The notes under the pieces are model-generated. The model was not told the origin of the DNA and did no database searches. It worked only from the letters and a program-made list of their open reading frames with translations. DNA of 64,000 nucleotides from an uncultured delta proteobacterium (lineage in GTDB: Bacteria > Myxococcota_A > UBA9160 > JAFDET01), in NCBI GenBank assembly GCA_947259215.1, contig CAMYLJ010000039.1:1-64000 (forward strand), given 5' to 3'. This document shows, in pieces, positions 1-64,000 of the stretch; the first letter of the stretch is position 1, and each line of letters starts with the position of its first letter. The position numbers were made by a program, and so were the translations under genes.

Positions 1-2
1 GC

Positions 3-610
<608 letters not shown>

Positions 611-615
611 GGCAC

Positions 616-1233
616 ATGCGCGCGCAGATTCACGAGCACACGAGCCCCCGCTGCGAGGGACGGGCCGGGCTCCTCGAGCTACCGGGCTTCGAGATCCGCC
701 GCGCCGGCGCGCGTGACTTCACGCTTCAGATCTGGGGACCGCTCGAAGATCCTTGGGCCGCCGCCCTGGGCGTGGGCCTCTTCGAGGCGGGCATGCGGGT
801 GGTGCGGGGGTACGGACGGCGACTCGACGGTCCGGTCTGGCTGGGCGAGTTCGAGCTGGAGGCGCTCGACGACTCGGAAGACCCGGTTCGAATCGACTAC
901 CTGGCGCTGGCGCGCGAGCCGGTCGAGCTGCTGGCGCCGCCCCTCGTGACCCTGTCGCGCTTCCACCGCTCGCTCACCTCGAAGCACGGCGGATCGCTCT
1001 TCCTCGAGGTACGCGCCCGCGACCGGCTCGGCTTCCTCGGTGGGCTGCTGGCGCCGATCGCACGCCTCGGACTCGTGCCCGAGGAGTTCCACATCGACAC
1101 CCTCGGGCTGCCCGTGCTGGACCGCTTCTTCCTGAAGCAGCAGGACGGCGCTGCGCCGGGGCGCGACGCCCGGCGCCGGCTGAAAGGCCTGCTGGATCAG
1201 CTCTCCAGCCCGAGGACGTCCGCCATCGAGTAG
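616..1233 (+). CDS. Stand-alone tandem ACT-domain protein (GlnD C-terminus-like)
   Basis: A 205-residue soluble protein without catalytic motifs. Residues about 130-195 read as an ACT domain: LFLEVRARDRLGFLGGLLAP, then HIDTLG and a FFLKQQDG strand. This is the pattern of the glutamine-sensing ACT domains at the end of GlnD uridylyltransferase. Residues about 30-100 (DFTLQIWG onward) look like a first, more divergent ACT repeat. GlnD uridylylates P-II, and here the gene is divergent from glnB, so a role in nitrogen or amino-acid sensing is a reasonable inference but not shown. No good ribosome site precedes the ATG because a palindrome fills the leader. The 3' end overlaps dapB by 37 bases on the opposite strand. 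Confidence 0.65.
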   Translation: MRAQIHEHTSPRCEGRAGLLELPGFEIRRAGARDFTLQIWGPLEDPWAAALGVGLFEAGMRVVRGYGRRLDGPVWLGEFELEALDDSEDPVRIDYLALAREPVELLAPPLVTLSRFHRSLTSKHGGSLFLEVRARDRLGFLGGLLAPIARLGLVPEEFHIDTLGLPVLDRFFLKQQDGAAPGRDARRRLKGLLDQLSSPRTSAIE

Positions 1234-1991
1234 AGGCCCGGCGGCTGCTCGGCCAGCCAGGCGGCGGCCCGCACGGAGCCGCGGGCGAAGTGGTCGCGAG
1301 TGGCGGAGCGGTGGACCAGCTCGAGCCGCTCTCCCGCGCCCACGAAGAGCACGCTGTGCTCGCCCGGGTTGTCGCCGCCGCGCAGGGTCTGGATCCCGAT
1401 CGTGCCGGGCTCGCGCGGGCCGGTCTCGCCCTCCCGGGCCAGCACCAGCCGCTCGCCGGGCGGGGCTCCGCGGCCCTCCGCCACGGCCTCGGCCAGCCAC
1501 AGGGCCGTGCCGCTCGGGGCGTCGCGCTTGCCGGCGTGGTGCAGCTCGACCAGCTCGGCATCGAAGTCCTCGTCGTCCAGCAGCCGCGCCGCCTGGCGCA
1601 CCAGGTGGCCCAACACGTTCACCGACACCGAGAAGTTCGGCGCCAGCACGATCGCCACCCGTTCGGCCAGACGTTCGATCTCCGCGCGCTCGGAGGCGTC
1701 GAGCCCGGTGGTGCCGACGACGCAGCGGACGCCGGCGTCGGCCGCCACCCGCAGCGCGTCCAGGCTGGCGGCGGGCGTGGCGAAGACGATCGCGAGCTCG
1801 CATGCAGCGAGGGCGGCCTTCGGGTCGTCCTCGACCCGCACGCCTCCGCCCGCGTCCGATCCCAGGCCCGGGTGTCCCGGCGCCTCGAGCGCGCCGGCCA
1901 GGGCGAGCTCCGGATGACCGGCCAGGGCCGCGCGCACGCGCTCGCCCATGCGGCCGAGCGCGCCCACCACCGCGACGGGACGCGCGGCCAT
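1197..1991 (-). CDS. dapB: 4-hydroxy-tetrahydrodipicolinate reductase
   Basis: Reduces hydroxy-tetrahydrodipicolinate to tetrahydrodipicolinate with NAD(P)H in the lysine/diaminopimelate pathway. The 264-residue product starts MAARPVAVVGALGRMGERV, giving the nucleotide-binding GxxGRMG loop at residues 10-16. The signature ELHHAGKRDAPSGTA supplies the catalytic His-His and Lys, and GHLVRQAARLL lies in the linker. The ATG shares one base with the dapA stop (TGATG), so the two are translationally coupled. It is the last gene of the argH-lptM-dapF-dapA-dapB run and converges with the ACT-domain gene. Confidence 0.97.
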   Translation of the reverse strand: MAARPVAVVGALGRMGERVRAALAGHPELALAGALEAPGHPGLGSDAGGGVRVEDDPKAALAACELAIVFATPAASLDALRVAADAGVRCVVGTTGLDASERAEIERLAERVAIVLAPNFSVSVNVLGHLVRQAARLLDDEDFDAELVELHHAGKRDAPSGTALWLAEAVAEGRGAPPGERLVLAREGETGPREPGTIGIQTLRGGDNPGEHSVLFVGAGERLELVHRSATRDHFARGSVRAAAWLAEQPPGLYSMADVLGLES

Positions 1992-2863
1992 CAGAGGGTC
2001 CCCAGCTCCTTCAGCACGACGCGCAGGCGCTCGCGGTTGGGCTCCTGGAGCCGCGTCAGGGGCAGGCGGATCTCGTCGCTCACGAGACCGCGCAGCGCCT
2101 GGGCCGCCTTCACGGGGATCGGGTTGGTCTCGCAGAAGAGCGCGTCGAAGAGCGGCAGCAGCCGCTGGTGCAGGTCGAGCGAGCGCGCCTGGTCGCCCGC
2201 CCGGAAGGCCCGCACCAGCTCTGCCATCTCCGACGGCGCCACGTTCGCCGAGGTCGAGATGACCCCCGCGCCGCCCACCGAGAGGATGGGCAGGGTCAGC
2301 ACGTCGTCGCCGGAGAGCACCGGAAAGTCTTCCCCGCACAGGGCGACCACGTGGGACACCTGGCCCAGGTCGCCGCTCGACTCCTTCACGCCCACCACCT
2401 GCTCGATGTCCGCGAGCTGGGCCATGGTCTCGGGCAGGACGTTCGAGGCCGTGCGGCCCGGGATGTTGTAGACGATCAGCGGGAAGGCGGTCTCGCGCGC
2501 GATCTCGGCGAAGTGGGCCACGATCCCGGCCTGGGTGGGCTTGTTGTAGTAGGGCGAGATCAGGAGCGCGCCGTCGGCGCCGGCCTCCTTGGCGTGGCGG
2601 GTGAGGTCGATGGCCTCGCGCGTGGAGTTGGAGCCGGTGCCGGCGACGACGGAGACCCGACCGCGGGCGGCCGCCACCACCACCTCCACCACCCGCCGGT
2701 GCTCGGCGTGGGAGAGCGTGGCGGACTCGCCGGTCGAGCCACAGGGCACCAGGCCGTCGACGCCGGCCTCGATCTGGAGCTCCACCAGGTCCGCCAGCGC
2801 GCGCTCGTCCACCGCCCCGTCGCGGAACGGCGTGATCAGCGCGGTCAGGACACCTTGGAACAC
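1991..2863 (-). CDS. dapA: 4-hydroxy-tetrahydrodipicolinate synthase
   Basis: TIM-barrel aldolase condensing pyruvate with aspartate semialdehyde, the first committed step to diaminopimelate and lysine. The protein has 290 residues. Visible motifs are GSTGESATL (residues 42-50), YYNKPTQ, Tyr132 in VYNIPGRT, and the Schiff-base Lys160 in GVKESSGD. The start is GTG (MFQGVLTALITPF), one base after the dapF stop. The stop overlaps the dapB start by one base. Confidence 0.97.
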   Translation of the reverse strand: MFQGVLTALITPFRDGAVDERALADLVELQIEAGVDGLVPCGSTGESATLSHAEHRRVVEVVVAAARGRVSVVAGTGSNSTREAIDLTRHAKEAGADGALLISPYYNKPTQAGIVAHFAEIARETAFPLIVYNIPGRTASNVLPETMAQLADIEQVVGVKESSGDLGQVSHVVALCGEDFPVLSGDDVLTLPILSVGGAGVISTSANVAPSEMAELVRAFRAGDQARSLDLHQRLLPLFDALFCETNPIPVKAAQALRGLVSDEIRLPLTRLQEPNRERLRVVLKELGTL

Positions 2864-2864
2864 C

Positions 2865-3713
2865 TCACACCCCCTCGACGTCGATCGTGCCGGTGTAGAC
2901 CTCGGCCGCGGGGCCGGTCATGAAGACGTGGGCGTCGTCGGCGGGCCACGCCAGGGCCAGCGCTCCGCCCCGCAGCGATACCGAGAGATCCCGGTCCACG
3001 AGGCCGTTCAGGATCGACGCCACCGCCACCGCGCAGGCGCCGCTGCCGCACGCCAGGGTCTCCCCGGTGCCGCGCTCCCAGGTCCGTTGCCGCACCTGGC
3101 TGCGGTCCACGAGCTGCACGAACTCCGCGTTCACCCGGTTGGGGAACGCCGGGTGCTGCTCCAGGGCCGGGCCCACGGTCTCCACCGGGAAGGCGTCCAC
3201 GTCGTCCACGTAGACCACGGCGTGGGGGTTGCCCATGGAGACGGCGGAGACCTCGAGCCGCCGGCCCGCCACCTCCAGCGGCTCGCGCAGGACGGGGCCC
3301 TCGCCGGAGCCGAGCCGGGTCGGGATCTTGGCGGGGGTCAGGACCGGCCGGCCCATGTCGACCCGCACCTGGTCGCCGCCCATCCAGCGCGGGCGCACGA
3401 CGCCGCCCAGGGTCTCGACGGAGATCTCGTCGGCCTCGATGTGACCGCGGTCGCGCAGGAACTTCAGCACGGCGCGGATGCCGTTGCCGCACATCTCGAC
3501 CTGGGAGCCGTCCGCGTCGTAGATGTCCATGCGCACGTCGGCCGCGGACGAGGGCCGCAGCACCAGCACCTGGTCGGCGCCGACGCCGAAGTGGCGGTCG
3601 GCCAGCTGGCGTGCCACGGCGGCCAGCTCGGCGGGCAGCTCGCGGCGGACGCCGTCGAGGACCACGAAGTCGTTGCCCGCGCCGTGCATCTTGGTGAACT
3701 CGAGCTGCCCCAT
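2865..3713 (-). CDS. dapF: Diaminopimelate epimerase
   Basis: Cofactor-independent epimerase converting LL- to meso-diaminopimelate for peptidoglycan and lysine. The 282-residue protein has HGAGNDF near the start. The two catalytic cysteines are Cys75 in MCGNGIR and Cys222 in TLACGSGACA, so the active site looks intact. The ATG at 3711-3713 is preferred since it shares a base with the stop of the small lipoprotein gene upstream (TGATG); a GTG three bases earlier is also possible. lysA, often found in this cluster in related bacteria, is absent from the run. Confidence 0.97.
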   Translation of the reverse strand: MGQLEFTKMHGAGNDFVVLDGVRRELPAELAAVARQLADRHFGVGADQVLVLRPSSAADVRMDIYDADGSQVEMCGNGIRAVLKFLRDRGHIEADEISVETLGGVVRPRWMGGDQVRVDMGRPVLTPAKIPTRLGSGEGPVLREPLEVAGRRLEVSAVSMGNPHAVVYVDDVDAFPVETVGPALEQHPAFPNRVNAEFVQLVDRSQVRQRTWERGTGETLACGSGACAVAVASILNGLVDRDLSVSLRGGALALAWPADDAHVFMTGPAAEVYTGTIDVEGV

Positions 3714-3862
3714 CACTCTTCCTCGTCCGGCAGGATCGGCTGGCCCGCGTCGTAGACGACGCCGGGATCCGGCGGCGGCGGCAGCACCTGCCGGGGCGGC
3801 GTGTAGTGCCCGCAGCCGAGGCCGACCAGCACGATCAGCGCGACGGTCACCCGCGCGCTCAC
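3713..3862 (-). CDS. lptM: Small LptM-like lipoprotein
   Basis: A 49-residue product: short hydrophobic signal (VTVALIVLVGLG), Cys17, then a proline-rich tail CGHYTPPRQVLPPPPDPG. The lipobox GLGC lacks the usual Leu at -3, which is a weak point. Size, the C-G start of the mature part and the place directly upstream of dapF match LptM (formerly YifL), a lipoprotein that in E. coli helps maturation of the LptD-LptE translocon. The GTG start overlaps the argH stop (GTGA) and the stop overlaps the dapF start, which supports a real translated gene. Function is inferred from position and form only. Confidence 0.7.
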   Translation of the reverse strand: MSARVTVALIVLVGLGCGHYTPPRQVLPPPPDPGVVYDAGQPILPDEEE

Positions 3863-5304
3863 CGGTCCGTCTCCGCGGCCCGGCCCTCTTCGGCCTCGAT
3901 GCGCGCCATCTCTTCTTCCAGCTCCTGCCCGGCCCGCGCCAGGGCCGCCGCCACCGTGGCCCGGGCCGTGCCGCCAGGCAGGCTGCGCGCCTCGAGCGAG
4001 CCTTCCAGATCGACCAGCTCGCCGGCCCCCGCCGGAAACGCCACGTGGAAGGCCTGCAGATCCTCGCGCGAAAGCCTGCCGAGGTCGAGATCCTTCTCCA
4101 GGCAGTGAGCCACCACGCGCCCGACCGCCTCGTGAGCCTCCCGGAAGGGCACGCCCTCGCGCACCAGGGCCTCGGCCAGGTCGGTGGCGAGGAGCATCGG
4201 GTCCGAGGCGGCCTCGCGCATGCGGTCGGAGTCCACCTGCAGGGTGGCCAGCGAGCCGCACAGGACCTGGAGGCAGTCGCGCAGGGTCGCGAAGGCGTCG
4301 AAGAGCGGCTCCTTGTCCTCCTGGAGGTCGCGGTTGTACGCGAGCGGGAGCCCCTTCATCACCGTCAGCAAGGTGACCAGGGATCCCACCACCCGGCCGC
4401 TCTTGCCGCGCACGAGCTCCGGCACGTCCGGGTTCTTCTTCTGGGGCATCAGGCTCGAGCCCGTCGAGTAGGCGTCGGCCAGCTCGACGAAGCCGAACTC
4501 GCTCGACGACCACAGCACCAGCTCCTCCGCCAGGCGCGAGAGATGCACCATCGCGATGGCGGCAGCCGCCAGGAACTCGAGCGCCCCGTCGCGCGACGCC
4601 ACGGCGTCCAGGCTGTTGCGCGCCGGCTCGTCGAAGCCGAGCGCCCGGGCCGTGTCGTCGCGGTCGAGCGGCAGGGTCGAGCCGGCCAGCGCTCCCGCGC
4701 CCAGGGGTGAGCGCGCGAGCCGCGCGCCGGCGTCGGCGAAACGTCCGGCGTCGCGCCCGAGCATCTCCACGTAGGCGTGCCAGTGGTGCGCGAGTCGCAG
4801 CGGCTGGGCGCGCTGGAGGTGCGTGTAGCCCGGCAGGATCGTGTCCAGGTGCTCCTCGGCGCGCCCGAGCAGCACGCCCCGCAGCTCCGCGAGCCCGCGC
4901 CGGATGGCGCGCCCGGCATCGCGCAGGAAGAGCGCCAGGTCCGTCGCCACCTGGTCGTTGCGGCTGCGACCCGTGTGGAGGCGTCCCGCGACCGGACCGG
5001 CCAGCTCGTGCAACCGCGCCTCCACGTTCATGTGGATGTCCTCGGCCGCCGCGTCGAAGGGGAATTCCCCCGACTCGATCTCGCGCGCCACGCGCCGCAG
5101 GCCGTCGACCAGCGCCTCGGCGTCCTCGGCGGACACGATTCCCGAGCGCCCGAGCATGCGGGCGTGGGCGATGGATCCCCGCACGTCGTAGCGGGCCAGC
5201 GCCCGGTCGAAGTGGACCGACGCCGAGAAGCGCTCCACGGCGGCATCGGTCGCCTCGCGGAAGCGGCCGCCCCACGCCTTCGGCTTTCCGGAACCTTGCC
5301 CCAT
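3859..5304 (-). CDS. argH: Argininosuccinate lyase
   Basis: Cleaves argininosuccinate to arginine and fumarate, the last step of arginine synthesis. The 481-residue protein starts MGQGSGKPKAWGGRF. It has the fumarase/aspartase-superfamily signature GSSLMPQKKNPD, with the catalytic Ser in the mobile loop, plus HTGRSRNDQVATD and GYTHLQRAQP, both typical of ArgH. It heads the argH-lptM-dapF-dapA-dapB run; its stop overlaps the lptM start. The 118-base gap to the divergent penicillin-binding protein gene must hold its promoter. Confidence 0.97.
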   Translation of the reverse strand: MGQGSGKPKAWGGRFREATDAAVERFSASVHFDRALARYDVRGSIAHARMLGRSGIVSAEDAEALVDGLRRVAREIESGEFPFDAAAEDIHMNVEARLHELAGPVAGRLHTGRSRNDQVATDLALFLRDAGRAIRRGLAELRGVLLGRAEEHLDTILPGYTHLQRAQPLRLAHHWHAYVEMLGRDAGRFADAGARLARSPLGAGALAGSTLPLDRDDTARALGFDEPARNSLDAVASRDGALEFLAAAAIAMVHLSRLAEELVLWSSSEFGFVELADAYSTGSSLMPQKKNPDVPELVRGKSGRVVGSLVTLLTVMKGLPLAYNRDLQEDKEPLFDAFATLRDCLQVLCGSLATLQVDSDRMREAASDPMLLATDLAEALVREGVPFREAHEAVGRVVAHCLEKDLDLGRLSREDLQAFHVAFPAGAGELVDLEGSLEARSLPGGTARATVAAALARAGQELEEEMARIEAEEGRAAETDR

Positions 5305-5343
5305 GGGGGAAAAGTCGGAAAGAACGGGCCCCTTCGCAAGCTG

Positions 5344-5358
5344 GCGCCCAAGGGGCGC
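5344..5358. other. Small GC hairpin in the argH/PBP divergent region
   Basis: GCGCCC-AAG-GGGCGC forms a perfect 6-bp stem with a 3-base loop between argH and the PBP gene. There is no T-run. It could be structural chance in GC-rich DNA or part of a 5' leader. Confidence 0.25.
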
Positions 5359-5422
5359 GCCGCCGGTGGGTGCGGCAGGGCCCTGCGCGTGTCACGCTTA
5401 GGCCCCGGGGGATGACTCTAGA

Positions 5423-7861
5423 GTGGCACGCAAGTCGGGTGCAGGTCGAGCAAAGGGCGGCCGCCGGCGCGGTGGGCCCGAGCTGCGGCTGCGGCTCGCC
5501 CGCTGGGTGCGCCGGGCGGGCTGGCTGACCCTGATTCTCGGGTTCCTGGCCGGCTGCTTCGTCGGCGCGCGGATGGTGCGCCTCGACCGGATCATCACCG
5601 CGCGCTTCGAGGGGCAGCGCTTCCGCGTACCCTCCCGGGTGCTGTCGGCGCCCACCATTCTCTACCCCGGGCTCGACTGGCGGCGGATCGAGCTGCGCGC
5701 CCTGCTGATCCGGCTGGGCTATCGCGAGCTCGAGCTGCGCGGCTCGCTGGGCGAGGCCCGCGTGCCCCTGGGACACGTGGTCTGGTCGAAGCGGGCGTTG
5801 CGGGTCCACCTGCGCGGCTTCGAGCATCCGCGCCGCCCCGAGCCGCCGCGCGACATCGTGATCGGCCTGGGAGGCAGCACGATCGAGCGCATCCAGGCGA
5901 CCGACACGGGCCGGACCCTCGGCGCCGTCCTGCTCGAGCCGGAAGTGGTGGGTTCCTACTACGGGCCGGATCGCGAGCAGCGCGAGCTGGTGCGGCTCGG
6001 CGAGATTCCGCGTCACCTGGTGGACGCCGTGCTGGCCGTCGAGGACCAGCGCTTCGACAGCCACCACGGCATCGACCTGCGGCGGGTGTTGGGCGCCGCG
6101 CTCGCGAACCTGCGGGCGGGCTCCATCCGTCAGGGAGGCAGCACGCTCACCCAGCAGCTGGCCAAGAACTTCTTCCTCACGCCCGAGCGGACGCTGCGCC
6201 GGAAGCTCGAGGAAGCCGGGATGGCCCTGCTGATGGAGGCTCGCTACTCGAAGGACGAGATCCTCGAGACCTACCTGAACGAGATCTATCTCGGGCAGCG
6301 CGGCTCCACCGCCGTGCACGGCGTCGGCGAGGCGTCGCGGCTCTACTTCGGGAAGCCGGCGCGTCATCTGGCGCCGGCGGAGTCCGCGCTGATCGCGGCC
6401 ATCATCCAGAGCCCGAACGGCACCTCGCCCTTCCGGGCGCCCGAGAAGGCCCGCGCCCGGCGCAACCTGGTGCTGGGCCTGATGTACCGCCAGGGGCGCA
6501 TCGAGGCGGTGGTCTTCCGCGAGGCGCGCGACGAGCCGCTGCGCCTGGCGGCGCGCACCCCGGAGCTGCGCGAGTCGCGCTACTTCCTGGACGCGCTGCG
6601 GCGTCAGCTGCCCGAGGTGTACGACGAGGCGACGCTCACCTCGGAAGGCGTGCGCATCTACTCCACCCTCGACTTCCGCTTGCAGCGCCTCGCCGCCGAG
6701 ACGCTGGTGGCGGGGCTCGAAGGTCTGGAGAAGAGCCAGCCCGGCCTCGTCGCCAAGGATCCGGCGCGGGGCCTCCAGGGCTGCATCGTGGTGCTGCGGC
6801 CGCAGACGGGGGAGATCCTGGCGCTCGTCGGTGGCCGCTCGTACGGGCTCTCCCAGTTCGATCGCTGCACCCAGGCGCGGAGGCCCCCGGGGAGCGCGTT
6901 CAAGCCGTTCGTGTACGCGGCGGCCCTGGAGCCGGCGCCGCAGGGGGCGACGATCACCCTGGCGAGCCGCCTCGACGACTCCCCGCTGCGCGTCGATACC
7001 TCGAACGGTCCCTGGCAGCCGCGCAACTTCGACGAGGAGTTCAACGGCGACGTCGGCGTGCGCGAGGCGGTGGAGCGCTCCCTCAACGTCGCGACGGCGC
7101 GCCTGGCCCTGGACGTGGGCGTCGAGCGGGTGATCGACATGAGCCGGCGCCTGGGCATCCGGAGTCCGTTGCCCCGCGTTCCGAGCCTCGCCCTCGGCAC
7201 CGGCGACGTCTCGCCGCTCGAGCTGGCGCGCGCCTACGCGACGCTCGCGAACGGCGGCGTGCGTCCGGAGATCCGTACCTTCGACGACCTCGTGGACGCC
7301 CAGGGACGCACGGTGGCGCGTCGGGAGATCGAGTTTCGCCGCGTTCTCGACCGGGGAACCGCCTATCTGTCCACGTCGCTCCTCGAGGGCGTGGTGGAGC
7401 GCGGCACCGCGCAAGGCGTGCGCCGAGCCGGGATCCACGGTCCGGTGGCGGGGAAGACGGGAACCAGCGATGGCGAGCGCGACGCGTGGTTCGCAGGCTT
7501 CACACCCGAGCTGGTGGTGGTGGTGTGGGTCGGCTTCGACGATCCGCGCAGTCTGGGGCTGTCTTCGAGCCGGGTTGCGGTGCCGATCTGGGCGCGCTTC
7601 GTTCGCGAGGTCACGGGCGGGCGCGTGCGCGGCGCCTTCCTGCCGCCCCCCGACGTGATCGAGCTCGAGATCGAGCCCGCCACGGGCGCGCTGGCCAAGC
7701 GCGGCTGCCCCGTGCGGCAGGCGGAGTACTTCGTCGTCGGTACCGAGCCCACGCTCGTGTGTCCCAGCGACTGGGCGGAGCGGGATCCGGGCTTCGAGCT
7801 GGACCGAGAGGCCGATCGCCTGCGCGAGGGCCTCCTGCGCTGGCTGAAGGACGTCCTGTAG
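5423..7861 (+). CDS. Class A penicillin-binding protein (PBP1B-like)
   Basis: Bifunctional peptidoglycan glycosyltransferase and DD-transpeptidase anchored in the inner membrane. The 812 residues comprise a basic cytoplasmic tail, one membrane segment (about 31-53), a UB2H-like region (about 65-150, ILYPGLDW to LIRLGYRELE), a GT51 domain with EDQRFDSHHG (catalytic Glu near 207) and QGGSTLTQQLAKN, and a transpeptidase domain with Ser491-AFK, Ser553-Leu-Asn and KTGT at 678-681. All catalytic motifs are present. The UB2H-like part suggests the PBP1B rather than the PBP1A branch, and so dependence on a lipoprotein activator; a TPR lipoprotein follows after one base. The start codon is GTG. Confidence 0.95.
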   Translation: MARKSGAGRAKGGRRRGGPELRLRLARWVRRAGWLTLILGFLAGCFVGARMVRLDRIITARFEGQRFRVPSRVLSAPTILYPGLDWRRIELRALLIRLGYRELELRGSLGEARVPLGHVVWSKRALRVHLRGFEHPRRPEPPRDIVIGLGGSTIERIQATDTGRTLGAVLLEPEVVGSYYGPDREQRELVRLGEIPRHLVDAVLAVEDQRFDSHHGIDLRRVLGAALANLRAGSIRQGGSTLTQQLAKNFFLTPERTLRRKLEEAGMALLMEARYSKDEILETYLNEIYLGQRGSTAVHGVGEASRLYFGKPARHLAPAESALIAAIIQSPNGTSPFRAPEKARARRNLVLGLMYRQGRIEAVVFREARDEPLRLAARTPELRESRYFLDALRRQLPEVYDEATLTSEGVRIYSTLDFRLQRLAAETLVAGLEGLEKSQPGLVAKDPARGLQGCIVVLRPQTGEILALVGGRSYGLSQFDRCTQARRPPGSAFKPFVYAAALEPAPQGATITLASRLDDSPLRVDTSNGPWQPRNFDEEFNGDVGVREAVERSLNVATARLALDVGVERVIDMSRRLGIRSPLPRVPSLALGTGDVSPLELARAYATLANGGVRPEIRTFDDLVDAQGRTVARREIEFRRVLDRGTAYLSTSLLEGVVERGTAQGVRRAGIHGPVAGKTGTSDGERDAWFAGFTPELVVVVWVGFDDPRSLGLSSSRVAVPIWARFVREVTGGRVRGAFLPPPDVIELEIEPATGALAKRGCPVRQAEYFVVGTEPTLVCPSDWAERDPGFELDREADRLREGLLRWLKDVL

Positions 7862-7862
7862 C

Positions 7863-8360
7863 GTGGCGCGCCGCGGCTGGGTCCCGCTGCTGATCCTGTG
7901 CGCGTGCGCCCCCCTCCGGGGTCCCGACGCGACCCCGAGCGGCCTGCACCTGTCGGAGCTCGCGGGCGAGGGCGACGCCGAGCGGCGTACGTCGCTCGAT
8001 CTGGTGCTGCAAGGGCTGGGGGAGGATGCGTCCGGGCGTCCCGCGGCGGCGCTGGCGGAGTACCAGAGCGCGCTGCGCCTCGACCCGACGAATCCGTGGG
8101 TGTACCTGGCGTTGGCCCGGCACCATGTGGACGGCACGCAGCCGGAGCGGGCCCTTCCCTTCCTGGATCAGGCCCGCGCCCTGGTCGAGGCGCAGGGGAG
8201 CGACTCCCCGAGGGTCGAGGCCCACCTGCTGGGTCTGCGCGGAGCCGCGCTCGTCGCCAGCGGGCGTCCCGTCGAGGGCCTGCCGCTGCTCGAGGAGGCG
8301 CGTGCGCTCGCGCCCGACGTGTGGGCAGACGGTCACCTCTCGGCCCACGAGCTTCAATAG
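7863..8360 (+). CDS. TPR-repeat lipoprotein next to the PBP
   Basis: A 165-residue protein with a short signal peptide ending LLILCAC (probable lipid-attached Cys15) followed by about three tetratricopeptide-like helices (AAALAEYQSALRLDPTNPWVYL, then RALPFLDQARAL and GLPLLEEARALAP). It begins one base after the PBP1B-like gene and precedes lspA, so the three look like an operon for envelope work. LspA makes lipoproteins and PBP1B enzymes elsewhere use lipoprotein activators such as the TPR protein LpoA (for PBP1A) or LpoB. A PBP-activator role is an inference from this context. Confidence 0.7.
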   Translation: MARRGWVPLLILCACAPLRGPDATPSGLHLSELAGEGDAERRTSLDLVLQGLGEDASGRPAAALAEYQSALRLDPTNPWVYLALARHHVDGTQPERALPFLDQARALVEAQGSDSPRVEAHLLGLRGAALVASGRPVEGLPLLEEARALAPDVWADGHLSAHELQ

Positions 8361-8396
8361 CCCCCGTGGGTCGCGTGTGATAGGTTCCGCAGCCCG

Positions 8397-8915
8397 ATGC
8401 CTCCCAAGTTCAAGGCGTTCGCAGCCGCGTCGGGAATCTCCCTGGCTCTCGACCTGCTCAGCAAGTGGTGGATCACCGCCAACCTCGGCTATGCGGACCG
8501 CATTACGGTGATCGACGGGTTCTTCTACATCACCCACGTGCGCAACCCGGGCGCGGCGTTCGGCATGTTCACCAGCACGTCGGCCGACGTCCGGCTCCCG
8601 TTCTTCATCGGAGTTTCGCTCGTCGCACTCGCGATCATCGCCAACTTCTACCGCCGCCTGGCCCCGGGGGACCGGCACGCGGCCCTGACTCTCGGTCTCA
8701 TCCTCGGGGGCGCGCTCGGCAACCTCATCGATCGAATTCGCTACGGCGAAGTGGTGGACTTTCTGCACTTCCGGCTCTGGACCGGCTATTCCTGGCCGGA
8801 CTTCAACCTCGCCGACAGCTTCATCGTCGTCGGTGTGGCTCTCCTCCTGCTCGACCTGCTCGCTGCGGAAGGCGAAGGGCGCAGCGAATCCGACCCGCCT
8901 CCTCGCGAAGCCTGA
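8397..8915 (+). CDS. lspA: Lipoprotein signal peptidase (signal peptidase II)
   Basis: Inner-membrane aspartic protease that removes signal peptides from diacylated prolipoproteins. It has 172 residues and four hydrophobic segments. Conserved motifs are LDLLSKWW, VRNPGAAFG, GGALGNLIDRI, VVDF with Asp121 and FNLAD with Asp140, the catalytic pair. A T8 run lies shortly after the stop, without a convincing stem before it. A TAGGTT box 11 bases before the ATG could be a -10 element, but no -35 box is evident. Confidence 0.97.
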   Translation: MPPKFKAFAAASGISLALDLLSKWWITANLGYADRITVIDGFFYITHVRNPGAAFGMFTSTSADVRLPFFIGVSLVALAIIANFYRRLAPGDRHAALTLGLILGGALGNLIDRIRYGEVVDFLHFRLWTGYSWPDFNLADSFIVVGVALLLLDLLAAEGEGRSESDPPPREA

Positions 8916-9051
8916 AGCTGTTTTTTTTCGCGTTTCCCGACGGAGCGCGACTTCGCAGACTCCTCCGCAGCAACGCACGATTCGCTGCGTTCCCCGGATC
9001 CGACTTCGCACGGTTCGCGCGCACACAGCGTCGAAAACAAGTAACGGATTC

Positions 9052-9080
9052 TTGACACCGTCGTTGCAACCTGCGATAGA
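9052..9080 (+). promoter_or_regulatory. Sigma-70-type promoter for the IclR-family gene
   Basis: A perfect -35 box TTGACA (9052-9057) followed after 17 bases by a weak -10 box GATAGA (9075-9080). Predicted start is near 9087, which gives a leader of about 150 bases to the preferred ATG at 9234 or 24 bases to the in-frame ATG at 9111. Confidence 0.5.
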
Positions 9081-9233
9081 AAGGCGCTCGTTCGGTTCGA
9101 TCGCCCGCAGATGAAGCAGTTTGATTCTTCGGTTCTCATGCAGTTGCGGGTCGGGCGGGTGCGGGGCACGGTTTCGGAAACCCTCCCCGGGGGCGATGCC
9201 AAGCGGCGCGTCCCCGCCGGAAGCGTCGGCCGC

Positions 9234-10022
9234 ATGAAGAAGTCCAAGAGCGAATACTCCATCCAGACCGTGGTGAACGCGCTGCGCGTGCTGGAAGCCT
9301 TCGAGCACGTGGACGAGCTCGGTGTCACCGAGCTCTCGCGCCACCTCGACCTGCACAAGAACAACGTGTTTCGGTTGCTCGCGACCCTGGAGATGAAGGG
9401 GTACATCGAGCAGGTGGACGACGGCCCCTATCGGCTCGGAACCCGCTGTCTCGAGCTGGGGAGCTCCTACCGCCGCGCTGGCGGAAATCTGTTGGGTCGG
9501 GCGGCGCCCGTGCTGGACGCGCTGGCACACGAGACCTCGGAGACCGTGCACCTGGCGGTGTTGCGGGACTTCGAAGTGGTCCACCTGGACGCGCGCGAAT
9601 CCGGCCAGACCGTGCGGGTCGGCGCCCGCCTGGGCCATCGGCTGCCCGTCCACTGTACGGCCCTCGGAAAGGTGCTGGTCGGCTGCGCGGGCGAGGACGT
9701 CCTGCGGGACTACGATCGCTGGCTGGCCGAGCAGCGCGGGCTGGAGCGTCGGACCGGGGCCACCATCCTCGACCGCGACAAGCTCTTCGAGCACCTCCAG
9801 GGCGTGGGCGTCCGGCGCCTGGCGGTCGACGTGGAGGAGTGCGACGAAGGCCTCTCCTGCGCGTCGGCGCCCGTCTTCGAGCAGCCCGGACGCCTGGTGG
9901 CCGCCCTTTCGGTCTCCGCGCCCACCTTGCGACACGACTCCGACAGCGTCCACGCGCGGCTCGCGCCGGCGGTGATCGCCGCCGCCCAGCAGCTCTCCAG
10001 CCAGCTGGGTCACAGCGGCTAG
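9234..10022 (+). CDS. IclR-family transcriptional regulator
   Basis: DNA-binding regulator of the IclR family, which usually controls catabolic operons in response to small organic acids. From the ATG at 9234 it has 262 residues: an N-terminal winged helix (SIQTVVNALRVLEAFEHVDE, with recognition region HLDLHKNNVFRLL) and the C-terminal effector domain with HLAVLRDFEVVHLD, LPVHCTALGKVLV and a final FGLSVSAP-like strand (VAALSVSAP). An in-frame ATG at 9111 would add 41 residues that do not look like the family. It stands directly upstream of an acyl-CoA dehydrogenase, its most likely target. Confidence 0.9.
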   Translation: MKKSKSEYSIQTVVNALRVLEAFEHVDELGVTELSRHLDLHKNNVFRLLATLEMKGYIEQVDDGPYRLGTRCLELGSSYRRAGGNLLGRAAPVLDALAHETSETVHLAVLRDFEVVHLDARESGQTVRVGARLGHRLPVHCTALGKVLVGCAGEDVLRDYDRWLAEQRGLERRTGATILDRDKLFEHLQGVGVRRLAVDVEECDEGLSCASAPVFEQPGRLVAALSVSAPTLRHDSDSVHARLAPAVIAAAQQLSSQLGHSG

Positions 10023-10114
10023 CAGGTCGACCCAAGACGCAGTCCTGCCGGCCTCGCTTGCGCGTGCCCGCCCACAGCCTACCCTGACTAACTGCGCGGA
10101 ATCGCGGCAAGAAA

Positions 10115-10127
10115 TGACTTCCAGTCA
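10115..10127. promoter_or_regulatory. Small inverted repeat before the acyl-CoA dehydrogenase
   Basis: TGACT-TCC-AGTCA is a perfect 5-bp inverted repeat 18 bases upstream of the acyl-CoA dehydrogenase ATG. A further TGACT copy lies at 10085-10089. It could be an operator for the adjacent IclR protein, but the arms are short and this rests on position alone. Confidence 0.25.
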
Positions 10128-10145
10128 GGATTCGAGGGTAGCCCC

Positions 10146-11285
<1,140 letters not shown>

Positions 11286-11332
11286 GGAGTCCGGGGCGAG
11301 GGCGGAGCGGGGGCTCGCTCACCCTCAGCCTT

Positions 11333-11351
11333 CGCGGGGCTTCGCCCCGCG
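11333..11351 (+). terminator. GC-rich hairpin after the acyl-CoA dehydrogenase
   Basis: CGCGGGGC-TTC-GCCCCGCG makes a perfect 8-bp stem with a UUCG-like tight loop, 47 bases after the stop. There is no T-run afterwards, so it may act as a weak terminator or RNA 3'-end stabiliser rather than a classic intrinsic terminator. Confidence 0.4.
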
Positions 11352-11531
11352 GCCAGACGAGACCGAGCCTCCGGAGTCCCGCCGAGCCACGGAGCCGCGC
11401 GGCGCGGAGCCCTAACCCACCGGAATTACACACGGAACCACGTCGACTCGGCGATATTCGTCTGGTAAGATGAGCGGCTCGCCGCGAGGCGCCACGGCGC
11501 GGGCGCCTGATCACGGGAAAGGACCAAGCGG

Positions 11532-12818
11532 GTGATCACCAGGGAACAGGCTCTGGCGTACCACGCCCAGGGCAGGCCGGGGAAGGTGAAGGTGGTGCCC
11601 ACGAAGCCCACCGTCACCCAGGACGACCTGTCCATGGCTTACACCCCTGGGGTCGCCGAGCCCTGCCGCGAGATCGCCAAGGATCCGAACGCCGCCTTCC
11701 GCTACACGGCCCGCGGCAACCTGGTCGCGGTCGTGACCAACGGCACCGCGGTGCTCGGCCTCGGGAACATCGGGGCGCTGGCAGGCAAGCCCGTGATGGA
11801 GGGCAAGGCGGTCCTCTTCAAGCGCTTCGCCGACGTCGATGTCTTCGACATCGAGGTGGACAGCGAGGATCCGGCAAACGTGATCCGCGTCTGCGAGCTG
11901 ATCGCGCCCACCTTCGGGGGCATCAACCTCGAGGACATCCGGGCGCCGGAGTGCTTCGAGATCGAGGAGCGGCTGGTCGAGAGCCTGGACATCCCGGTCT
12001 TCCACGACGACCAGCACGGCACGGCCATCATCTCGGGCGCGGCCTTCCTGAACGCGCTGGAGATCACCGGGCGCCGGATCGAGGAGACGCGCGTCGTCTT
12101 CTCGGGAGCCGGCGCGTCCGGGATCGCCTGCGCGCGCCTCTACCGCGATCTCGGTGTGCTGCCCGAGAACATCGTGCTGGCGGACACACGCGGGGTCATC
12201 TACCAGGGCCGCCGTGAGGGCATGAACCCCTACAAGGCGGAGTTCGCGTCCGCGCGGCCCGAGCGCACCCTGGCCGAGGCGCTCGAGGGCGCCGACGTCT
12301 TCGTCGGCCTTTCATCGGCCGGCCTGGTTACGCCCGACATGGTCCGCGCCATGGCGAAGAACCCGATCATCTTCGCCATGGCGAACCCGGATCCGGAGAT
12401 CCTGCCCGACCAGGTGGCCGAGGTGCGCGACGACGCCATCATGGCCACGGGCCGCTCGGATTTCTCCAACCAGGTGAACAACGTGCTCGGCTTCCCGTTC
12501 ATCTTCCGCGGCGCCCTGGACGTGCGCGCGCGCTGCATCAACGAGCCGATGAAGCAGGCGGCGGTGAACGCCCTGGCGGAGCTCGCGCGGCGCGGCGAGG
12601 CCATCCCCGAGGTCGTGCGCCGCGCCTACCCGCACGACCACTTCGACTTCGGACCCCACTACATCATCCCCAAGCCCTTCGATCCGCGCGTGCTCCTCTA
12701 CGTGGCGCCCGCGGTGGCGTCCGCCGCCATGGAGAGCGGCGTGGCGCGGACCCAGATCGATCTCGCCGAGTACGGCGAGCGACTCGAGCAGATCGTCGGC
12801 GATCTCGCGAACCTCTGA
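11532..12818 (+). CDS. NAD(P)-dependent malic enzyme
   Basis: Oxidatively decarboxylates malate to pyruvate, supplying NAD(P)H and linking the TCA cycle to pyruvate. The 428-residue protein has only the malic and NAD-binding domains. Visible motifs are [13 protein letters not shown], the [15 protein letters not shown] lysine region, [10 protein letters not shown] for metal binding and [10 protein letters not shown] as the nucleotide loop. It lacks the phosphotransacetylase-like C-terminal domain found in the MaeB form. The start is a GTG. It is followed 16 bases later by the carboxylase genes. Conversion of propionyl-CoA through methylmalonyl-CoA to succinate and malate would give a route to pyruvate. 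Confidence 0.93.
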
Positions 12819-12834
12819 TCAGCGGAACCCCATC

Positions 12835-14385
12835 ATGGCCCTGGAACAGAAGATCAAGAAGCTGGAGGAACTGAACGCGCAGGCGTTGCTCGGGGGCGGC
12901 GAGGAGCGCATCGAGCGCCAGCACGCCCAGGGCAAGCTGACTGCGCGGGAACGGATCGAGCTGCTGCTCGACCCGGGCACCTTCGTCGAGACCGACAAGT
13001 TCGTGGTCCATCGTTGCACGGACTTCGACATGCAGGAGAAGCGGTTCCTCGGCGACGGCGTGGTGACCGGCTACGGGCGCATCGACGGCCGCCAGGTGTT
13101 CCTCTTCGCCCAGGACTTCACCGTCTTCGGCGGTAGCCTGTCCGGAGCCTTTGCCGAGAAGATCTGCAAGGTGATGGACCTGGCGGCCAAGGTCGGCGCG
13201 CCCTTCATCGGGCTGAACGACGGCGCCGGGGCGCGTATCCAGGAGGGCGTCGTCTCGCTCGGCGGCTACGGCGACGTCTTCCTACGCAACGTGATGCAGT
13301 CCGGCGTGATTCCCCAGATCTCGGCCATCATGGGGCCGTGCGCCGGCGGTGCGGTCTACTCGCCCGCCATGACCGACTTCATCCTGATGGTGAAGAACAC
13401 GAGCAACATGTTCATCACCGGTCCGGACGTCATCAAGACCGTGACCCACGAAGAGGTGACGTCCGAGGAGCTGGGCGGCGCCATGACCCACGCCTCGAAG
13501 AGCGGCGTCTGCCACTTCGCCACGGCGAGCGAGGAGGAGTGCCTGCAGCTGATCCGCAGCCTGGTCTCCTTCATCCCCCAGAACAACCTGGAGGATCCGC
13601 CCTTCGTGCCCACGGAGGACGATTCCCACCGTCAGGACCCGCGCCTGCACGCCCTGGTGCCCGACGAGCCCACCAAGCCCTACGACATCCGCGAGCTGAT
13701 CCAGATCGTGGTGGACGAGGGGAACTTCCTCGAGGTGCACGGCAACTGGGCCAAGAACATCGTGGTGGGCTTCGGGCGCTTCGGCGGCCGTTCGGTGGGC
13801 ATCGTGGCCAACCAGCCCGCCTTCCTGGCCGGCTGCCTGGACATCGACGCCTCCAAGAAGGCCGCCCGCTTCGTGCGCTTCTGCGACGCCTTCAACCTGC
13901 CCATCGTGACCTTCGTCGACGTGCCCGGCTTCCTGCCGGGGACCGAGCAGGAGTACGGCGGCATCATCACCCACGGCTCGAAGCTGCTCTACGCCTTCGC
14001 CGAGGCCACGGTGCCCAAGGTCACCTTGATCACGCGCAAGGCGTACGGCGGCGCCTACGTGGTCATGAGCAGCAAGCACATCCGCGCCGACGTGAACCTG
14101 GCGTACCCCACGGCGGAGCTGGCCGTGATGGGTCCCGACGGCGCGGTGAACATCGTCTTCCGCAACGAGCTCAAGGCGGCGTCGGACCCGGACGCGCGCA
14201 AGGAGGAGCTGGTGGCGGACTACCGCGAGAACTTCGCCAGTCCCTACAAGGCGGCGGAGCTCGGCTACATCGACGAGGTGATCCCGCCCGAGGAGACCCG
14301 GCCGCGGATCATCGCCGCGCTGGAGATGCTCTCCACCAAGCGCGACAGCAATCCCCCCAAGAAGCACGGAAACGTCCCCCTGTGA
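12835..14385 (+). CDS. pccB: Propionyl-CoA/acyl-CoA carboxylase, beta (carboxyltransferase) subunit
   Basis: Transfers CO2 from carboxybiotin to an acyl-CoA, most likely propionyl-CoA giving methylmalonyl-CoA. The 516 residues have the two crotonase-fold halves. The N-terminal half has [38 protein letters not shown] and [14 protein letters not shown]. The C-terminal half has [40 protein letters not shown] and [17 protein letters not shown]. The long single chain and these motifs match PccB and methylmalonyl-CoA decarboxylase alpha; the biotin carboxylase gene that follows supports a carboxylase. The stop overlaps the next gene (GTGA). Confidence 0.93.
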
Positions 14386-15905
14386 GCTTCCAGAAGATCC
14401 TGATCGCGAACCGCGGCGAGATCGCGGTGCGCACGACCCGCGCCTGCCACGAGATGGGCATCCGCGTGGTGGCCGTCTACTCGGACGTCGACCGTGACGC
14501 GCTGCACGTGCGCTACGCCGACGAGGCCTATCCCTGTGGACCGCCGCCGGCCGCCGAGTCCTACCTGGTGATGGACCGGATCCTCGAGATCGCCAAGAAG
14601 AGCGGCGCCGAGGCGATCCACCCCGGCTACGGCTTCCTGGCCGAGAACGGCGAGTTCGCCGACCGATGCGCGGCGGAGGGGATCACCTTCATCGGCCCGA
14701 CGGGAGCGGTGATGCGCCAGATGGGCGACAAGGTCACCGCACGCCAGACCATGGAGAAGGCCGGCGTCCCGATCGTCCCCGGCACCACCGAGCGCCTCAG
14801 CGACGAGGCCGCGACCCGCTGGATCCAGGACGTGGGTCCGCCGGTGATGGTGAAGGCCAGCGCGGGCGGCGGCGGCAAGGGCATGCGGCTGGTGCGCGAG
14901 GAGAAGGAGATCGCCCAGGCGTTGGCGCGGGCGCGCAGCGAGGCCAAGGCGTCCTTCGGCGACGATTCGCTCTACGTGGAGAAGTTCATCGAGGAGCCGC
15001 GCCACATCGAGATCCAGGTGCTCGCCGACGGCCACGGGGGCGCGATCCACCTGGGGGAGCGGGAGTGCTCGATCCAGCGCCGGCACCAGAAGGTGATCGA
15101 GGAGGCGCCCGCAAACGGAATCACGCCCAAGGTCCGCGCCCGGATGGGCGAGGCCGCGGTCGCCGCCGCCAACGCCGTTGGCTACCAGGGCGCCGGCACC
15201 TGCGAGTTCCTGATGGGCGCCGACGGCAAGTTCTACTTCCTGGAGATGAACACGCGCGTCCAGGTGGAGCACGCCATCACCGAGGCGGTGACCGGCATCG
15301 ACATCGTGAAGGCCATGATCCGGGTCGCCGCGGGCGAGCCGCTCGGCATCGAGCAGGACGAGGTCCGGATCTCGGGCCATGCCATCGAGGCGCGCATCTA
15401 CGCCGAGGACCCGGAGAAGGGCTTCCTGCCCTCGCCTGGCGACATCGCGGTGTACCGGCCCGCCGGCGGGATCGGCGTGCGCGTCGACAGCGGCGTCTAC
15501 CAGGGCGCGCGGGTGACGCCGCACTACGACCCCATGGTGGCCAAGCTGATCACCTGGGGCGCGGACCGCGGCGAGGCCATCGACCGCATGAAGCGCGCGC
15601 TGGGCGAATTCGTGGTGCAGGGCATCAAGACCTCGATCCCGTTCCACCAGAAGGTCATGCGACACCCGGTCTTCCTGGCCGGCCACTACGACACCGGTTT
15701 CGTGGACGAACACATGGCCGGCGGCATGGGCGAGCCCGAGGAGCCCGGGGACCAGCGACGCGTGGCGCTGATGATGGCGGCCATCGCCGCCTACCGGCGC
15801 GACAAGGCGCAGGCCGAGCGTGTGCGCTCGCTGGTGAGCGGAGGCGACGCGGCGCCGTGGCGGAGCTTCGGCCGGCGCAGCCAGATGCGGGGCAATCTGC
15901 GGTGA
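14382..15905 (+). CDS. pccA: Biotin carboxylase subunit of the acyl-CoA carboxylase
   Basis: ATP-grasp enzyme that carboxylates the biotin of the carrier protein with bicarbonate. From the overlapping GTG ([20 protein letters not shown]) it has 507 residues. Motifs are [10 protein letters not shown], the glycine-rich ATP loop [33 protein letters not shown] and [18 protein letters not shown], where AccC-type enzymes usually have LQVEHPVTE. It ends with an extra region of about 60 residues after the BC core, but the biotin domain is a separate gene. The stop overlaps the start of that gene (GTGA), so the three subunits are coupled. Confidence 0.93.
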
Positions 15906-16426
15906 ACTACCTGGTCGGAGAGAAGAAGGGAGAACGGACCACCGTCGGCCTCCACGAGGTCGGCGAGGGGGTCTACGAGGTCAGCCTGGACGGCCAGACC
16001 GTTCGCGTGGATCTGGTGAAGAGCGGTCCCACGATCTACTCGCTGATCGAGGAAGGCCGCCAGTGGGAGGTGAGCGTCGACGAGAAGGGCGCCCACGGCT
16101 TCGACCTGCTGGTGGGCGGCGCGCTCTTCCACCTGGAGGCGGAGGACGAGCGCAGCGGACGCCTGGCCCAGGCGACCAAGGTCACGGCGTCGGGGCCCCA
16201 GGCCGTGACGGCCGAGATGCCGGGCAAGGTGATCAAGCTGAACAAGGCGGTCGGCGACTCCGTGTCCGCGGGCGAGGGCGTGGTGATCCTCGAGGCCATG
16301 AAGATGGAGAACGAGATCCCCTCGCCGATCGACGGTCGCATCAGAGAGATTGCGGTTGCCGAGGGAGACACCGTCGAGAGCGGTGCTCCCCTCTTCACCG
16401 TCGAGCCCCCGCCCGACGCCGGCTGA
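15902..16426 (+). CDS. Biotin carboxyl carrier protein of the acyl-CoA carboxylase
   Basis: A 174-residue carrier subunit. The C-terminal biotinyl domain (about 95-168) has TAEMPGKVIKLNKAVGDSV and the biotinylation motif EAMKMEN, whose second Lys carries biotin. The N-terminal part (YLVGEKKGE to FHLEAEDE) resembles the BT-type linker seen in PccA alpha chains. So the usual single-chain PccA alpha appears here as two genes. The GTG start overlaps the biotin carboxylase stop. Confidence 0.92.
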   Translation: MNYLVGEKKGERTTVGLHEVGEGVYEVSLDGQTVRVDLVKSGPTIYSLIEEGRQWEVSVDEKGAHGFDLLVGGALFHLEAEDERSGRLAQATKVTASGPQAVTAEMPGKVIKLNKAVGDSVSAGEGVVILEAMKMENEIPSPIDGRIREIAVAEGDTVESGAPLFTVEPPPDAG

Positions 16427-16444
16427 CGGAACCATCCCGCGCCC

Positions 16445-17386
16445 ATGCGGCGGATCCTGCTCGACACCGACATCGGCAGCGACGTGGACGACGCCCTGGC
16501 GCTGGGGCTGGTGCTGGCCTCGCCGGGGGCGTTGCGGCTCGAGGCGGTGACCACCGTCGGGGCGGACACGCGGCTGCGTGCGCGCCTGGCGGCCCGCCTC
16601 CTCGCCCTGGCGGGCTGCGACGGCGTGGACGTCTGCGCCGGCGAGCGGGAGCCGCTGCTGCGGCCCGGGCGCTTTGGCTGGTTCCGTCACGAGGAGGCGA
16701 TGCTCGGGGAGGGCCCGGACGCGCCGATCTCTGACGAGCCGGCGCCGGAACGCATCGTGCGCGCCGCCCGCGAGGTGCCGGGCCTCGAGCTCGTGGCCAT
16801 CGGACCCCTGACCAACCTGGCCCGGGCCGTGGCGCTGGACTCCGAGCTGCCGCGGCGGGTGGCCGGCCTCAGCATCATGGGCGGCCACATCCGACAGGTG
16901 CGGATCGGCGAGCACGTCTGCGCGCCGGGCATCGACTACAACCTCTGCTCCGATCCCGAAGCCAGCGTGGCGGTGCTCGGGGCCGGCTTCGCGACGACCC
17001 TCGTCACGGCCGACGTCACGCTGCAGACCTGGATGCAGAGCGCGGACCTGGAGCGTCTGGAGAGCCGCGGCCCGCTGGCTCGCTCCCTGGCGGCGCAGGT
17101 GCGGATCTGGGAGCCGGTGCAGCGGGAGCTCTTCACCGGCCTGGGCGGCACGGTGGCGGAGACCAACGTGGCCTACCTGCACGATCCCCTCACCGTGCAG
17201 GCGCTCCTCGATCCCGCCTGCCTGCGCTTCGAGACCCTGCGCATCCTGCCGACCATCGCGGACGGCGTCCTGCGCACCCTGGAGCTGGATCCCGCCCTCG
17301 GCATCGGCGCCGAGATGCGCGTGGCCACCGAGGTGGACTCCGAGGCCGCCCGCGACGCGATCGTGGAGCCGCTACTGGGTCTGTAG
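16445..17386 (+). CDS. Inosine/uridine-preferring nucleoside hydrolase
   Basis: Hydrolyses the N-glycosidic bond of ribonucleosides for salvage. The 313-residue protein begins MRRILLDTDIGSDVDDALAL, the calcium-binding aspartate cluster, in a variant with two more residues than the common DxDPGxDD. Further hallmarks are ELVAIGPLTNLARA, GIDYNLCSDPEAS and the late LHDPLTV. It lies 18 bases after the carrier-protein gene on the same strand; a functional link to that gene is not obvious. It converges with tatC and overlaps it by 15 bases. Confidence 0.92.
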   Translation: MRRILLDTDIGSDVDDALALGLVLASPGALRLEAVTTVGADTRLRARLAARLLALAGCDGVDVCAGEREPLLRPGRFGWFRHEEAMLGEGPDAPISDEPAPERIVRAAREVPGLELVAIGPLTNLARAVALDSELPRRVAGLSIMGGHIRQVRIGEHVCAPGIDYNLCSDPEASVAVLGAGFATTLVTADVTLQTWMQSADLERLESRGPLARSLAAQVRIWEPVQRELFTGLGGTVAETNVAYLHDPLTVQALLDPACLRFETLRILPTIADGVLRTLELDPALGIGAEMRVATEVDSEAARDAIVEPLLGL

Positions 17387-18127
17387 GTCGGCGGCCGAGT
17401 TGCGCGCGCGCCGTCCGCCGAAGAGCCAGGCCGCGGCGATCCCGACGAAGTAGAGCACCACCAAGGGCACGGCCAGGAAGACCTGGCTCACCACGTCCGC
17501 CGGCGTCAGGATCGCGCCCGCCACGAAGGCGAAGAGCACCGAGTACGGGCTCCAGGCCAGCAGCTGCCGCGTGCTCACGATGCCGGCCGCGGAGAGGAAG
17601 AACACCAGCACGGGTAGCTCGAAGGCCACGCCGAACGCCAGGAAGAGCCGCGTCGTCACGCCGAAGACCTCGCGCATGGTCCAGGCCGACTCCACGAACT
17701 CGCTCTCGAAGCCCTGGAAGAACTGGAACATCAGCGGGAACACGATCTGGTGCCCGAAGACGCAGCCCGTCAGGAAGAGCAGGGTGGAGATGGCGACGAA
17801 GGGCAGGGCCACGCGCTTCTCGCGGGCGTAGAGGCCCGGCGACACGAACGCCCAGAGCTGCCAGAAGATCACGGGCAGGGCCAGCACGAGGCCGCCCAGC
17901 AGTGCGCTCTTCAGGTAGGTGAAGAAGATCTCCGTGGGCGCGATGGCCTGGAGCTGCCTGCCCCCGGGCGCCAGCGCGCCGAGCGCGGGCTGGAGCAGCA
18001 CCGCGAAGATCTGCTCCTTGAAGTTCCAGGCGGCGGCGACGCCGATCCCCCAGGCGATCAGGAGCCGGAAGAGCCGGGTGCGCAGCTCGGCCAGGTGCTC
18101 GGTCAGCGGCTGGGCGCCGTCGTCCAT
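17372..18127 (-). CDS. tatC: Sec-independent protein translocase TatC
   Basis: Polytopic inner-membrane receptor for twin-arginine signal peptides. The 251-residue product has an N-terminal PLTEHLAELRTRLFRLLIAW (the conserved HLxELRxR motif) and about six hydrophobic segments, including FFTYLKSALLGGLVLALPVI and FGVAFELPVLVFFL. The internal ATG at 18125-18127 shares one base with the tatA stop (TGATG) and gives the family size; the open frame upstream is not TatC-like. Confidence 0.95.
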   Translation of the reverse strand: MDDGAQPLTEHLAELRTRLFRLLIAWGIGVAAAWNFKEQIFAVLLQPALGALAPGGRQLQAIAPTEIFFTYLKSALLGGLVLALPVIFWQLWAFVSPGLYAREKRVALPFVAISTLLFLTGCVFGHQIVFPLMFQFFQGFESEFVESAWTMREVFGVTTRLFLAFGVAFELPVLVFFLSAAGIVSTRQLLAWSPYSVLFAFVAGAILTPADVVSQVFLAVPLVVLYFVGIAAAWLFGGRRARNSAADLQTQ

Positions 18128-18432
18128 CAGGCCTTGTTGGCCTCGGCGTCGACCTCGGCTCCGGCCTCGGCCCGCTTCGGCGTCTCGTCCGGCGCCGATT
18201 CCTTCGCCCGGGAGGGCTCGTCCGTCTCGGCCGCCGGCTTCGGCGTGTCCGGCTCCGGCCGCTCGGGGACGTCCGAGACGTCGAGATGAGAGCGCAGCTC
18301 GTGCGAGGCGCGGCGGAACTCGGCCAGGCCGCGGCCCAGGGAGCGGGCCAGCTCCGGAAGGCGCTTCGGCCCGAAGACCAGCAGCGCGATCACGAGAATG
18401 ACGAGCAGCTCCTGGAATCCGATGCCGAACAT
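18127..18432 (-). CDS. tatA: Sec-independent translocase TatA/TatB family protein
   Basis: A 101-residue single-span protein: [20 protein letters not shown], then the [20 protein letters not shown] hinge and amphipathic helix, and a long Pro/Glu/Ala-rich acidic tail. It forms the Tat pore or, if TatB-like, the receptor with TatC. The FGPKRLPEL hinge is shared by TatA and deltaproteobacterial TatB-like proteins, so the A/B choice is open; only one such gene is present here. It is coupled to tatC by a one-base overlap. Confidence 0.9.
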
Positions 18433-18473
18433 GAAGGTACCGTCCGGACTCTAGGTGAGCGGGATGCCCGTAG

Positions 18474-18881
18474 CTACGCGCTACGCCGGCGTCGCGCCGC
18501 CGCCGGGCGCCGCACGCGGACCAGGGCCGGCCGCCGGGGCTCGAGCGACTCGAGCCCCAGGCGCCAGCCGCCCTCGCCCTCCCGGCACGACGCGACGCGC
18601 ACCAGGCAATCGGACGTCGGCCGGCCGTCGATGCGGGGCAGGGTGAGGCGAAGCAGTGATCCGATCGGAAGCTCGCGATCGACCTCGAGGCACGTCCCCG
18701 AGGCCGACCCGTCGCGGAGGAATCCCACCCGCCAGCCCCGGGCCGAGACCCGGGGATAGGGGCAGTATTCCACCGCCCGGATCCAGGCTTCGCGGGCCTC
18801 CCAGCACGCGTCGCCCGTGCGAGCTCCGTCACCTCCGTGCCCCCCCCAGAACACCGGAAGTCCGATCGCTGCTTCGCTCAC
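18474..18881 (-). CDS. PilZ-like domain protein
   Basis: A 135-residue protein. Residues about 50-120 resemble a PilZ beta-barrel: DGSASGTCLEVDRELPIGSL fits the D/N-x-S-x-x-G motif and a late strand reads GGWRLGLESLEP. The usual RxxxR motif before the barrel is not clear, so c-di-GMP binding is uncertain. The GTG start overlaps the stop of the HD-GYP gene (GTGA). HD-GYP proteins degrade c-di-GMP and PilZ domains bind it, so the pairing makes sense; that function is inferred. The C-terminus is a run of Arg/Ala residues. Confidence 0.5.
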   Translation of the reverse strand: MSEAAIGLPVFWGGHGGDGARTGDACWEAREAWIRAVEYCPYPRVSARGWRVGFLRDGSASGTCLEVDRELPIGSLLRLTLPRIDGRPTSDCLVRVASCREGEGGWRLGLESLEPRRPALVRVRRPAAARRRRSA

Positions 18882-20077
18882 CTCTGCGCTCCCCCTATCC
18901 GCACCGACGGCACGGCCGACGCCGAATCCGGCGCCGTGGTACTCGCGATCACGTCGGCCAGCACGTCGAGCTCGACGTCCGACGCGCGGCTCTCCAGGAT
19001 CGCGAGAAACTCCTTGGCGAGATCCGGGTCGAACTGCGTGCCCGCGCAGCGTCGGATCTCGGCCAGCGCCTCCTGCCGCGGCTTGGCCCGGCGGTAGGGG
19101 CGGTCGCTCGTCATGGCGTCGTAGACGTCCGCCAGCTGGACGATCCGGGCGGCCAGCGGGACGTCCTCGCGGGCCAGCCCGTCGGGATAGCCGGTGCCGT
19201 CCCAGCGCTCGTGGTGGTGGCGCACCGCGCTGTTCACCTCGGACGCGATGGCCAGGGGCTCGACCAGGCGGGCGCCCACCTCCGGGTGCGCCCGGATCAC
19301 GTCCCGCTCCTGGTCGTCCAGGGGCCCGGGCTTGGCCAGCACCCTCTCCGGGACGCCCACCTTCCCGACATCGTGGATGAAAGCAGAAATGCGAACGTGC
19401 TCTCGTTGCTGCGCCGAGAGGCAGAGCCGGTCCGCCAGCAGCCCCGCGTAGTACGCCGTCCGGCGCGCGTGGCCGATCATGAAGATGTCCTTGGCCTCGA
19501 TGGTCTCGGAGAGCACCTCGAGCATGCCGAGCACCTGGAGCTGACCTTCGTTGTCGTTGCCCGCGGGCGCGCTGTCGATGATGGCCCTGAGCTGCTGCTG
19601 CATGGCGGGGCTCTGCGCCAGGTCCCGGAGCACGGTCCGGACCTCCCGCTCCCGACCCACCGCTGCGCCCACCGCGTCCAGGAAGTCGACCAGGCGCTGG
19701 CGGTTTCGCTGGCGCGAGAGGGCGCGGGTCACCGCCGCCGTCACCTGCACCACGTCGAAGGGCTTCTGGAGGTAGTCCGCCACGCCGAGCCGGACGGCCT
19801 CGCTGGCGGACTCCAGCGTGCCCCAGCCGGTGATGATGATGACCTCGGTTGCCGGGAACTCCCGGCGCACGGTGCGCATCAGCTCGTCGCCCTTGATCCC
19901 GGGCATGTTGAGGTCGATCGTGACCAGGTCGACGTCGCTGGTGCGGAGGATCTCGAGGGCTTCTGCGCCGGTGTCGGCGGTGAGGACCTGGTAGCTGGGC
20001 TTCAGGATGATGCGGAGCGACTCGCGCGGGCCGCGCTCGTCGTCGACTACGAGGATCGTCGTGCGGCTGCGATCCAT
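18878..20077 (-). CDS. Response regulator with HD-GYP phosphodiesterase domain
   Basis: A 399-residue RpfG-like protein. Receiver domain at 1-120 with DD at 12-13, phospho-acceptor Asp55 (TIDLNMPG) and Lys105. HD-GYP domain about 185-370 with HDVGKVGVPE (His235-Asp236) and HHERWDGTGYPDG at 288-300, the full GYP motif, so c-di-GMP hydrolysis is expected. The ATG at 20075-20077 follows a GGGGA-type ribosome site. It has its own sigma-54 promoter 35 bases upstream and follows the NtrC-type activator gene, which may drive it. The stop overlaps the PilZ-like gene. Confidence 0.94.
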   Translation of the reverse strand: MDRSRTTILVVDDERGPRESLRIILKPSYQVLTADTGAEALEILRTSDVDLVTIDLNMPGIKGDELMRTVRREFPATEVIIITGWGTLESASEAVRLGVADYLQKPFDVVQVTAAVTRALSRQRNRQRLVDFLDAVGAAVGREREVRTVLRDLAQSPAMQQQLRAIIDSAPAGNDNEGQLQVLGMLEVLSETIEAKDIFMIGHARRTAYYAGLLADRLCLSAQQREHVRISAFIHDVGKVGVPERVLAKPGPLDDQERDVIRAHPEVGARLVEPLAIASEVNSAVRHHHERWDGTGYPDGLAREDVPLAARIVQLADVYDAMTSDRPYRRAKPRQEALAEIRRCAGTQFDPDLAKEFLAILESRASDVELDVLADVIASTTAPDSASAVPSVRIGGAQR

Positions 20078-20111
20078 GGACTCCCCGTTGTCCCTCCGGC
20101 GGCCCGGAGAG

Positions 20112-20127
20112 AGCAACCCCCGTGCCA
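20112..20127 (-). promoter_or_regulatory. Sigma-54 promoter of the HD-GYP gene
   Basis: The minus strand reads TGGCACGGGGGTTGCT, a perfect match to the -24/-12 consensus, 35 bases upstream of the HD-GYP ATG. It lies in the 222-base gap (20078-20299) after the NtrC-type gene. The rest of that gap has no gene; it includes TTGCCGGCGTCTTGCCGG-like GC-rich repeats on the minus strand that might be activator sites. Confidence 0.85.
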
Positions 20128-20299
20128 GCTCAGCGAGACGCGGGCCCGCCTGCCCGCAACAGCCCGGAACAACGGGGAAAATTCTGGAAGATTTGCTTTG
20201 GACGCGTTCTGGCGGGGCCGGCAAGACGCCGGCAACCCCGTTCCGGTCGGAACACCCCGAGCGACCTCCGGCCCGCAAGCCGTTGGAAGAGAGGGGATT

Positions 20300-21694
<1,395 letters not shown>

Positions 21695-21731
21695 GCGGGA
21701 AAGCGTACCACGGGGCGCACGCCGGGCCCGG

Positions 21732-23681
21732 CTAGGCGGCCAGGTCGATCAGGATCACCGTCTCGCGCCCGTCGCTGGCGCGGGCGCTCATGACGCCGCC
21801 CTGGGAACGCACGATGGCGTCGGCCAGCACCACCTCCAGGGCGGTCTCGGCCAGCGAGATCCCCTCGACGCCCGTCGGCAGCACCTCGCCCGGGCTCTGG
21901 AAGCGCAGCAGCACGCGCAGGCACGGCCCGCCGTCGAGCCCGTCCGCGTGGTGGCGCGAGGCGACGTAGACGTCCCCCCGCTCCGGCACCAGCTCGAGGG
22001 CCTTGTCGAGCAGGGCCTCCAGGGCGAAGCGCAGCTGCCCGGCGTCCCCCAGGGCCTCGGGCCGCTCGCGCTCGAGCTCGCGCAGCACCACCAGGCGCCG
22101 GGCCTGGATCTCGTCGCGGCGCTCCTCCAGCAGCGTCTCGAGGAGCGCGGAGACGTCCACGGGCTTGCGGTCCGGCGTTCCGATGGCGGCGAAGCGCGAC
22201 AGCCGGTCCACCGCCCGCTCGATGCGGCCCACGTCGTCACCCACGATCTCCGCGAAGCGGGTGCGGAACTCCGGGTCATCGAAGCGCTCGGGCAGGAGCT
22301 GGGAGAAGGTGCGGATCGCGACCAGCGGGTTGCGCACCTCGTGGGCGACGGCCCCGAAGATCCGGCGCACCGATTCATCGCTGGCGCCGGGCGTCGGCGG
22401 GGAGGGCTCGGGTTCGAGCGCGGCTTCCGGCTCCGGGGCCATGGCAGCCGGCGTCTCGTCCGGCGCGCGCGGCGGGCGGACCGTGGCGCCGAGGGCCTCC
22501 GGAGCCGCGATCACCTCGATCGCGTCGCGGGCGTCGCGGTCTTCGCCGGGGCGCGCGCGGACCGGCTCCGGCCACTCCTCGCCCGACCCCTCGAAGCGCA
22601 GCTCCCCGGGATCGATCTCCTGGCTGCAGCCGCCGGCCAGGGTGCGGACCACCACTCCTTCCAGCTCGCGCAGGTTGCCGGGCCAGGGGTGGGCCTCCAG
22701 CAGGGCGCGCGCCTGGGGGGAGAGCCGGCGCGGCACCTCGCCGTGGGCGGCACACCAGGCCGCCGCGGTGCGCTCGGCGAAGGCGGCGACGGCGTCGGGG
22801 CGTGCGCGCAGGGGCGGAATCCGCACCTCGAGCGCGGCCAGCGCCTGGGCCAACCCGAGGTCCAGGAAATCCACGGGATCCGCCGGGCCCGCGTCGGCGG
22901 CGGTGGCAATCCAGCGCACGGCGGGTGCCAGCCCCTGGGCGGCGGGGGGCAGGCCGGACTCGATCCAGTCGCGCAGCTGGCGCTGCGTCGGAAGAGACAG
23001 GGATTCCACCTCGTCCAGGCAGATGGTCAGGCCCCGGCGCGCCTCCGGCTCGCGCGCGGCGCGGGTGATCTCGGCCAGCAGCCCCGGGGCATCGAGCCCC
23101 AGGCAGGCTATGCGCACGAGCCGCGCTCCCTCGGCGCCCCCGAAGGTGTGCACATAGCTCGCCAGGAGCCCGCGCCCGGTGCCGGGCTCGCCCCGGGCCA
23201 GCAGCGGGACGCCCGCCAGCTTCGGGTCGAGTGCGCGCAGCAGCCCCGGCAGCTCCAGGTCCTCGAACCAGCGCGCGAAACGCGCGGCCACGGCGTCGCG
23301 GGCCCGGCGCTCGGAGAGCGTCTGGGCCCGGCGGCGGTAGCGCACCGCGGCCAGGCTGCGGCGCAGGCGCTGCGCGTCGGCCGGGAAGCTGAGGAGCGAG
23401 GCGGGGAGCGTGTCGAAGAGGCGCCGGGCCTCCTCCACGTCCGCCGGCGCCGCCAGCAGGAACCAGGCGGCCTCCGCGTGGCGCGCCGCAGCGCGGTGGG
23501 CGAACTCGAGCTCGCGCTCGAAGTCGCCCACCACCGCCAGCACGATGGCCTCGGGTGCGGGTGCGGCGTCGAGCTCGGGATCCCCGGGCCCCGCCAGCAC
23601 GGCGTGGGGGCCTGCGCCAGCCAGGCGGGCGAGCGGCTGCCTGCGCTCGGGGTCTCGATGAACGATCCAAACAGAAGCCAT
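21732..23681 (-). CDS. Histidine kinase fused to a decayed NtrC-type AAA+ domain
   Basis: A 649-residue protein with a unusual layout. Residues 1-115 look like a receiver-like fold without the acidic pocket. Residues about 140-365 are clearly derived from a sigma-54 activator AAA+ domain: a Walker A remnant GEPGTGRG (164-171, Lys replaced by Arg), Walker B CLDEVES, and HPWPGNLREL at 331-340, but no GAFTGA loop. A Pro/Glu/Ala linker follows (395-435). Residues 440-510 form a HisKA dimerisation helix with His447 in VAHEVRNPL. The final part matches a HATPase domain but lacks a clear N box and DxGxG. Signal output goes most likely to the NtrC-type gene downstream. The ATG follows a sigma-54 promoter. 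Confidence 0.8.
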   Translation of the reverse strand: MASVWIVHRDPERRQPLARLAGAGPHAVLAGPGDPELDAAPAPEAIVLAVVGDFERELEFAHRAAARHAEAAWFLLAAPADVEEARRLFDTLPASLLSFPADAQRLRRSLAAVRYRRRAQTLSERRARDAVAARFARWFEDLELPGLLRALDPKLAGVPLLARGEPGTGRGLLASYVHTFGGAEGARLVRIACLGLDAPGLLAEITRAAREPEARRGLTICLDEVESLSLPTQRQLRDWIESGLPPAAQGLAPAVRWIATAADAGPADPVDFLDLGLAQALAALEVRIPPLRARPDAVAAFAERTAAAWCAAHGEVPRRLSPQARALLEAHPWPGNLRELEGVVVRTLAGGCSQEIDPGELRFEGSGEEWPEPVRARPGEDRDARDAIEVIAAPEALGATVRPPRAPDETPAAMAPEPEAALEPEPSPPTPGASDESVRRIFGAVAHEVRNPLVAIRTFSQLLPERFDDPEFRTRFAEIVGDDVGRIERAVDRLSRFAAIGTPDRKPVDVSALLETLLEERRDEIQARRLVVLRELERERPEALGDAGQLRFALEALLDKALELVPERGDVYVASRHHADGLDGGPCLRVLLRFQSPGEVLPTGVEGISLAETALEVVLADAIVRSQGGVMSARASDGRETVILIDLAA

Positions 23682-23985
23682 CCGGCCGGCGTCTCCCGAC
23701 AAGTGAGGTTCGGCGATGAGATCCCCGGCGGCGGCTCGCGCGCGCACGCTCCACCCCTCCAACCGCAAGCCGCGTGCCAAGGATGGAGCCGGGCTCGGCC
23801 GTGCGCAGCCCGTCCCGCAAGCGCCCGCAGGGCCGCCGGAAGCCCCGGAGTCTAGCGGCGTCGTTGCCGGCGGGTGAGGGGACCGCCGGGCGGAAGCGGA
23901 ACCGCCCAAAATGGGCAAAGGACTTCCACTTCGGGCGCTGGTACCCTGAACGATCCTGGGACGCGATGGCCGACGGGGGGAGCAC
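23682..23985. other. Divergent intergenic region, kinase fusion / ThyX-like
   Basis: No gene seen. It holds the sigma-54 promoter of the kinase gene (23764-23779, minus) and must hold the promoter of the ThyX-like gene. A small stem GCCC-AAAAT-GGGC lies around 23908-23920. No convincing sigma-70 promoter was found for the plus strand. Confidence 0.5.
23764..23779 (-). promoter_or_regulatory. Sigma-54 promoter of the kinase-fusion gene
   Basis: The minus strand reads TGGCACGCGGCTTGCG, a near-perfect -24/-12 promoter (only the last base departs from TTGCW), about 83 bases upstream of the kinase ATG. It implies that the kinase and NtrC-type activator are themselves under sigma-54 control, possibly autoregulated. 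Confidence 0.8.
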
Positions 23986-25530
23986 GTGAACGTCGTGAGC
24001 GCAATGGACGGCGGGCCGGAGGTCCGCCTGCGCAACGCATTCGACCGGCCCTACGACGACGCCATCTCGGCGGCGCGCACGTGCTACTCGCCGCGGGTGG
24101 TGGACCCGGACGAGGTCACCGAGCGGCAGCGCCGCAACATCGGTCCGCTGACGTTCAACGGTGGACACCACACGGTGTATCAGCACGCCACCTTCGAGTT
24201 CGCGCTGTCCGGGATCTCGCGCCAGCTGGTCTGGTGCTTCCTGCACGCCTTCCCCTTCTACAACACCGAGCAGCAGAGCCAGCGCTACGTGAAGCTCGAC
24301 GAGGTGCGGGCCCACGTTCCGCCGGCGCTCGGCGGCGAGGCGCGCGCCCTCTACGTGCGGGCCGTCGAGGACGCCTGGCGCGCCTACGCGGAGCTGACGC
24401 GCCGGCTCGTGCCCCACACCCACGCGATCCTGTCGGACCTCTGGCGGCTGCGCGACCGTCAGTCCAAGGCCTTCGGCCGCAGCGTGGCGCGCGAGGCCGA
24501 GAAGAAGGCCATCGAGACCGCGCGCTACGTGATCCCCGTCGCCTGCCACACGGCCATGGTCTACACGGTCTCGGGACTGGTGCTGCACCGGCTGCGGCGC
24601 ATGGCCGCCACCTGCGACGTTCCGGACGAAGCGCGCGACGTGGTAGGGCGCATGGTGGCCTGCGTCGAGGCGCTGGATTCGGACTTCTTCTCCCAGGTGG
24701 GCGAGGAGCCGCTCGCGGACGACGCCGCCCTCGAGCGCGGGCTCCCGGGTGCGGCGCTGGGCGACAAGGCGGCCATCGAGGCCTTCGACCGCTCGCTCGA
24801 GGGGCGCACCGCGAAGCTCGTCGACTGGAGCGCCCGCGGCCCGCAGGTGGTGGCGGACGCCGTGCGCCACGTGCTGAACCGACCGGACCTGTCGGACGAG
24901 GACGCGATCGGGCTGGTGCTCGATCCTGCCCGGAACGCCTACCGCCTGGATACCCTGAACGTGTCTTCCCACGCGCCGATCATGCGTTGCCTCGACCACG
25001 CGCACTACGTCTTCCGCAAGCGGATCTCTCACACCGCCGACTCCCAGGACCAGCGCCACCGCATGGTGCCGGGCTCGCGCCCGCTGCTCTCGCGCGCGGT
25101 GCCCGCCGAGGTGGACGTGGTGGCGCCGGAGCTGATCCGCAGCAACCCGGACTGCCACGCGCTCTTCCGGGAGGCGGTGGAGTCCGCCTGGGACGCCCGC
25201 GCCCGGCTGCTGGCGCGCGGGGTCGAGCCGAGCCCCGCCCTCTACGTCCTGCCCAACGCGCTGGCCGTACGCTTCGAGGAGTCCGGGAGCCTGCTCCACC
25301 TGCTGCACAAGTGGACCATGCGCACCTGCCTGAACGCCCAGCGCGAGATCTGGGACGCGTCGATGGACGAGATCGAGCAGGTGGGCGAGGTGCACCCGGA
25401 GCTCATGCGCCACGTGGGGCCGCCCTGCGCGGTGCGCACCGGCCTCGTGCGCCCCCGCTGCACCGAGGGCAGCCACTTCTGCGGCATTCCGGTCTGGCGC
25501 AGCTTCCCCGAGGTGGAGCGCCGCATCTGA
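23986..25530 (+). CDS. Double-length ThyX-like (FAD-dependent thymidylate synthase family) protein
   Basis: A 514-residue protein, about twice a normal ThyX (220-280). The N-terminal half has AARTCYSP, HHTVYQHATFEFALSGISRQ and YNTEQQSQRYV, close to the ThyX motif but with the RHR part replaced. The C-terminal half has LNVSSHAPIMRCLDHAHYVF, then RKRISHTADSQDQRH, which keeps RxR and a SxxQR segment, and a final LHLLHKWTMRTCLNAQREIW like the ThyX C-terminal helix. So it appears to be a tandem pair with complementary, decayed motifs. ThyX methylates dUMP with methylene-THF and FAD; activity here is uncertain. GTG start; an ATG lies six codons later. Confidence 0.75.
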   Translation: MNVVSAMDGGPEVRLRNAFDRPYDDAISAARTCYSPRVVDPDEVTERQRRNIGPLTFNGGHHTVYQHATFEFALSGISRQLVWCFLHAFPFYNTEQQSQRYVKLDEVRAHVPPALGGEARALYVRAVEDAWRAYAELTRRLVPHTHAILSDLWRLRDRQSKAFGRSVAREAEKKAIETARYVIPVACHTAMVYTVSGLVLHRLRRMAATCDVPDEARDVVGRMVACVEALDSDFFSQVGEEPLADDAALERGLPGAALGDKAAIEAFDRSLEGRTAKLVDWSARGPQVVADAVRHVLNRPDLSDEDAIGLVLDPARNAYRLDTLNVSSHAPIMRCLDHAHYVFRKRISHTADSQDQRHRMVPGSRPLLSRAVPAEVDVVAPELIRSNPDCHALFREAVESAWDARARLLARGVEPSPALYVLPNALAVRFEESGSLLHLLHKWTMRTCLNAQREIWDASMDEIEQVGEVHPELMRHVGPPCAVRTGLVRPRCTEGSHFCGIPVWRSFPEVERRI

Positions 25531-26492
25531 TGCGCCGGCGCCGGCTCGTGTACGTCGCGTGCGCCGCCGTCGCCGCGGTGCTGCTGGCGTCGCCCGGGGC
25601 GGCCAGGGATCTCGCAGGAACCTGGTACGTGCTGGCCCACTACCGGGACAGCGCCACGGCCAATCCGGATGCGGAGCGCTGGGAGGACCGCATCTGGGTG
25701 TTCGAGCGCAGCGGCTCGCGCATGCGCTGGATCGAGTACCCGATCGTCGTCTTCGACAATTCCAGCGGACGCTTCGAGCGGCTCGGCACGAACCGTGCGG
25801 CGCGGACGCTCGCGCGCTGGGAGCCCGACGAGTCGCAGCTCGGCAACATCCGCCGCGGCCTCCAGGTGAACGAGCGCGGCAAGCGCTCCAAGACCCTGCG
25901 CGGGTCGGACAGCGAGGGCTGGCGCTCGTCCGGGGCCAGCGGGGGATTCTCCGCGAACACGCTGACCTACCACACGATCTGGGAGGTGGAGGACCCGAAC
26001 GGACTCCCGGTCTTCTCGATCCGCGAGAGCCTCGGTGGTGCCACGGCGGAGAGCCTGGACGGCGTCACGGAGTACCGGACGCGCTCGATCGAACCCGACG
26101 GCAGCCTGCGCGGCGAGTTCAACCGCGACGCCACCCGGAGCGGAAGCTTCTGGATCGTGCGTTCGGGCGGCACGCGCGAAGTCGAGGGCAGCGGCAAGAC
26201 CAACGCGGAGCGGGTGAGGGAGCTCTTCTTCGGTCAGATGGGCGGGCTCGGCACGTCGCTGTCCGGCGAGCGGCCCGAGGGCCCCGAGGCGGACGCCATG
26301 CGGGCCGAGGCGCGGACCCGGATCCGCAGCCAGATCGAGGAGAACATGCGGTCGCAGGGGATGGATCCCAGCCGCTACCAACCCGAGATCGAGCGCATGA
26401 GCGACCGCATCCTCGCGGAGTGGGAGCGCGGCGAGAGTCCCGAGCAGATCGAGCGGATGATCCGCGAGGGCCAGATCTCCGGCACACCGTGA
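25530..26492 (+). CDS. Unknown secreted protein
   Basis: A 320-residue protein I do not recognise. It begins with a strong signal peptide (MRRRRLVYVACAAVAAVLLA, probable cleavage after GAA-R). The mature part starts DLAGTWYVLAHYRDS, a lipocalin-like GxW opening, and is rich in beta-type segments: WEDRIWVFERSGSRMRWIEY, YHTIWEVEDPNGLPVFSIRE. The last 60 residues are charged helix (RSQIEENMRSQGMDPSRYQP, then EWERGESPEQIERMIREG). It is coupled to the ThyX-like gene by TGATG and to the next gene by GTGA. A periplasmic binding or sensing role is only a guess. Confidence 0.7.
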   Translation: MRRRRLVYVACAAVAAVLLASPGAARDLAGTWYVLAHYRDSATANPDAERWEDRIWVFERSGSRMRWIEYPIVVFDNSSGRFERLGTNRAARTLARWEPDESQLGNIRRGLQVNERGKRSKTLRGSDSEGWRSSGASGGFSANTLTYHTIWEVEDPNGLPVFSIRESLGGATAESLDGVTEYRTRSIEPDGSLRGEFNRDATRSGSFWIVRSGGTREVEGSGKTNAERVRELFFGQMGGLGTSLSGERPEGPEADAMRAEARTRIRSQIEENMRSQGMDPSRYQPEIERMSDRILAEWERGESPEQIERMIREGQISGTP

Positions 26493-26968
26493 GCGCTGCG
26501 AGCGGGCGCGTGCGCCCCGCCCAGGCCCGCGATCTGGACGCGCTGGTCGGGCTCTGGATCCAGAGCGGAGATCATCACGCCGGGATCCACCCGCTCTTCC
26601 GCATGCGTCCCGACCCGGAGCCCGAGCTGCGCGAGCAGGTGCGCGCGCTGCTCGCGGACCCGGACACGACGCTCCAGGTCTACGACGAGGACGGACGGGT
26701 GCTCGGCGTGTGCGCGCTCCGGGTCGCCCACGGCGAGGCGTCGCTGCGGGAGACGGAGGTCGGCGAGATCGCGGACCTGACGGTGGCCGAGGGCCAGCGC
26801 CGCCGGGGCATCGGGCACGCGCTGGCGCAGGCCGGCCTGGCGGAGCTCGCGGGGCGCGGGCTCCGGCGCGTCGTGCTGCGGGTGGCCAGCGGCAACGTCG
26901 AGGGCCAGGCGTTCTGGCGCGCGCTCGGCTTCGGCGACTGGATGGACGTGCTGGAGCGGCGCCTGTAG
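26489..26968 (+). CDS. GNAT-family N-acetyltransferase
   Basis: A 159-residue GCN5-related acetyltransferase using acetyl-CoA. It starts RVRPAQARDLDALVGLW. The acetyl-CoA loop is EGQRRRGIGHALAQAGL (Q/RxxGxG/A), followed by LRVASGNVEGQAFWRALGFG, the typical motif B. The GTG start overlaps the previous stop (GTGA). The substrate is unknown. It lies between a secreted protein and an aminotransferase, so a small-molecule amine substrate is possible. Confidence 0.88.
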   Translation: MSAASGRVRPAQARDLDALVGLWIQSGDHHAGIHPLFRMRPDPEPELREQVRALLADPDTTLQVYDEDGRVLGVCALRVAHGEASLRETEVGEIADLTVAEGQRRRGIGHALAQAGLAELAGRGLRRVVLRVASGNVEGQAFWRALGFGDWMDVLERRL

Positions 26969-26992
26969 CTTCTCGCGCGGAGGGGCCCCCCG

Positions 26993-28324
26993 ATGGCTGC
27001 CGCGAAGCTCAATCCCCTGGCCGAAGCGCTGAACCAGCGCCTCGAGCGCGCCGCGCCCGAGGTGGCCGGCATGCTGTCCGGCTACGGGCGCCGGCTCTAC
27101 TGGCCCAAGGGCATCCTGGCGCAGGGTGCCGAGGCGAAGCAGAAGGCCCACCGCGCCAACGCCACCATCGGGATCGCCACCGAGGGTGGCCAGCCCATGC
27201 ATCTTCCGTCGCTCGCGCAGCACCTGGAGGGGCTCGAGCCGGGCGAGATCTTCGACTACGCGCCGCCCGCGGGCCGGCCGGGGCTGCGCGAGCGCTGGCG
27301 CGAGAAGCTGCTGGCCGAGAACCCGTCCCTGGCCGGCAAGGCCTTCGGTCTGCCGATCGCGACCAGCGCCATCACCCACGGACTGGCGCTGGCGGGCGAG
27401 CTCTTCCTCGACCCCGGGGACCGGATCCTCTGCCCCGACATGCTCTGGGGCAACTACCGGCTGGGCTACGAGGTGCGGCTCGGCGCGGAGATCCAGACCT
27501 TCCCGTTCTTCGCGGGCGGCGGGCTCAACCTGGACGCGTTCCGCGAGACGCTCACCCGCTGCGCGGGAGAGACGGAGAAGCTCTTCGTCCTGCTGAACTT
27601 CCCGAACAACCCGAGTGGCTACATGCCCACCCCCGCCGAGGGCGACGCCCTCCGCGAGGCGCTGGTGGCGTGCGCGGCGGCTGGCACGCGGATCATCGGC
27701 GTCTGCGACGACGCCTACTTCGGGCTCTTCTACCACCTGGGTGGCGAGTCCCTGACCGAGTCGCTCTTCGGCCTGCTGGCGGGCGCCCACCCGAACCTGC
27801 TGGCGCTGAAGCTCGACGGCGCCACCAAGGAGCTCTTCGTCTGGGGCCTGCGCGTGGGCTTCCTGACCTACGGGCCGGGTCGCGCCGAGGGCGCTGAGGA
27901 GACCCTGGCGGTGCTCGACGCCAAGACCCGCGGCGCGATCCGCGCGGGCATCTCCAACAGCCCCATGCTCTCCCAGAGCCTGGTGGAGAAAGCCCTGGCC
28001 TCGGGATCCCTCGCTGCGGAGCGCAAGCAGAAGCTCGAGCTGCTGCGGGCCCGGGCCGCGCGCGTGCACGAGGTGGCGGGTGCGCCGCGCTTCGCCGAGA
28101 GCTGGGACGTCTATCCCTTCAACAGCGGCTACTTCATGTGCGTGAAGGTGAAGGGCGTCGACGCCGAGAGCGTGCGCAAGCGCCTGCTGGAGGAGCACGG
28201 CTTCGGGGTGGTCTCGGTGGGCCCGAACGACGTGCGGGTCGCCTTCTCGTGCCTGGAGGAAGAGCTGGTGGAGCCGCTCTTCGAGGCGCTGCACCGCGTG
28301 GTCCAGGAGGATGTCGAGGACTGA
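26993..28324 (+). CDS. PLP-dependent aminotransferase, class I/II
   Basis: A 443-residue fold-type I aminotransferase. Evidence: LNFPNNPSGY (Asn-Pro contact to PLP), VCDDAYFGLFY (Asp and Tyr), LDGATKELFVWGLRVGF with the Schiff-base Lys, and a C-terminal NDVRVAFSCLEEE with the carboxylate-binding Arg. The N-terminus (MLSGYGRRLYWPKGILAQGA) is unlike AspC-type enzymes. I know this kind only as a general aminotransferase; the amino donor is not deducible. It has a GGAGGGG ribosome site. Confidence 0.9.
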   Translation: MAAAKLNPLAEALNQRLERAAPEVAGMLSGYGRRLYWPKGILAQGAEAKQKAHRANATIGIATEGGQPMHLPSLAQHLEGLEPGEIFDYAPPAGRPGLRERWREKLLAENPSLAGKAFGLPIATSAITHGLALAGELFLDPGDRILCPDMLWGNYRLGYEVRLGAEIQTFPFFAGGGLNLDAFRETLTRCAGETEKLFVLLNFPNNPSGYMPTPAEGDALREALVACAAAGTRIIGVCDDAYFGLFYHLGGESLTESLFGLLAGAHPNLLALKLDGATKELFVWGLRVGFLTYGPGRAEGAEETLAVLDAKTRGAIRAGISNSPMLSQSLVEKALASGSLAAERKQKLELLRARAARVHEVAGAPRFAESWDVYPFNSGYFMCVKVKGVDAESVRKRLLEEHGFGVVSVGPNDVRVAFSCLEEELVEPLFEALHRVVQEDVED

Positions 28325-28399
28325 TCGGTCTTCCCCGGGCGCGCAGCCGCGCTCCCGAAGCCCGTTCAAGTCCAGGCGTTTCACCTCCGATACGGGGAC

Positions 28400-30220
28400 G
28401 TGCCGCGAAGCTTCGTCGCGCTCCTGCTGGCGGGGGGAGTCCTCCTCGTCGCGACCGCCATTCCCGGGGTGTTCACGGTGGACGAGGACCACTACATGGT
28501 CACCGTCCTGGCCCTGCAGCAGGGCCAGCTCACCGCGCCCGGCACCGGGGGCCTGCCGCCGTCCCGCTCGCTGCTCTACTTCGATCCCTACCCGTACCCG
28601 CGGAAGATCGAGGCCACGCCGGTCAGCCCGACGGCACCTCCGCTCTACGCCCCGCTCGCCCTGCCCTTCTCCGTGCTCGGCTGGCGCGGGCTCGTGGCCG
28701 TGAACACCCTGGCGTTCCTGGGCGCGGCCGCGCTCTGCTTCGGCTACGCGCGCCGCTACGGCGCCAGCGAACGCGCCGGCTGGCTGGCGGCGGGCGCCTT
28801 CGCGCTCGGGGGCTTCGGGCTCGAGTACGCCCAGGGGCTCTGGCCCCACGCACTGGCCATGGGCCTCGGCTTCGCGGGCCTGGTGCTGGCGGCGCGGGTG
28901 CGCGACGGCGCGAGCCCCGCGCTGGCGGCGGCGTCCGGTCTGCTGGTCGGGCTGGCCGCGGGCGTCCGCTACCAGAACGTGGTGCTCGCCGCGCTGGTGG
29001 GTGCGGGCATCGCGCTCTTTGCACCGCGCCGGCTGCTGGCCGGCCTCGCCTTCGCGGCCGGCCTGGCGCTCCCGCTGGGCGCGGCCTCGCTGATGAACCA
29101 CGCGCGCCTCGACACCTGGAACCCGGTCAGCAAGGGGCCCGGCTATCTGGCGAGCGGCGAGGTGTCCGAAGACGGAGCCCGGCTCGTCGAGGGCGGTCAC
29201 GCGCTGCTGGCGCGGGTGGTGGACTTCTCGCTGCGCCCGGCGCTCTCGCCGCGGATGCAGCCCTACCACGCGTACATGCACAAGGATCCGGCGAGCGGCG
29301 CCTTCGTGATCGAGGACTCGGTCAAGAAGGCCTGGCTGCAGTCGTCCCCGTGGCTGGGCGTGGCGCTGGTGGCCGTGCTCATGGCCGCCGTCGCCTTCGC
29401 GCGCAAGCGCGGGCGCGTGACGCCCCGCCAGCGGGAGCTGGTATGCGGCGGGATCATCGTGGGCGGCATGCTCGCGATCTTTGCCTGGTCGGGCTTCGGC
29501 CGCACCGATGGGCTCTGCTTCAACCAGCGCTACCTCTTCGAGCTGACGCCGATCGCCGCGGTGGCCCTGGCCTGGGCGCTCGACGACCTGCCGCTGCGCC
29601 TGCGCGAGGGGCTCGTCGGCGCGGGCGTGGCGCTGGCGGCGGCGCTGGCCGTGACGCGGCTGGCCAACGGGCAGCCGTTCGAGTTCTTCACGCTGATGAA
29701 CGCGCCCCTCGTGCTCGGCGCCGGCCTGCTCTTCGTGTGGCTGCGGGCGCGGCGCGGCGCCCGCGCGCTGGCGGCGCTCTCGCTGCTGCTGGGCGCGAGC
29801 TTCGGTTGGGCGGCGGGCGTGCACCTGGGCGAGGACCTCGCCACCTCGCGTCGCTTCCGACACGTGACGGCCAGCTACCGCGACGGACTGCGGGTGGCGG
29901 GGGTGCCGGACCGTGCGGCGCTCTTCACCGTGCGCGGCGACGACGACTGGTTCGGTCCGATCCAGCTCGAGCGGGACGTGGTGATCGTAGACCCGCGCCT
30001 GGACGCCGGCGCCGCCGCCCCCGCCACGGTGACGGCGCTGCTCGACCAGGGCCGCCGGGTCTTCGTCTCGACCCGCGACTTCCCGCCGCCGCTCTTCCAC
30101 GCCATGGCGGCGGGTCGGGAGGTGCGCGCGGTGCCACCGGTGGACGTCGCCGACGGGCATCCGCCGCTCCTGATCGTGGAGATCCTGGCCACGCCCGCGG
30201 CTCCGCAGGGGGCGTCGTGA
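28400..30220 (+). CDS. Polytopic membrane protein, GT-C glycosyltransferase-like
   Basis: A 606-residue integral membrane protein with about 11-12 hydrophobic segments and a soluble C-terminal domain of about 120 residues. The first periplasmic loop has VFTVDEDHYMV, an acidic motif in the place where ArnT/PMT-type GT-C enzymes carry their catalytic Asp/Glu. It opens a polysaccharide locus and is coupled by GTGA to a GT4 glycosyltransferase. It likely transfers a sugar from a polyprenyl carrier on the periplasmic face, or serves as a polymerase (Wzy-like); the sequence does not settle this. The start is GTG. Confidence 0.7.
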   Translation: MPRSFVALLLAGGVLLVATAIPGVFTVDEDHYMVTVLALQQGQLTAPGTGGLPPSRSLLYFDPYPYPRKIEATPVSPTAPPLYAPLALPFSVLGWRGLVAVNTLAFLGAAALCFGYARRYGASERAGWLAAGAFALGGFGLEYAQGLWPHALAMGLGFAGLVLAARVRDGASPALAAASGLLVGLAAGVRYQNVVLAALVGAGIALFAPRRLLAGLAFAAGLALPLGAASLMNHARLDTWNPVSKGPGYLASGEVSEDGARLVEGGHALLARVVDFSLRPALSPRMQPYHAYMHKDPASGAFVIEDSVKKAWLQSSPWLGVALVAVLMAAVAFARKRGRVTPRQRELVCGGIIVGGMLAIFAWSGFGRTDGLCFNQRYLFELTPIAAVALAWALDDLPLRLREGLVGAGVALAAALAVTRLANGQPFEFFTLMNAPLVLGAGLLFVWLRARRGARALAALSLLLGASFGWAAGVHLGEDLATSRRFRHVTASYRDGLRVAGVPDRAALFTVRGDDDWFGPIQLERDVVIVDPRLDAGAAAPATVTALLDQGRRVFVSTRDFPPPLFHAMAAGREVRAVPPVDVADGHPPLLIVEILATPAAPQGAS

Positions 30221-31410
30221 AGGTCCTGCTGGTCCACAACACCTACCAGAACGCCGGCGGGGAGGACGCCGTCTTCCAGGCGGAGCAGACCCTGCTCGAG
30301 GAGCGCGGCCATCCGGTCGTGGCCTACCAGAAGACGAACCACGAGATCGAGGACTACGGGCCGCTGCGCCGCGCGAGCCTGCCGCTGCGCAGCGCGTGGG
30401 CCTGGGACAGCCGCCGCGAACTCGCCTCGCTGCTGGCGCGCGAGCGGCCCGACGTGGCGCACTTCCACAACACGTTTCCGCTGATCTCGCCGGCCGCCTA
30501 CGAGGTCTGCCGGCGCGCGGGCGTGCCGGTGGTGCAGACGCTTCACAACTACCGCCTCGCCTGCCCGGCGGCGACGCTGTCGCGGGAGGGCCGCGTCTGC
30601 ACGGAGTGTCCGGACCGCTCGCTCTGGCGCGGCGTGCGTCACGGCTGCTACCGGGGCTCGCGGCTGGCGACGGCGGTGGTGGCGGGCGGGCTCGCCGCCC
30701 ACCGCGCGCGCGGCACCTTCGAGCGCGACGTGCAGGTCTACGTGGCGCTGACCGAGTTCTCCCGCGCCACCCTGTGCGGCGCCGGGCTGCCCGCCGACCG
30801 CATCGCGGTGAAGCCCAACTTCCTGGCGCACGATCCCGGTCCGCGCCGGGGCGACGGCGCCTACGCGCTCTTCCTGGGTCGGCTGTCGGAGGAGAAGGGC
30901 GTGCGCACCCTACTCGACGCCTGGCGCCGGCTCGACGGCGACGTGCCGCTGCGGATCGCCGGCGACGGTCCGCTGGCGCCCGAGGTGGAGGCCGCCGCCG
31001 CAGGGCTTCCCGGCGTCGAGTGCCTGGGCTGGCTCGACCGCGAGAAGGGCCTCGAGGCCTTGCGGGGTGCCCGCTTCCTGGTGGTCCCGAGCGTCTGGTA
31101 CGAGGGCTTCCCCATGAGCGTGGTCGAGGCCTACGCCTGCGGCGTCCCGGTGGTGTGCTCGCGCATCGGCAGCCTGGCGGAGGTGGTGGACGACCTCGGC
31201 ACCGGCACCCTGGTGGCCCCCGGCGATCCCGACGCCCTCGCGGGCGCGGCGTCGCACCTGTGGAGCGATCGCCAGGCCGCCCGGCGTCGCGGGGCGCAGG
31301 GGCGTGCAGCCTTCGAGCGCTTCTACACGGCGGAGCGCAACTACGAGCTGGTGATGGGCGTGTACGAGCGCGCCCTCGTCGCCCAGCGGGACGAGCGGGC
31401 GCAGGCCTGA
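30217..31410 (+). CDS. GT4-family glycosyltransferase
   Basis: A cytoplasmic GT-B glycosyltransferase of 397 residues. The N-terminal acceptor domain starts KVLLVHNTYQNAGGEDAVF and has VPVVQTLHNYRLACPAATL plus a cysteine group (CTECPDRSLWRGVRHGCY). The C-terminal donor domain has LFLGRLSEEKGVRTLLDAW and the EX7E region VWYEGFPMSVVEAYACGVPV. This type commonly adds hexoses to capsule or O-antigen intermediates. The GTG start overlaps the previous stop. Confidence 0.93.
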   Translation: MKVLLVHNTYQNAGGEDAVFQAEQTLLEERGHPVVAYQKTNHEIEDYGPLRRASLPLRSAWAWDSRRELASLLARERPDVAHFHNTFPLISPAAYEVCRRAGVPVVQTLHNYRLACPAATLSREGRVCTECPDRSLWRGVRHGCYRGSRLATAVVAGGLAAHRARGTFERDVQVYVALTEFSRATLCGAGLPADRIAVKPNFLAHDPGPRRGDGAYALFLGRLSEEKGVRTLLDAWRRLDGDVPLRIAGDGPLAPEVEAAAAGLPGVECLGWLDREKGLEALRGARFLVVPSVWYEGFPMSVVEAYACGVPVVCSRIGSLAEVVDDLGTGTLVAPGDPDALAGAASHLWSDRQAARRRGAQGRAAFERFYTAERNYELVMGVYERALVAQRDERAQA

Positions 31411-31418
31411 CCGGCCGG

Positions 31419-32228
31419 CTACCAGTCGGCCAGGCGCCGCCCGATCCGGTGCACGAACCACTTCACGCGCCCGGGCTCGTAGTCGTAGGGACGCAGCAGC
31501 TCGCTGCGGTCCTCCAGGCTGATCACGATCGGGCTGCCGCGGGGCACGCGGGCGCTCTCGAAGCTCTGGTAGGCCGCGCGGTAGGCGCGGCGCGGCTGCT
31601 CGCAGCGGATCTCCCGCGACGAGTGCAGCAGCGCGCAGTGGAAGAGCAGCACGTCGCCGGCGCGCATCTCGACCGGGACCGCGGACGCGAGGTCGACACC
31701 GTCGGTAACGGCGCGGGTGTGGTGGGTCTCGCCGCGCACCCGGACCCACGGGCGGAAGCCATCCCGGTGGGAGCCGGGGACCGCGTAGACACAGCCGTTG
31801 GCCTCGTCCACATCGTCGAGGGCCATCCAGGCGATCAGCTTCGGCGGCTCGCCGCGCCGCCCCATGAAGTCCTGGTGCCAGGGCACGGCGTTGTCGCCGT
31901 GGCGCGGCTTGTAGACGAGGCTGTTCTCGTACAGAAAGAAGTTGCGGCTCCAGATCGCGCGGATGGCGTCGACCAGGGGCTCGTGGCGCGCCAGCGCGGC
32001 GAACTCCGGGAAGCGCTGGTAGAGGTCGTAGAGGACACCCTGGTCCGGGCGATGGGGCAGGTAGTGGCGCGTGAAGACGTCGCTCGGATTGCGCTCCGCC
32101 AGCTCCACGAGCTCGCCGGCGAGCGCGCGGGCTGCGGCCATCTGCGCCGCCGGGAAGGCGGCGCGCACGATCGTGAAGCCGTCGCGGGCGAAGCGCTCGC
32201 GGTGCTCTTCGAAGCCCGTCTCACCCAT
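31419..32228 (-). CDS. Phytanoyl-CoA dioxygenase (PhyH)-family oxygenase
   Basis: An Fe(II)/2-oxoglutarate dioxygenase of 269 residues. The iron ligands are the HxD in VPWHQDFMG and a distal His in LLFHCALLHSS, with an Arg for 2-oxoglutarate shortly after (RRAYRAAYQS). It could hydroxylate a sugar, lipid or amino-acid substituent of the surface polymer; the substrate is unknown. It overlaps the flippase gene by 8 bases on the minus strand, so the two form a small operon that faces the rest of the locus. Confidence 0.88.
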   Translation of the reverse strand: MGETGFEEHRERFARDGFTIVRAAFPAAQMAAARALAGELVELAERNPSDVFTRHYLPHRPDQGVLYDLYQRFPEFAALARHEPLVDAIRAIWSRNFFLYENSLVYKPRHGDNAVPWHQDFMGRRGEPPKLIAWMALDDVDEANGCVYAVPGSHRDGFRPWVRVRGETHHTRAVTDGVDLASAVPVEMRAGDVLLFHCALLHSSREIRCEQPRRAYRAAYQSFESARVPRGSPIVISLEDRSELLRPYDYEPGRVKWFVHRIGRRLADW

Positions 32229-33525
32229 GGTGGATCCTCCTCCAGCCTCCGCTGCGTCCGACGAAGTAGAGGCGCGCGCCAGTGAGGACGGCGTAGGCGA
32301 CCACGTAGGTGGCCGCCGCGCCCATGGCGCCGGAACGCAGCATCCAGGGGACGCCGATCGCGACGGCCACCAGCGAGGCCGCGAGATAGCTCCAGAGCTC
32401 GCAGTCGCCGCGCTGACGCGCGCGCAGGATGCTCCCGGCCACGTGCGACACGCCGGTCAGCACCGGGATCAGGCCCAGCACCGCCAGCAGGGCGGTTCCG
32501 TCGGCGTAGGCGTCGCCGTAGAGGACGCTCGCCACGGTGGGGCCCGCCACCAGCAGCGCGGCGTAGTAGACGAAGGCCGGGGCCACGAAGGCCACGCCGG
32601 CCTTGCGCACGATGCTGGTGAAGCCCTCGCTCTCGCCGTGGCGCACCAGCGCGGGCACCACCAGGAAACGCAGCGCCGATTGGAGCTGGGCCATGGGCAG
32701 GACGAAGTTCATCATGGCGCGCAGGCTGCCCGCCGCCGCGAGCCCCGCGAGACTCGGGAGGGCCAGGTAGTAGAAATTCCCGGGAATCCACTCGAAGGGG
32801 CTCCCGGCGAGCATCCAGCGCCCGTAGCGCCAGTGATCGGCCAGCACCCGGCGCCGGAACGCCGGCTCGACGGCGGTGCCTGGGCGCACGCCCAACATCC
32901 AGGCCAGCGCCAGGGCGGCCCCGGCGCTGGCGCCACCCAGCAGCAGGAGTGCGCTGGCCGGAGCGAGCCAGCCCTGGGCGTGCAGCCACACGGCGCCCGC
33001 CAGCACCGCCGCGAGCTGGACGCCGCCCACGAGGGCCGCCGAGCGGGTGGCGAAGCAGGCGTAGCTGGCTCGTCGCAGCAGCCAGGCCGCGAGCACCCCG
33101 GGAAGCGCCGCTGCGGCGCCGAGGAAGGCCAGGCCGAGCTCCAGCTGGCCCGCCGCGCGGAGCGCCAGGCCCACGGCGACCACCAGTGCCGCGGCGGCCA
33201 GCGAGATCCGCAGCTGGACGCCGAGCAGGACCCGCAGATAGCTCGCGAAGCGGTCCCGCAGCTTCGGACCCTGCACGAGCATCGGCTCGATCAGGAGCGC
33301 CCCCTCCAGATTCCCGACCAGGAAGAGCAGCGCCAGCGCCGCCCCGAACGCGCCGTAGTCCGCCGCGGCCAGCCAGCGTGCCAGCAGCAGATTCAGGATC
33401 AGGTTCGAAAGGCCGAACAGGACCTGGTCGAGCGACGCCCACAACGCGGAGCTGCGAAGGCGCGGCGAGGCCGTGATTTCTTCCCCCGAGGGGACAAGCA
33501 CTTGGCTGGAGGCGGTATCCGTCAT
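32221..33525 (-). CDS. Wzx-type polysaccharide flippase
   Basis: A 434-residue membrane protein with 12-14 hydrophobic segments in the MOP exporter pattern. The N-terminus reads ALWASLDQVLFGLSNLILNL, the usual opening of Wzx/RfbX proteins, followed by LARWLAAADYGAFGAALALL. It likely flips the undecaprenyl-linked repeat unit to the periplasm. It is divergent from the FkbM gene across 78 bases and overlaps the PhyH-type gene at its 3' end. Confidence 0.88.
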   Translation of the reverse strand: MTDTASSQVLVPSGEEITASPRLRSSALWASLDQVLFGLSNLILNLLLARWLAAADYGAFGAALALLFLVGNLEGALLIEPMLVQGPKLRDRFASYLRVLLGVQLRISLAAAALVVAVGLALRAAGQLELGLAFLGAAAALPGVLAAWLLRRASYACFATRSAALVGGVQLAAVLAGAVWLHAQGWLAPASALLLLGGASAGAALALAWMLGVRPGTAVEPAFRRRVLADHWRYGRWMLAGSPFEWIPGNFYYLALPSLAGLAAAGSLRAMMNFVLPMAQLQSALRFLVVPALVRHGESEGFTSIVRKAGVAFVAPAFVYYAALLVAGPTVASVLYGDAYADGTALLAVLGLIPVLTGVSHVAGSILRARQRGDCELWSYLAASLVAVAIGVPWMLRSGAMGAAATYVVAYAVLTGARLYFVGRSGGWRRIHHG

Positions 33526-33603
33526 CGAGGCGCTCCGCTGGCGATCCCGAAGATCGGCAGGCGGGGCCGATCACTCGAGCAAAACCGCCCGCGCCCGGAC
33601 GCG

Positions 33604-34488
33604 ATGCGCGGGCTCTTGCCGGGCGCCGAGGCGCGGGGCGACCCGGACCCGCCGGAGGCCCTGCGCACCCGCATCCGCCAGCGCCTGTGGGCGGCGGTCT
33701 CGCGCCGCCGCCGCTCCGCCCCCGCGCGGCTGCTGGCCGGCCTGGCCGACGCCTATCTCTCCGCCTTCCACAACGAGCGCATGAACGACTTCCGCCTGAA
33801 CGGCGAGCTGAACGCCATCCGGGAGGTGCATGCCGATCACATCCGCGCGAGCGACGGGCCCTTCGTCGTGCTCGACGTCGGCGCGAACGCGGGCCAGTGG
33901 TCCGGCGCCGTGCGCCGTCTCCTGCCCGAGGCGGAGATCCACGCCTTCGAGATCGTGCCGGAAACCGCCGAGCGCCTGGCGCGGCGCTTCGCGGGCGACG
34001 GGCGCGTGGTCGTGAATCGCTGTGGCCTGCTGGACGAGGAGGGGACCCTCCCGGTCCACCACTACCCGGCCTCCTCGACGGGAAGCACCCTCTACGACTT
34101 CCCCTGGCAGGGCGACTCGGTGCGGGTCGAGGCGCCGGTGCGCTCTGGCGACGCCTACCTGCGCGAGGCCGGGATCGAGCGCGTGGCGTACCTGAAGATG
34201 GACGCCGAGGGCGCGGAAGGCCGCATCCTCGACGGCCTGCGCGAGCACTTCGAGGCGGGGCGGGTGGACGCGGTCCAGTTCGAGTACACGCGCATCAACA
34301 TCCTCTCGCGCTTCCTGCTGGCGGACTTCTATCGCTTCTTCGAGCGCTACGACTTCGCCGTGGGGCGGATCTTCCCGAACCACGTGGGCTTCAAGCCCTA
34401 CGACATCTGGCGGGACGAGACCTTCCGTCACGGCGACTTCCTGGCGCTGCCACGCCGCCGGGCCGAGCTCCTGCGCCGGCTGTCCTAG
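33604..34488 (+). CDS. FkbM-family methyltransferase
   Basis: A SAM-dependent methyltransferase of 294 residues. The SAM site is VVLDVGANAGQWSGAV followed by EIHAFEIVPETAERLARRF; VAYLKMDAEGAEGRILDGL is the typical FkbM motif. It probably O-methylates a sugar in the surface polymer. The ATG at 33604 is the first usable start after the divergent flippase gene; another Met (MNDFRLNGELNAI) sits 59 codons later. Confidence 0.88.
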   Translation: MRGLLPGAEARGDPDPPEALRTRIRQRLWAAVSRRRRSAPARLLAGLADAYLSAFHNERMNDFRLNGELNAIREVHADHIRASDGPFVVLDVGANAGQWSGAVRRLLPEAEIHAFEIVPETAERLARRFAGDGRVVVNRCGLLDEEGTLPVHHYPASSTGSTLYDFPWQGDSVRVEAPVRSGDAYLREAGIERVAYLKMDAEGAEGRILDGLREHFEAGRVDAVQFEYTRINILSRFLLADFYRFFERYDFAVGRIFPNHVGFKPYDIWRDETFRHGDFLALPRRRAELLRRLS

Positions 34489-34583
34489 GCCCGCCCGGCC
34501 GGGCTTCAGCGCATGGCGCGTCCGGCCGAAAAGGGTCCCGGGACCGGACGTTGCGCCGTCCGCTGCCGCCCGGCGAGGGGACC

Positions 34584-35378
34584 ATGTTCTGCCACGACAA
34601 GTCGCGACTCTTCCAGCTGGCCGAGCGGCATCAGGCGGCCTGGGAGGAGGCCGAGCCCTTCCCCCACGTGGTGATCGACGACTTCCTGCCCGAGCCCTGG
34701 GCGCGGGCCGCGCTCGAGGCCTTCCCGTCCCCCGAGCGGATGGAAGCCTTCACCTGGCAGGAGTACGAGCGCAAGGGCGCCCTGCGGCCGGGAGTCGACG
34801 GCTGTCCCGAGGCGCTGGAGCTGACCCTGAACAGCTTCAACTCCGGAAGCTTCGTTTCCTTCCTGGAGGTGCTGACCGGAATCCACGGTCTCGTCGGCGA
34901 TCCCCACTTCGACGGGGGCGGCGCCCACCAGACCCTGGACGGGGGGCGGCTGGGCGTGCACGTGGACTTCAACTTCCACAAGGCGCTCGGCCTCTACCGC
35001 CGCCTGAACCTGATCTACTTCCTCAACCCGGACTGGCAGGACGAGTACGGAGGCCACCTCGAGCTGTGGGACCGCGAGGTGGCGAAGTGCCAGGTGCGGG
35101 TGGCGCCGATCTTCAACCGGGCCGTGCTCTTCGAGACCTCGGACCACTCCTGGCACGGCCACCCGGATCCCATGCGGCTCCCGCCCGGCGTGACGCGCAA
35201 GTCCCTGGCCCTCTACTTCTACGCCAGCGGCCAGGGCGAGCAGGAGCTCGAGTTCCACTGGACGCGCCACCGCGCGCGCCCGGCTCGAGCGCAGCCACCA
35301 CGCCGCTCGCTCCGCCATTGGCTGCGCCTGCTCACTCCCCCGATCGTGGACAAGCTTGCCCAGCGCCTCCGGCGATAG
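34584..35378 (+). CDS. 2OG-Fe(II) oxygenase (prolyl-4-hydroxylase-like)
   Basis: A 264-residue dioxygenase of the P4H alpha-like fold. Iron ligands are HVDFNFH (HxD) and the His in DHSWHGHP, with Arg/Lys in RKSLALYFY binding 2-oxoglutarate. The region PFPHVVIDDFLP is the standard opening of this group, found in many polysaccharide loci, where it may hydroxylate sugars. A GAGGGG ribosome site lies 4-9 bases before the ATG. It is the second oxygenase in the locus, unrelated to the PhyH-type one. Its 3' end overlaps the radical SAM gene by 23 bases. Confidence 0.88.
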   Translation: MFCHDKSRLFQLAERHQAAWEEAEPFPHVVIDDFLPEPWARAALEAFPSPERMEAFTWQEYERKGALRPGVDGCPEALELTLNSFNSGSFVSFLEVLTGIHGLVGDPHFDGGGAHQTLDGGRLGVHVDFNFHKALGLYRRLNLIYFLNPDWQDEYGGHLELWDREVAKCQVRVAPIFNRAVLFETSDHSWHGHPDPMRLPPGVTRKSLALYFYASGQGEQELEFHWTRHRARPARAQPPRRSLRHWLRLLTPPIVDKLAQRLRR

Positions 35379-37731
35379 GGGCCGGCTCTCGCGGCTGGCC
35401 GGAGCGGCGCTTGCCGCGGGCCGCTACGCCGGCGCGTGGTGGACCTCGCCCGCGCGCGGCGTGGCGCCGGAGGCCAGCGTGCCGACGCAGCTCAACTTCC
35501 CCATCACCGACAACTGCAACGCGCGCTGTCTGATGTGCGACGTCTGGAAGGAGCGCTCCCACGGCGAGATGAGCGCCGCGGACGTGCGCCGCGCGCTGGC
35601 GGATCCGCTCTTCGCGCACGTGGCGCACGTGGGCCTCTCGGGCGGCGAGCCCAGCCTGCGTCGCGACCTGCCGGAGCTGGTGCAGGCGGTGACCCACGCG
35701 CTGCCGCGCCTGGAGAGCGTCTCCCTCACCACCCACGGCTTCCACCCGAAGCGCTGGCAGAAGCTGCTGCCGGCGTTGCAGGAGATCTGCCGGGCGCGCG
35801 GCGTGGGGCTGCGCCTGAACGTCTCCGTGGACGGAATCGGGGCGGTGCACGAGCGGGTACGCGGGGTGCCGGGCGGCTTCGCCAAGACCCTCGCCACGTC
35901 GCGCCTGGCGCAGAAGCTCGCGATTCCCGTGCAGTGGCAGACCACGGTCTCGGCGCCGAACGTGCACGCGTTGCCGGAGGTGGCGGCCGCCGCGCGCAGC
36001 GAGGGCGTGGAGGTGGTCTTCCGCCAGGCCAGCGAGATCGCGCGCCTGGAGAACGCCGGCTCCGTCGCGGCGGTGGCCCTCGACGACGACGAGCGTTCCT
36101 TTCTGGCGGACTTTCTGGAGAGCCCCGCCGCCCGGGACGCGGCGCGCTCGCCGGCCCGGCGGCTCTTCTACCGCGATCTGGTGCGGCGGCTGCGCACGCG
36201 TGCGCCGCGACGAGCGCCCTGCTTCTACCAGGGCGAGGGCGTGCTGCTCACGGCCCACGGCGAGCTCTACCACTGCTCGGTCGCGCGCGACCGCTTCGGG
36301 AGCGCGCTCCAGGGGAGCGCCCTCGAGCAGTACCGCTCGGCCGAGAGCCGTCGCGTCCGCCGGCAGCTGCTGGCGGAGACCTGCCCGGGCTGCCCCCACG
36401 ACCAGTCGGGCGCCTGGTCGCCGTGGGCGCTGGCGCGGGAGGTGACGAGTCGGACGCGCGCCGGTCGCCTGGCGGCGCGTGGCGCGCAGGCCCTCGGCAT
36501 CGCGGCGCGCGGGCTACTGGCGCTGGCGCGGCTGCCGGCGGCACGTTCGCGCCGCGTGCGGCCCGGGCCCGTGCGAAGCGCGCTGCTCGTCGGGGCCTAC
36601 GGCGGTGAGCACGTGGGCGACGCGGCGATCCTGGGCGGCGTGCTCCGGCGCCTGGCGGCGCGCGAGCCCCTCAAGCACGCCGTCGTGGCGAGCACCCGGC
36701 CCGACCGCACCCGGCGCTGGCTGCGCTCGCTCGAGACGCCCGTGCGGGTGGACGTCGTGCCGTACACGCGCGCCGGCCTGCGCGGGGCTCTCGAAGCGGC
36801 GGACGCACTCGTCTTTGCGGGTGGACCCTTGATGGACCTGCCCGACATGCTCGTGCGTCATCTGGATCTCGCCGCCCGCGTGCGCGCGCGAACGCTGCCC
36901 TTCTGGATCGAGGGCGTCGGGGTCGGCCCCTTCCGGCTGGCGCCGAGCCGCTGGCTGGCGAAGCGGCTGGCACGGCTTTCGACGAGTCTCTCGGTCCGCA
37001 GTGCCGGCGCCGCCGGGGACCCGCTGCTCGCGGGCGCCCACCCGGAGATCGTGTGCGATCCCGCCTTCGACTACCTGGCCGGACGGGGCGCGCTGACCCG
37101 CCTGGCGCCGCGGGAGGTCGAATCGCTGGCCGAGCTGCTGGCGGGCAGCGAGGGGCGCGTGCGCGTGGGCCTGAACCTGCGACCGCTCTGGCGCAAGTAC
37201 GGCGGGAGCGCGGCCGACGCGGCGCGTCTCGAGCAGGGCCTGCTGGATCGCGTGGCGGAGGCGCTGCGGATCCTCGACCGCAGCGCCCCCGCGCCGCTGA
37301 GCTTCGTCTGCTTCGCCATGAACGCCGACCAGTACGGGTTCTCGGACCTGTCGGCGGCGCACGCCCTGGCCGGGCGGGTCGCGGGAGACGTGGACCTGCG
37401 CGTGTGGCGCATGGAGCCCGGCGTGGACGGCGTGCTCCACCTGCTGCGGTTGCTCGACGCCGCCCTGGTGATGCGCTTCCACGCGGCGATCTTCGCCCTC
37501 TCCCAGGATCTCCCGTGCGTCGGGATCGACTACGCGGCCTCCGGTCGCGGCAAGGTGGCCGAGCTCTTCGAGGAGCGCGGCCTGGGCGAGCGGTCCTGCG
37601 GGCTGCGGGACGCGCCGGAGCTGCTGGCGCGCCGGCTGCTGGCCACCGGCGCGCTGGCCGGAAGCCCGGAAGCGCCTTCAGGAGCCACCACCCGGGCGTC
37701 GATGGATGCGGGTGGGAGAGGTGCGCGGTGA
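35356..37731 (+). CDS. Radical SAM - polysaccharide pyruvyltransferase fusion
   Basis: A 791-residue two-domain protein. The N-terminal half (about 43-400) is a radical SAM enzyme with Cys54-Cys58-Cys61 in [22 protein letters not shown], and a SPASM-like cysteine region (HGELYHCS, later [12 protein letters not shown]) for an extra cluster. The C-terminal half (about 415-770) begins [20 protein letters not shown], the CsaB/WcaK pyruvyltransferase opening, with [13 protein letters not shown] and [20 protein letters not shown]. It would both make a radical modification and add a ketal pyruvate to a sugar, in one chain. The TTG start is uncertain; GTG codons near 35461 and 35479 are alternatives. 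The stop overlaps the epimerase start (GTGA). Confidence 0.85.
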
Positions 37732-38792
37732 GCGTGGCGATCGTGACGGGCTCGGCGGGGCTGATCGGCTCCGAGGCGGCCGGCTTCTTCGCCGAGCTGG
37801 GTATGGACGTGGTCGGGATCGACAACGACATGCGCAGCTACTTCTTCGGGGAAGAGGCCTCGACCGAGTGGAACCGCGAGCGTCTCGAACGCGAGCACCC
37901 GGGCTACCAGCACCACCACCTGGACGTCCGCGACGTGGGCAAGCTGGCCGAGGTCTTCCAGCGTTACGGGCGCGACGTGGGTCTCGTCATCCACGCCGCG
38001 GCCCAACCGTCCCACGACTGGGCGGCCCGCGAGCCCCTGACGGACTTCGCGGTCAACGCCACGGGTACCCTCAACCTGCTGGAGCTCGCCCGCCGCCACT
38101 GCCCGGACGCGCGCTTCGTCTTCACCTCCACCAACAAGGTGTACGGCGATCGACCGAACCAGCTGCCGCTGGTGGAGCGCGAGACGCGCTGGGAGATCGA
38201 TCCCGCGCACCCGTGGCAGGAGGGCATTCCCGAGGAGATGCCCATCGACCGCAGCACCCACTCGCTCTTCGGCGTATCCAAGCTGGCGGCCGACCTGGCC
38301 GTGCAGGAGTACGGGCGTTACTTCGGGATGCCGACGGTCTGCTTCCGCGGCGGCTGCCTCACGGGCCCGCACCACTCGGGCGCCGCCCTGCACGGATTCC
38401 TGGCCTATCTGATGAAGTGCACGCTGACCGGGACGCCCTATCGCGTGCTCGGCTACGGGGGCAAGCAGGTCCGCGACAACATCCACTCGTCGGATCTGGT
38501 GGCGGCCTTCTACGCCTTCTACCTCGATCCGGATCCCGGCGCCGTCTACAACATCGGCGGCGGCCGCGAGAGCCACTGCTCCATGCGTGAGGCCATCGAC
38601 TGCTGTCAGGAGATCACCGGCCGCGAGCTCCGCTGGGAGTACGTGGACGAGCAGCGTCTCGGAGACCACATCTGGTACGTGAGCGACCTCTCGGCGTTTC
38701 GCGCCCGCTATCCCGAGTGGCGCATCACCCGGCGCGTGCCCGAGATCCTGCGCGAGATCCACGAGACGGGTGCCGCCCGTTGGAGCCGATGA
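37728..38792 (+). CDS. NAD-dependent sugar epimerase/dehydratase (CDP-paratose epimerase-like)
   Basis: An extended SDR of 354 residues. The NAD loop is [16 protein letters not shown], then [20 protein letters not shown], which I associate with the family annotated as CDP-paratose/tyvelose 2-epimerases. [13 protein letters not shown] supplies the conserved Thr. The usual catalytic YxxxK appears as FGVSK ([12 protein letters not shown]), so Tyr is replaced by Phe at that site; I recall this as typical of the group. It provides a nucleotide sugar for the polymer. GTG start overlapping the previous stop; the stop overlaps the wecG-type start (ATGA). Confidence 0.85.
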
Positions 38793-39595
38793 TCGACGCG
38801 GGCCGACACGCGGTCCTGGGCGTACGCGTCGCCGCCGTCGACTACGACGCCGTCGTCGACGCCGTGGTGCGCGCAGCCGAGGCGGGCAAGCCGCTGGCCG
38901 TCTCGGCGCTGGCGGTCCACGGGGTCATGACCGGCGCGCGCGATCCCGTCCACGCACGCCGCCTGAACGGCCTCGACCTCGTGCTGCCCGACGGCCAGCC
39001 GGTGCGCTGGGCGCTGCGCTGGCGGCACGGCGTCTCGCTGCCGGACCGCGTCTACGGCCCCGCACTCAGCCTGCGCGTGCTGGCGGCCTGCGCGATCCAC
39101 GGCCTGCCGGTCTACTTCTACGGCAGTCGCGAGCCGGTGCTGACCGCGCTGGTGCGGAACGTCCTCGCCCGCTTCCCGGAGCTTCTCGTGGCGGGCTGCG
39201 AGCCCTCGCAGTTCCGGCGCCAGGACCCGGAGGAGCGCCGCGCCGTGGTGGAGCGGATCCGCGGCTCCGGGGCCCGGGTGTGCTTCACCGGCCTGGGCTG
39301 CCCGCGCCAGGAGGTGTGGGCCTTCGAGAACCGCGATGCGCTCTCCATGCCGATCCTGGCAGTGGGCGCGGCCTTCGACTTCCACGCGGGTACCTCGCTC
39401 CAGGCCCCCGCCTGGATGCAACGCGTCGGCCTCGAGTGGGCCTTCCGCCTGGCCTGCGAGCCGCGCCGGTTGTGGCAGCGCTACCTGGTGCTGAACCCGC
39501 TCTTCGCGTTGTTCCTGTTCGCCGAGTGGGCCGGGCTGCGGCGTTTCGAGCCGGCGCTGCCCGACGGGAGCGAGCCGCTGGAGCTGCCGGGATGA
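38789..39595 (+). CDS. WecG/TagA/CpsF-family glycosyltransferase
   Basis: A GT26 enzyme of 268 residues that adds the second sugar (e.g. ManNAc) to a polyprenyl-linked primer. It has [17 protein letters not shown] with the catalytic Asp, [37 protein letters not shown] and [20 protein letters not shown], the family signature block, and ends in a membrane-associating helix. The ATG overlaps the epimerase stop and the stop overlaps the WcaJ-type start, so it works right after the initiating transferase. Confidence 0.93.
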
Positions 39596-41001
39596 GCGCG
39601 GCCGGAGCGTCGGGGGCGATGCTGGCCGACGCGGCTGCGCTGCGTCGGCTGCATGTCTACGCGGACTGCCTGCTGGTCGCGGCGGCCTGGCTCGGCGCGT
39701 ACGCCACCCGCCGGCTGCTCGACCCGCTGCTCGGCTACCCGATCAACGAGGCGGAGGTCTACCTGGCTGCCGTGCCGCTGATCGTGGCGCCGTGGATCGC
39801 GTCCTGCTGGGGCTTCGGCCTCTACCAGCCGACGCGCATGAAGTCCGGCGTCGATCAGATCCAGGAGCTTCTGCGCGGTGCGCTGCTCGGTCTGCTGGTG
39901 ATCAGCACCATCGGCTACTTCTTCCGCGAGCTGGCCTTCGGGCGCATGGTGGTGCTGCTCGCGGCGGGCTACAGCCTGCTCTTCCAGGGCGCGAGCCGCT
40001 TCGCCTTCTTCCGCTGGGAAGCCCGGCTGCGCGCGTCGGGGCGCCTGGACGTGCCGACCCTCATCCTCGGGGCCGGCACCGTCGGAATCCGGGTGCTCCA
40101 GAAGCTCCAGGATCACCCGGAGACCGGCTACCGGGTGGTGGGCTTCCTCGACGACGACCCCGAGCTGGCGGAGGCGAAGGTCGGCGGCTGTCCCGTGCTC
40201 GGAACGCTCGCCGACCTGCGCGCGCGCGTGCTGGCCCACGGCGTGCGCGAGGTCGTGGTGGCCACCCCGGGCATGGGCCACACCAGCATGCTCTCGCGCG
40301 TGCTCGAGTGCGAGGATCTGGACGTCACCTTCCATGTGGTGACGAACCTCTTCGAGGTCCTCACCGCCGGGACGCCCGTGGACCTGGTGGACGACCTTCC
40401 GCTGGTGCGGCTCGGGGGCCGGCGGCCGAGTCCCGCCTATGCGGTCGCGAAGCGCGCCTTCGACCTGTTCGGCGCCGCGCTGGGGTCGCTGCTGCTGGCG
40501 CCGTGCCTGGGGTGGTGCGCGCTGCGCATCAAGCTGGACAGCCCGGGCCCGGTGCTCTTCCGCCAGGCGCGCGTCGGCCGCGGCGGGCGACACTTCACCC
40601 TCTACAAGCTCCGCAGCATGCGCAGCGACAGCGAGCCCTACGCGGTCGCGCCCCGCGCTGGCGACGACGTGCGCGTCACGGCCTACGGCGCCTGGCTGCG
40701 ACGCACCAGCATCGATGAGCTGCCGCAGCTGTGGAACGTCCTGCGCGGCGAGATGTCGCTGGTGGGGCCGCGGCCCGAGATGCCCTTCATCGTCGAGAGC
40801 TACGACGAGTGGCAGCGGCGGCGCCTCACGGTGAAGCCCGGGATCACCGGGCTGTGGCAGATCCTCGGACGCAAGGACCTGCCGATGCACGAGAACCTCC
40901 AGTACGACTTCTACTACATCCGCAACCGCTCGTTCGGGCTCGACCTGTCGATCCTGATGCGGACCGTCGCGGCGGTGCTCTCGCGCCGCGGTGCCTATTG
41001 A
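39592..41001 (+). CDS. WcaJ-type undecaprenyl-phosphate sugar phosphotransferase
   Basis: Starts repeat-unit synthesis by moving a sugar-1-phosphate onto undecaprenyl phosphate. The 469 residues hold four N-terminal membrane helices (to about 135), a Rossmann-like CoA-binding region ([15 protein letters not shown], about 155-290), one helix, and the catalytic bacterial-sugar-transferase domain with [45 protein letters not shown] and [12 protein letters not shown]. Complete and intact. It closes the polysaccharide locus and converges with the M20 peptidase gene (7-base overlap). Confidence 0.95.
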
Positions 41002-42467
41002 TCCATCAGCTCCAGCAGTCGCACCAGCGTCTCCACGCCCCGGGCGAGGTTGTCGATGGAGATGCGCTCGTTGGGACCGTGGATGCCCCGCGTCTCCGCG
41101 GGCGGCAGCCAGCGGGGAACGAACCCGTAGGAGACGATCCCCAGCTCGCGGAACCAATGGGCGTCGGTGAAGCCCGCGATCATGCGCGGCACCACCACGG
41201 CGTTCGGATCCGTCTCCTGCGCCACGCGCCGGATCGCCTCGAACAGCGGCGTGGCCACCTGCGAGCTGCGCGTCGCGGGGAACGACAGCAGGGTTTCGAC
41301 CGTGATGCCCGGATCGGCGATGGTGGCGCGAATCTGGTCGGCGAAGACCGCACAGCTGTCGCCGGGCAGGAGGCGGACGTCGAGATGCGCCCGCGCCTCG
41401 GCGGGCTGCACGTTGGTGCGCGGTCCGCCTTCGAGCACGGTGATCGCGAGCGTGTTGCGCACGAGCGCCGCGCGGGCCCGATCGGCGAGGAAGCGGCTCC
41501 GGAAGTCCGGGTCGACGGCGAGGGCGAAGGGCAGCCGACGGTAGCCGGAGCGGTCCTCGGGTACGACGTGGAGCGAGAGGGTGGAGAACATCCGCTCGAC
41601 CTCGGGGACCACCCGCACCGGCATCTCCAGGCGTCGCACCCGCTCGAGTGCGGCGATGAGCCGCGGCACCGCGGCGTCGCGGGTGGGGGCCGAGCTGTGC
41701 CCGGGCGTGCCGCGGGCCACGATCTCGAGCCAGCAGGGGCTCTTCTCGGCCACCGACACGCCCCAGATCGGCGGTCTGCCGGCGTTGCCCACCAGGATTC
41801 CGCCACCCTCGGTCAGCAGGAACTCGGCGTCGCGCAGCAGGTCGCGGCGCGCCTTCACGAGCCAGCCCGAGCCGGCCAGGCCGCCGGTCTCCTCGTCGGG
41901 TGTGGCCAGGAAGATCACGTCGCGCGCCAGCGGTGCGCTGCGGCGGGCCAGCTGGGCCAGCGTGAGGAGGTGGACCACCCCCACGCCCTTGGCGTCGAGG
42001 GCGCCGCGGCCCACCACCGAGCCGCCGCCCACGACCCCTTCGAAGGGCGGGAGGGCCCACTCCTGGGGATTCGCTGGAACCACGTCCAGGTGCGAGAGCA
42101 GGACCACGGGGCGCCCGGCTCCGCGGCCCGGCACCCGGCCCCACGCCAGCGCCCGGCCTCGGGGCGACCCCGCCGACGGGGTCTCCACCAGCTTGGCCTC
42201 GACCCCGTGGTCCTTCAGGGCGTCCACGTAGAGGGCCGCCAGGGGCTTCTCGTCGCCGGGCGGGTTGGTGGTGTCCAAGCGGATGGCCTGGCTCAGCAGC
42301 TGTGCCGCGGCGGCTCCGGGGTCTGCGACGGGATCGGGCGGGGGCTCTCCCCCGAAGGGCCAGACCGCCTGGGCGCTTCGGGGGCCCGCGGCGAGTCCCG
42401 CCAGAGCCAGCCCGATCGCCAGAACATCTCGGAAGCGAAGGGGAATCGGCAGGAGGGGGTGGCGCAA
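40995..42467 (-). CDS. M20-family metallopeptidase (carboxypeptidase/deacylase), exported
   Basis: A dizinc amidohydrolase of about 490 residues. Zinc and catalytic motifs are LLSHLDVVPAN, GRGALDAKGVGV, PDEETGGLAGSG with the catalytic Glu pair, and the C-terminal GFTDAHWFRELGI. These fit carboxypeptidase S-like M20 enzymes. A signal peptide (DVLAIGLALAGLAAGPRSAQA) points to the periplasm. The TTG at 42465-42467 with GGAG upstream gives a normal signal peptide length; the frame stays open 73 codons further and other starts are possible. Divergent from the M23 gene. Confidence 0.88.
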   Translation of the reverse strand: MRHPLLPIPLRFRDVLAIGLALAGLAAGPRSAQAVWPFGGEPPPDPVADPGAAAAQLLSQAIRLDTTNPPGDEKPLAALYVDALKDHGVEAKLVETPSAGSPRGRALAWGRVPGRGAGRPVVLLSHLDVVPANPQEWALPPFEGVVGGGSVVGRGALDAKGVGVVHLLTLAQLARRSAPLARDVIFLATPDEETGGLAGSGWLVKARRDLLRDAEFLLTEGGGILVGNAGRPPIWGVSVAEKSPCWLEIVARGTPGHSSAPTRDAAVPRLIAALERVRRLEMPVRVVPEVERMFSTLSLHVVPEDRSGYRRLPFALAVDPDFRSRFLADRARAALVRNTLAITVLEGGPRTNVQPAEARAHLDVRLLPGDSCAVFADQIRATIADPGITVETLLSFPATRSSQVATPLFEAIRRVAQETDPNAVVVPRMIAGFTDAHWFRELGIVSYGFVPRWLPPAETRGIHGPNERISIDNLARGVETLVRLLELMDQ

Positions 42468-42643
42468 GCGGCTCCGGGGGGCGGCGCCCGGCTCCCGGTG
42501 GCCGCGAGGCAGGCGAAAGATGTGACGGGCGGCACCGAGCGAAGCGGCCGCGAGACGGAATTTACCGTGCAGAACTGCCTGCCGCAGGCTAAAAATACGC
42601 GCGTTCGGGGGTGCCCGGAACGCCACCGGCAAGGAGGGGGTCC

Positions 42644-44020
42644 GTGAGCGGCTCCAGAGGGGTCCAACGCAGCCCGTCCACCGCACAGCGCGCCCTTCTG
42701 CTGGGCGTGGTGGGCGCGCTGGGCCTCGGGCTCGGGTTGGCCGGCGCCGGCCTCGTGCGCGGCGGCCACGACGCGACGGCGGACTCCGCGGTTCCCCTCA
42801 TGGTCGAGACGGCAGCCGTGTCCGCTTCGCTGGCCCCGGCCGCTGCGCCGCCGCCGCCGGCCAGCGCGCCGTTTCCGGGAGAGCCGGATCTCGGCGCGGG
42901 CGGGCTCCACGCCACCCGCGGCGTGATCGAGCGCGGCGGCTCGTTGGCCGGCGCCATGCGCTCCCGCGGCATCTCCCCCGCCACCGTGGACACCATCGCC
43001 CGCGAGCTGCGCGGCGTGTTCGACTTCCGCCACGCGCAGCCGGGCGACGCCTGGCACCTGGTGCGCGACACCGACGCCGACCTGGTCGAGTTCCGCTACT
43101 CCACGGCCGACCTGGCGAGCTTCCACCTGTGGCGCGACGGCGAGGCCTGGATGGCCGAGCGCCGGGAGCCCGAGTTCGAGCGCACCGTGGCGCGGGTCGC
43201 GGGTGTCGTGACGACGAGCCTCTACGACACGATCCTGCAGCTCGGCGAGAAGGGCCAGCTGGCGTCGGACTTCGCCGACCTCTTCGCGTGGGACGTGGAC
43301 TTCTCGCGCATGGTCCAGTCCGGCGACCAGTTCTCCATCCTGTACGAGCGCCTGTATCGGCTGGCTCCCGACGGCCGCCGGGAGTACGTGGGCCCGGGGA
43401 TGATCCTCGCCGGTCGCTACCTGGGCCAGACGGGCGAGCACAGCGCCGTCTACTTCGAGAAGGGCGAGGAGCGGGGCGGCTACTACCGGGAGGACGGAAG
43501 CTCCGTCGAGCGCCAGTTCCTGGTGGCGCCGCTCAAGTACTCGCGCGTCAGCTCGCGCTTCTCCCACCGGCGCCGGCATCCCATCCTGAAGGTCACCCGC
43601 CCCCACCACGGCATCGACTACGCGGCGCCCCACGGCACGCCGCTCTTCGCGGTGGCCGACGGCAAGGTGGTGTTCCGCGGCCGGGCCGGCGGCTTCGGCA
43701 ATCTGGTCAAGATCCGCCACGCCAACGGCTACATTTCGTACTACGCCCACATGGCGAGCTTCGCGAAGAACCTGGTGGTGGGGGACGCGGTGCACCAGAA
43801 GCAGGTGGTCGGCTACGTCGGCTCGACGGGCCTCGCCACCGGTCCCCACGTCTGCTTCCGCATCGCCAAGGACGGCCGCTTCGTGAACCCGGCCCGCGTG
43901 AAGACGCCCGCCGGCGACCCGGTCCCGACGGATCGCATGCCCGAGTTCGAGCTCATCCGGGACGCGCTCCTGTCCCAGCTCGACGGCGGGGCGCGGGTCG
44001 TCACGGACGAAGCGCTCTAG
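42644..44020 (+). CDS. M23-family peptidoglycan endopeptidase
   Basis: A 458-residue membrane-anchored protein: one helix (about 16-38), an OapA/LysM-like middle region (about 85-300) and a C-terminal LytM domain. Zinc motif HxxxD is present as HHGIDYAAPHG. The second motif, normally HxH, reads PHVCFR, so Cys stands where a zinc-binding His is usual. The rest (GNLVKIRHANGYISYYAHM, GSTGLATGPH) is intact, so an active hydrolase with a His/Asp/Cys zinc site is likely. The GTG at 42644 was chosen for its AAGGAGG site 6 bases before it. Probably involved in cell-wall remodelling or division. Confidence 0.88.
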   Translation: MSGSRGVQRSPSTAQRALLLGVVGALGLGLGLAGAGLVRGGHDATADSAVPLMVETAAVSASLAPAAAPPPPASAPFPGEPDLGAGGLHATRGVIERGGSLAGAMRSRGISPATVDTIARELRGVFDFRHAQPGDAWHLVRDTDADLVEFRYSTADLASFHLWRDGEAWMAERREPEFERTVARVAGVVTTSLYDTILQLGEKGQLASDFADLFAWDVDFSRMVQSGDQFSILYERLYRLAPDGRREYVGPGMILAGRYLGQTGEHSAVYFEKGEERGGYYREDGSSVERQFLVAPLKYSRVSSRFSHRRRHPILKVTRPHHGIDYAAPHGTPLFAVADGKVVFRGRAGGFGNLVKIRHANGYISYYAHMASFAKNLVVGDAVHQKQVVGYVGSTGLATGPHVCFRIAKDGRFVNPARVKTPAGDPVPTDRMPEFELIRDALLSQLDGGARVVTDEAL

Positions 44021-44061
44021 CGAGACCCGCCCGGACCCCCAGACCCTCGTCCGTCGCCGCA

Positions 44062-44091
44062 TTGCGCGGAGGGGCGGGAGGCGTTTAGGCT
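44062..44091 (+). promoter_or_regulatory. Sigma-70-type promoter giving a near-leaderless transcript
   Basis: TTGCGC (44062-44067) and TAGGCT (44086-44091) separated by 18 bases. The expected start point (about 44098) falls at the ATG of the next gene (44099), which has no ribosome site, so a leaderless mRNA is likely if this promoter is used. Confidence 0.4.
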
Positions 44092-44098
44092 GTCGGCG

Positions 44099-44524
44099 AT
44101 GGAATCGTTGCCCGAGCGCCTGGCAGGGGTCGGTGAGCGGATCGGCACGCGGGAGGCGGAGCACGCCGAAGCGTTGGGGGTCGCTCGCGCCAAGGCGGAG
44201 TCGCTGCACGGGCTGGTCGCGACGGCGCTGGAGGCGTTCCATGCCGCGGCGGCCAAGGTGGGCTCGTCCCACCTGGAGGTCGGGCTCTCGGCGCCCCGGC
44301 TCGACGACAAGCACGTGCGTTCCGTCGAGTTCGACGTCACCCGCGGCCGGACCCGGGCCATCGTCACCGTCAAGGCCCGCGGCGAGGTGACTCTGGTGGG
44401 TCCCTTCAAGGCGGGGCAGAGCGAGGGGCCGTGCCGGAGCTTCCCCTGGGACGCGAGCCCGGAGATCGAGGCGGCCCTCGGAGACTTCCTGGAGCGCTTT
44501 CTGGAGGAGGCGGCCGCGCCCTAG
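44099..44524 (+). CDS. Conserved-looking small protein of unknown function
   Basis: A 141-residue soluble protein I cannot assign. The first 55 residues are a predicted coiled coil (REAEHAEALGVARAKAESLH). The rest is an alpha/beta unit: RSVEFDVTRGRTRAIVTVKA, then GEVTLVGPFKAGQSEGPCRS and a final amphipathic helix EIEAALGDFLERFLEEAA. There is no signal peptide or membrane segment. Good codon bias and a possible leaderless promoter support a real gene. Neighbours (M23 peptidase, glutamate-cysteine ligase) do not suggest a role. Confidence 0.7.
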   Translation: MESLPERLAGVGERIGTREAEHAEALGVARAKAESLHGLVATALEAFHAAAAKVGSSHLEVGLSAPRLDDKHVRSVEFDVTRGRTRAIVTVKARGEVTLVGPFKAGQSEGPCRSFPWDASPEIEAALGDFLERFLEEAAAP

Positions 44525-44603
44525 GCGGGCGTCATCGGCCAGGCACCGTGGTCATCCAAACGCGATCCATGCCGGCCGCAATCCACGCCCCCCGAGTGCG
44601 CGC

Positions 44604-45971
44604 ATGAGCCTGGACCGCGGGGACGAGCGGCTCGACGTCCCGGTGGCCGGGCTCGACGACCTGGTGGCGTACTTCCGCGCCGGCGAGAAGCCGCGCGACG
44701 CCTGGCGGGTCGGCACCGAGCACGAGAAGATCGGTCTCTACGAGTCCGACCTCGCGCCCGTGCCCTACGCCGGCCCCCGCGGCATCGGCGCCCTGCTGGA
44801 GCGGCTGGCCGAGGTGGACGGCCAGGAGCGGATCCGCGAGAGCGGCAACGTCATCGCGCTCTCGAAGGACGGCGCCTCCATCACCCTGGAGCCGGGAGGC
44901 CAGCTCGAGCTCTCCGGAGCTCCGCTGCGCAGCATCTTCGAGACCTGCAACGAGTTCAATACCCATCTCGCGCTGATGCGCGAGGTGTCGGCGCCGTTCG
45001 GAATCGTGTGGCTGGCCCTGGGGAGCGAGCCCTTCCACGCCGTGGAGGACGCCCCGCGCATGCCGCGGGAGCGGCACGACCTGATGCGGAGCTACCTCCC
45101 GAGCAAGGGCTCGCTGGCGCTGGAGATGATGCACCAGACGGGCACGGTGCAGGCCAACTTCGACTACGCCGACGAGGCGGACATGGTGCAGAAGCTGCGG
45201 GCCGCCTACGCGGTGACGCCGCTGGTCTCCGCCATCTACGCCAACTCGAGCCTCTCCCTCGGCAAGCCCAACGGCTTCGCCTCGCGCCGCCTGCACATCT
45301 GGCAGCACACGGATCCGGACCGCTGCGGGCTGCTGCCCTTCGTGTTCGACGACGACTTCGGCTACGCGGCCTACGCGCGCTGGGCCTGGGACGTGCCGAT
45401 GTTCTTCGTGCTGCGCGAGGGCCACTATCGGGACCCGGGCGGGATGACCTTCGGCCAGTTCGTCGAGCAGGGCTGCCAGGGCGAGCGCGCCACGCTCCAG
45501 GACTTCGACCGCCACCTGACGACGCTCTTCCCCGAGGTGAGGCTGAAACGCTTCATCGAGGTGCGCGGGGCTGACGCGGTTCCCCCCCGGCTGACCTGCT
45601 CGTTGCCGGCCCTCTGGAAGGGGCTCCTCTACGACGCCGAAGCGTGCGCCGCGGCGCTGGCGCTCGGGCTGGAGTGGTCCGCCCCCGAGCGCCAGGCGCT
45701 GCTCGAGGACGTGGCCCGGCGCGGCCTGGCGGCCGAGGCGCCGGACGGCCGCGCGGTGCTGCCCCTGGCGCGGGAGGTCGTCGCGCTGGCGGACGCGGGC
45801 TTGCGCCGCATCGGCGACGCCGGCAGCGAATCGCCGGACGAGTCGGGATTCCTGGACCCGGTCCGCGAGCAGCTGGATCGCGGCGCGAGCCCGGGCCAGG
45901 TCATCCGGGAGCATTGGGAGGGCGACTGGGGTCGGTCGCCCCGGCGCTTGATCGAGTACGCTCGCTACTGA
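44604..45971 (+). CDS. gshA: Glutamate-cysteine ligase (plant/alphaproteobacterial type)
   Basis: Joins glutamate and cysteine with ATP, the first step of glutathione synthesis. The 455 residues match the GCS2 family found in plants and many Proteobacteria. Seen: WRVGTEHEKIGLY (metal/glutamate site), SITLEPGGQLELSGAPL, MMHQTGTVQANFDYADEADM, YANSSLSLGKPNGFASRRLH and RLKRFIEVRGAD. No gshB is adjacent. Glutaredoxin and thioredoxin reductase genes 4 kb downstream give a thiol-redox setting. Confidence 0.95.
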   Translation: MSLDRGDERLDVPVAGLDDLVAYFRAGEKPRDAWRVGTEHEKIGLYESDLAPVPYAGPRGIGALLERLAEVDGQERIRESGNVIALSKDGASITLEPGGQLELSGAPLRSIFETCNEFNTHLALMREVSAPFGIVWLALGSEPFHAVEDAPRMPRERHDLMRSYLPSKGSLALEMMHQTGTVQANFDYADEADMVQKLRAAYAVTPLVSAIYANSSLSLGKPNGFASRRLHIWQHTDPDRCGLLPFVFDDDFGYAAYARWAWDVPMFFVLREGHYRDPGGMTFGQFVEQGCQGERATLQDFDRHLTTLFPEVRLKRFIEVRGADAVPPRLTCSLPALWKGLLYDAEACAAALALGLEWSAPERQALLEDVARRGLAAEAPDGRAVLPLAREVVALADAGLRRIGDAGSESPDESGFLDPVREQLDRGASPGQVIREHWEGDWGRSPRRLIEYARY

Positions 45972-45977
45972 TAGAGT
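45948..45977 (+). promoter_or_regulatory. Candidate sigma-70 promoter for the YkvA-domain gene
   Basis: TTGATC (45948-45953) and TAGAGT (45972-45977) with an 18-base spacer, overlapping the end of gshA. The expected start point is about 38 bases before the ATG at 46022. Confidence 0.4.
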
Positions 45978-46021
45978 CTGACTCCCTGCGGGGAGTCCCG
46001 CCGCGAGCCGGAGAGGTCATC

Positions 46022-46561
46022 ATGAGATTCACGTTCACCCTGGACGAAGAAGATCTCGCCTACTTCAAGCGCTTGCTCCGCGATGCACGGAGCTACGCGA
46101 AGGATCGCGAAGAGTCCGAGATCGTCGCCGCCGTGCGCGAGCTCGTGGCCGACGTACGCAAGGCGCGCCGGATTCCGCAGTTCATGAAGGACGCCCTCAC
46201 CACCCTGCGGGCCCTGACCGACATCGTGGACGACAAGGACTTCAACCTGCCGCGCGGGCCGGCCGGCCGCATCGTGGCGGCCCTGGCCTACTTCGCGCAC
46301 CCCGAGGACCTGATTCCCGACGACATCCCGGGCGTGGGCTTCCTCGACGACGCCATCATGGTGCGCCTCGTCGAGCAGGAGTTCGAGCCCGAGCTCTGGG
46401 GCTACAAGAAGTTCTGCAAGTTCCGCGATACGTCGGAGCAGCGCTCCTGGACCAAGGTGGCGCGTCAGCGCACCGCGCCCAAGCTTCCTCTCAAGCGCAA
46501 GGAGATCCTCCAGGAGGTCGAGCGCCGCCGCAAGCGGGGCGGCGGGTTCCGCCTCTGGTAG
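46022..46561 (+). CDS. YkvA (DUF1232)-domain protein
   Basis: A 179-residue protein. The core FNLPRGPAGRIVAALAYFAH followed by PEDLIPDDIPGVGFLDDAIM is the DUF1232/YkvA motif; here it is not strongly hydrophobic, so membrane insertion is doubtful. The C-terminus is very basic (KLPLKRKEILQEVERRRKRG). The family function is unknown. GAGAGG precedes the ATG. The next gene, a response regulator, starts 30 bases later. Confidence 0.85.
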   Translation: MRFTFTLDEEDLAYFKRLLRDARSYAKDREESEIVAAVRELVADVRKARRIPQFMKDALTTLRALTDIVDDKDFNLPRGPAGRIVAALAYFAHPEDLIPDDIPGVGFLDDAIMVRLVEQEFEPELWGYKKFCKFRDTSEQRSWTKVARQRTAPKLPLKRKEILQEVERRRKRGGGFRLW

Positions 46562-46591
46562 CGCTCCCAGCGCATCCGAGATCGCGTGGGC

Positions 46592-47737
46592 ATGACGGAG
46601 CCGGAGCGCCACCGCATCCTGATCGTCGACGACGAGGAAGCCATCCTCGAGACGATGCAGTTCACGTTCGAGGACGACTACGACGTCCTCACGTCCGCCG
46701 ATGCAGAGACCGCGTTGGAGCTGTTGGGCGAGAACGCGCCCGTCGCGGTGGTGATCAGCGACCAGCGCATGCCCAACATGACGGGCGTCGAGTTCCTGGC
46801 GCGCGTCTTCGAGGGGCATCCCAACACGGTCCGGATGATCCTGACCGGCTTCGCGGACATGGACGCGATCATCAAGGCCATCAACGACGGGCACGTCTAC
46901 GCGTACATCACGAAGCCCTGGGAGCCCGACGAGCTGAAGCAGGTGGTGCGTCAGGCCGTCGACCGCTACGAGCTCTCGGTGGAGAACGAGCGGCTCCTGG
47001 CGGAGCTGCGCCGCAGCAACGTGCTGCTCGAGGCGGTGATGGACGCCGTCGACCAGGGCGCCCTGGCGGTGGATCCGAAGGGGGTGGTGCAGGCCTCCAA
47101 CCGGCCGGCGCGCGAGCTGCTGGGCTTCGACGCCGATCCCCGCGGTCGCAGCCTCGAGGAGGTGCTCGGCGCCGGCGACCTGGCGGGCCTGCGGCACGTG
47201 GCCTTCGAGCTGGCGGCCAGCGACGAGGGCACCAGCGACGAGGCCGAGATCAACGTCGGCGACGTGTCCCTGCGCCTGCGGCTGGCGGTGCGCCGGCTGC
47301 AGGATCCCTCGGGACAGCCGCTGGGCCTGGTCGTGTTCTTCCGCGAGATCTCCCACGAGCCCCTGCGGAGGCGATTCGACGGCCTGGTCAGCCAGCTGGC
47401 AGGCGAGTCCGGCGAGCTGCGCGGGCCGGTCGAGAACGCCGTGTCCGAGCTGAAGGCCCTGGACGGCAAGCTGCGTTCGTCCGTGAGCTCGTCCGGCATG
47501 GCCGAGCTCGCCGAGCGGGTCGCGAGGACGGTGACCGCGCTGGAGAACTGGCTGACCGTGGACGAGTCCCTGGCTCGGGAGGACTATCCGGACGCCCAGC
47601 TACTCCAGGACCGCATGCGGGTGGCGCTGGCGCGCTGGCCGCGACCCGAGAACGTTCCGGCGCGGGTGCGCGAGCTCGCCCGCCGGGTGGAGGCCTACTA
47701 CGAGTCCGGCGAGAATCCGAAGCAGCGCACTCTCTGA
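46592..47737 (+). CDS. Response regulator with PAS-like domain
   Basis: From the ATG at 46592 the protein has 381 residues; a GTG two codons earlier is possible. Receiver 8-125 with DD at 13-14, phospho-acceptor Asp57 (VVISDQRMPNMTG) and Lys in ITKPWEPDEL, the form seen in RpfG/HD-GYP and adenylate-cyclase-linked regulators. A helix (ELSVENERLLAELRRSN) joins it to a PAS-like domain (LEAVMDAVDQGALAVDPKGV, VVFFREIS). The last 100 residues are a helical bundle without a known output. No kinase is adjacent. It may act by protein contact. Confidence 0.88.
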   Translation: MTEPERHRILIVDDEEAILETMQFTFEDDYDVLTSADAETALELLGENAPVAVVISDQRMPNMTGVEFLARVFEGHPNTVRMILTGFADMDAIIKAINDGHVYAYITKPWEPDELKQVVRQAVDRYELSVENERLLAELRRSNVLLEAVMDAVDQGALAVDPKGVVQASNRPARELLGFDADPRGRSLEEVLGAGDLAGLRHVAFELAASDEGTSDEAEINVGDVSLRLRLAVRRLQDPSGQPLGLVVFFREISHEPLRRRFDGLVSQLAGESGELRGPVENAVSELKALDGKLRSSVSSSGMAELAERVARTVTALENWLTVDESLAREDYPDAQLLQDRMRVALARWPRPENVPARVRELARRVEAYYESGENPKQRTL

Positions 47738-47891
47738 GGCGGCGCCGCCCGATGCCGCTGCGGGCGCCCCGGCGGGCCTGGAGCGACTCGAGCACCGCAA
47801 CGAGCGCCTCGGCATCAGCCTGCGCTTCACCTACGCCTTCCACGCGCGCGAGGTCCGCTTCGAGCGCAGCCAGGGCGAGGCGTTCGAGCGC

Positions 47892-49427
47892 GTGTTCCCG
47901 GAAACCTTCTCCTTCCGGGCGGAGCGGCACGATCCGGCGGAGCTGTACCTGCAGCTCGACGACCTCTGGAACAATCCCCGCCGCATCGCCGAAGCCGCCA
48001 ACCGCCGCGATGCCGAGCGCGCCATGCGCCGGCTGGTGATCGCAATGCCTCGCTACCTGGAGCGAATCCTCGACCGCCTGGAGGCCGAGGGCCGCCTGGA
48101 CGAGACCGCGCTCTCCCGGGTGCACGGCGACGTGGCGATCCTGGTGCTGGTCGTCTCGCGCTTCGTCCATGACAAGTCGCTGGACAAGGACGAGGCGCTG
48201 CGCTTCGCCCGTTTCCACCTGCGCAAGCTCGCGTTGCGGACCCTCGACGCCCTGATGCGCGTGCGCGTCTCTCCGTCCTACCTGGATCGCTACGTCGCCG
48301 GACGCGTGACGCCCTTCGGGCCCACGGAAGAGGTCTCCGAGATGGGGCTCTTCTACGCGCTGGCGCGGGGCGATCCGGAGACCGTCGACCGCTGGCTCGT
48401 CGGCATGGCGGAGCGGGCCTTCTTCGGCTGGCTGGAGGAGGTGTGCCTGGACGAGTCGAACGCGGCCTTCGAGGTGCAGGAGACGCCGTTCGACGACCGC
48501 GAGACCGAGGTGCTGCGGGCGGTGAGCGTGTCGCACCAGGGGCGCATCGACCGCGGGCGCGACCTCGTGCCCTACCTGCGCCGCCACGGCAACCGCGACT
48601 GCCTGCGCGTGTTGCAGGGCCTCGAGGCCTGGTTCCTGCGCCAGTACGATGTCCAGAACGCGGCCGCCATGATTCAGCACCACGCCCACCTGGAGCGCGG
48701 GGTCGACGACGGTGACCGGGTGCTTTCGCGCCACTCGACCCGCAACTACGCCCTGGCCCTGACTGCGCTGGCCGCGCCCTTCCTGGCGTCGATCTTCGCC
48801 TACCAGCGCGCACCGATCGCGTTCGACCTGGTGACGTCGGGAGTGGTGGCGCTGCTGGTGGGGGCGGTCTTCTGGTTCCTGCTGGTCCGCTTCTGCTGGC
48901 AGCGGGACCTGTCCTTCTTCCACGCCTCCGTCCCGCGCATCGGCGCCGGCATCATCGTCGGCTTCCTGCCCGTGTTCCTGATCGACGAGGTCTGGGACCT
49001 GGTGAGCGCGGATCCGATCACCCTGGCCACGGTGGTGATCATGCTCGGCTTCGCCACGTTGCTGTACCTGTACATCGAAGTGCAACGTCGGCTGGGTGAC
49101 TCGCAGGTGGCGTTCGACCGCGCCCGCTCGATCTTCCTGCTGGGGGTGCTGGAGGCGTTCGCCCTGGGGCTGCTGCTCACGGCTTTGTTCGGGCCCTTCA
49201 TGGTGGAGCGCAACTGGGCGGACTTCGCGGCCGCCTCGGCCGACGCGCCCATGGTCGCGATCCGCGAGGCCGCCCCGCCGGTGCTGGGCCAGCTGCCCCG
49301 GATCATGGGATTCGAGCCGTTTCTCGCCTTTCCCAGCGCGGCCCTGCTCATGACCTTCCTGTCCTTCTTCATCGGCACCTTCCTGCAGCTGATGTGGGAG
49401 GACATCCCGCTCACCGAGCCCCTCTAG
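47892..49427 (+). CDS. Unknown polytopic membrane protein with a large soluble N-domain
   Basis: From GTG at 47892 it has 511 residues that I do not recognise. Residues 1-270 are soluble and helical (ERAMRRLVIAMPRYLERILD). Residues 275-510 hold about six hydrophobic segments (ALALTALAAPFLASIFAY, TSGVVALLVGAVFWFLLV). The frame stays open upstream of the GTG, and the codons from about 47736 on read like protein (ERLGISLRFTYAFHAREVRF) although no ATG, GTG or TTG occurs there. The real N-terminus may therefore lie upstream, for example at CTG 47778, or be joined to the response regulator by frameshift. The partner is probably that regulator. Confidence 0.7.
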   Translation: MFPETFSFRAERHDPAELYLQLDDLWNNPRRIAEAANRRDAERAMRRLVIAMPRYLERILDRLEAEGRLDETALSRVHGDVAILVLVVSRFVHDKSLDKDEALRFARFHLRKLALRTLDALMRVRVSPSYLDRYVAGRVTPFGPTEEVSEMGLFYALARGDPETVDRWLVGMAERAFFGWLEEVCLDESNAAFEVQETPFDDRETEVLRAVSVSHQGRIDRGRDLVPYLRRHGNRDCLRVLQGLEAWFLRQYDVQNAAAMIQHHAHLERGVDDGDRVLSRHSTRNYALALTALAAPFLASIFAYQRAPIAFDLVTSGVVALLVGAVFWFLLVRFCWQRDLSFFHASVPRIGAGIIVGFLPVFLIDEVWDLVSADPITLATVVIMLGFATLLYLYIEVQRRLGDSQVAFDRARSIFLLGVLEAFALGLLLTALFGPFMVERNWADFAAASADAPMVAIREAAPPVLGQLPRIMGFEPFLAFPSAALLMTFLSFFIGTFLQLMWEDIPLTEPL

Positions 49428-49494
49428 CGGGCGCGCAACGGTGGCGGCGGCCCCGGCATCGGAGAGGTACATTGGCCCCGCCGGAGGAGCCGGG

Positions 49495-49749
49495 ATGGCG
49501 TCCATCGAGATGTACCTGCGACCGACGTGCCCGTACTGTCGCGCGGCCCAGCAGCTGCTGGAGTCGAAGGGGCAGCGCTGGGGCGAGGTGGACATCAGCG
49601 CCGAGCCCGATCGTCGCTCGGAGATGATGGACCGCTCCGGGCGCACGACGGTCCCGCAGATCTGGATCGACGGCCGCCACGTGGGCGGCTACGACGACCT
49701 CGCGGCCCTCGAATCATCCGGTGAGCTCGACCGGATGCTCGCCGCCTAG
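49495..49749 (+). CDS. grxC: Glutaredoxin (GrxC type)
   Basis: An 84-residue glutathione-dependent thiol oxidoreductase. [20 protein letters not shown] contains the dithiol CPYC motif; [19 protein letters not shown] gives the cis-Pro and glutathione-binding GGYDD. The ATG at 49495 follows GGAGG by 8 bases; an in-frame GTG at 49441 would add an unlikely extension. trxB follows after 8 bases. Confidence 0.95.
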
Positions 49750-49757
49750 GAGGAGCC

Positions 49758-50690
49758 ATGCCCGAACGCGTGCGCGTCCTCATCGTGGGAAGCGGACCCG
49801 CCGGCTACACCGCGGCCATCTACGCGGCGCGGGCGGAGCTCGAGCCCGTGATGCTGGCTGGTTTCCAGTTCGGCGGCCAGCTGATGTTGACCACCGACGT
49901 CGAGAACTATCCCGGCTTCCCGGAAGGCGTGACCGGACCGGAGATGATGGATCTGTTCCAGAAGCAGGCGGAGCGTTTCGGGACGCGGGTCCTGTTCGAG
50001 GACGCCAGCGAGCTCGACCTGTCCCAGCGGCCCTTCCGGGTGAAGACCGCCGAGAAGGAGTTCCTGGCCGACGCGCTGGTCCTCGCCACCGGCGCCTCGG
50101 CGCGCTGGCTGGGGATCGAGTCCGAGCAGCGGCTCCAGAACAAGGGCGTGTCGGCCTGCGCCACCTGCGACGGCGCGCTCTACCGCGGCAAGCCCATGGC
50201 CGTGGTGGGCGGCGGCGACACCGCCATGGAGGAGGCGCTGTTCCTGACCCGCTTCGCCACCAAGGTGACCTTGATCCACCGGCGCGACGCCCTGCGCGCG
50301 TCGAAGATCATGCAGGAGCGCGCACGCAAGAACGAGAAGATCGAGTTCGCCTGGAACTCCGTGGTGGACGAGGTGCTGGGCGACGAGTTCGTGACGGGCG
50401 TGCGCCTGCGCGACACCCGGAACGGCGAGACCCGCGAACTCCCGGTCGAGGCGCTCTTCATCGCGATCGGCCACCAGCCCAACACGGATTTCCTGCGCGG
50501 CCAGCTGGAGCTCGACTCCGTCGGCTACATCAAGGTCGAGGTCGGCACGTCGCGCACGGGAGTGGAAGGCGTCTTCGCCTGCGGGGACGCCATGGACCCC
50601 AGCTACCGCCAGGCCGTGACTGCGGCGGGCACGGGCTGCATGGCGGCCATCGACGCTGAACGCTGGCTGGCGGAGCAGGACATCGCGTAG
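49758..50690 (+). CDS. trxB: Thioredoxin reductase
   Basis: FAD/NADPH enzyme that reduces thioredoxin. The 310-residue protein has the FAD loop [16 protein letters not shown], the redox pair in [11 protein letters not shown], the NADPH loop [15 protein letters not shown] with [10 protein letters not shown] for the NADPH phosphate, and [20 protein letters not shown]. All key residues are present. A GGAGG site lies before the ATG. It follows grxC closely, forming a thiol-redox pair. Confidence 0.97.
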
Positions 50691-50708
50691 GCGCGTCGGA
50701 GGACCGCC

Positions 50709-51788
50709 GTGGCATTGACCAGCGACACGCTGCTGCAACTGATCGCGCACTCCACGGACATCGTGGTTGCGACGGATCGTTCCGGCACCGTCTCCTACTG
50801 CAACGACGGCGCCAAGCGCAGCCTGGGCTACGCGCCCGAAGAGGTGATGGGCCAGCCCGTGGTGCGCCTCTACCCGGACCTCGTCGAGGCCAAGCGGGTG
50901 AAGCGCGCCATGCACGACCCGGGGCACGGGGGCCTGAACGAGGTGGAGACCTTCCAGACCACCTTCCTGTCCAAGACCGGGGAGCGCATTCCGGTGGCGA
51001 TCTCGGGCTGCGTGCTCTTCGACGAGGCCGGCGAAGAGGACGGCACCATCGGCTTCGCCAAGGACCTGCGCGAGATCCTGCGCAAGGACCAGCTCGCCAC
51101 ACTGGGCGAGGTGGCGGTCGGCCTGTCCCACGAGATCAACAATCCCCTGAACGTCATCCTCAACCAGGCGGAGCTGCTGGAACGCGACCTCGAACGGCTG
51201 GCGGGCGACGCCGACACCTCGGTCGAGACGGAGCGTCTCGACGCGATGCGCCGCGAGATCAGCCGGATCGCCGAGATCCTGGAGCGCCTGGGCGAGATGG
51301 TCGAGCAGGAGAAGTACGAGACCGTCGACTACATCGGGCCCGCGCGCATGATCGACCTGCGCGGCGGGACGAGCGAGCCCCGTGACCCGCGCCTGCGCGG
51401 GATGCGGATCCTGGTGGTGGACGATGACCTCGGCATCTGTCGCAGCCTGGCCCAGATCCTCGAATCGGATGGCTGCGTGGTAGAGACGGCCCAGGACGGG
51501 GAAGCCGCCCTGAACCGCGTGCGCGAAGGCCGCTTCGACGCGGTGGTGTCCGACGTGGTGATGCCCAACATGGACGGCTACGAGCTCTACACGACGCTCC
51601 ATCGCACGCATCCCAAGCTGCCGGTGCTGCTGATGACGGCCTTCACCTACGACAAGGACCACATCATCAAGCGCAGCCGCCTCGAGGGCCTGCGGACGGT
51701 GCTGTTCAAGAAGCCCGTCGATCCGGCCCGGCTGCGGGAGGCCCTGCTGCAGGCGGTCCTCGAGGTCCGAGGCGCCGCCGGCTCATAG
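50709..51788 (+). CDS. PAS - HisKA - receiver protein without ATPase domain
   Basis: A 359-residue signalling protein. PAS domain about 5-125 (HSTDIVVATDRSGTVSYCND). HisKA dimerisation helix 126-205 with His141 in GLSHEINNPLNVILNQAELL. Then, after a linker of only about 25 residues, a receiver domain 231-350 with DDD at 238-240, Asp282 (VVSDVVMPNMDG), Thr and Lys314-like residues (FKKPVD). The HATPase domain normally between HisKA and REC is missing. It could receive phosphate from, or dimerise with, another kinase. GTG start; no cognate partner adjacent. Confidence 0.85.
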   Translation: MALTSDTLLQLIAHSTDIVVATDRSGTVSYCNDGAKRSLGYAPEEVMGQPVVRLYPDLVEAKRVKRAMHDPGHGGLNEVETFQTTFLSKTGERIPVAISGCVLFDEAGEEDGTIGFAKDLREILRKDQLATLGEVAVGLSHEINNPLNVILNQAELLERDLERLAGDADTSVETERLDAMRREISRIAEILERLGEMVEQEKYETVDYIGPARMIDLRGGTSEPRDPRLRGMRILVVDDDLGICRSLAQILESDGCVVETAQDGEAALNRVREGRFDAVVSDVVMPNMDGYELYTTLHRTHPKLPVLLMTAFTYDKDHIIKRSRLEGLRTVLFKKPVDPARLREALLQAVLEVRGAAGS

Positions 51789-52436
51789 GGTCCGCGCCAC
51801 GCAGATCGCCACCACCTCCCGGGCGCCAGCGCGGCGCAGCGCCCGGGCGGCCGCCGCCAGCGTGGCGCCGGTGGTGACCACGTCGTCGACCAGGAGCACC
51901 CGCCGATCCGCCGGGCCCGTGGCCCGGAAGGCGCCCGCCACGTTGCGCGCGCGCCCGCGGCGGTCGAGACCGGTCTGGCTGGGCGTGTCGCGCAGGCGCG
52001 AGAGCGCCGCGGGCGAGAAGCGCGCGCCGAGCTCGTCGGCGACGGCCCGCGCGACGAGCGCCGCCGGGTTGAAGCCCCGCGCGCGCTGGCGGCGGGGATG
52101 CAGCGGGATCGCGACCACCGGGCCCGGGCGGACGCCCCGGGCGGCTTCCCGGGCCAGCGCCCGCACCACCGCGCCGGGCCCCGGGTCCAGGCCGGCCCAG
52201 CCCGGCGCCGGGTACTTGAAACGCCGCAGCCAGGTCTCGGCTTCGCCGGCGAAGGCCACTGCGGCGTGGCAGGCGTCGACGCCGGGGATGAGCTCGGGCA
52301 GCGCGCCGGGGGCGAGCCGCGGCAGGCGCGCGTCGCACGCCGCGCACAGGGGGCGCGCGGCGTCCGGCGCCTGGCCGCAGCCGGCGCAGGCCGGCGGCAG
52401 CAGCAGGTCGGCGAGGTCGCGCAGCAGGGCGCGCAA
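51783..52436 (-). CDS. comF: ComF-family phosphoribosyltransferase-like protein
   Basis: A 217-residue protein with an N-terminal four-cysteine zinc finger (PPACAGCGQAP, PLCAACDARL) and a type I PRTase fold (VVAIPLHPRRQRARGFNPAA, SQTGLDRRGRARNVAGAF, and the PRPP loop VLLVDDVVTTGATL). ComF proteins take part in DNA uptake in competent bacteria, but the gene is widespread in species not known to be competent. It is the last gene of the long RNase/ribosomal-protein array and overlaps the PAS-HisKA-REC gene by 6 bases. Confidence 0.93.
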   Translation of the reverse strand: MRALLRDLADLLLPPACAGCGQAPDAARPLCAACDARLPRLAPGALPELIPGVDACHAAVAFAGEAETWLRRFKYPAPGWAGLDPGPGAVVRALAREAARGVRPGPVVAIPLHPRRQRARGFNPAALVARAVADELGARFSPAALSRLRDTPSQTGLDRRGRARNVAGAFRATGPADRRVLLVDDVVTTGATLAAAARALRRAGAREVVAICVARTL

Positions 52437-52466
52437 CGGGCTCTCCCCGGGACCGGGTGGGGGCGA

Positions 52467-55253
52467 TCAGAGCGTGTGTCGGACCCAGCCCGCGGGCTCG
52501 CGACGCAGGTCGGACGTGGGCCAGTACTGGAGGTCGAGCTTCAGGGTGATGACGTCCCGGCGGCCCTCGAGGTCCTCGGTGTGCAGGCGCACGGAGCCGC
52601 GGTCCGGCTTGGTTCCGACCGCGGCGAGGAAGCGGTCCAGGTCCGGCGTGGGCTGCCCGTCCACGGCCACGATGCGGCGGGTGGCGCCGAGCCCGTAGCG
52701 GTGGGCCGGAGACCCCCACCCGAACCACACCACATAAACGCCTTCGCGCGGGATGCCACGCTGGGTCGCCACTGCGCGATGCGGGTCCTGGAGCAGCGCC
52801 CCCGCCCACAAGAGCGCCCGTCCGGTGCCGCGCCCGGGCAGCACGTGGGTGGGCACCGTGCGCTCGATCGCTTCGCCGTCGCGCAGCAGGGTGAGGATCA
52901 CCGAGTCCCCGCGCAGGCTCGACTCGAGCTCGCGCACGCGCGTCACCGGCCTGCCGTCCACCGCCAGCAGCAGATCGCCCTCCTGCAGCTCTTGCGCCGC
53001 GGGGACGTCCGCCGCCCGGCGCACCACGGCCAGTACGCGGCGGCGGGACGGATCGTGATCCTCCAGCCGGCGCGCCCAGTCCTCCGAGAGGCCGCGGTTG
53101 CGAGCGGCCGCCAGCGAGAGCGGGGACACCTCGACCCCGATCGAGCGCCAGTCCACGGAGCGCCCCGCCGCCAGCGGTCCCATCACGTCGCGCAGCAGGG
53201 ACACGGGGATTCCCGCGAAGAAGGCCTGGGGTCCGTCGCTGCCCTGGCTCGAGAACGAGGCCCAGAGTGCAAGCACCCGGCCGCGCCCGTCGGCGAGCAC
53301 CCCGCCCAACGTCGAGGGAGCCTGGGAGAGCGCCACGAGCTCGACGTTAGTCTCGCGGAAGCGCGGCGGCGAGGTCAGGGGCAGCGACGCGAACTCGACG
53401 CGCGAGACGCGTGTGCGCTCCGACACCAGCTGCTGGGACTCGGTCATGCCCACCAGCCACACCTCGTCCCCGGCCTCGAGCTCGCCGTCGCGCAGCTCGG
53501 CGCTCCGCACCGGGGTCTCCCCCAGCAGCGCGGGGTCGTAGCGCAGGATCGCCAGGTTGTGCTCCGGGTGGATGTAGAGCACCTCGCCCGGCACCTGGAG
53601 CGAGCCGGCGAAGGTCAGGGTGGCGTCGCCCAGGGCGACCGGGAGGGTGTCCCGGTCGACGGCCACGAGGCCACGCTCGGCGTCCACCACCAGGCCCGCG
53701 CCCACGAAGGTCTCGCCGTGGACACCGTCCACGCGGAAGGGCACCTGGTAGCTCACCACCACGAGCGAGGGTGCGAGCTTGCGCAGCCGCTTGTCCTCGA
53801 AGTCGCGGTAGCGGGTGGTGGCTGGGGCGGCGGCCGCCTGCGGAGGGGGTGGCGGCGACGCGACACACGGCCAGCCGCCGCTGGCATCGTCGCGCCGGCA
53901 GCGGCGCATGGGGTACCAGCGCCGGTCCATGCGCACCACCGCGACCTGTTCGTTGTTCGGTACCTGGAGGCGGCGGTAGCGCATCGGGACCCGGGCGCCG
54001 TCCGGAAGCTCGGCCAGGGCGGCCTCGATCGCGTCGAGATCCGGCGTCGGCGTAGCAGCGACGCGCGTGATCACCGCCGCGCGCGGGATTCCGGCGCGCC
54101 GGAGCATGTAGCCCGGCGAGGCGACGTAGACGCCGCCCACGGGAACCGCGTAGTTGCGCGCCTGCTGGAACGACAGCTCGTTGAGTACGGCGCCTCCCAC
54201 TTCGAGGTAGGCTCGCGGCGTCACGGCGTGGAGGTCCGCCACCGGGAGCTCCAGCGCGACGTCCTCGCCCCCGCGCTGGACCGTCAGGCGCACGCTCCCG
54301 CCGACCCGATCGTCGAGCGCCTCTTCCAGCGGCAGGAAGTCCGTGACCAGCGTGCCCTCGATGCCGACGAGGACGTCGCCCGGCTCCAGCTGGCCGTCGG
54401 CGGGTCCCCCCGGCACGACCTCGTGCACCACGAGCATGCCGATGGCGTCGGCGTGGCTGCGGCGGGCGGCACGCTCCGTCTCGGGACGCAGCCCCAGCCG
54501 GCGCAGCTCGTCGTAGGGCTGGTGCTCGAACACCGCCTCGAGGGTGCCGCGCGCTACGGGCTCCCCGCGCCGGATCAGCTCCAGGGCGCGCACCACGCGA
54601 TCCAGGGGCAGGTAGTAGCTCGAGGCCGCGCGGGTGCGTCCGCCGGCGTTCAGCGCGATGACCCGTCCACTCTTGTCCAGCACCGGCGAGCCGGACGATC
54701 CGCCGGACGTGTTGGAGGCGGCCTGGAAGTAGAAGGTGTTGAAGTCGTTGTAACGGCCGCGGCCGTAGCGCGGGGCGGCGCGATCGAGCCGGGCCAGGGT
54801 GCCGGCCAGGATCGAGAGCTTCTCGCCGGCGTCGTTGCCCACCACGCGCACGTCGGCGCCGACCCGCGCCCGCCTCGGCGCCAGCGCGAGTTCCGTCTGC
54901 TGCATGAAGCGGACCTGGCTCGGGTCGTAGCGGAAGAACCCGAAGTCGTGGACGGGATCGCGGTAGACCGCGCGCACGTCCACCTCCTCGTGGTTCTGGA
55001 ACACCGCCTCGGCCACCACCGGGCCCGGGCCCACCACGTGGCGATTGGTCAGGATCAGGCCCTGCTCCGCGTCGACCACGAAGCCCGTGGCCACGGAGGC
55101 ACCGGTGGGCTCGGTGTCGAAGGCGCGCGGCGTGCTGACCCGCAGCACCACCACGGCCGGGACCACCCGCTCGAGCGTGGCCTGCCACACCGCGCCGCCC
55201 TCGTCGAGCACGGGCGCGCTCGCCAGCACCGCCGCCAGAACTGCACTCAGCAC
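52467..55253 (-). CDS. Nma111/Deg7-like tandem HtrA-type serine protease
   Basis: A 928-residue exported protein (signal peptide MLSAVLAAVLASAPVLDEGG). The first protease domain (about 20-230) is intact: His72 in ILTNRHVVGPGP, Asp103 in RDPVHDFGFFRYD and Ser187 in SGGSSGSPVL. PDZ domains follow near 250-340 and 385-445. A second, inactive protease domain (about 485-700) has VDRDTLP and HNLAILRYD at the His and Asp sites and STLGGVL for Ser. Two more PDZ-like parts lie near 735-815 and 850-905. This domain order, and blocks such as VRVVGNDAGEKLSILAG and YNDFNTFYFQAA, match yeast Nma111 and plant Deg7 as I remember them. A periplasmic quality-control role is likely. Confidence 0.9.
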   Translation of the reverse strand: MLSAVLAAVLASAPVLDEGGAVWQATLERVVPAVVVLRVSTPRAFDTEPTGASVATGFVVDAEQGLILTNRHVVGPGPVVAEAVFQNHEEVDVRAVYRDPVHDFGFFRYDPSQVRFMQQTELALAPRRARVGADVRVVGNDAGEKLSILAGTLARLDRAAPRYGRGRYNDFNTFYFQAASNTSGGSSGSPVLDKSGRVIALNAGGRTRAASSYYLPLDRVVRALELIRRGEPVARGTLEAVFEHQPYDELRRLGLRPETERAARRSHADAIGMLVVHEVVPGGPADGQLEPGDVLVGIEGTLVTDFLPLEEALDDRVGGSVRLTVQRGGEDVALELPVADLHAVTPRAYLEVGGAVLNELSFQQARNYAVPVGGVYVASPGYMLRRAGIPRAAVITRVAATPTPDLDAIEAALAELPDGARVPMRYRRLQVPNNEQVAVVRMDRRWYPMRRCRRDDASGGWPCVASPPPPPQAAAAPATTRYRDFEDKRLRKLAPSLVVVSYQVPFRVDGVHGETFVGAGLVVDAERGLVAVDRDTLPVALGDATLTFAGSLQVPGEVLYIHPEHNLAILRYDPALLGETPVRSAELRDGELEAGDEVWLVGMTESQQLVSERTRVSRVEFASLPLTSPPRFRETNVELVALSQAPSTLGGVLADGRGRVLALWASFSSQGSDGPQAFFAGIPVSLLRDVMGPLAAGRSVDWRSIGVEVSPLSLAAARNRGLSEDWARRLEDHDPSRRRVLAVVRRAADVPAAQELQEGDLLLAVDGRPVTRVRELESSLRGDSVILTLLRDGEAIERTVPTHVLPGRGTGRALLWAGALLQDPHRAVATQRGIPREGVYVVWFGWGSPAHRYGLGATRRIVAVDGQPTPDLDRFLAAVGTKPDRGSVRLHTEDLEGRRDVITLKLDLQYWPTSDLRREPAGWVRHTL

Positions 55254-55291
55254 GCTTCCCTCTCGTTACGCCGCTCTCGTGGGTTGGGGAC

Positions 55292-55678
55292 TCAACGGGC
55301 CCATTGCCGCGTCTCGATGTCCAGCTCGATGGGCGGAGCGTCGCTCCAGAGCCGCTCGAGATCGTAGAGCGCTCGCACCTCGCGCTGGAAGACGTGCACG
55401 ATCACGTCGCCGAGGTCGATCAGCACCCAGCGGCCGTCGTCGTGCCCTTCGACCCCCATGGGCTGCTGCCCGTCGCTGCGGGAGGCCTCGACCACGGCGT
55501 CGGCGATGGTGCGCACGTGGCGATCCGAGGTACCGGTGGCCAGGATGAACGTGTCGGCGAAAGACGCCAGCTCCCGCACGTCGAGGGCTACCACGTCCTC
55601 CGCCAGCTTGTCGGCGGCGGCCTCGGCGATGCGCAGGGCGCGGGCGCGCCGCGGATCCGGCTGCACCGTGACGGTCAC
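55292..55678 (-). CDS. rsfS: Ribosomal silencing factor RsfS
   Basis: A 128-residue protein that binds L14 and blocks subunit joining under starvation. Seen: DVVALDVRELASFADTFILA, GTSDRHVRTIADAVVEAS and GRWVLIDLGDVIVHVFQREV, the Iojap/RsfS motifs. The GTG start overlaps the nadD stop (GTGA), the common nadD-rsfS pairing. The 38-base gap to the protease gene holds no obvious terminator. Confidence 0.96.
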   Translation of the reverse strand: MTVTVQPDPRRARALRIAEAAADKLAEDVVALDVRELASFADTFILATGTSDRHVRTIADAVVEASRSDGQQPMGVEGHDDGRWVLIDLGDVIVHVFQREVRALYDLERLWSDAPPIELDIETRQWAR

Positions 55679-56394
55679 GCGGCGCCGGACCCCGCGCTCT
55701 GTCGGGTCCGGGCCCGGTCGGCCTCCGCGTACGCTCCGCTGGCCTCGATGATCTCCCGCACCGCGTCGGGGAGCAGATAGCGCACGGAGCGGCCGGCCCG
55801 CAGCCGGGCGCGCACGTCGGAAGCGGAGACGTCGAGGGCGGTGATCTCGACCAGCGCCACCCGGGTTCCCGCCTCGCAGTGGCGCGCGGCGCGTCCGTCG
55901 GCCTCGAAGCGCAGGGCGCCTGCCAGGGGGGCCGGGACCCACTCGCGCAGCGAGCCCTCGGGCGTCGGCGGGCGCGTCATCACCGCCACGTCGGCCAGGG
56001 CCAGCAGCGTCGCGGGCTCGCGCCAGGTCCCGAGCTCCTGGAAGGCGTCGCGCCCCAGCACGAAGACCAGCGCCCCGGCGCCGAAGCGGTCGCGCAGGGT
56101 CCGGACGGTCTCCACGGAGTAGGAGGGGCCCGCGCGCTCGATCTCCAGCGGGTCCACCTGGAAGCGCGGGTTGTCCGCCACCGCGGCCTTCACCCAGGCG
56201 AGACGCTCGGGAATCGGCGCGATCGCGTCGTCGCCCGCGCGCTTGTGGGGCGGGCGCGCGCTCGGCACGAAGAGCATCCGCTCCAGGCCCAGAACCTCGG
56301 TCACCTCCTCGGCGGCGCGCAGGTGGCCCACGTGGATCGGATTGAAGGTTCCGCCGAAGATCCCGATGTGCGGGTGGTTGCGGGGGCCGGTCAT
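55675..56394 (-). CDS. nadD: Nicotinate-nucleotide adenylyltransferase
   Basis: Converts nicotinate mononucleotide and ATP to deamido-NAD. The 239 residues begin with HIGIFGGTFNPIHVGHLRAA, the nucleotidyltransferase GTFxPxHxGH motif, and contain LFVPSARPPHKR and the late SASDVRARLRAGRSVRYLLP (the ISSTxIR-type motif). The ATG overlaps the proA stop (ATGA) and the stop overlaps rsfS. The open frame before the ATG is shadow sequence of proA. Confidence 0.96.
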   Translation of the reverse strand: MTGPRNHPHIGIFGGTFNPIHVGHLRAAEEVTEVLGLERMLFVPSARPPHKRAGDDAIAPIPERLAWVKAAVADNPRFQVDPLEIERAGPSYSVETVRTLRDRFGAGALVFVLGRDAFQELGTWREPATLLALADVAVMTRPPTPEGSLREWVPAPLAGALRFEADGRAARHCEAGTRVALVEITALDVSASDVRARLRAGRSVRYLLPDAVREIIEASGAYAEADRARTRQSAGSGAA

Positions 56395-57643
56395 TCGCGC
56401 AGCTGCCCGTCCCCGTAGAGGACGAACTTGCGGGTGGTGAGTCCCTCGAGACCCATGGGCCCGTAGGCGTGCAGCCGCGAGTTGGAGATTCCGATCTCGG
56501 CGCCGAGGCCCAGCCGGTAGCCGTCGGACATGGCGGTCGAGCAGTTCACGCCGACGGTGGACGACTCCACCCGCCGCAGGAACTCCTGGGCGTGGGCGTA
56601 GTCGTTCGTCACGATCACCTCGGTGTGGTCCGAGCCGTAGCGCCGGATGTGGGCGATGGCCGCGTCCAGGTCGTCCACCACCCGCACGGCCAGGATCGGG
56701 GCCAGGTACTCCTCGCCCCAGTCCTCTTCGGTCGCCTCGCTGGCCTCGGTGAAGATCTCGCGGGTTCTCTGGCAGCCGCGGATCTCGACGCCCTCCTCGT
56801 GCAGGGCCTTGAGCACGCCGGGCAGCACGCTGCGGGCGGCGTCGCGGTGGCAGAGCAGCGTCTCCACCGCGTTGCAGACCGCCATCTGGCGGATCTTCGA
56901 GTCGCGCACGATGGCGCGCGCCATCTCCGGGTCCGCGCCGGCGTCGAGGTAGATGTGGCAGATGCCCGCGTCGTGCCTGATCACGGGAATCGTGGACTCG
57001 GCGGTCACCTTGCGGATCAGCGCAGGGCCACCGCGGGGGATCATCAGGTCCACGTAGCGGTCCTGCTTCAGCAGCACGTCGATGGCGGCGCGGTCGGTGG
57101 TGGGCACGAAGCCCACGGCGTCCGCCGGCAGTCCCAGGTCCTCGGCCGCCCCACGCAGCTCCTGCACCAGGGCGCCGTTGGTCTGGAACGCCTCGGAGCC
57201 ACCGCGCAGGATGACCGCGTTGCCGGTCTTCACGCACAGCGCGGCGGCGTCGACGGTGACGTTGGGTCGCGACTCGTAGATGATCCCGATCACGCCCAGG
57301 GGGATGCGCATGCGCCCGACCCGCAGCCCGTTGGGCCGCACGCGCATCTCGCTGATCTCACCGATGGGATCGGGCAGCGCGGCGACGTCGGCCAGGCCGT
57401 CCAGCATGGCGTCCCACTTCTCGGACAGGTCGAGGCGCTGCAGCATGGGACCCGCGAGGCCCTTGGTCTCCGCCTCGCGCAGGTCCGCGGCGTTGGCCTC
57501 GAGGACGGCGTGCTTCGCCGCTTCCAGGCGCTCGCCGACCCGCGCCAGCCAGGCGTCCTTCGGGCGGGAGCCGAACTCTCCCATGCGGCGGGAGGCCTCG
57601 CGGGCGCGCCGCGCCAGGGTCTCGATCTCGCGGGAGAAGTCCG

Positions 57644-57647
<4 letters not shown>
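56391..57647 (-). CDS. proA: Gamma-glutamyl phosphate reductase
   Basis: Second step of proline synthesis, reducing gamma-glutamyl phosphate with NADPH. The 418-residue protein has [44 protein letters not shown] and the catalytic Cys in IRQMAVCNAVETLL, and ends GLGAEIGISNSRLHAYGPMG. Start and stop each overlap the flanking genes by four bases (proB ATGA, nadD ATGA). Confidence 0.97.
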
Positions 57648-60477
<2,830 letters not shown>

Positions 60478-60478
<1 letters not shown>

Positions 60479-61038
60479 CACGACTCCTCGGGCTTCTCGG
60501 AGCCGGGGAGTATCTGGGATTCCTCTTCGAAGTCAAGCGGCTGCGCGGGGGGCGGGGGCTCCAGCAACGCGGCCGAAGCGGGGTTCGCGGCGGCCTTCTC
60601 GGGCTCCGGGGCCGTCTCCGCAGGCGCCTCGCCGGCGGACGCTGCGGGCTCGTCGGGTGTCGCGGCCGTGGTGGTGAGCGGCTCGGCTGCGGCGGCCTCC
60701 TCGCGGGCCGCAGGCTCCTCCGCGGGGGCGGGCTCGGAGGCGGTCGCCGCACTCTCGGGAGTGGCGGATTCCTCCGGCTCCGGCGCCGCCAGCCAGCTCG
60801 GCACGAAGGAGAGGGGCTCGCCCGGCTCCTCTGCCGTCACCTCGAACTGCTCCTGGTGCAGCTCCGGCTTGGCGCGGATCTCGATCTCGCGTCCCAGGTC
60901 GCGCTCGGCGTCCTCCAGGTTGGCCTTCTCCGGGCCGAGCAGCCGCTCGGCCACGTCCCGGCTCACGGTCACCACCACCTTGCGGCCCCGGAAGCGCGGC
61001 AGGTCCTTGCGCAGCTCGCGCATCACCTTGTACGCCAC
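60478..61038 (-). CDS. RNase E/G C-terminal small domain as separate frame
   Basis: A 186-residue frame that begins with GTG six bases after the TAG ending the RNase E/G body, in the same reading frame. Its first 65 residues ([20 protein letters not shown], then [20 protein letters not shown]) are the RNase E/G small domain that normally continues the same chain. Residues about 75-180 form an acidic, Pro/Ala/Glu-rich disordered tail. It may be made by stop-codon readthrough or by restart on the GTG, or be a remnant of a broken gene. The good frame, the TGATG overlap with rplU and the lack of decay argue for translation. Confidence 0.7.
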
Positions 61039-61041
61039 GCT

Positions 61042-62349
61042 CTATTCCGAGAGCACGTAGCTCTTGCCCTCGCAGTAGGGGCAGGGCTCGCACAGGGTCT
61101 GCACCAGGCTCTGGCGCGTGCGCTTGCGCGTCATCTCCACCAGCCCCAGCTCGGAAATCTTCAGGATGTTGGTGCGCGCCTTGTCGCCGCGCAGGACGTC
61201 CTGGAGGGCCCGGTACACCTTGTCCCGGTTCCCCAGGTCTTCCATGTCGATCAGGTCGATGATGATGAGACCGCCGATGTTGCGGAAGCGCAGCTGGTGC
61301 ACCACCTCGCGCACCGCCTCGAGGTTCGTGCGCAGCACGGTCTCTTCCAGGTCGCGCTTGCCCACGTAGCGGCCGGTGTTGACGTCGATGGCCGTGAGCG
61401 CCTCGCTCTGGTCGAAGATCAGATAGCCGCCGCTCTTGAGCCAGACCTTGCGGCCCAGGTTCTGGTCGATCTGCGCCTCGACGCCGAAGTGATCGAAGAT
61501 CGGCTCGTGCCCCGTGTAGTGTTCGATCCGCGGCGGATCCACCATGAAGCGCGAGACGAAGCGCTTCATCTTCTCGTAGAGCGCCGGGTCGTCGACCACG
61601 ATCCGCTTGGTCTCGCGTCCGACCACGTCGCGGATGACGCGCATCGGAAGCTCGGGCTCCTGGTAGAGCATCGACGGCGCGGCGGCCTCTCGCTGGCGCG
61701 TCTGGATGTCGTCCCAGGTCTCGGCCAGGTACTTGATGTCGGCCTCGAGGTCCGGCTCGCGCACTCCGTCGCCCGCCGTGCGGATGATGAAGCCCAGGTT
61801 CTTGGGCCGGTGGCGCTCCACCGTGTCGCGCAGCCGGCGCCGCTCGCGGTCGGCGCCGATGCGCCGCGACACGCCCACCCGCGCCGACCAGGGGGTCAGC
61901 ACCAGGTGACGGCCGGCGATGGACAGGTGCGAGGTGATGCGCGCGCCCTTGGTGCCGATCGGCTCCTTGGCCACCTGCACCACCACCTCCTGGCCTTCGG
62001 AGAGCAGGGTGTCGATGCGCGGCGGGTTGCTGCGCCCGTTGCCGTTGCGGCGTCGTCCGCCGCGGCGCCCGCGCGTCGCGTCCTCGCCGTCGCCGTTCGC
62101 GCCGGGTTCGGCGTCCGCCACGTAGTCGCCCACGTACAGGAAGGCTGCCTTCTCCAGACCGATGTCCACGAAGGCCGCCTGCATGCCCGGCAGCACCCGC
62201 GTCACCCGGCCCTTCACCACGTTGCCCACCATGCCGCGGTCGCTCGACCGCTCGAGGTGGAGCTCGACGAAGCTGCCCTTCTCCAGGATCGCCACCCGGG
62301 TCTCCCCGGAGCTGGCGTTCACCAGGATCTCGTTCTGCATTCTGTGCAT
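61042..62349 (-). CDS. rng: RNase E/G (Rne/Rng), body up to the zinc link
   Basis: Endoribonuclease for mRNA decay and rRNA maturation. The 435 residues include an S1 domain (about 38-130, VVKGRVTRVLPGMQAAFVDI) with an insert of basic residues (TRGRRGGRRRNGNGRSN), the 5'-sensor/RNase H region, the catalytic Asp in GGLIIIDLIDMED and RGDKARTNILKISELGLVEM, and the zinc link CEPCPYCEG. It then ends SYVLSE-TAG, where relatives run on into the small domain, so it is cut by an in-frame amber codon at 61042-61044. ATG at 62349 or 62340; neither has a clear ribosome site. It heads the rplU-rpmA-obgE array. Confidence 0.9.
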   Translation of the reverse strand: MHRMQNEILVNASSGETRVAILEKGSFVELHLERSSDRGMVGNVVKGRVTRVLPGMQAAFVDIGLEKAAFLYVGDYVADAEPGANGDGEDATRGRRGGRRRNGNGRSNPPRIDTLLSEGQEVVVQVAKEPIGTKGARITSHLSIAGRHLVLTPWSARVGVSRRIGADRERRRLRDTVERHRPKNLGFIIRTAGDGVREPDLEADIKYLAETWDDIQTRQREAAAPSMLYQEPELPMRVIRDVVGRETKRIVVDDPALYEKMKRFVSRFMVDPPRIEHYTGHEPIFDHFGVEAQIDQNLGRKVWLKSGGYLIFDQSEALTAIDVNTGRYVGKRDLEETVLRTNLEAVREVVHQLRFRNIGGLIIIDLIDMEDLGNRDKVYRALQDVLRGDKARTNILKISELGLVEMTRKRTRQSLVQTLCEPCPYCEGKSYVLSE

Positions 62350-62764
62350 CCCGCTGGAGGACGCCGCTCCGCGGCAGGGGGTCCGCGGCCGTCGGCGTCA
62401 TCCGCCGCTGGCGAGTCGGCGTTTCGTCGCGCGAGGGGTCGGCGCTAGACGCCGGACCCGGTCGGCGGGGATGCGTGGCGGGGACCGGCGGCCGCGAAGG
62501 CGGCTCCCGGCGGACGGGAGGCTCGCTCGAAGCTCCCGATCTCGAAACTGAAAACGCTGACTCGCACAGGAATTCGTCTTTTCTGGTGCGACGGCGCGCC
62601 TGGCTCCCTCGGTCCCCCGCGAGCTGCGACATCCCCGCCGCCCGCCCGACCTCCGGGCCTCGGTCCCGCCCAGGGCGCCGGCGCCTCGCGCCTGGCTCCG
62701 GGCAGGATCCCCGCGTGCCGTACAAACTTCTTGCGGGAAGGAATACGTACTCCCCGCCGCCAGG
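62350..62764. other. 415-base intergenic region upstream of the RNase gene
   Basis: No gene is supported here. It must hold the promoter and leader of the RNase array. An AT-richer island lies at about 62540-62585. A near-palindrome GGAATACGTACTCC sits at 62740-62753. I saw no clear -35/-10 pair or terminator. The length would fit a structured leader that RNase E/G could use for self-control, but that is a guess. Confidence 0.5.
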
Positions 62765-63289
62765 TCAAGCCGAGGTCCCCGGAGGGACCGAATTCGGGGG
62801 GGCCGGGGGCCAGGGCCACAGGCGCGGGAGCCAGCGCGGCACGTGGGCCTGGTAGCGGCGGTAGGCGTCACCGAAGCGCTTCTCGAGCCCGGGCTCCTCC
62901 CAGAGCGGGATGTAGAGCGCGTTCGCCAGCAGGACGATCCCGAACCAGACCCCGATGGCCGGAGAGCCGAAGGCCAGCGCCTCGCCGGCCAGGTTGAAGA
63001 GCACGCCGCTGATCATCGGGTTCCGGACGTGGCGGTAGGGGCCCCGGACCACCAGCTCCCGGGTGGGGCTCCAGGGGGCCAGGCTGCCCCGTCCCTGCTC
63101 GTGGAAGAGCCGGATCGTCGTCGCCATGAGGCCGATTCCGACGGCGAAGCAGGCGCCGGCGATCAGCGCCGCGCCGGGCAACGCCAGCCGGGGAGGCAGG
63201 CCGCCCTCCCACCAGAGCAGCCCGAGCGGAATCGTCCCCAGCACGTTGGCGGGCAGGATCAGGATGGCGCGAAGCTGGGGGCCGGTCAT
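62765..63289 (-). CDS. Isoprenylcysteine carboxyl methyltransferase (ICMT/PEMT-like) family protein
   Basis: A 174-residue membrane protein with four to five hydrophobic segments. The SAM-binding C-terminal pattern is present: [19 protein letters not shown], then [26 protein letters not shown]. In bacteria such proteins methylate lipids or small hydrophobic molecules; real prenylcysteine substrates are unlikely. It is divergent from selA across 54 bases. Confidence 0.88.
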
Positions 63290-63343
63290 GGGGCTCCTCT
63301 CACGAACCCCGGTACGCTACCGCCCGGAGGCGTGGCTCCGCCC

Positions 63344-64000
63344 ATGGCAGGCGAGAAGGGACAGGATCCGCGGCGAGCGCTGCCGGCCACCGGCCGCGTC
63401 ACGGAGCAGCTGGCGGCGGCCCACCCGGAGCTTCCCGCCTGGGCGCGCACGGCCGGCGCGCGCGCGGCCCTGGCCGCGGCACGCGAGGCGCTGGCGCGCC
63501 CGAAGGCCGCCGTGCCGGGGGAGGCCGAGCTCGTCGCCGACGCGGCCTTGCGGGCCGGGCGCCTGGCCGCCGGCCGCCCGGGCCGCGTCATCAACGCCAC
63601 CGGGGTCGTGCTCCACACGAACCTCGGCCGTGCGGTGCTGGCCCCGGGCGCCGCCGCGGCCGTGGCCGAGGCGGCCTCCCACGCGAGCGACCTGGAGCTC
63701 GACCTCGGCAGTGGCGCGCGCGGCCGACGCCTCGACGCGGTCGCGGAGAAGCTCGTGCTGCTGTCCGGCGCCGAGGCGGCGCTGGCGGTCAACAACAACG
63801 CCGCCGCCGTGCTGCTGGCGCTCGACAGCCTCGGGCGCGGGCGCGAGGTCGTGGTCTCCCGGGGCGAGCTGGTGGAGATCGGCGGCTCCTTTCGGGTGCC
63901 GGAGATCCTGGAGCGCGCCGGCGTGCGGCTGGTCGAGGTGGGCACCACCAACCGCACCCACGCCCGGGACTACGAGGCCGCCATCGGCCCGGACACCGCG
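63344..64000 (+). CDS. selA: L-seryl-tRNA(Sec) selenium transferase, 5' part
   Basis: PLP enzyme that converts Ser-tRNA(Sec) to Sec-tRNA(Sec) with selenophosphate. The first 219 codons are visible before the window ends. Translation gives [59 protein letters not shown] and [20 protein letters not shown], then [17 protein letters not shown], all typical SelA motifs. The PLP lysine lies beyond the edge. The ATG has GGAGG 13 bases upstream; a GTG four codons earlier is possible. It implies that the organism makes selenoproteins. Confidence 0.95.

What the first reader, a model, noticed from the sequence alone, without database searches (positions are those of the whole stretch)
52467..55253. Bacterial Nma111/Deg7-like tandem protease in a ribosome-linked operon
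The protein has an active HtrA protease, two PDZ domains, a dead protease domain and two more PDZ-like parts, in 928 residues. That is the plan of yeast Nma111 and plant Deg7, and several blocks (NRHVVGPGP, DPVHDFGFFRYD, VGNDAGEKLSILAG, the near-terminal YWPTSDLRR) agree with those proteins from memory. Ordinary bacterial DegP/DegQ have one protease and two PDZ domains. It may show a bacterial origin or a transfer of this eukaryotic type. It carries a bacterial signal peptide.
Basis: partly seen in the sequence, partly recalled or inferred. Interest (0 to 1): 0.78.

Follow-up and report, generated by a model that had tools for sequence, protein, structure and literature searches.

The report
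Bacterial kin of yeast protease Nma111
This gene encodes a large exported bacterial protease with one working and one dead protease half, the same build as a nuclear protease of yeast and a chloroplast protease of plants; it belongs to a family spread through myxobacteria and gammaproteobacteria, which suggests the eukaryotic type has bacterial roots.

Summary
On the minus strand, 55253..52467 encodes 928 residues built as protease, PDZ, PDZ-like, dead protease, PDZ, PDZ-like. Two AlphaFold models (mean pLDDT about 91) confirm it. The first triad (H72-D103-S187) is unchanged in 116 of 116 diverse bacterial full-length relatives. The second is degenerate in all. N-halves and C-halves form two separate clades, so one old duplication made the family, not a local fusion. 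Relatives over the PDZ_1 cut-off occur in 83 of 284 sampled Myxococcota genomes and full-length ones in 8 of 143 from a gammaproteobacterial sample. None of 14 well-known control genomes has it over the cut-off. Yeast Nma111 and Arabidopsis Deg7, which I could only recall from memory, align end to end (37% and about 46% identity). They score 935 and 1041 bits with a bacteria-only profile, against 54-104 for ordinary HtrA. The 'ribosome-linked operon' is local to this family. New here: 114 of 116 relatives carry a paired cysteine (C452/C463) and nearly all an export signal. Nannocystales lack both, as do the recalled eukaryotic sequences. Best reading: an exported HtrA-type quality-control protease, the bacterial branch of the Nma111/Deg7 type. 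Direction of transfer is not resolved.

The parts
52467..55253 (-). Tandem HtrA-type protease gene, 928 aa, GTG start
   Evidence: homologues
55206..55253 (-). Hydrophobic N-terminus, residues 1-16, probable (weak) export signal
   Evidence: pLDDT <50; relatives carry clear signals or lipoboxes
54570..55187 (-). Protease domain 1 (residues 23-228), intact triad
   Evidence: Pfam Trypsin_2 55-201; model
55038..55040 (-). Catalytic His72 codon
   Evidence: H in 116/116 relatives
54945..54947 (-). Catalytic Asp103 codon
   Evidence: D in 116/116 relatives
54693..54695 (-). Catalytic Ser187 codon (GGSSGSP)
   Evidence: S in 116/116 relatives
54243..54536 (-). PDZ domain 1 (residues 240-337)
   Evidence: Pfam PDZ_6/PDZ_2/PDZ; model
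53931..54227 (-). PDZ-like domain 2 (residues 343-441), PDZ_1 type PF12812
   Evidence: Pfam 343-418; genome hit 77.7 bits
53898..53900 (-). Cys452, partner of Cys463
   Evidence: both Cys in 114/116 relatives, lost together
53865..53867 (-). Cys463, partner of Cys452
53169..53792 (-). Degenerate protease domain 2 (residues 488-695)
   Evidence: model and fold search of the C-half; triad replaced
53649..53651 (-). Asp535 in place of catalytic His
   Evidence: N/D/E mostly, no H among the residues listed
53556..53558 (-). Asn566 in place of catalytic Asp
   Evidence: N in 112/116
53304..53306 (-). Gly650 in place of catalytic Ser
   Evidence: G 66, D 46 of 116
52851..53150 (-). PDZ domain 3 (residues 702-801)
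   Evidence: second PDZ stretch; model
52539..52841 (-). PDZ-like domain 4 (residues 805-905), second PDZ_1
   Evidence: PF12812 hit at G000:C39:52602-52820, 28.4 bits
52500..52526 (-). C-terminal motif YWPTSDLRR; counterpart of RWYPMRRC.RDD at the end of the first half
   Evidence: W911/P912 invariant in A2

Best explanation
The gene encodes an exported, ATP-independent serine protease of the HtrA/Deg kind and belongs to the same tandem-duplicated type as yeast Nma111 and plant Deg7. Shown by sequence and models: one catalytically complete protease domain, a degenerate second one, four PDZ-type domains, a single old duplication, and wide but patchy presence in Myxococcota and gammaproteobacteria. 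Inferred: it is exported to the cell envelope; a disulfide (C452-C463) closes the end of the first half; PDZ domains present damaged or unfolded proteins to domain 1; and the dead domain serves assembly, as reported for AtDeg7, whose inactive domain is involved in trimerisation (PMC3473262). Inferred and less sure: eukaryotes received the type from bacteria, and the move to reducing compartments went with loss of the export signal and the cysteine pair.
For: Domains. Triad in 116/116, second triad degenerate, N566 in 112/116 and shared with both recalled eukaryotic proteins. Tree of halves: N clade 99, C clade 98, HtrA 100 (SH-aLRT). Bacteria-only profile gives recalled Deg7 1041 bits and recalled Nma111 935 bits end to end; ordinary HtrA 54-104 bits. 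BLASTP end to end. PDZ_1 over cut-off in 83/284 Myxococcota and in 0/14 controls; full-length in 8/143 of a gammaproteobacterial sample; at least 450 relatives in GTDB genomes. NCBIfam DegP/DegQ cut-offs missed by far (102.5 against 416.2 bits). Export. Cys pair; absent, with the signal, in nine Nannocystales genomes. Independent check on recall: the published N. crassa Nma111 orthologue triad His120/Asp151/Ser234 (PMC3434108) has the H-D spacing of 31 found here, and a D-S spacing of 83 that fits the first Ser of the SS pair. AtDeg7 length 1097 in PMC3473262 equals the recalled sequence.
Against: No verified eukaryotic sequence was available. Recalled Nma111 is 994 residues long, and I remember the true length as 997. 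The window protein's own signal peptide is weak. No oligomer, activity or substrate was tested. Tree positions of the two eukaryotic proteins conflict between trees and rest on long branches. The absence of the Cys pair in Nannocystales is a single evolutionary event.
Confidence: 0.78

Rival explanations
1. A local fusion or duplication of ordinary HtrA genes in this lineage, convergent with Nma111/Deg7.
For: Both halves have the general HtrA fold, and ordinary HtrA genes are present in the same genome.
Against: N-halves of all members, including the recalled eukaryotic ones, form one clade apart from HtrA and from all C-halves. The profile gap is about 900 bits against about 100. Dead-site residues are shared.
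Confidence: 0.03
2. The type arose in eukaryotes and was passed to bacteria.
For: Patchy presence in bacteria; the branch point of recalled Nma111 is unresolved and sometimes deep.
Against: Bacterial diversity is broad, with a deep bacterial-only lineage (L193/L194 at 30% identity) outside the recalled eukaryotic sequences in the C-half tree (SH-aLRT 94). Recalled Deg7 falls inside Myxococcota in several trees, weakly. Gene context varies between bacterial lineages.
Confidence: 0.12
3. The protein is mainly a holdase or scaffold: the dead domain and PDZ array bind clients and proteolysis is secondary.
For: Chaperone activity is reported for yeast Nma111/Ynm3 (PMC4877387); four PDZ-type domains and a conserved dead domain.
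Against: The triad is invariant and the motif GGSSGSP nearly so across 116 proteins, which fits selection for catalysis.
Confidence: 0.2
4. The dead domain of the bacterial protein does not mediate trimerisation; the active domain does, as in DegP.
For: No oligomer was modelled; the AtDeg7 finding may not hold for relatives, as that review notes (PMC3473262).
Against: Strong conservation of the dead domain across the family points to a shared role.
Confidence: 0.3

Closest known systems
Nma111 / Ynm3 (yeast nuclear HtrA-like serine protease; S. cerevisiae P53920)
   Same: Same six-domain order; live then dead protease; PDZ_1 type domains; 37% identity over 919 residues (recalled sequence); triad spacing as in the N. 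crassa orthologue.
   Different: Nuclear, no bacterial signal peptide; lacks the C452/C463 pair in the recalled sequence.
Deg7 (plant chloroplast, Arabidopsis At3g03380, Q8RY22, 1097 aa)
   Same: Same plan, PD-PDZ-PDZ-PDia-PDZ-PDZ (PMC3473262); about 46.5% identity overall, 55.7% in the N-half (recalled sequence).
   Different: Chloroplast stroma; longer linker between the halves; no Cys pair (recalled sequence).
DegP/DegQ/DegS and other ordinary bacterial HtrA
   Same: Trypsin-type protease plus PDZ fold.
   Different: One protease domain, about 450-500 aa; 25-30% identity over one half only; NCBIfam cut-offs not met.
Plant Deg2 / Deg9 (solved structures)
   Same: Protease with two PDZ domains; among the better global fold matches of the C-half (TM up to 0.60).
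   Different: Correspond to a single half only.

Membership tests
Nma111/Deg7 type (Deg clade III) | Protease-PDZ-PDZ-protease-PDZ-PDZ order in about 1000 residues | tested here: met
   Pfam, models and fold searches
Nma111/Deg7 type (Deg clade III) | Intact His-Asp-Ser triad in the first protease domain | tested here: met
   H72, D103, S187; 116/116 relatives
Nma111/Deg7 type (Deg clade III) | Degenerate triad in the second protease domain | tested here: met
   D535/N566/G650
Nma111/Deg7 type (Deg clade III) | PDZ_1 (PF12812) domains | tested here: met
   97 bits against cut-off 28, two stretches; no control genome over cut-off
Nma111/Deg7 type (Deg clade III) | Full-length homology to the eukaryotic proteins, half by half | tested here: inconclusive
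   Strongly positive but with eukaryotic sequences recalled from memory, checked only by length and published triad positions
Nma111/Deg7 type (Deg clade III) | Trimer formed through the degenerate protease domain (reported for AtDeg7) | not testable with these tools
   No oligomer prediction or experiment
Ordinary DegP/DegQ/HtrA (TIGR02037 and equivalogs) | Score over the curated family cut-off | tested here: not met
   102.5 bits against 416.2; others likewise
Ordinary DegP/DegQ/HtrA (TIGR02037 and equivalogs) | Single protease domain | tested here: not met
   Two protease folds

The most novel reading that the evidence does not exclude
Eukaryotic Nma111 and Deg7 descend from an exported bacterial tandem protease of Myxococcota-like bacteria, not from the mitochondrial or plastid ancestor. 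The move into reducing compartments was accompanied by loss of the export signal and of the C452/C463 disulfide, a step that Nannocystales bacteria show in parallel (or even share: a clade of Nannocystales with the two recalled eukaryotic proteins is not rejected, p-AU 0.18, though not favoured).
Probability: 0.4. Interest if true: 0.75.

Novelty: new variant of a known kind. Interest (0 to 1): 0.57.

Why it matters
The Nma111/Deg7 type has been described in fungi and plants, and a 2019 survey of 1,474 genomes placed PDZ_1 in only a few fungi and archaea and linked eukaryotic HtrA to the mitochondrial ancestor (PMC6411480). Here the same type is a broad bacterial family with an exported, probably disulfide-bearing form. 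That makes the origin of a eukaryotic nuclear/chloroplast protease testable with sequence data, offers bacterial homologues for structure and mechanism, and gives a natural contrast (Nannocystales) for how such a protease moves between oxidising and reducing compartments. None of the papers I could search describes the bacterial family; the held library is open-licence only, so prior description elsewhere cannot be excluded.

Tried and rejected
Viral contigs: no relatives with four queries. Plasmids: one partial weak hit. PDB by sequence: only ordinary HtrA, so no solved relative gave a eukaryotic sequence. Searching papers for recalled peptide strings found none, so recall could not be checked that way. 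Literature for Deg7 with Deltaproteobacteria, and for Nma111 with bacterial origin: nothing relevant. 'Ribosome-linked operon' as a clue to function: rejected, local to the window's family. Gene context as a clue in general: lineage-specific housekeeping neighbours (gcv genes in gammaproteobacteria), no shared partner. Whole-genome loci were first read on the wrong strand and redone. A first two-row alignment (A1) was a mistake and is not used. A careful full-length tree did not finish in time; the quick tree is used. A group including Nannocystales and the eukaryotes was tested: not rejected, not favoured.

Full report
WHAT IS THERE. The ORF at 52467-55253 is on the minus strand, starts with GTG after a good ribosome-binding site and encodes 928 residues. 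It sits 39 bases after rsfS and 31 bases before a comF/gntX-like gene, in a run obgE-proB-proA-nadD-rsfS-this-comF. Its composition (74% GC, GC3 0.93) matches its neighbours, so it is not a recent foreign piece. The genome has one copy and also several ordinary HtrA genes.

ANATOMY. Pfam finds two protease and two sets of PDZ stretches, with the PDZ_1 model (PF12812) at 97 bits against a cut-off of 28. AlphaFold2 on 46 aligned members gives a confident model (pLDDT 90.9, pTM 0.88), whose best PDB matches are DegQ and DegP. The C-half predicted alone (pLDDT 91.4) also matches DegP, DegQ, Deg2 and Deg9 (E 1.1e-23 to about 1e-17), so the second half is a complete protease-PDZ-PDZ unit. In an alignment of 116 non-redundant full-length bacterial members, His72, Asp103 and Ser187 never change; the matching positions of the second half are mostly Asp/Asn/Glu (535), Asn (566, in 112) and Gly or Asp (650). 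Both halves end in a similar tryptophan-containing motif.

A NEW FEATURE. Most members have exactly two cysteines (84 of 116), and C452 and C463 are both present in 114 of 116; the two exceptions lost both. In the model both lie in neighbouring short strands (450-453 and 463-465). Nearly all members have a hydrophobic export segment (105 of 115 with mean hydropathy over 1.8 in the 45 residues before W23; several of the rest have a clear signal further upstream), and L191/L192 end theirs in a lipobox (LTSC/LTAC). The two exceptions are Nannocystis bainbridge and a relative. Nine genomes of that order with an intact gene all lack the Cys pair and show no export segment. I infer a disulfide formed in an oxidising compartment, and a cytoplasmic form in Nannocystales. 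This is one evolutionary contrast, not many.

FAMILY AND SPREAD. Among 40 relatives of the window's genome 21 carry a homologue over at least half the query, 20 of them over the full length at 52-72% identity. A scan of GTDB species genomes found at least 450 loci; the best 80 are in Deltaproteobacteria/Myxococcota and gammaproteobacterial records, including Thioalkalivibrio sp. XN8, Steroidobacteraceae, Woeseiaceae and Nannocystis. Samples: PDZ_1 over cut-off in 83 of 284 Myxococcota genomes and none of 14 controls; full-length members in 8 of 143 of one gammaproteobacterial sample; only a handful of about 900-residue frames in 398 Pseudomonadota. Other phyla were not sampled beyond the controls.

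ONE OLD DUPLICATION. In a tree of 29 N-halves, 29 C-halves and 12 ordinary HtrA, the three sets are each one side of a strongly supported branch (99, 98, 100). Thus the tandem form arose once, before the divergence of everything sampled. A local fusion is excluded for the bacterial sequences without any use of recalled data.

EUKARYOTIC RELATIVES. No tool here holds eukaryotic proteins. Checks on recall: Deg7 is 1097 residues, as published; the published triad of the N. crassa Nma111 orthologue, His120/Asp151/Ser234 (PMC3434108), has spacings 31 and 83, matching recalled Nma111 (121/152/235) and the window protein (72/103/186, first Ser of the pair). The recall could still be coloured by sequences seen here. 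With that caveat: BLASTP aligns Nma111 over 919 residues at 37% and Deg7 in two parts at 55% and 37%; a profile from bacteria alone gives 935 and 1041 bits, against 54-104 for ordinary HtrA; Deg7 is closer to the window protein (46.5%) than to Nma111 (34%); their N- and C-halves fall in the bacterial N and C clades. Where within the family they branch is unresolved: Deg7 tends to sit among Myxococcota, Nma111 moves, and their being one clade is not rejected (p-AU 0.19).

CONTEXT. The rsfS/comF neighbourhood is found only in the window's own family. In 37 of 62 long loci, mostly gammaproteobacterial, the gene lies downstream of glycine-cleavage genes (gcvT, gcvH, gcvPB), often with a PfkB-type kinase and a peroxiredoxin nearby. 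The context is stable within lineages but has no shared partner, so it says little about function and nothing about ribosomes.

HOW IT MOST LIKELY WORKS. By established knowledge of HtrA proteases, PDZ domains bind exposed hydrophobic or C-terminal segments of damaged proteins and the trypsin-type domain cleaves them without ATP. The invariant triad argues for real proteolysis. For AtDeg7 the inactive domain is involved in trimerisation (PMC3473262), and chaperone activity is reported for the yeast protein (PMC4877387); I carry both over as inference. The bacterial form most likely does this in the envelope.

NOVELTY. Architecture and mechanism class are known from eukaryotes; a broad bacterial, exported, cysteine-paired branch was not described in any paper I could search. 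I therefore call it a new variant of a known kind.

Noticed in passing
L118, L187, L215-L223: Nannocystales members lack both the export segment and the C452/C463 pair, unlike essentially all other bacterial members; likely a cytoplasmic form.
   Followed up: yes
L063-L117 (gammaproteobacterial loci), 0.5-5 kb upstream of the gene: The tandem protease gene lies downstream of glycine-cleavage genes gcvT, gcvH, gcvPB, often with a PfkB-type kinase and a peroxiredoxin; unexplained stable linkage.
   Followed up: partly
L193 and L194 (G643, G635); L191 and L192 (G302, G631): Two deep bacterial lineages of the tandem protease at about 30% and 35% identity to the window protein; L191/L192 have lipoboxes, so are probably lipoproteins.
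   Followed up: partly
window 52098-55367 (+): A 1089-aa open frame lies antisense over the whole gene; no homology support, most likely a high-GC shadow frame.
   Followed up: no
L018 (G021:C63:58543-61305): The homologue in this genome has one in-frame TAA near the start of the protease domain; decaying gene or sequencing error.
   Followed up: no
L182/L183 (G142) and L185/L186 (G219): Two divergent copies in one genome, so the family has paralogues in some Myxococcota.
   Followed up: no
L225/L227 (G842:C2:4280557-4282973): In one Nannocystales genome the gene appears split in two frames, first part ending near position 456 and second starting near 447 of the model: frameshift or natural split.
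   Followed up: no
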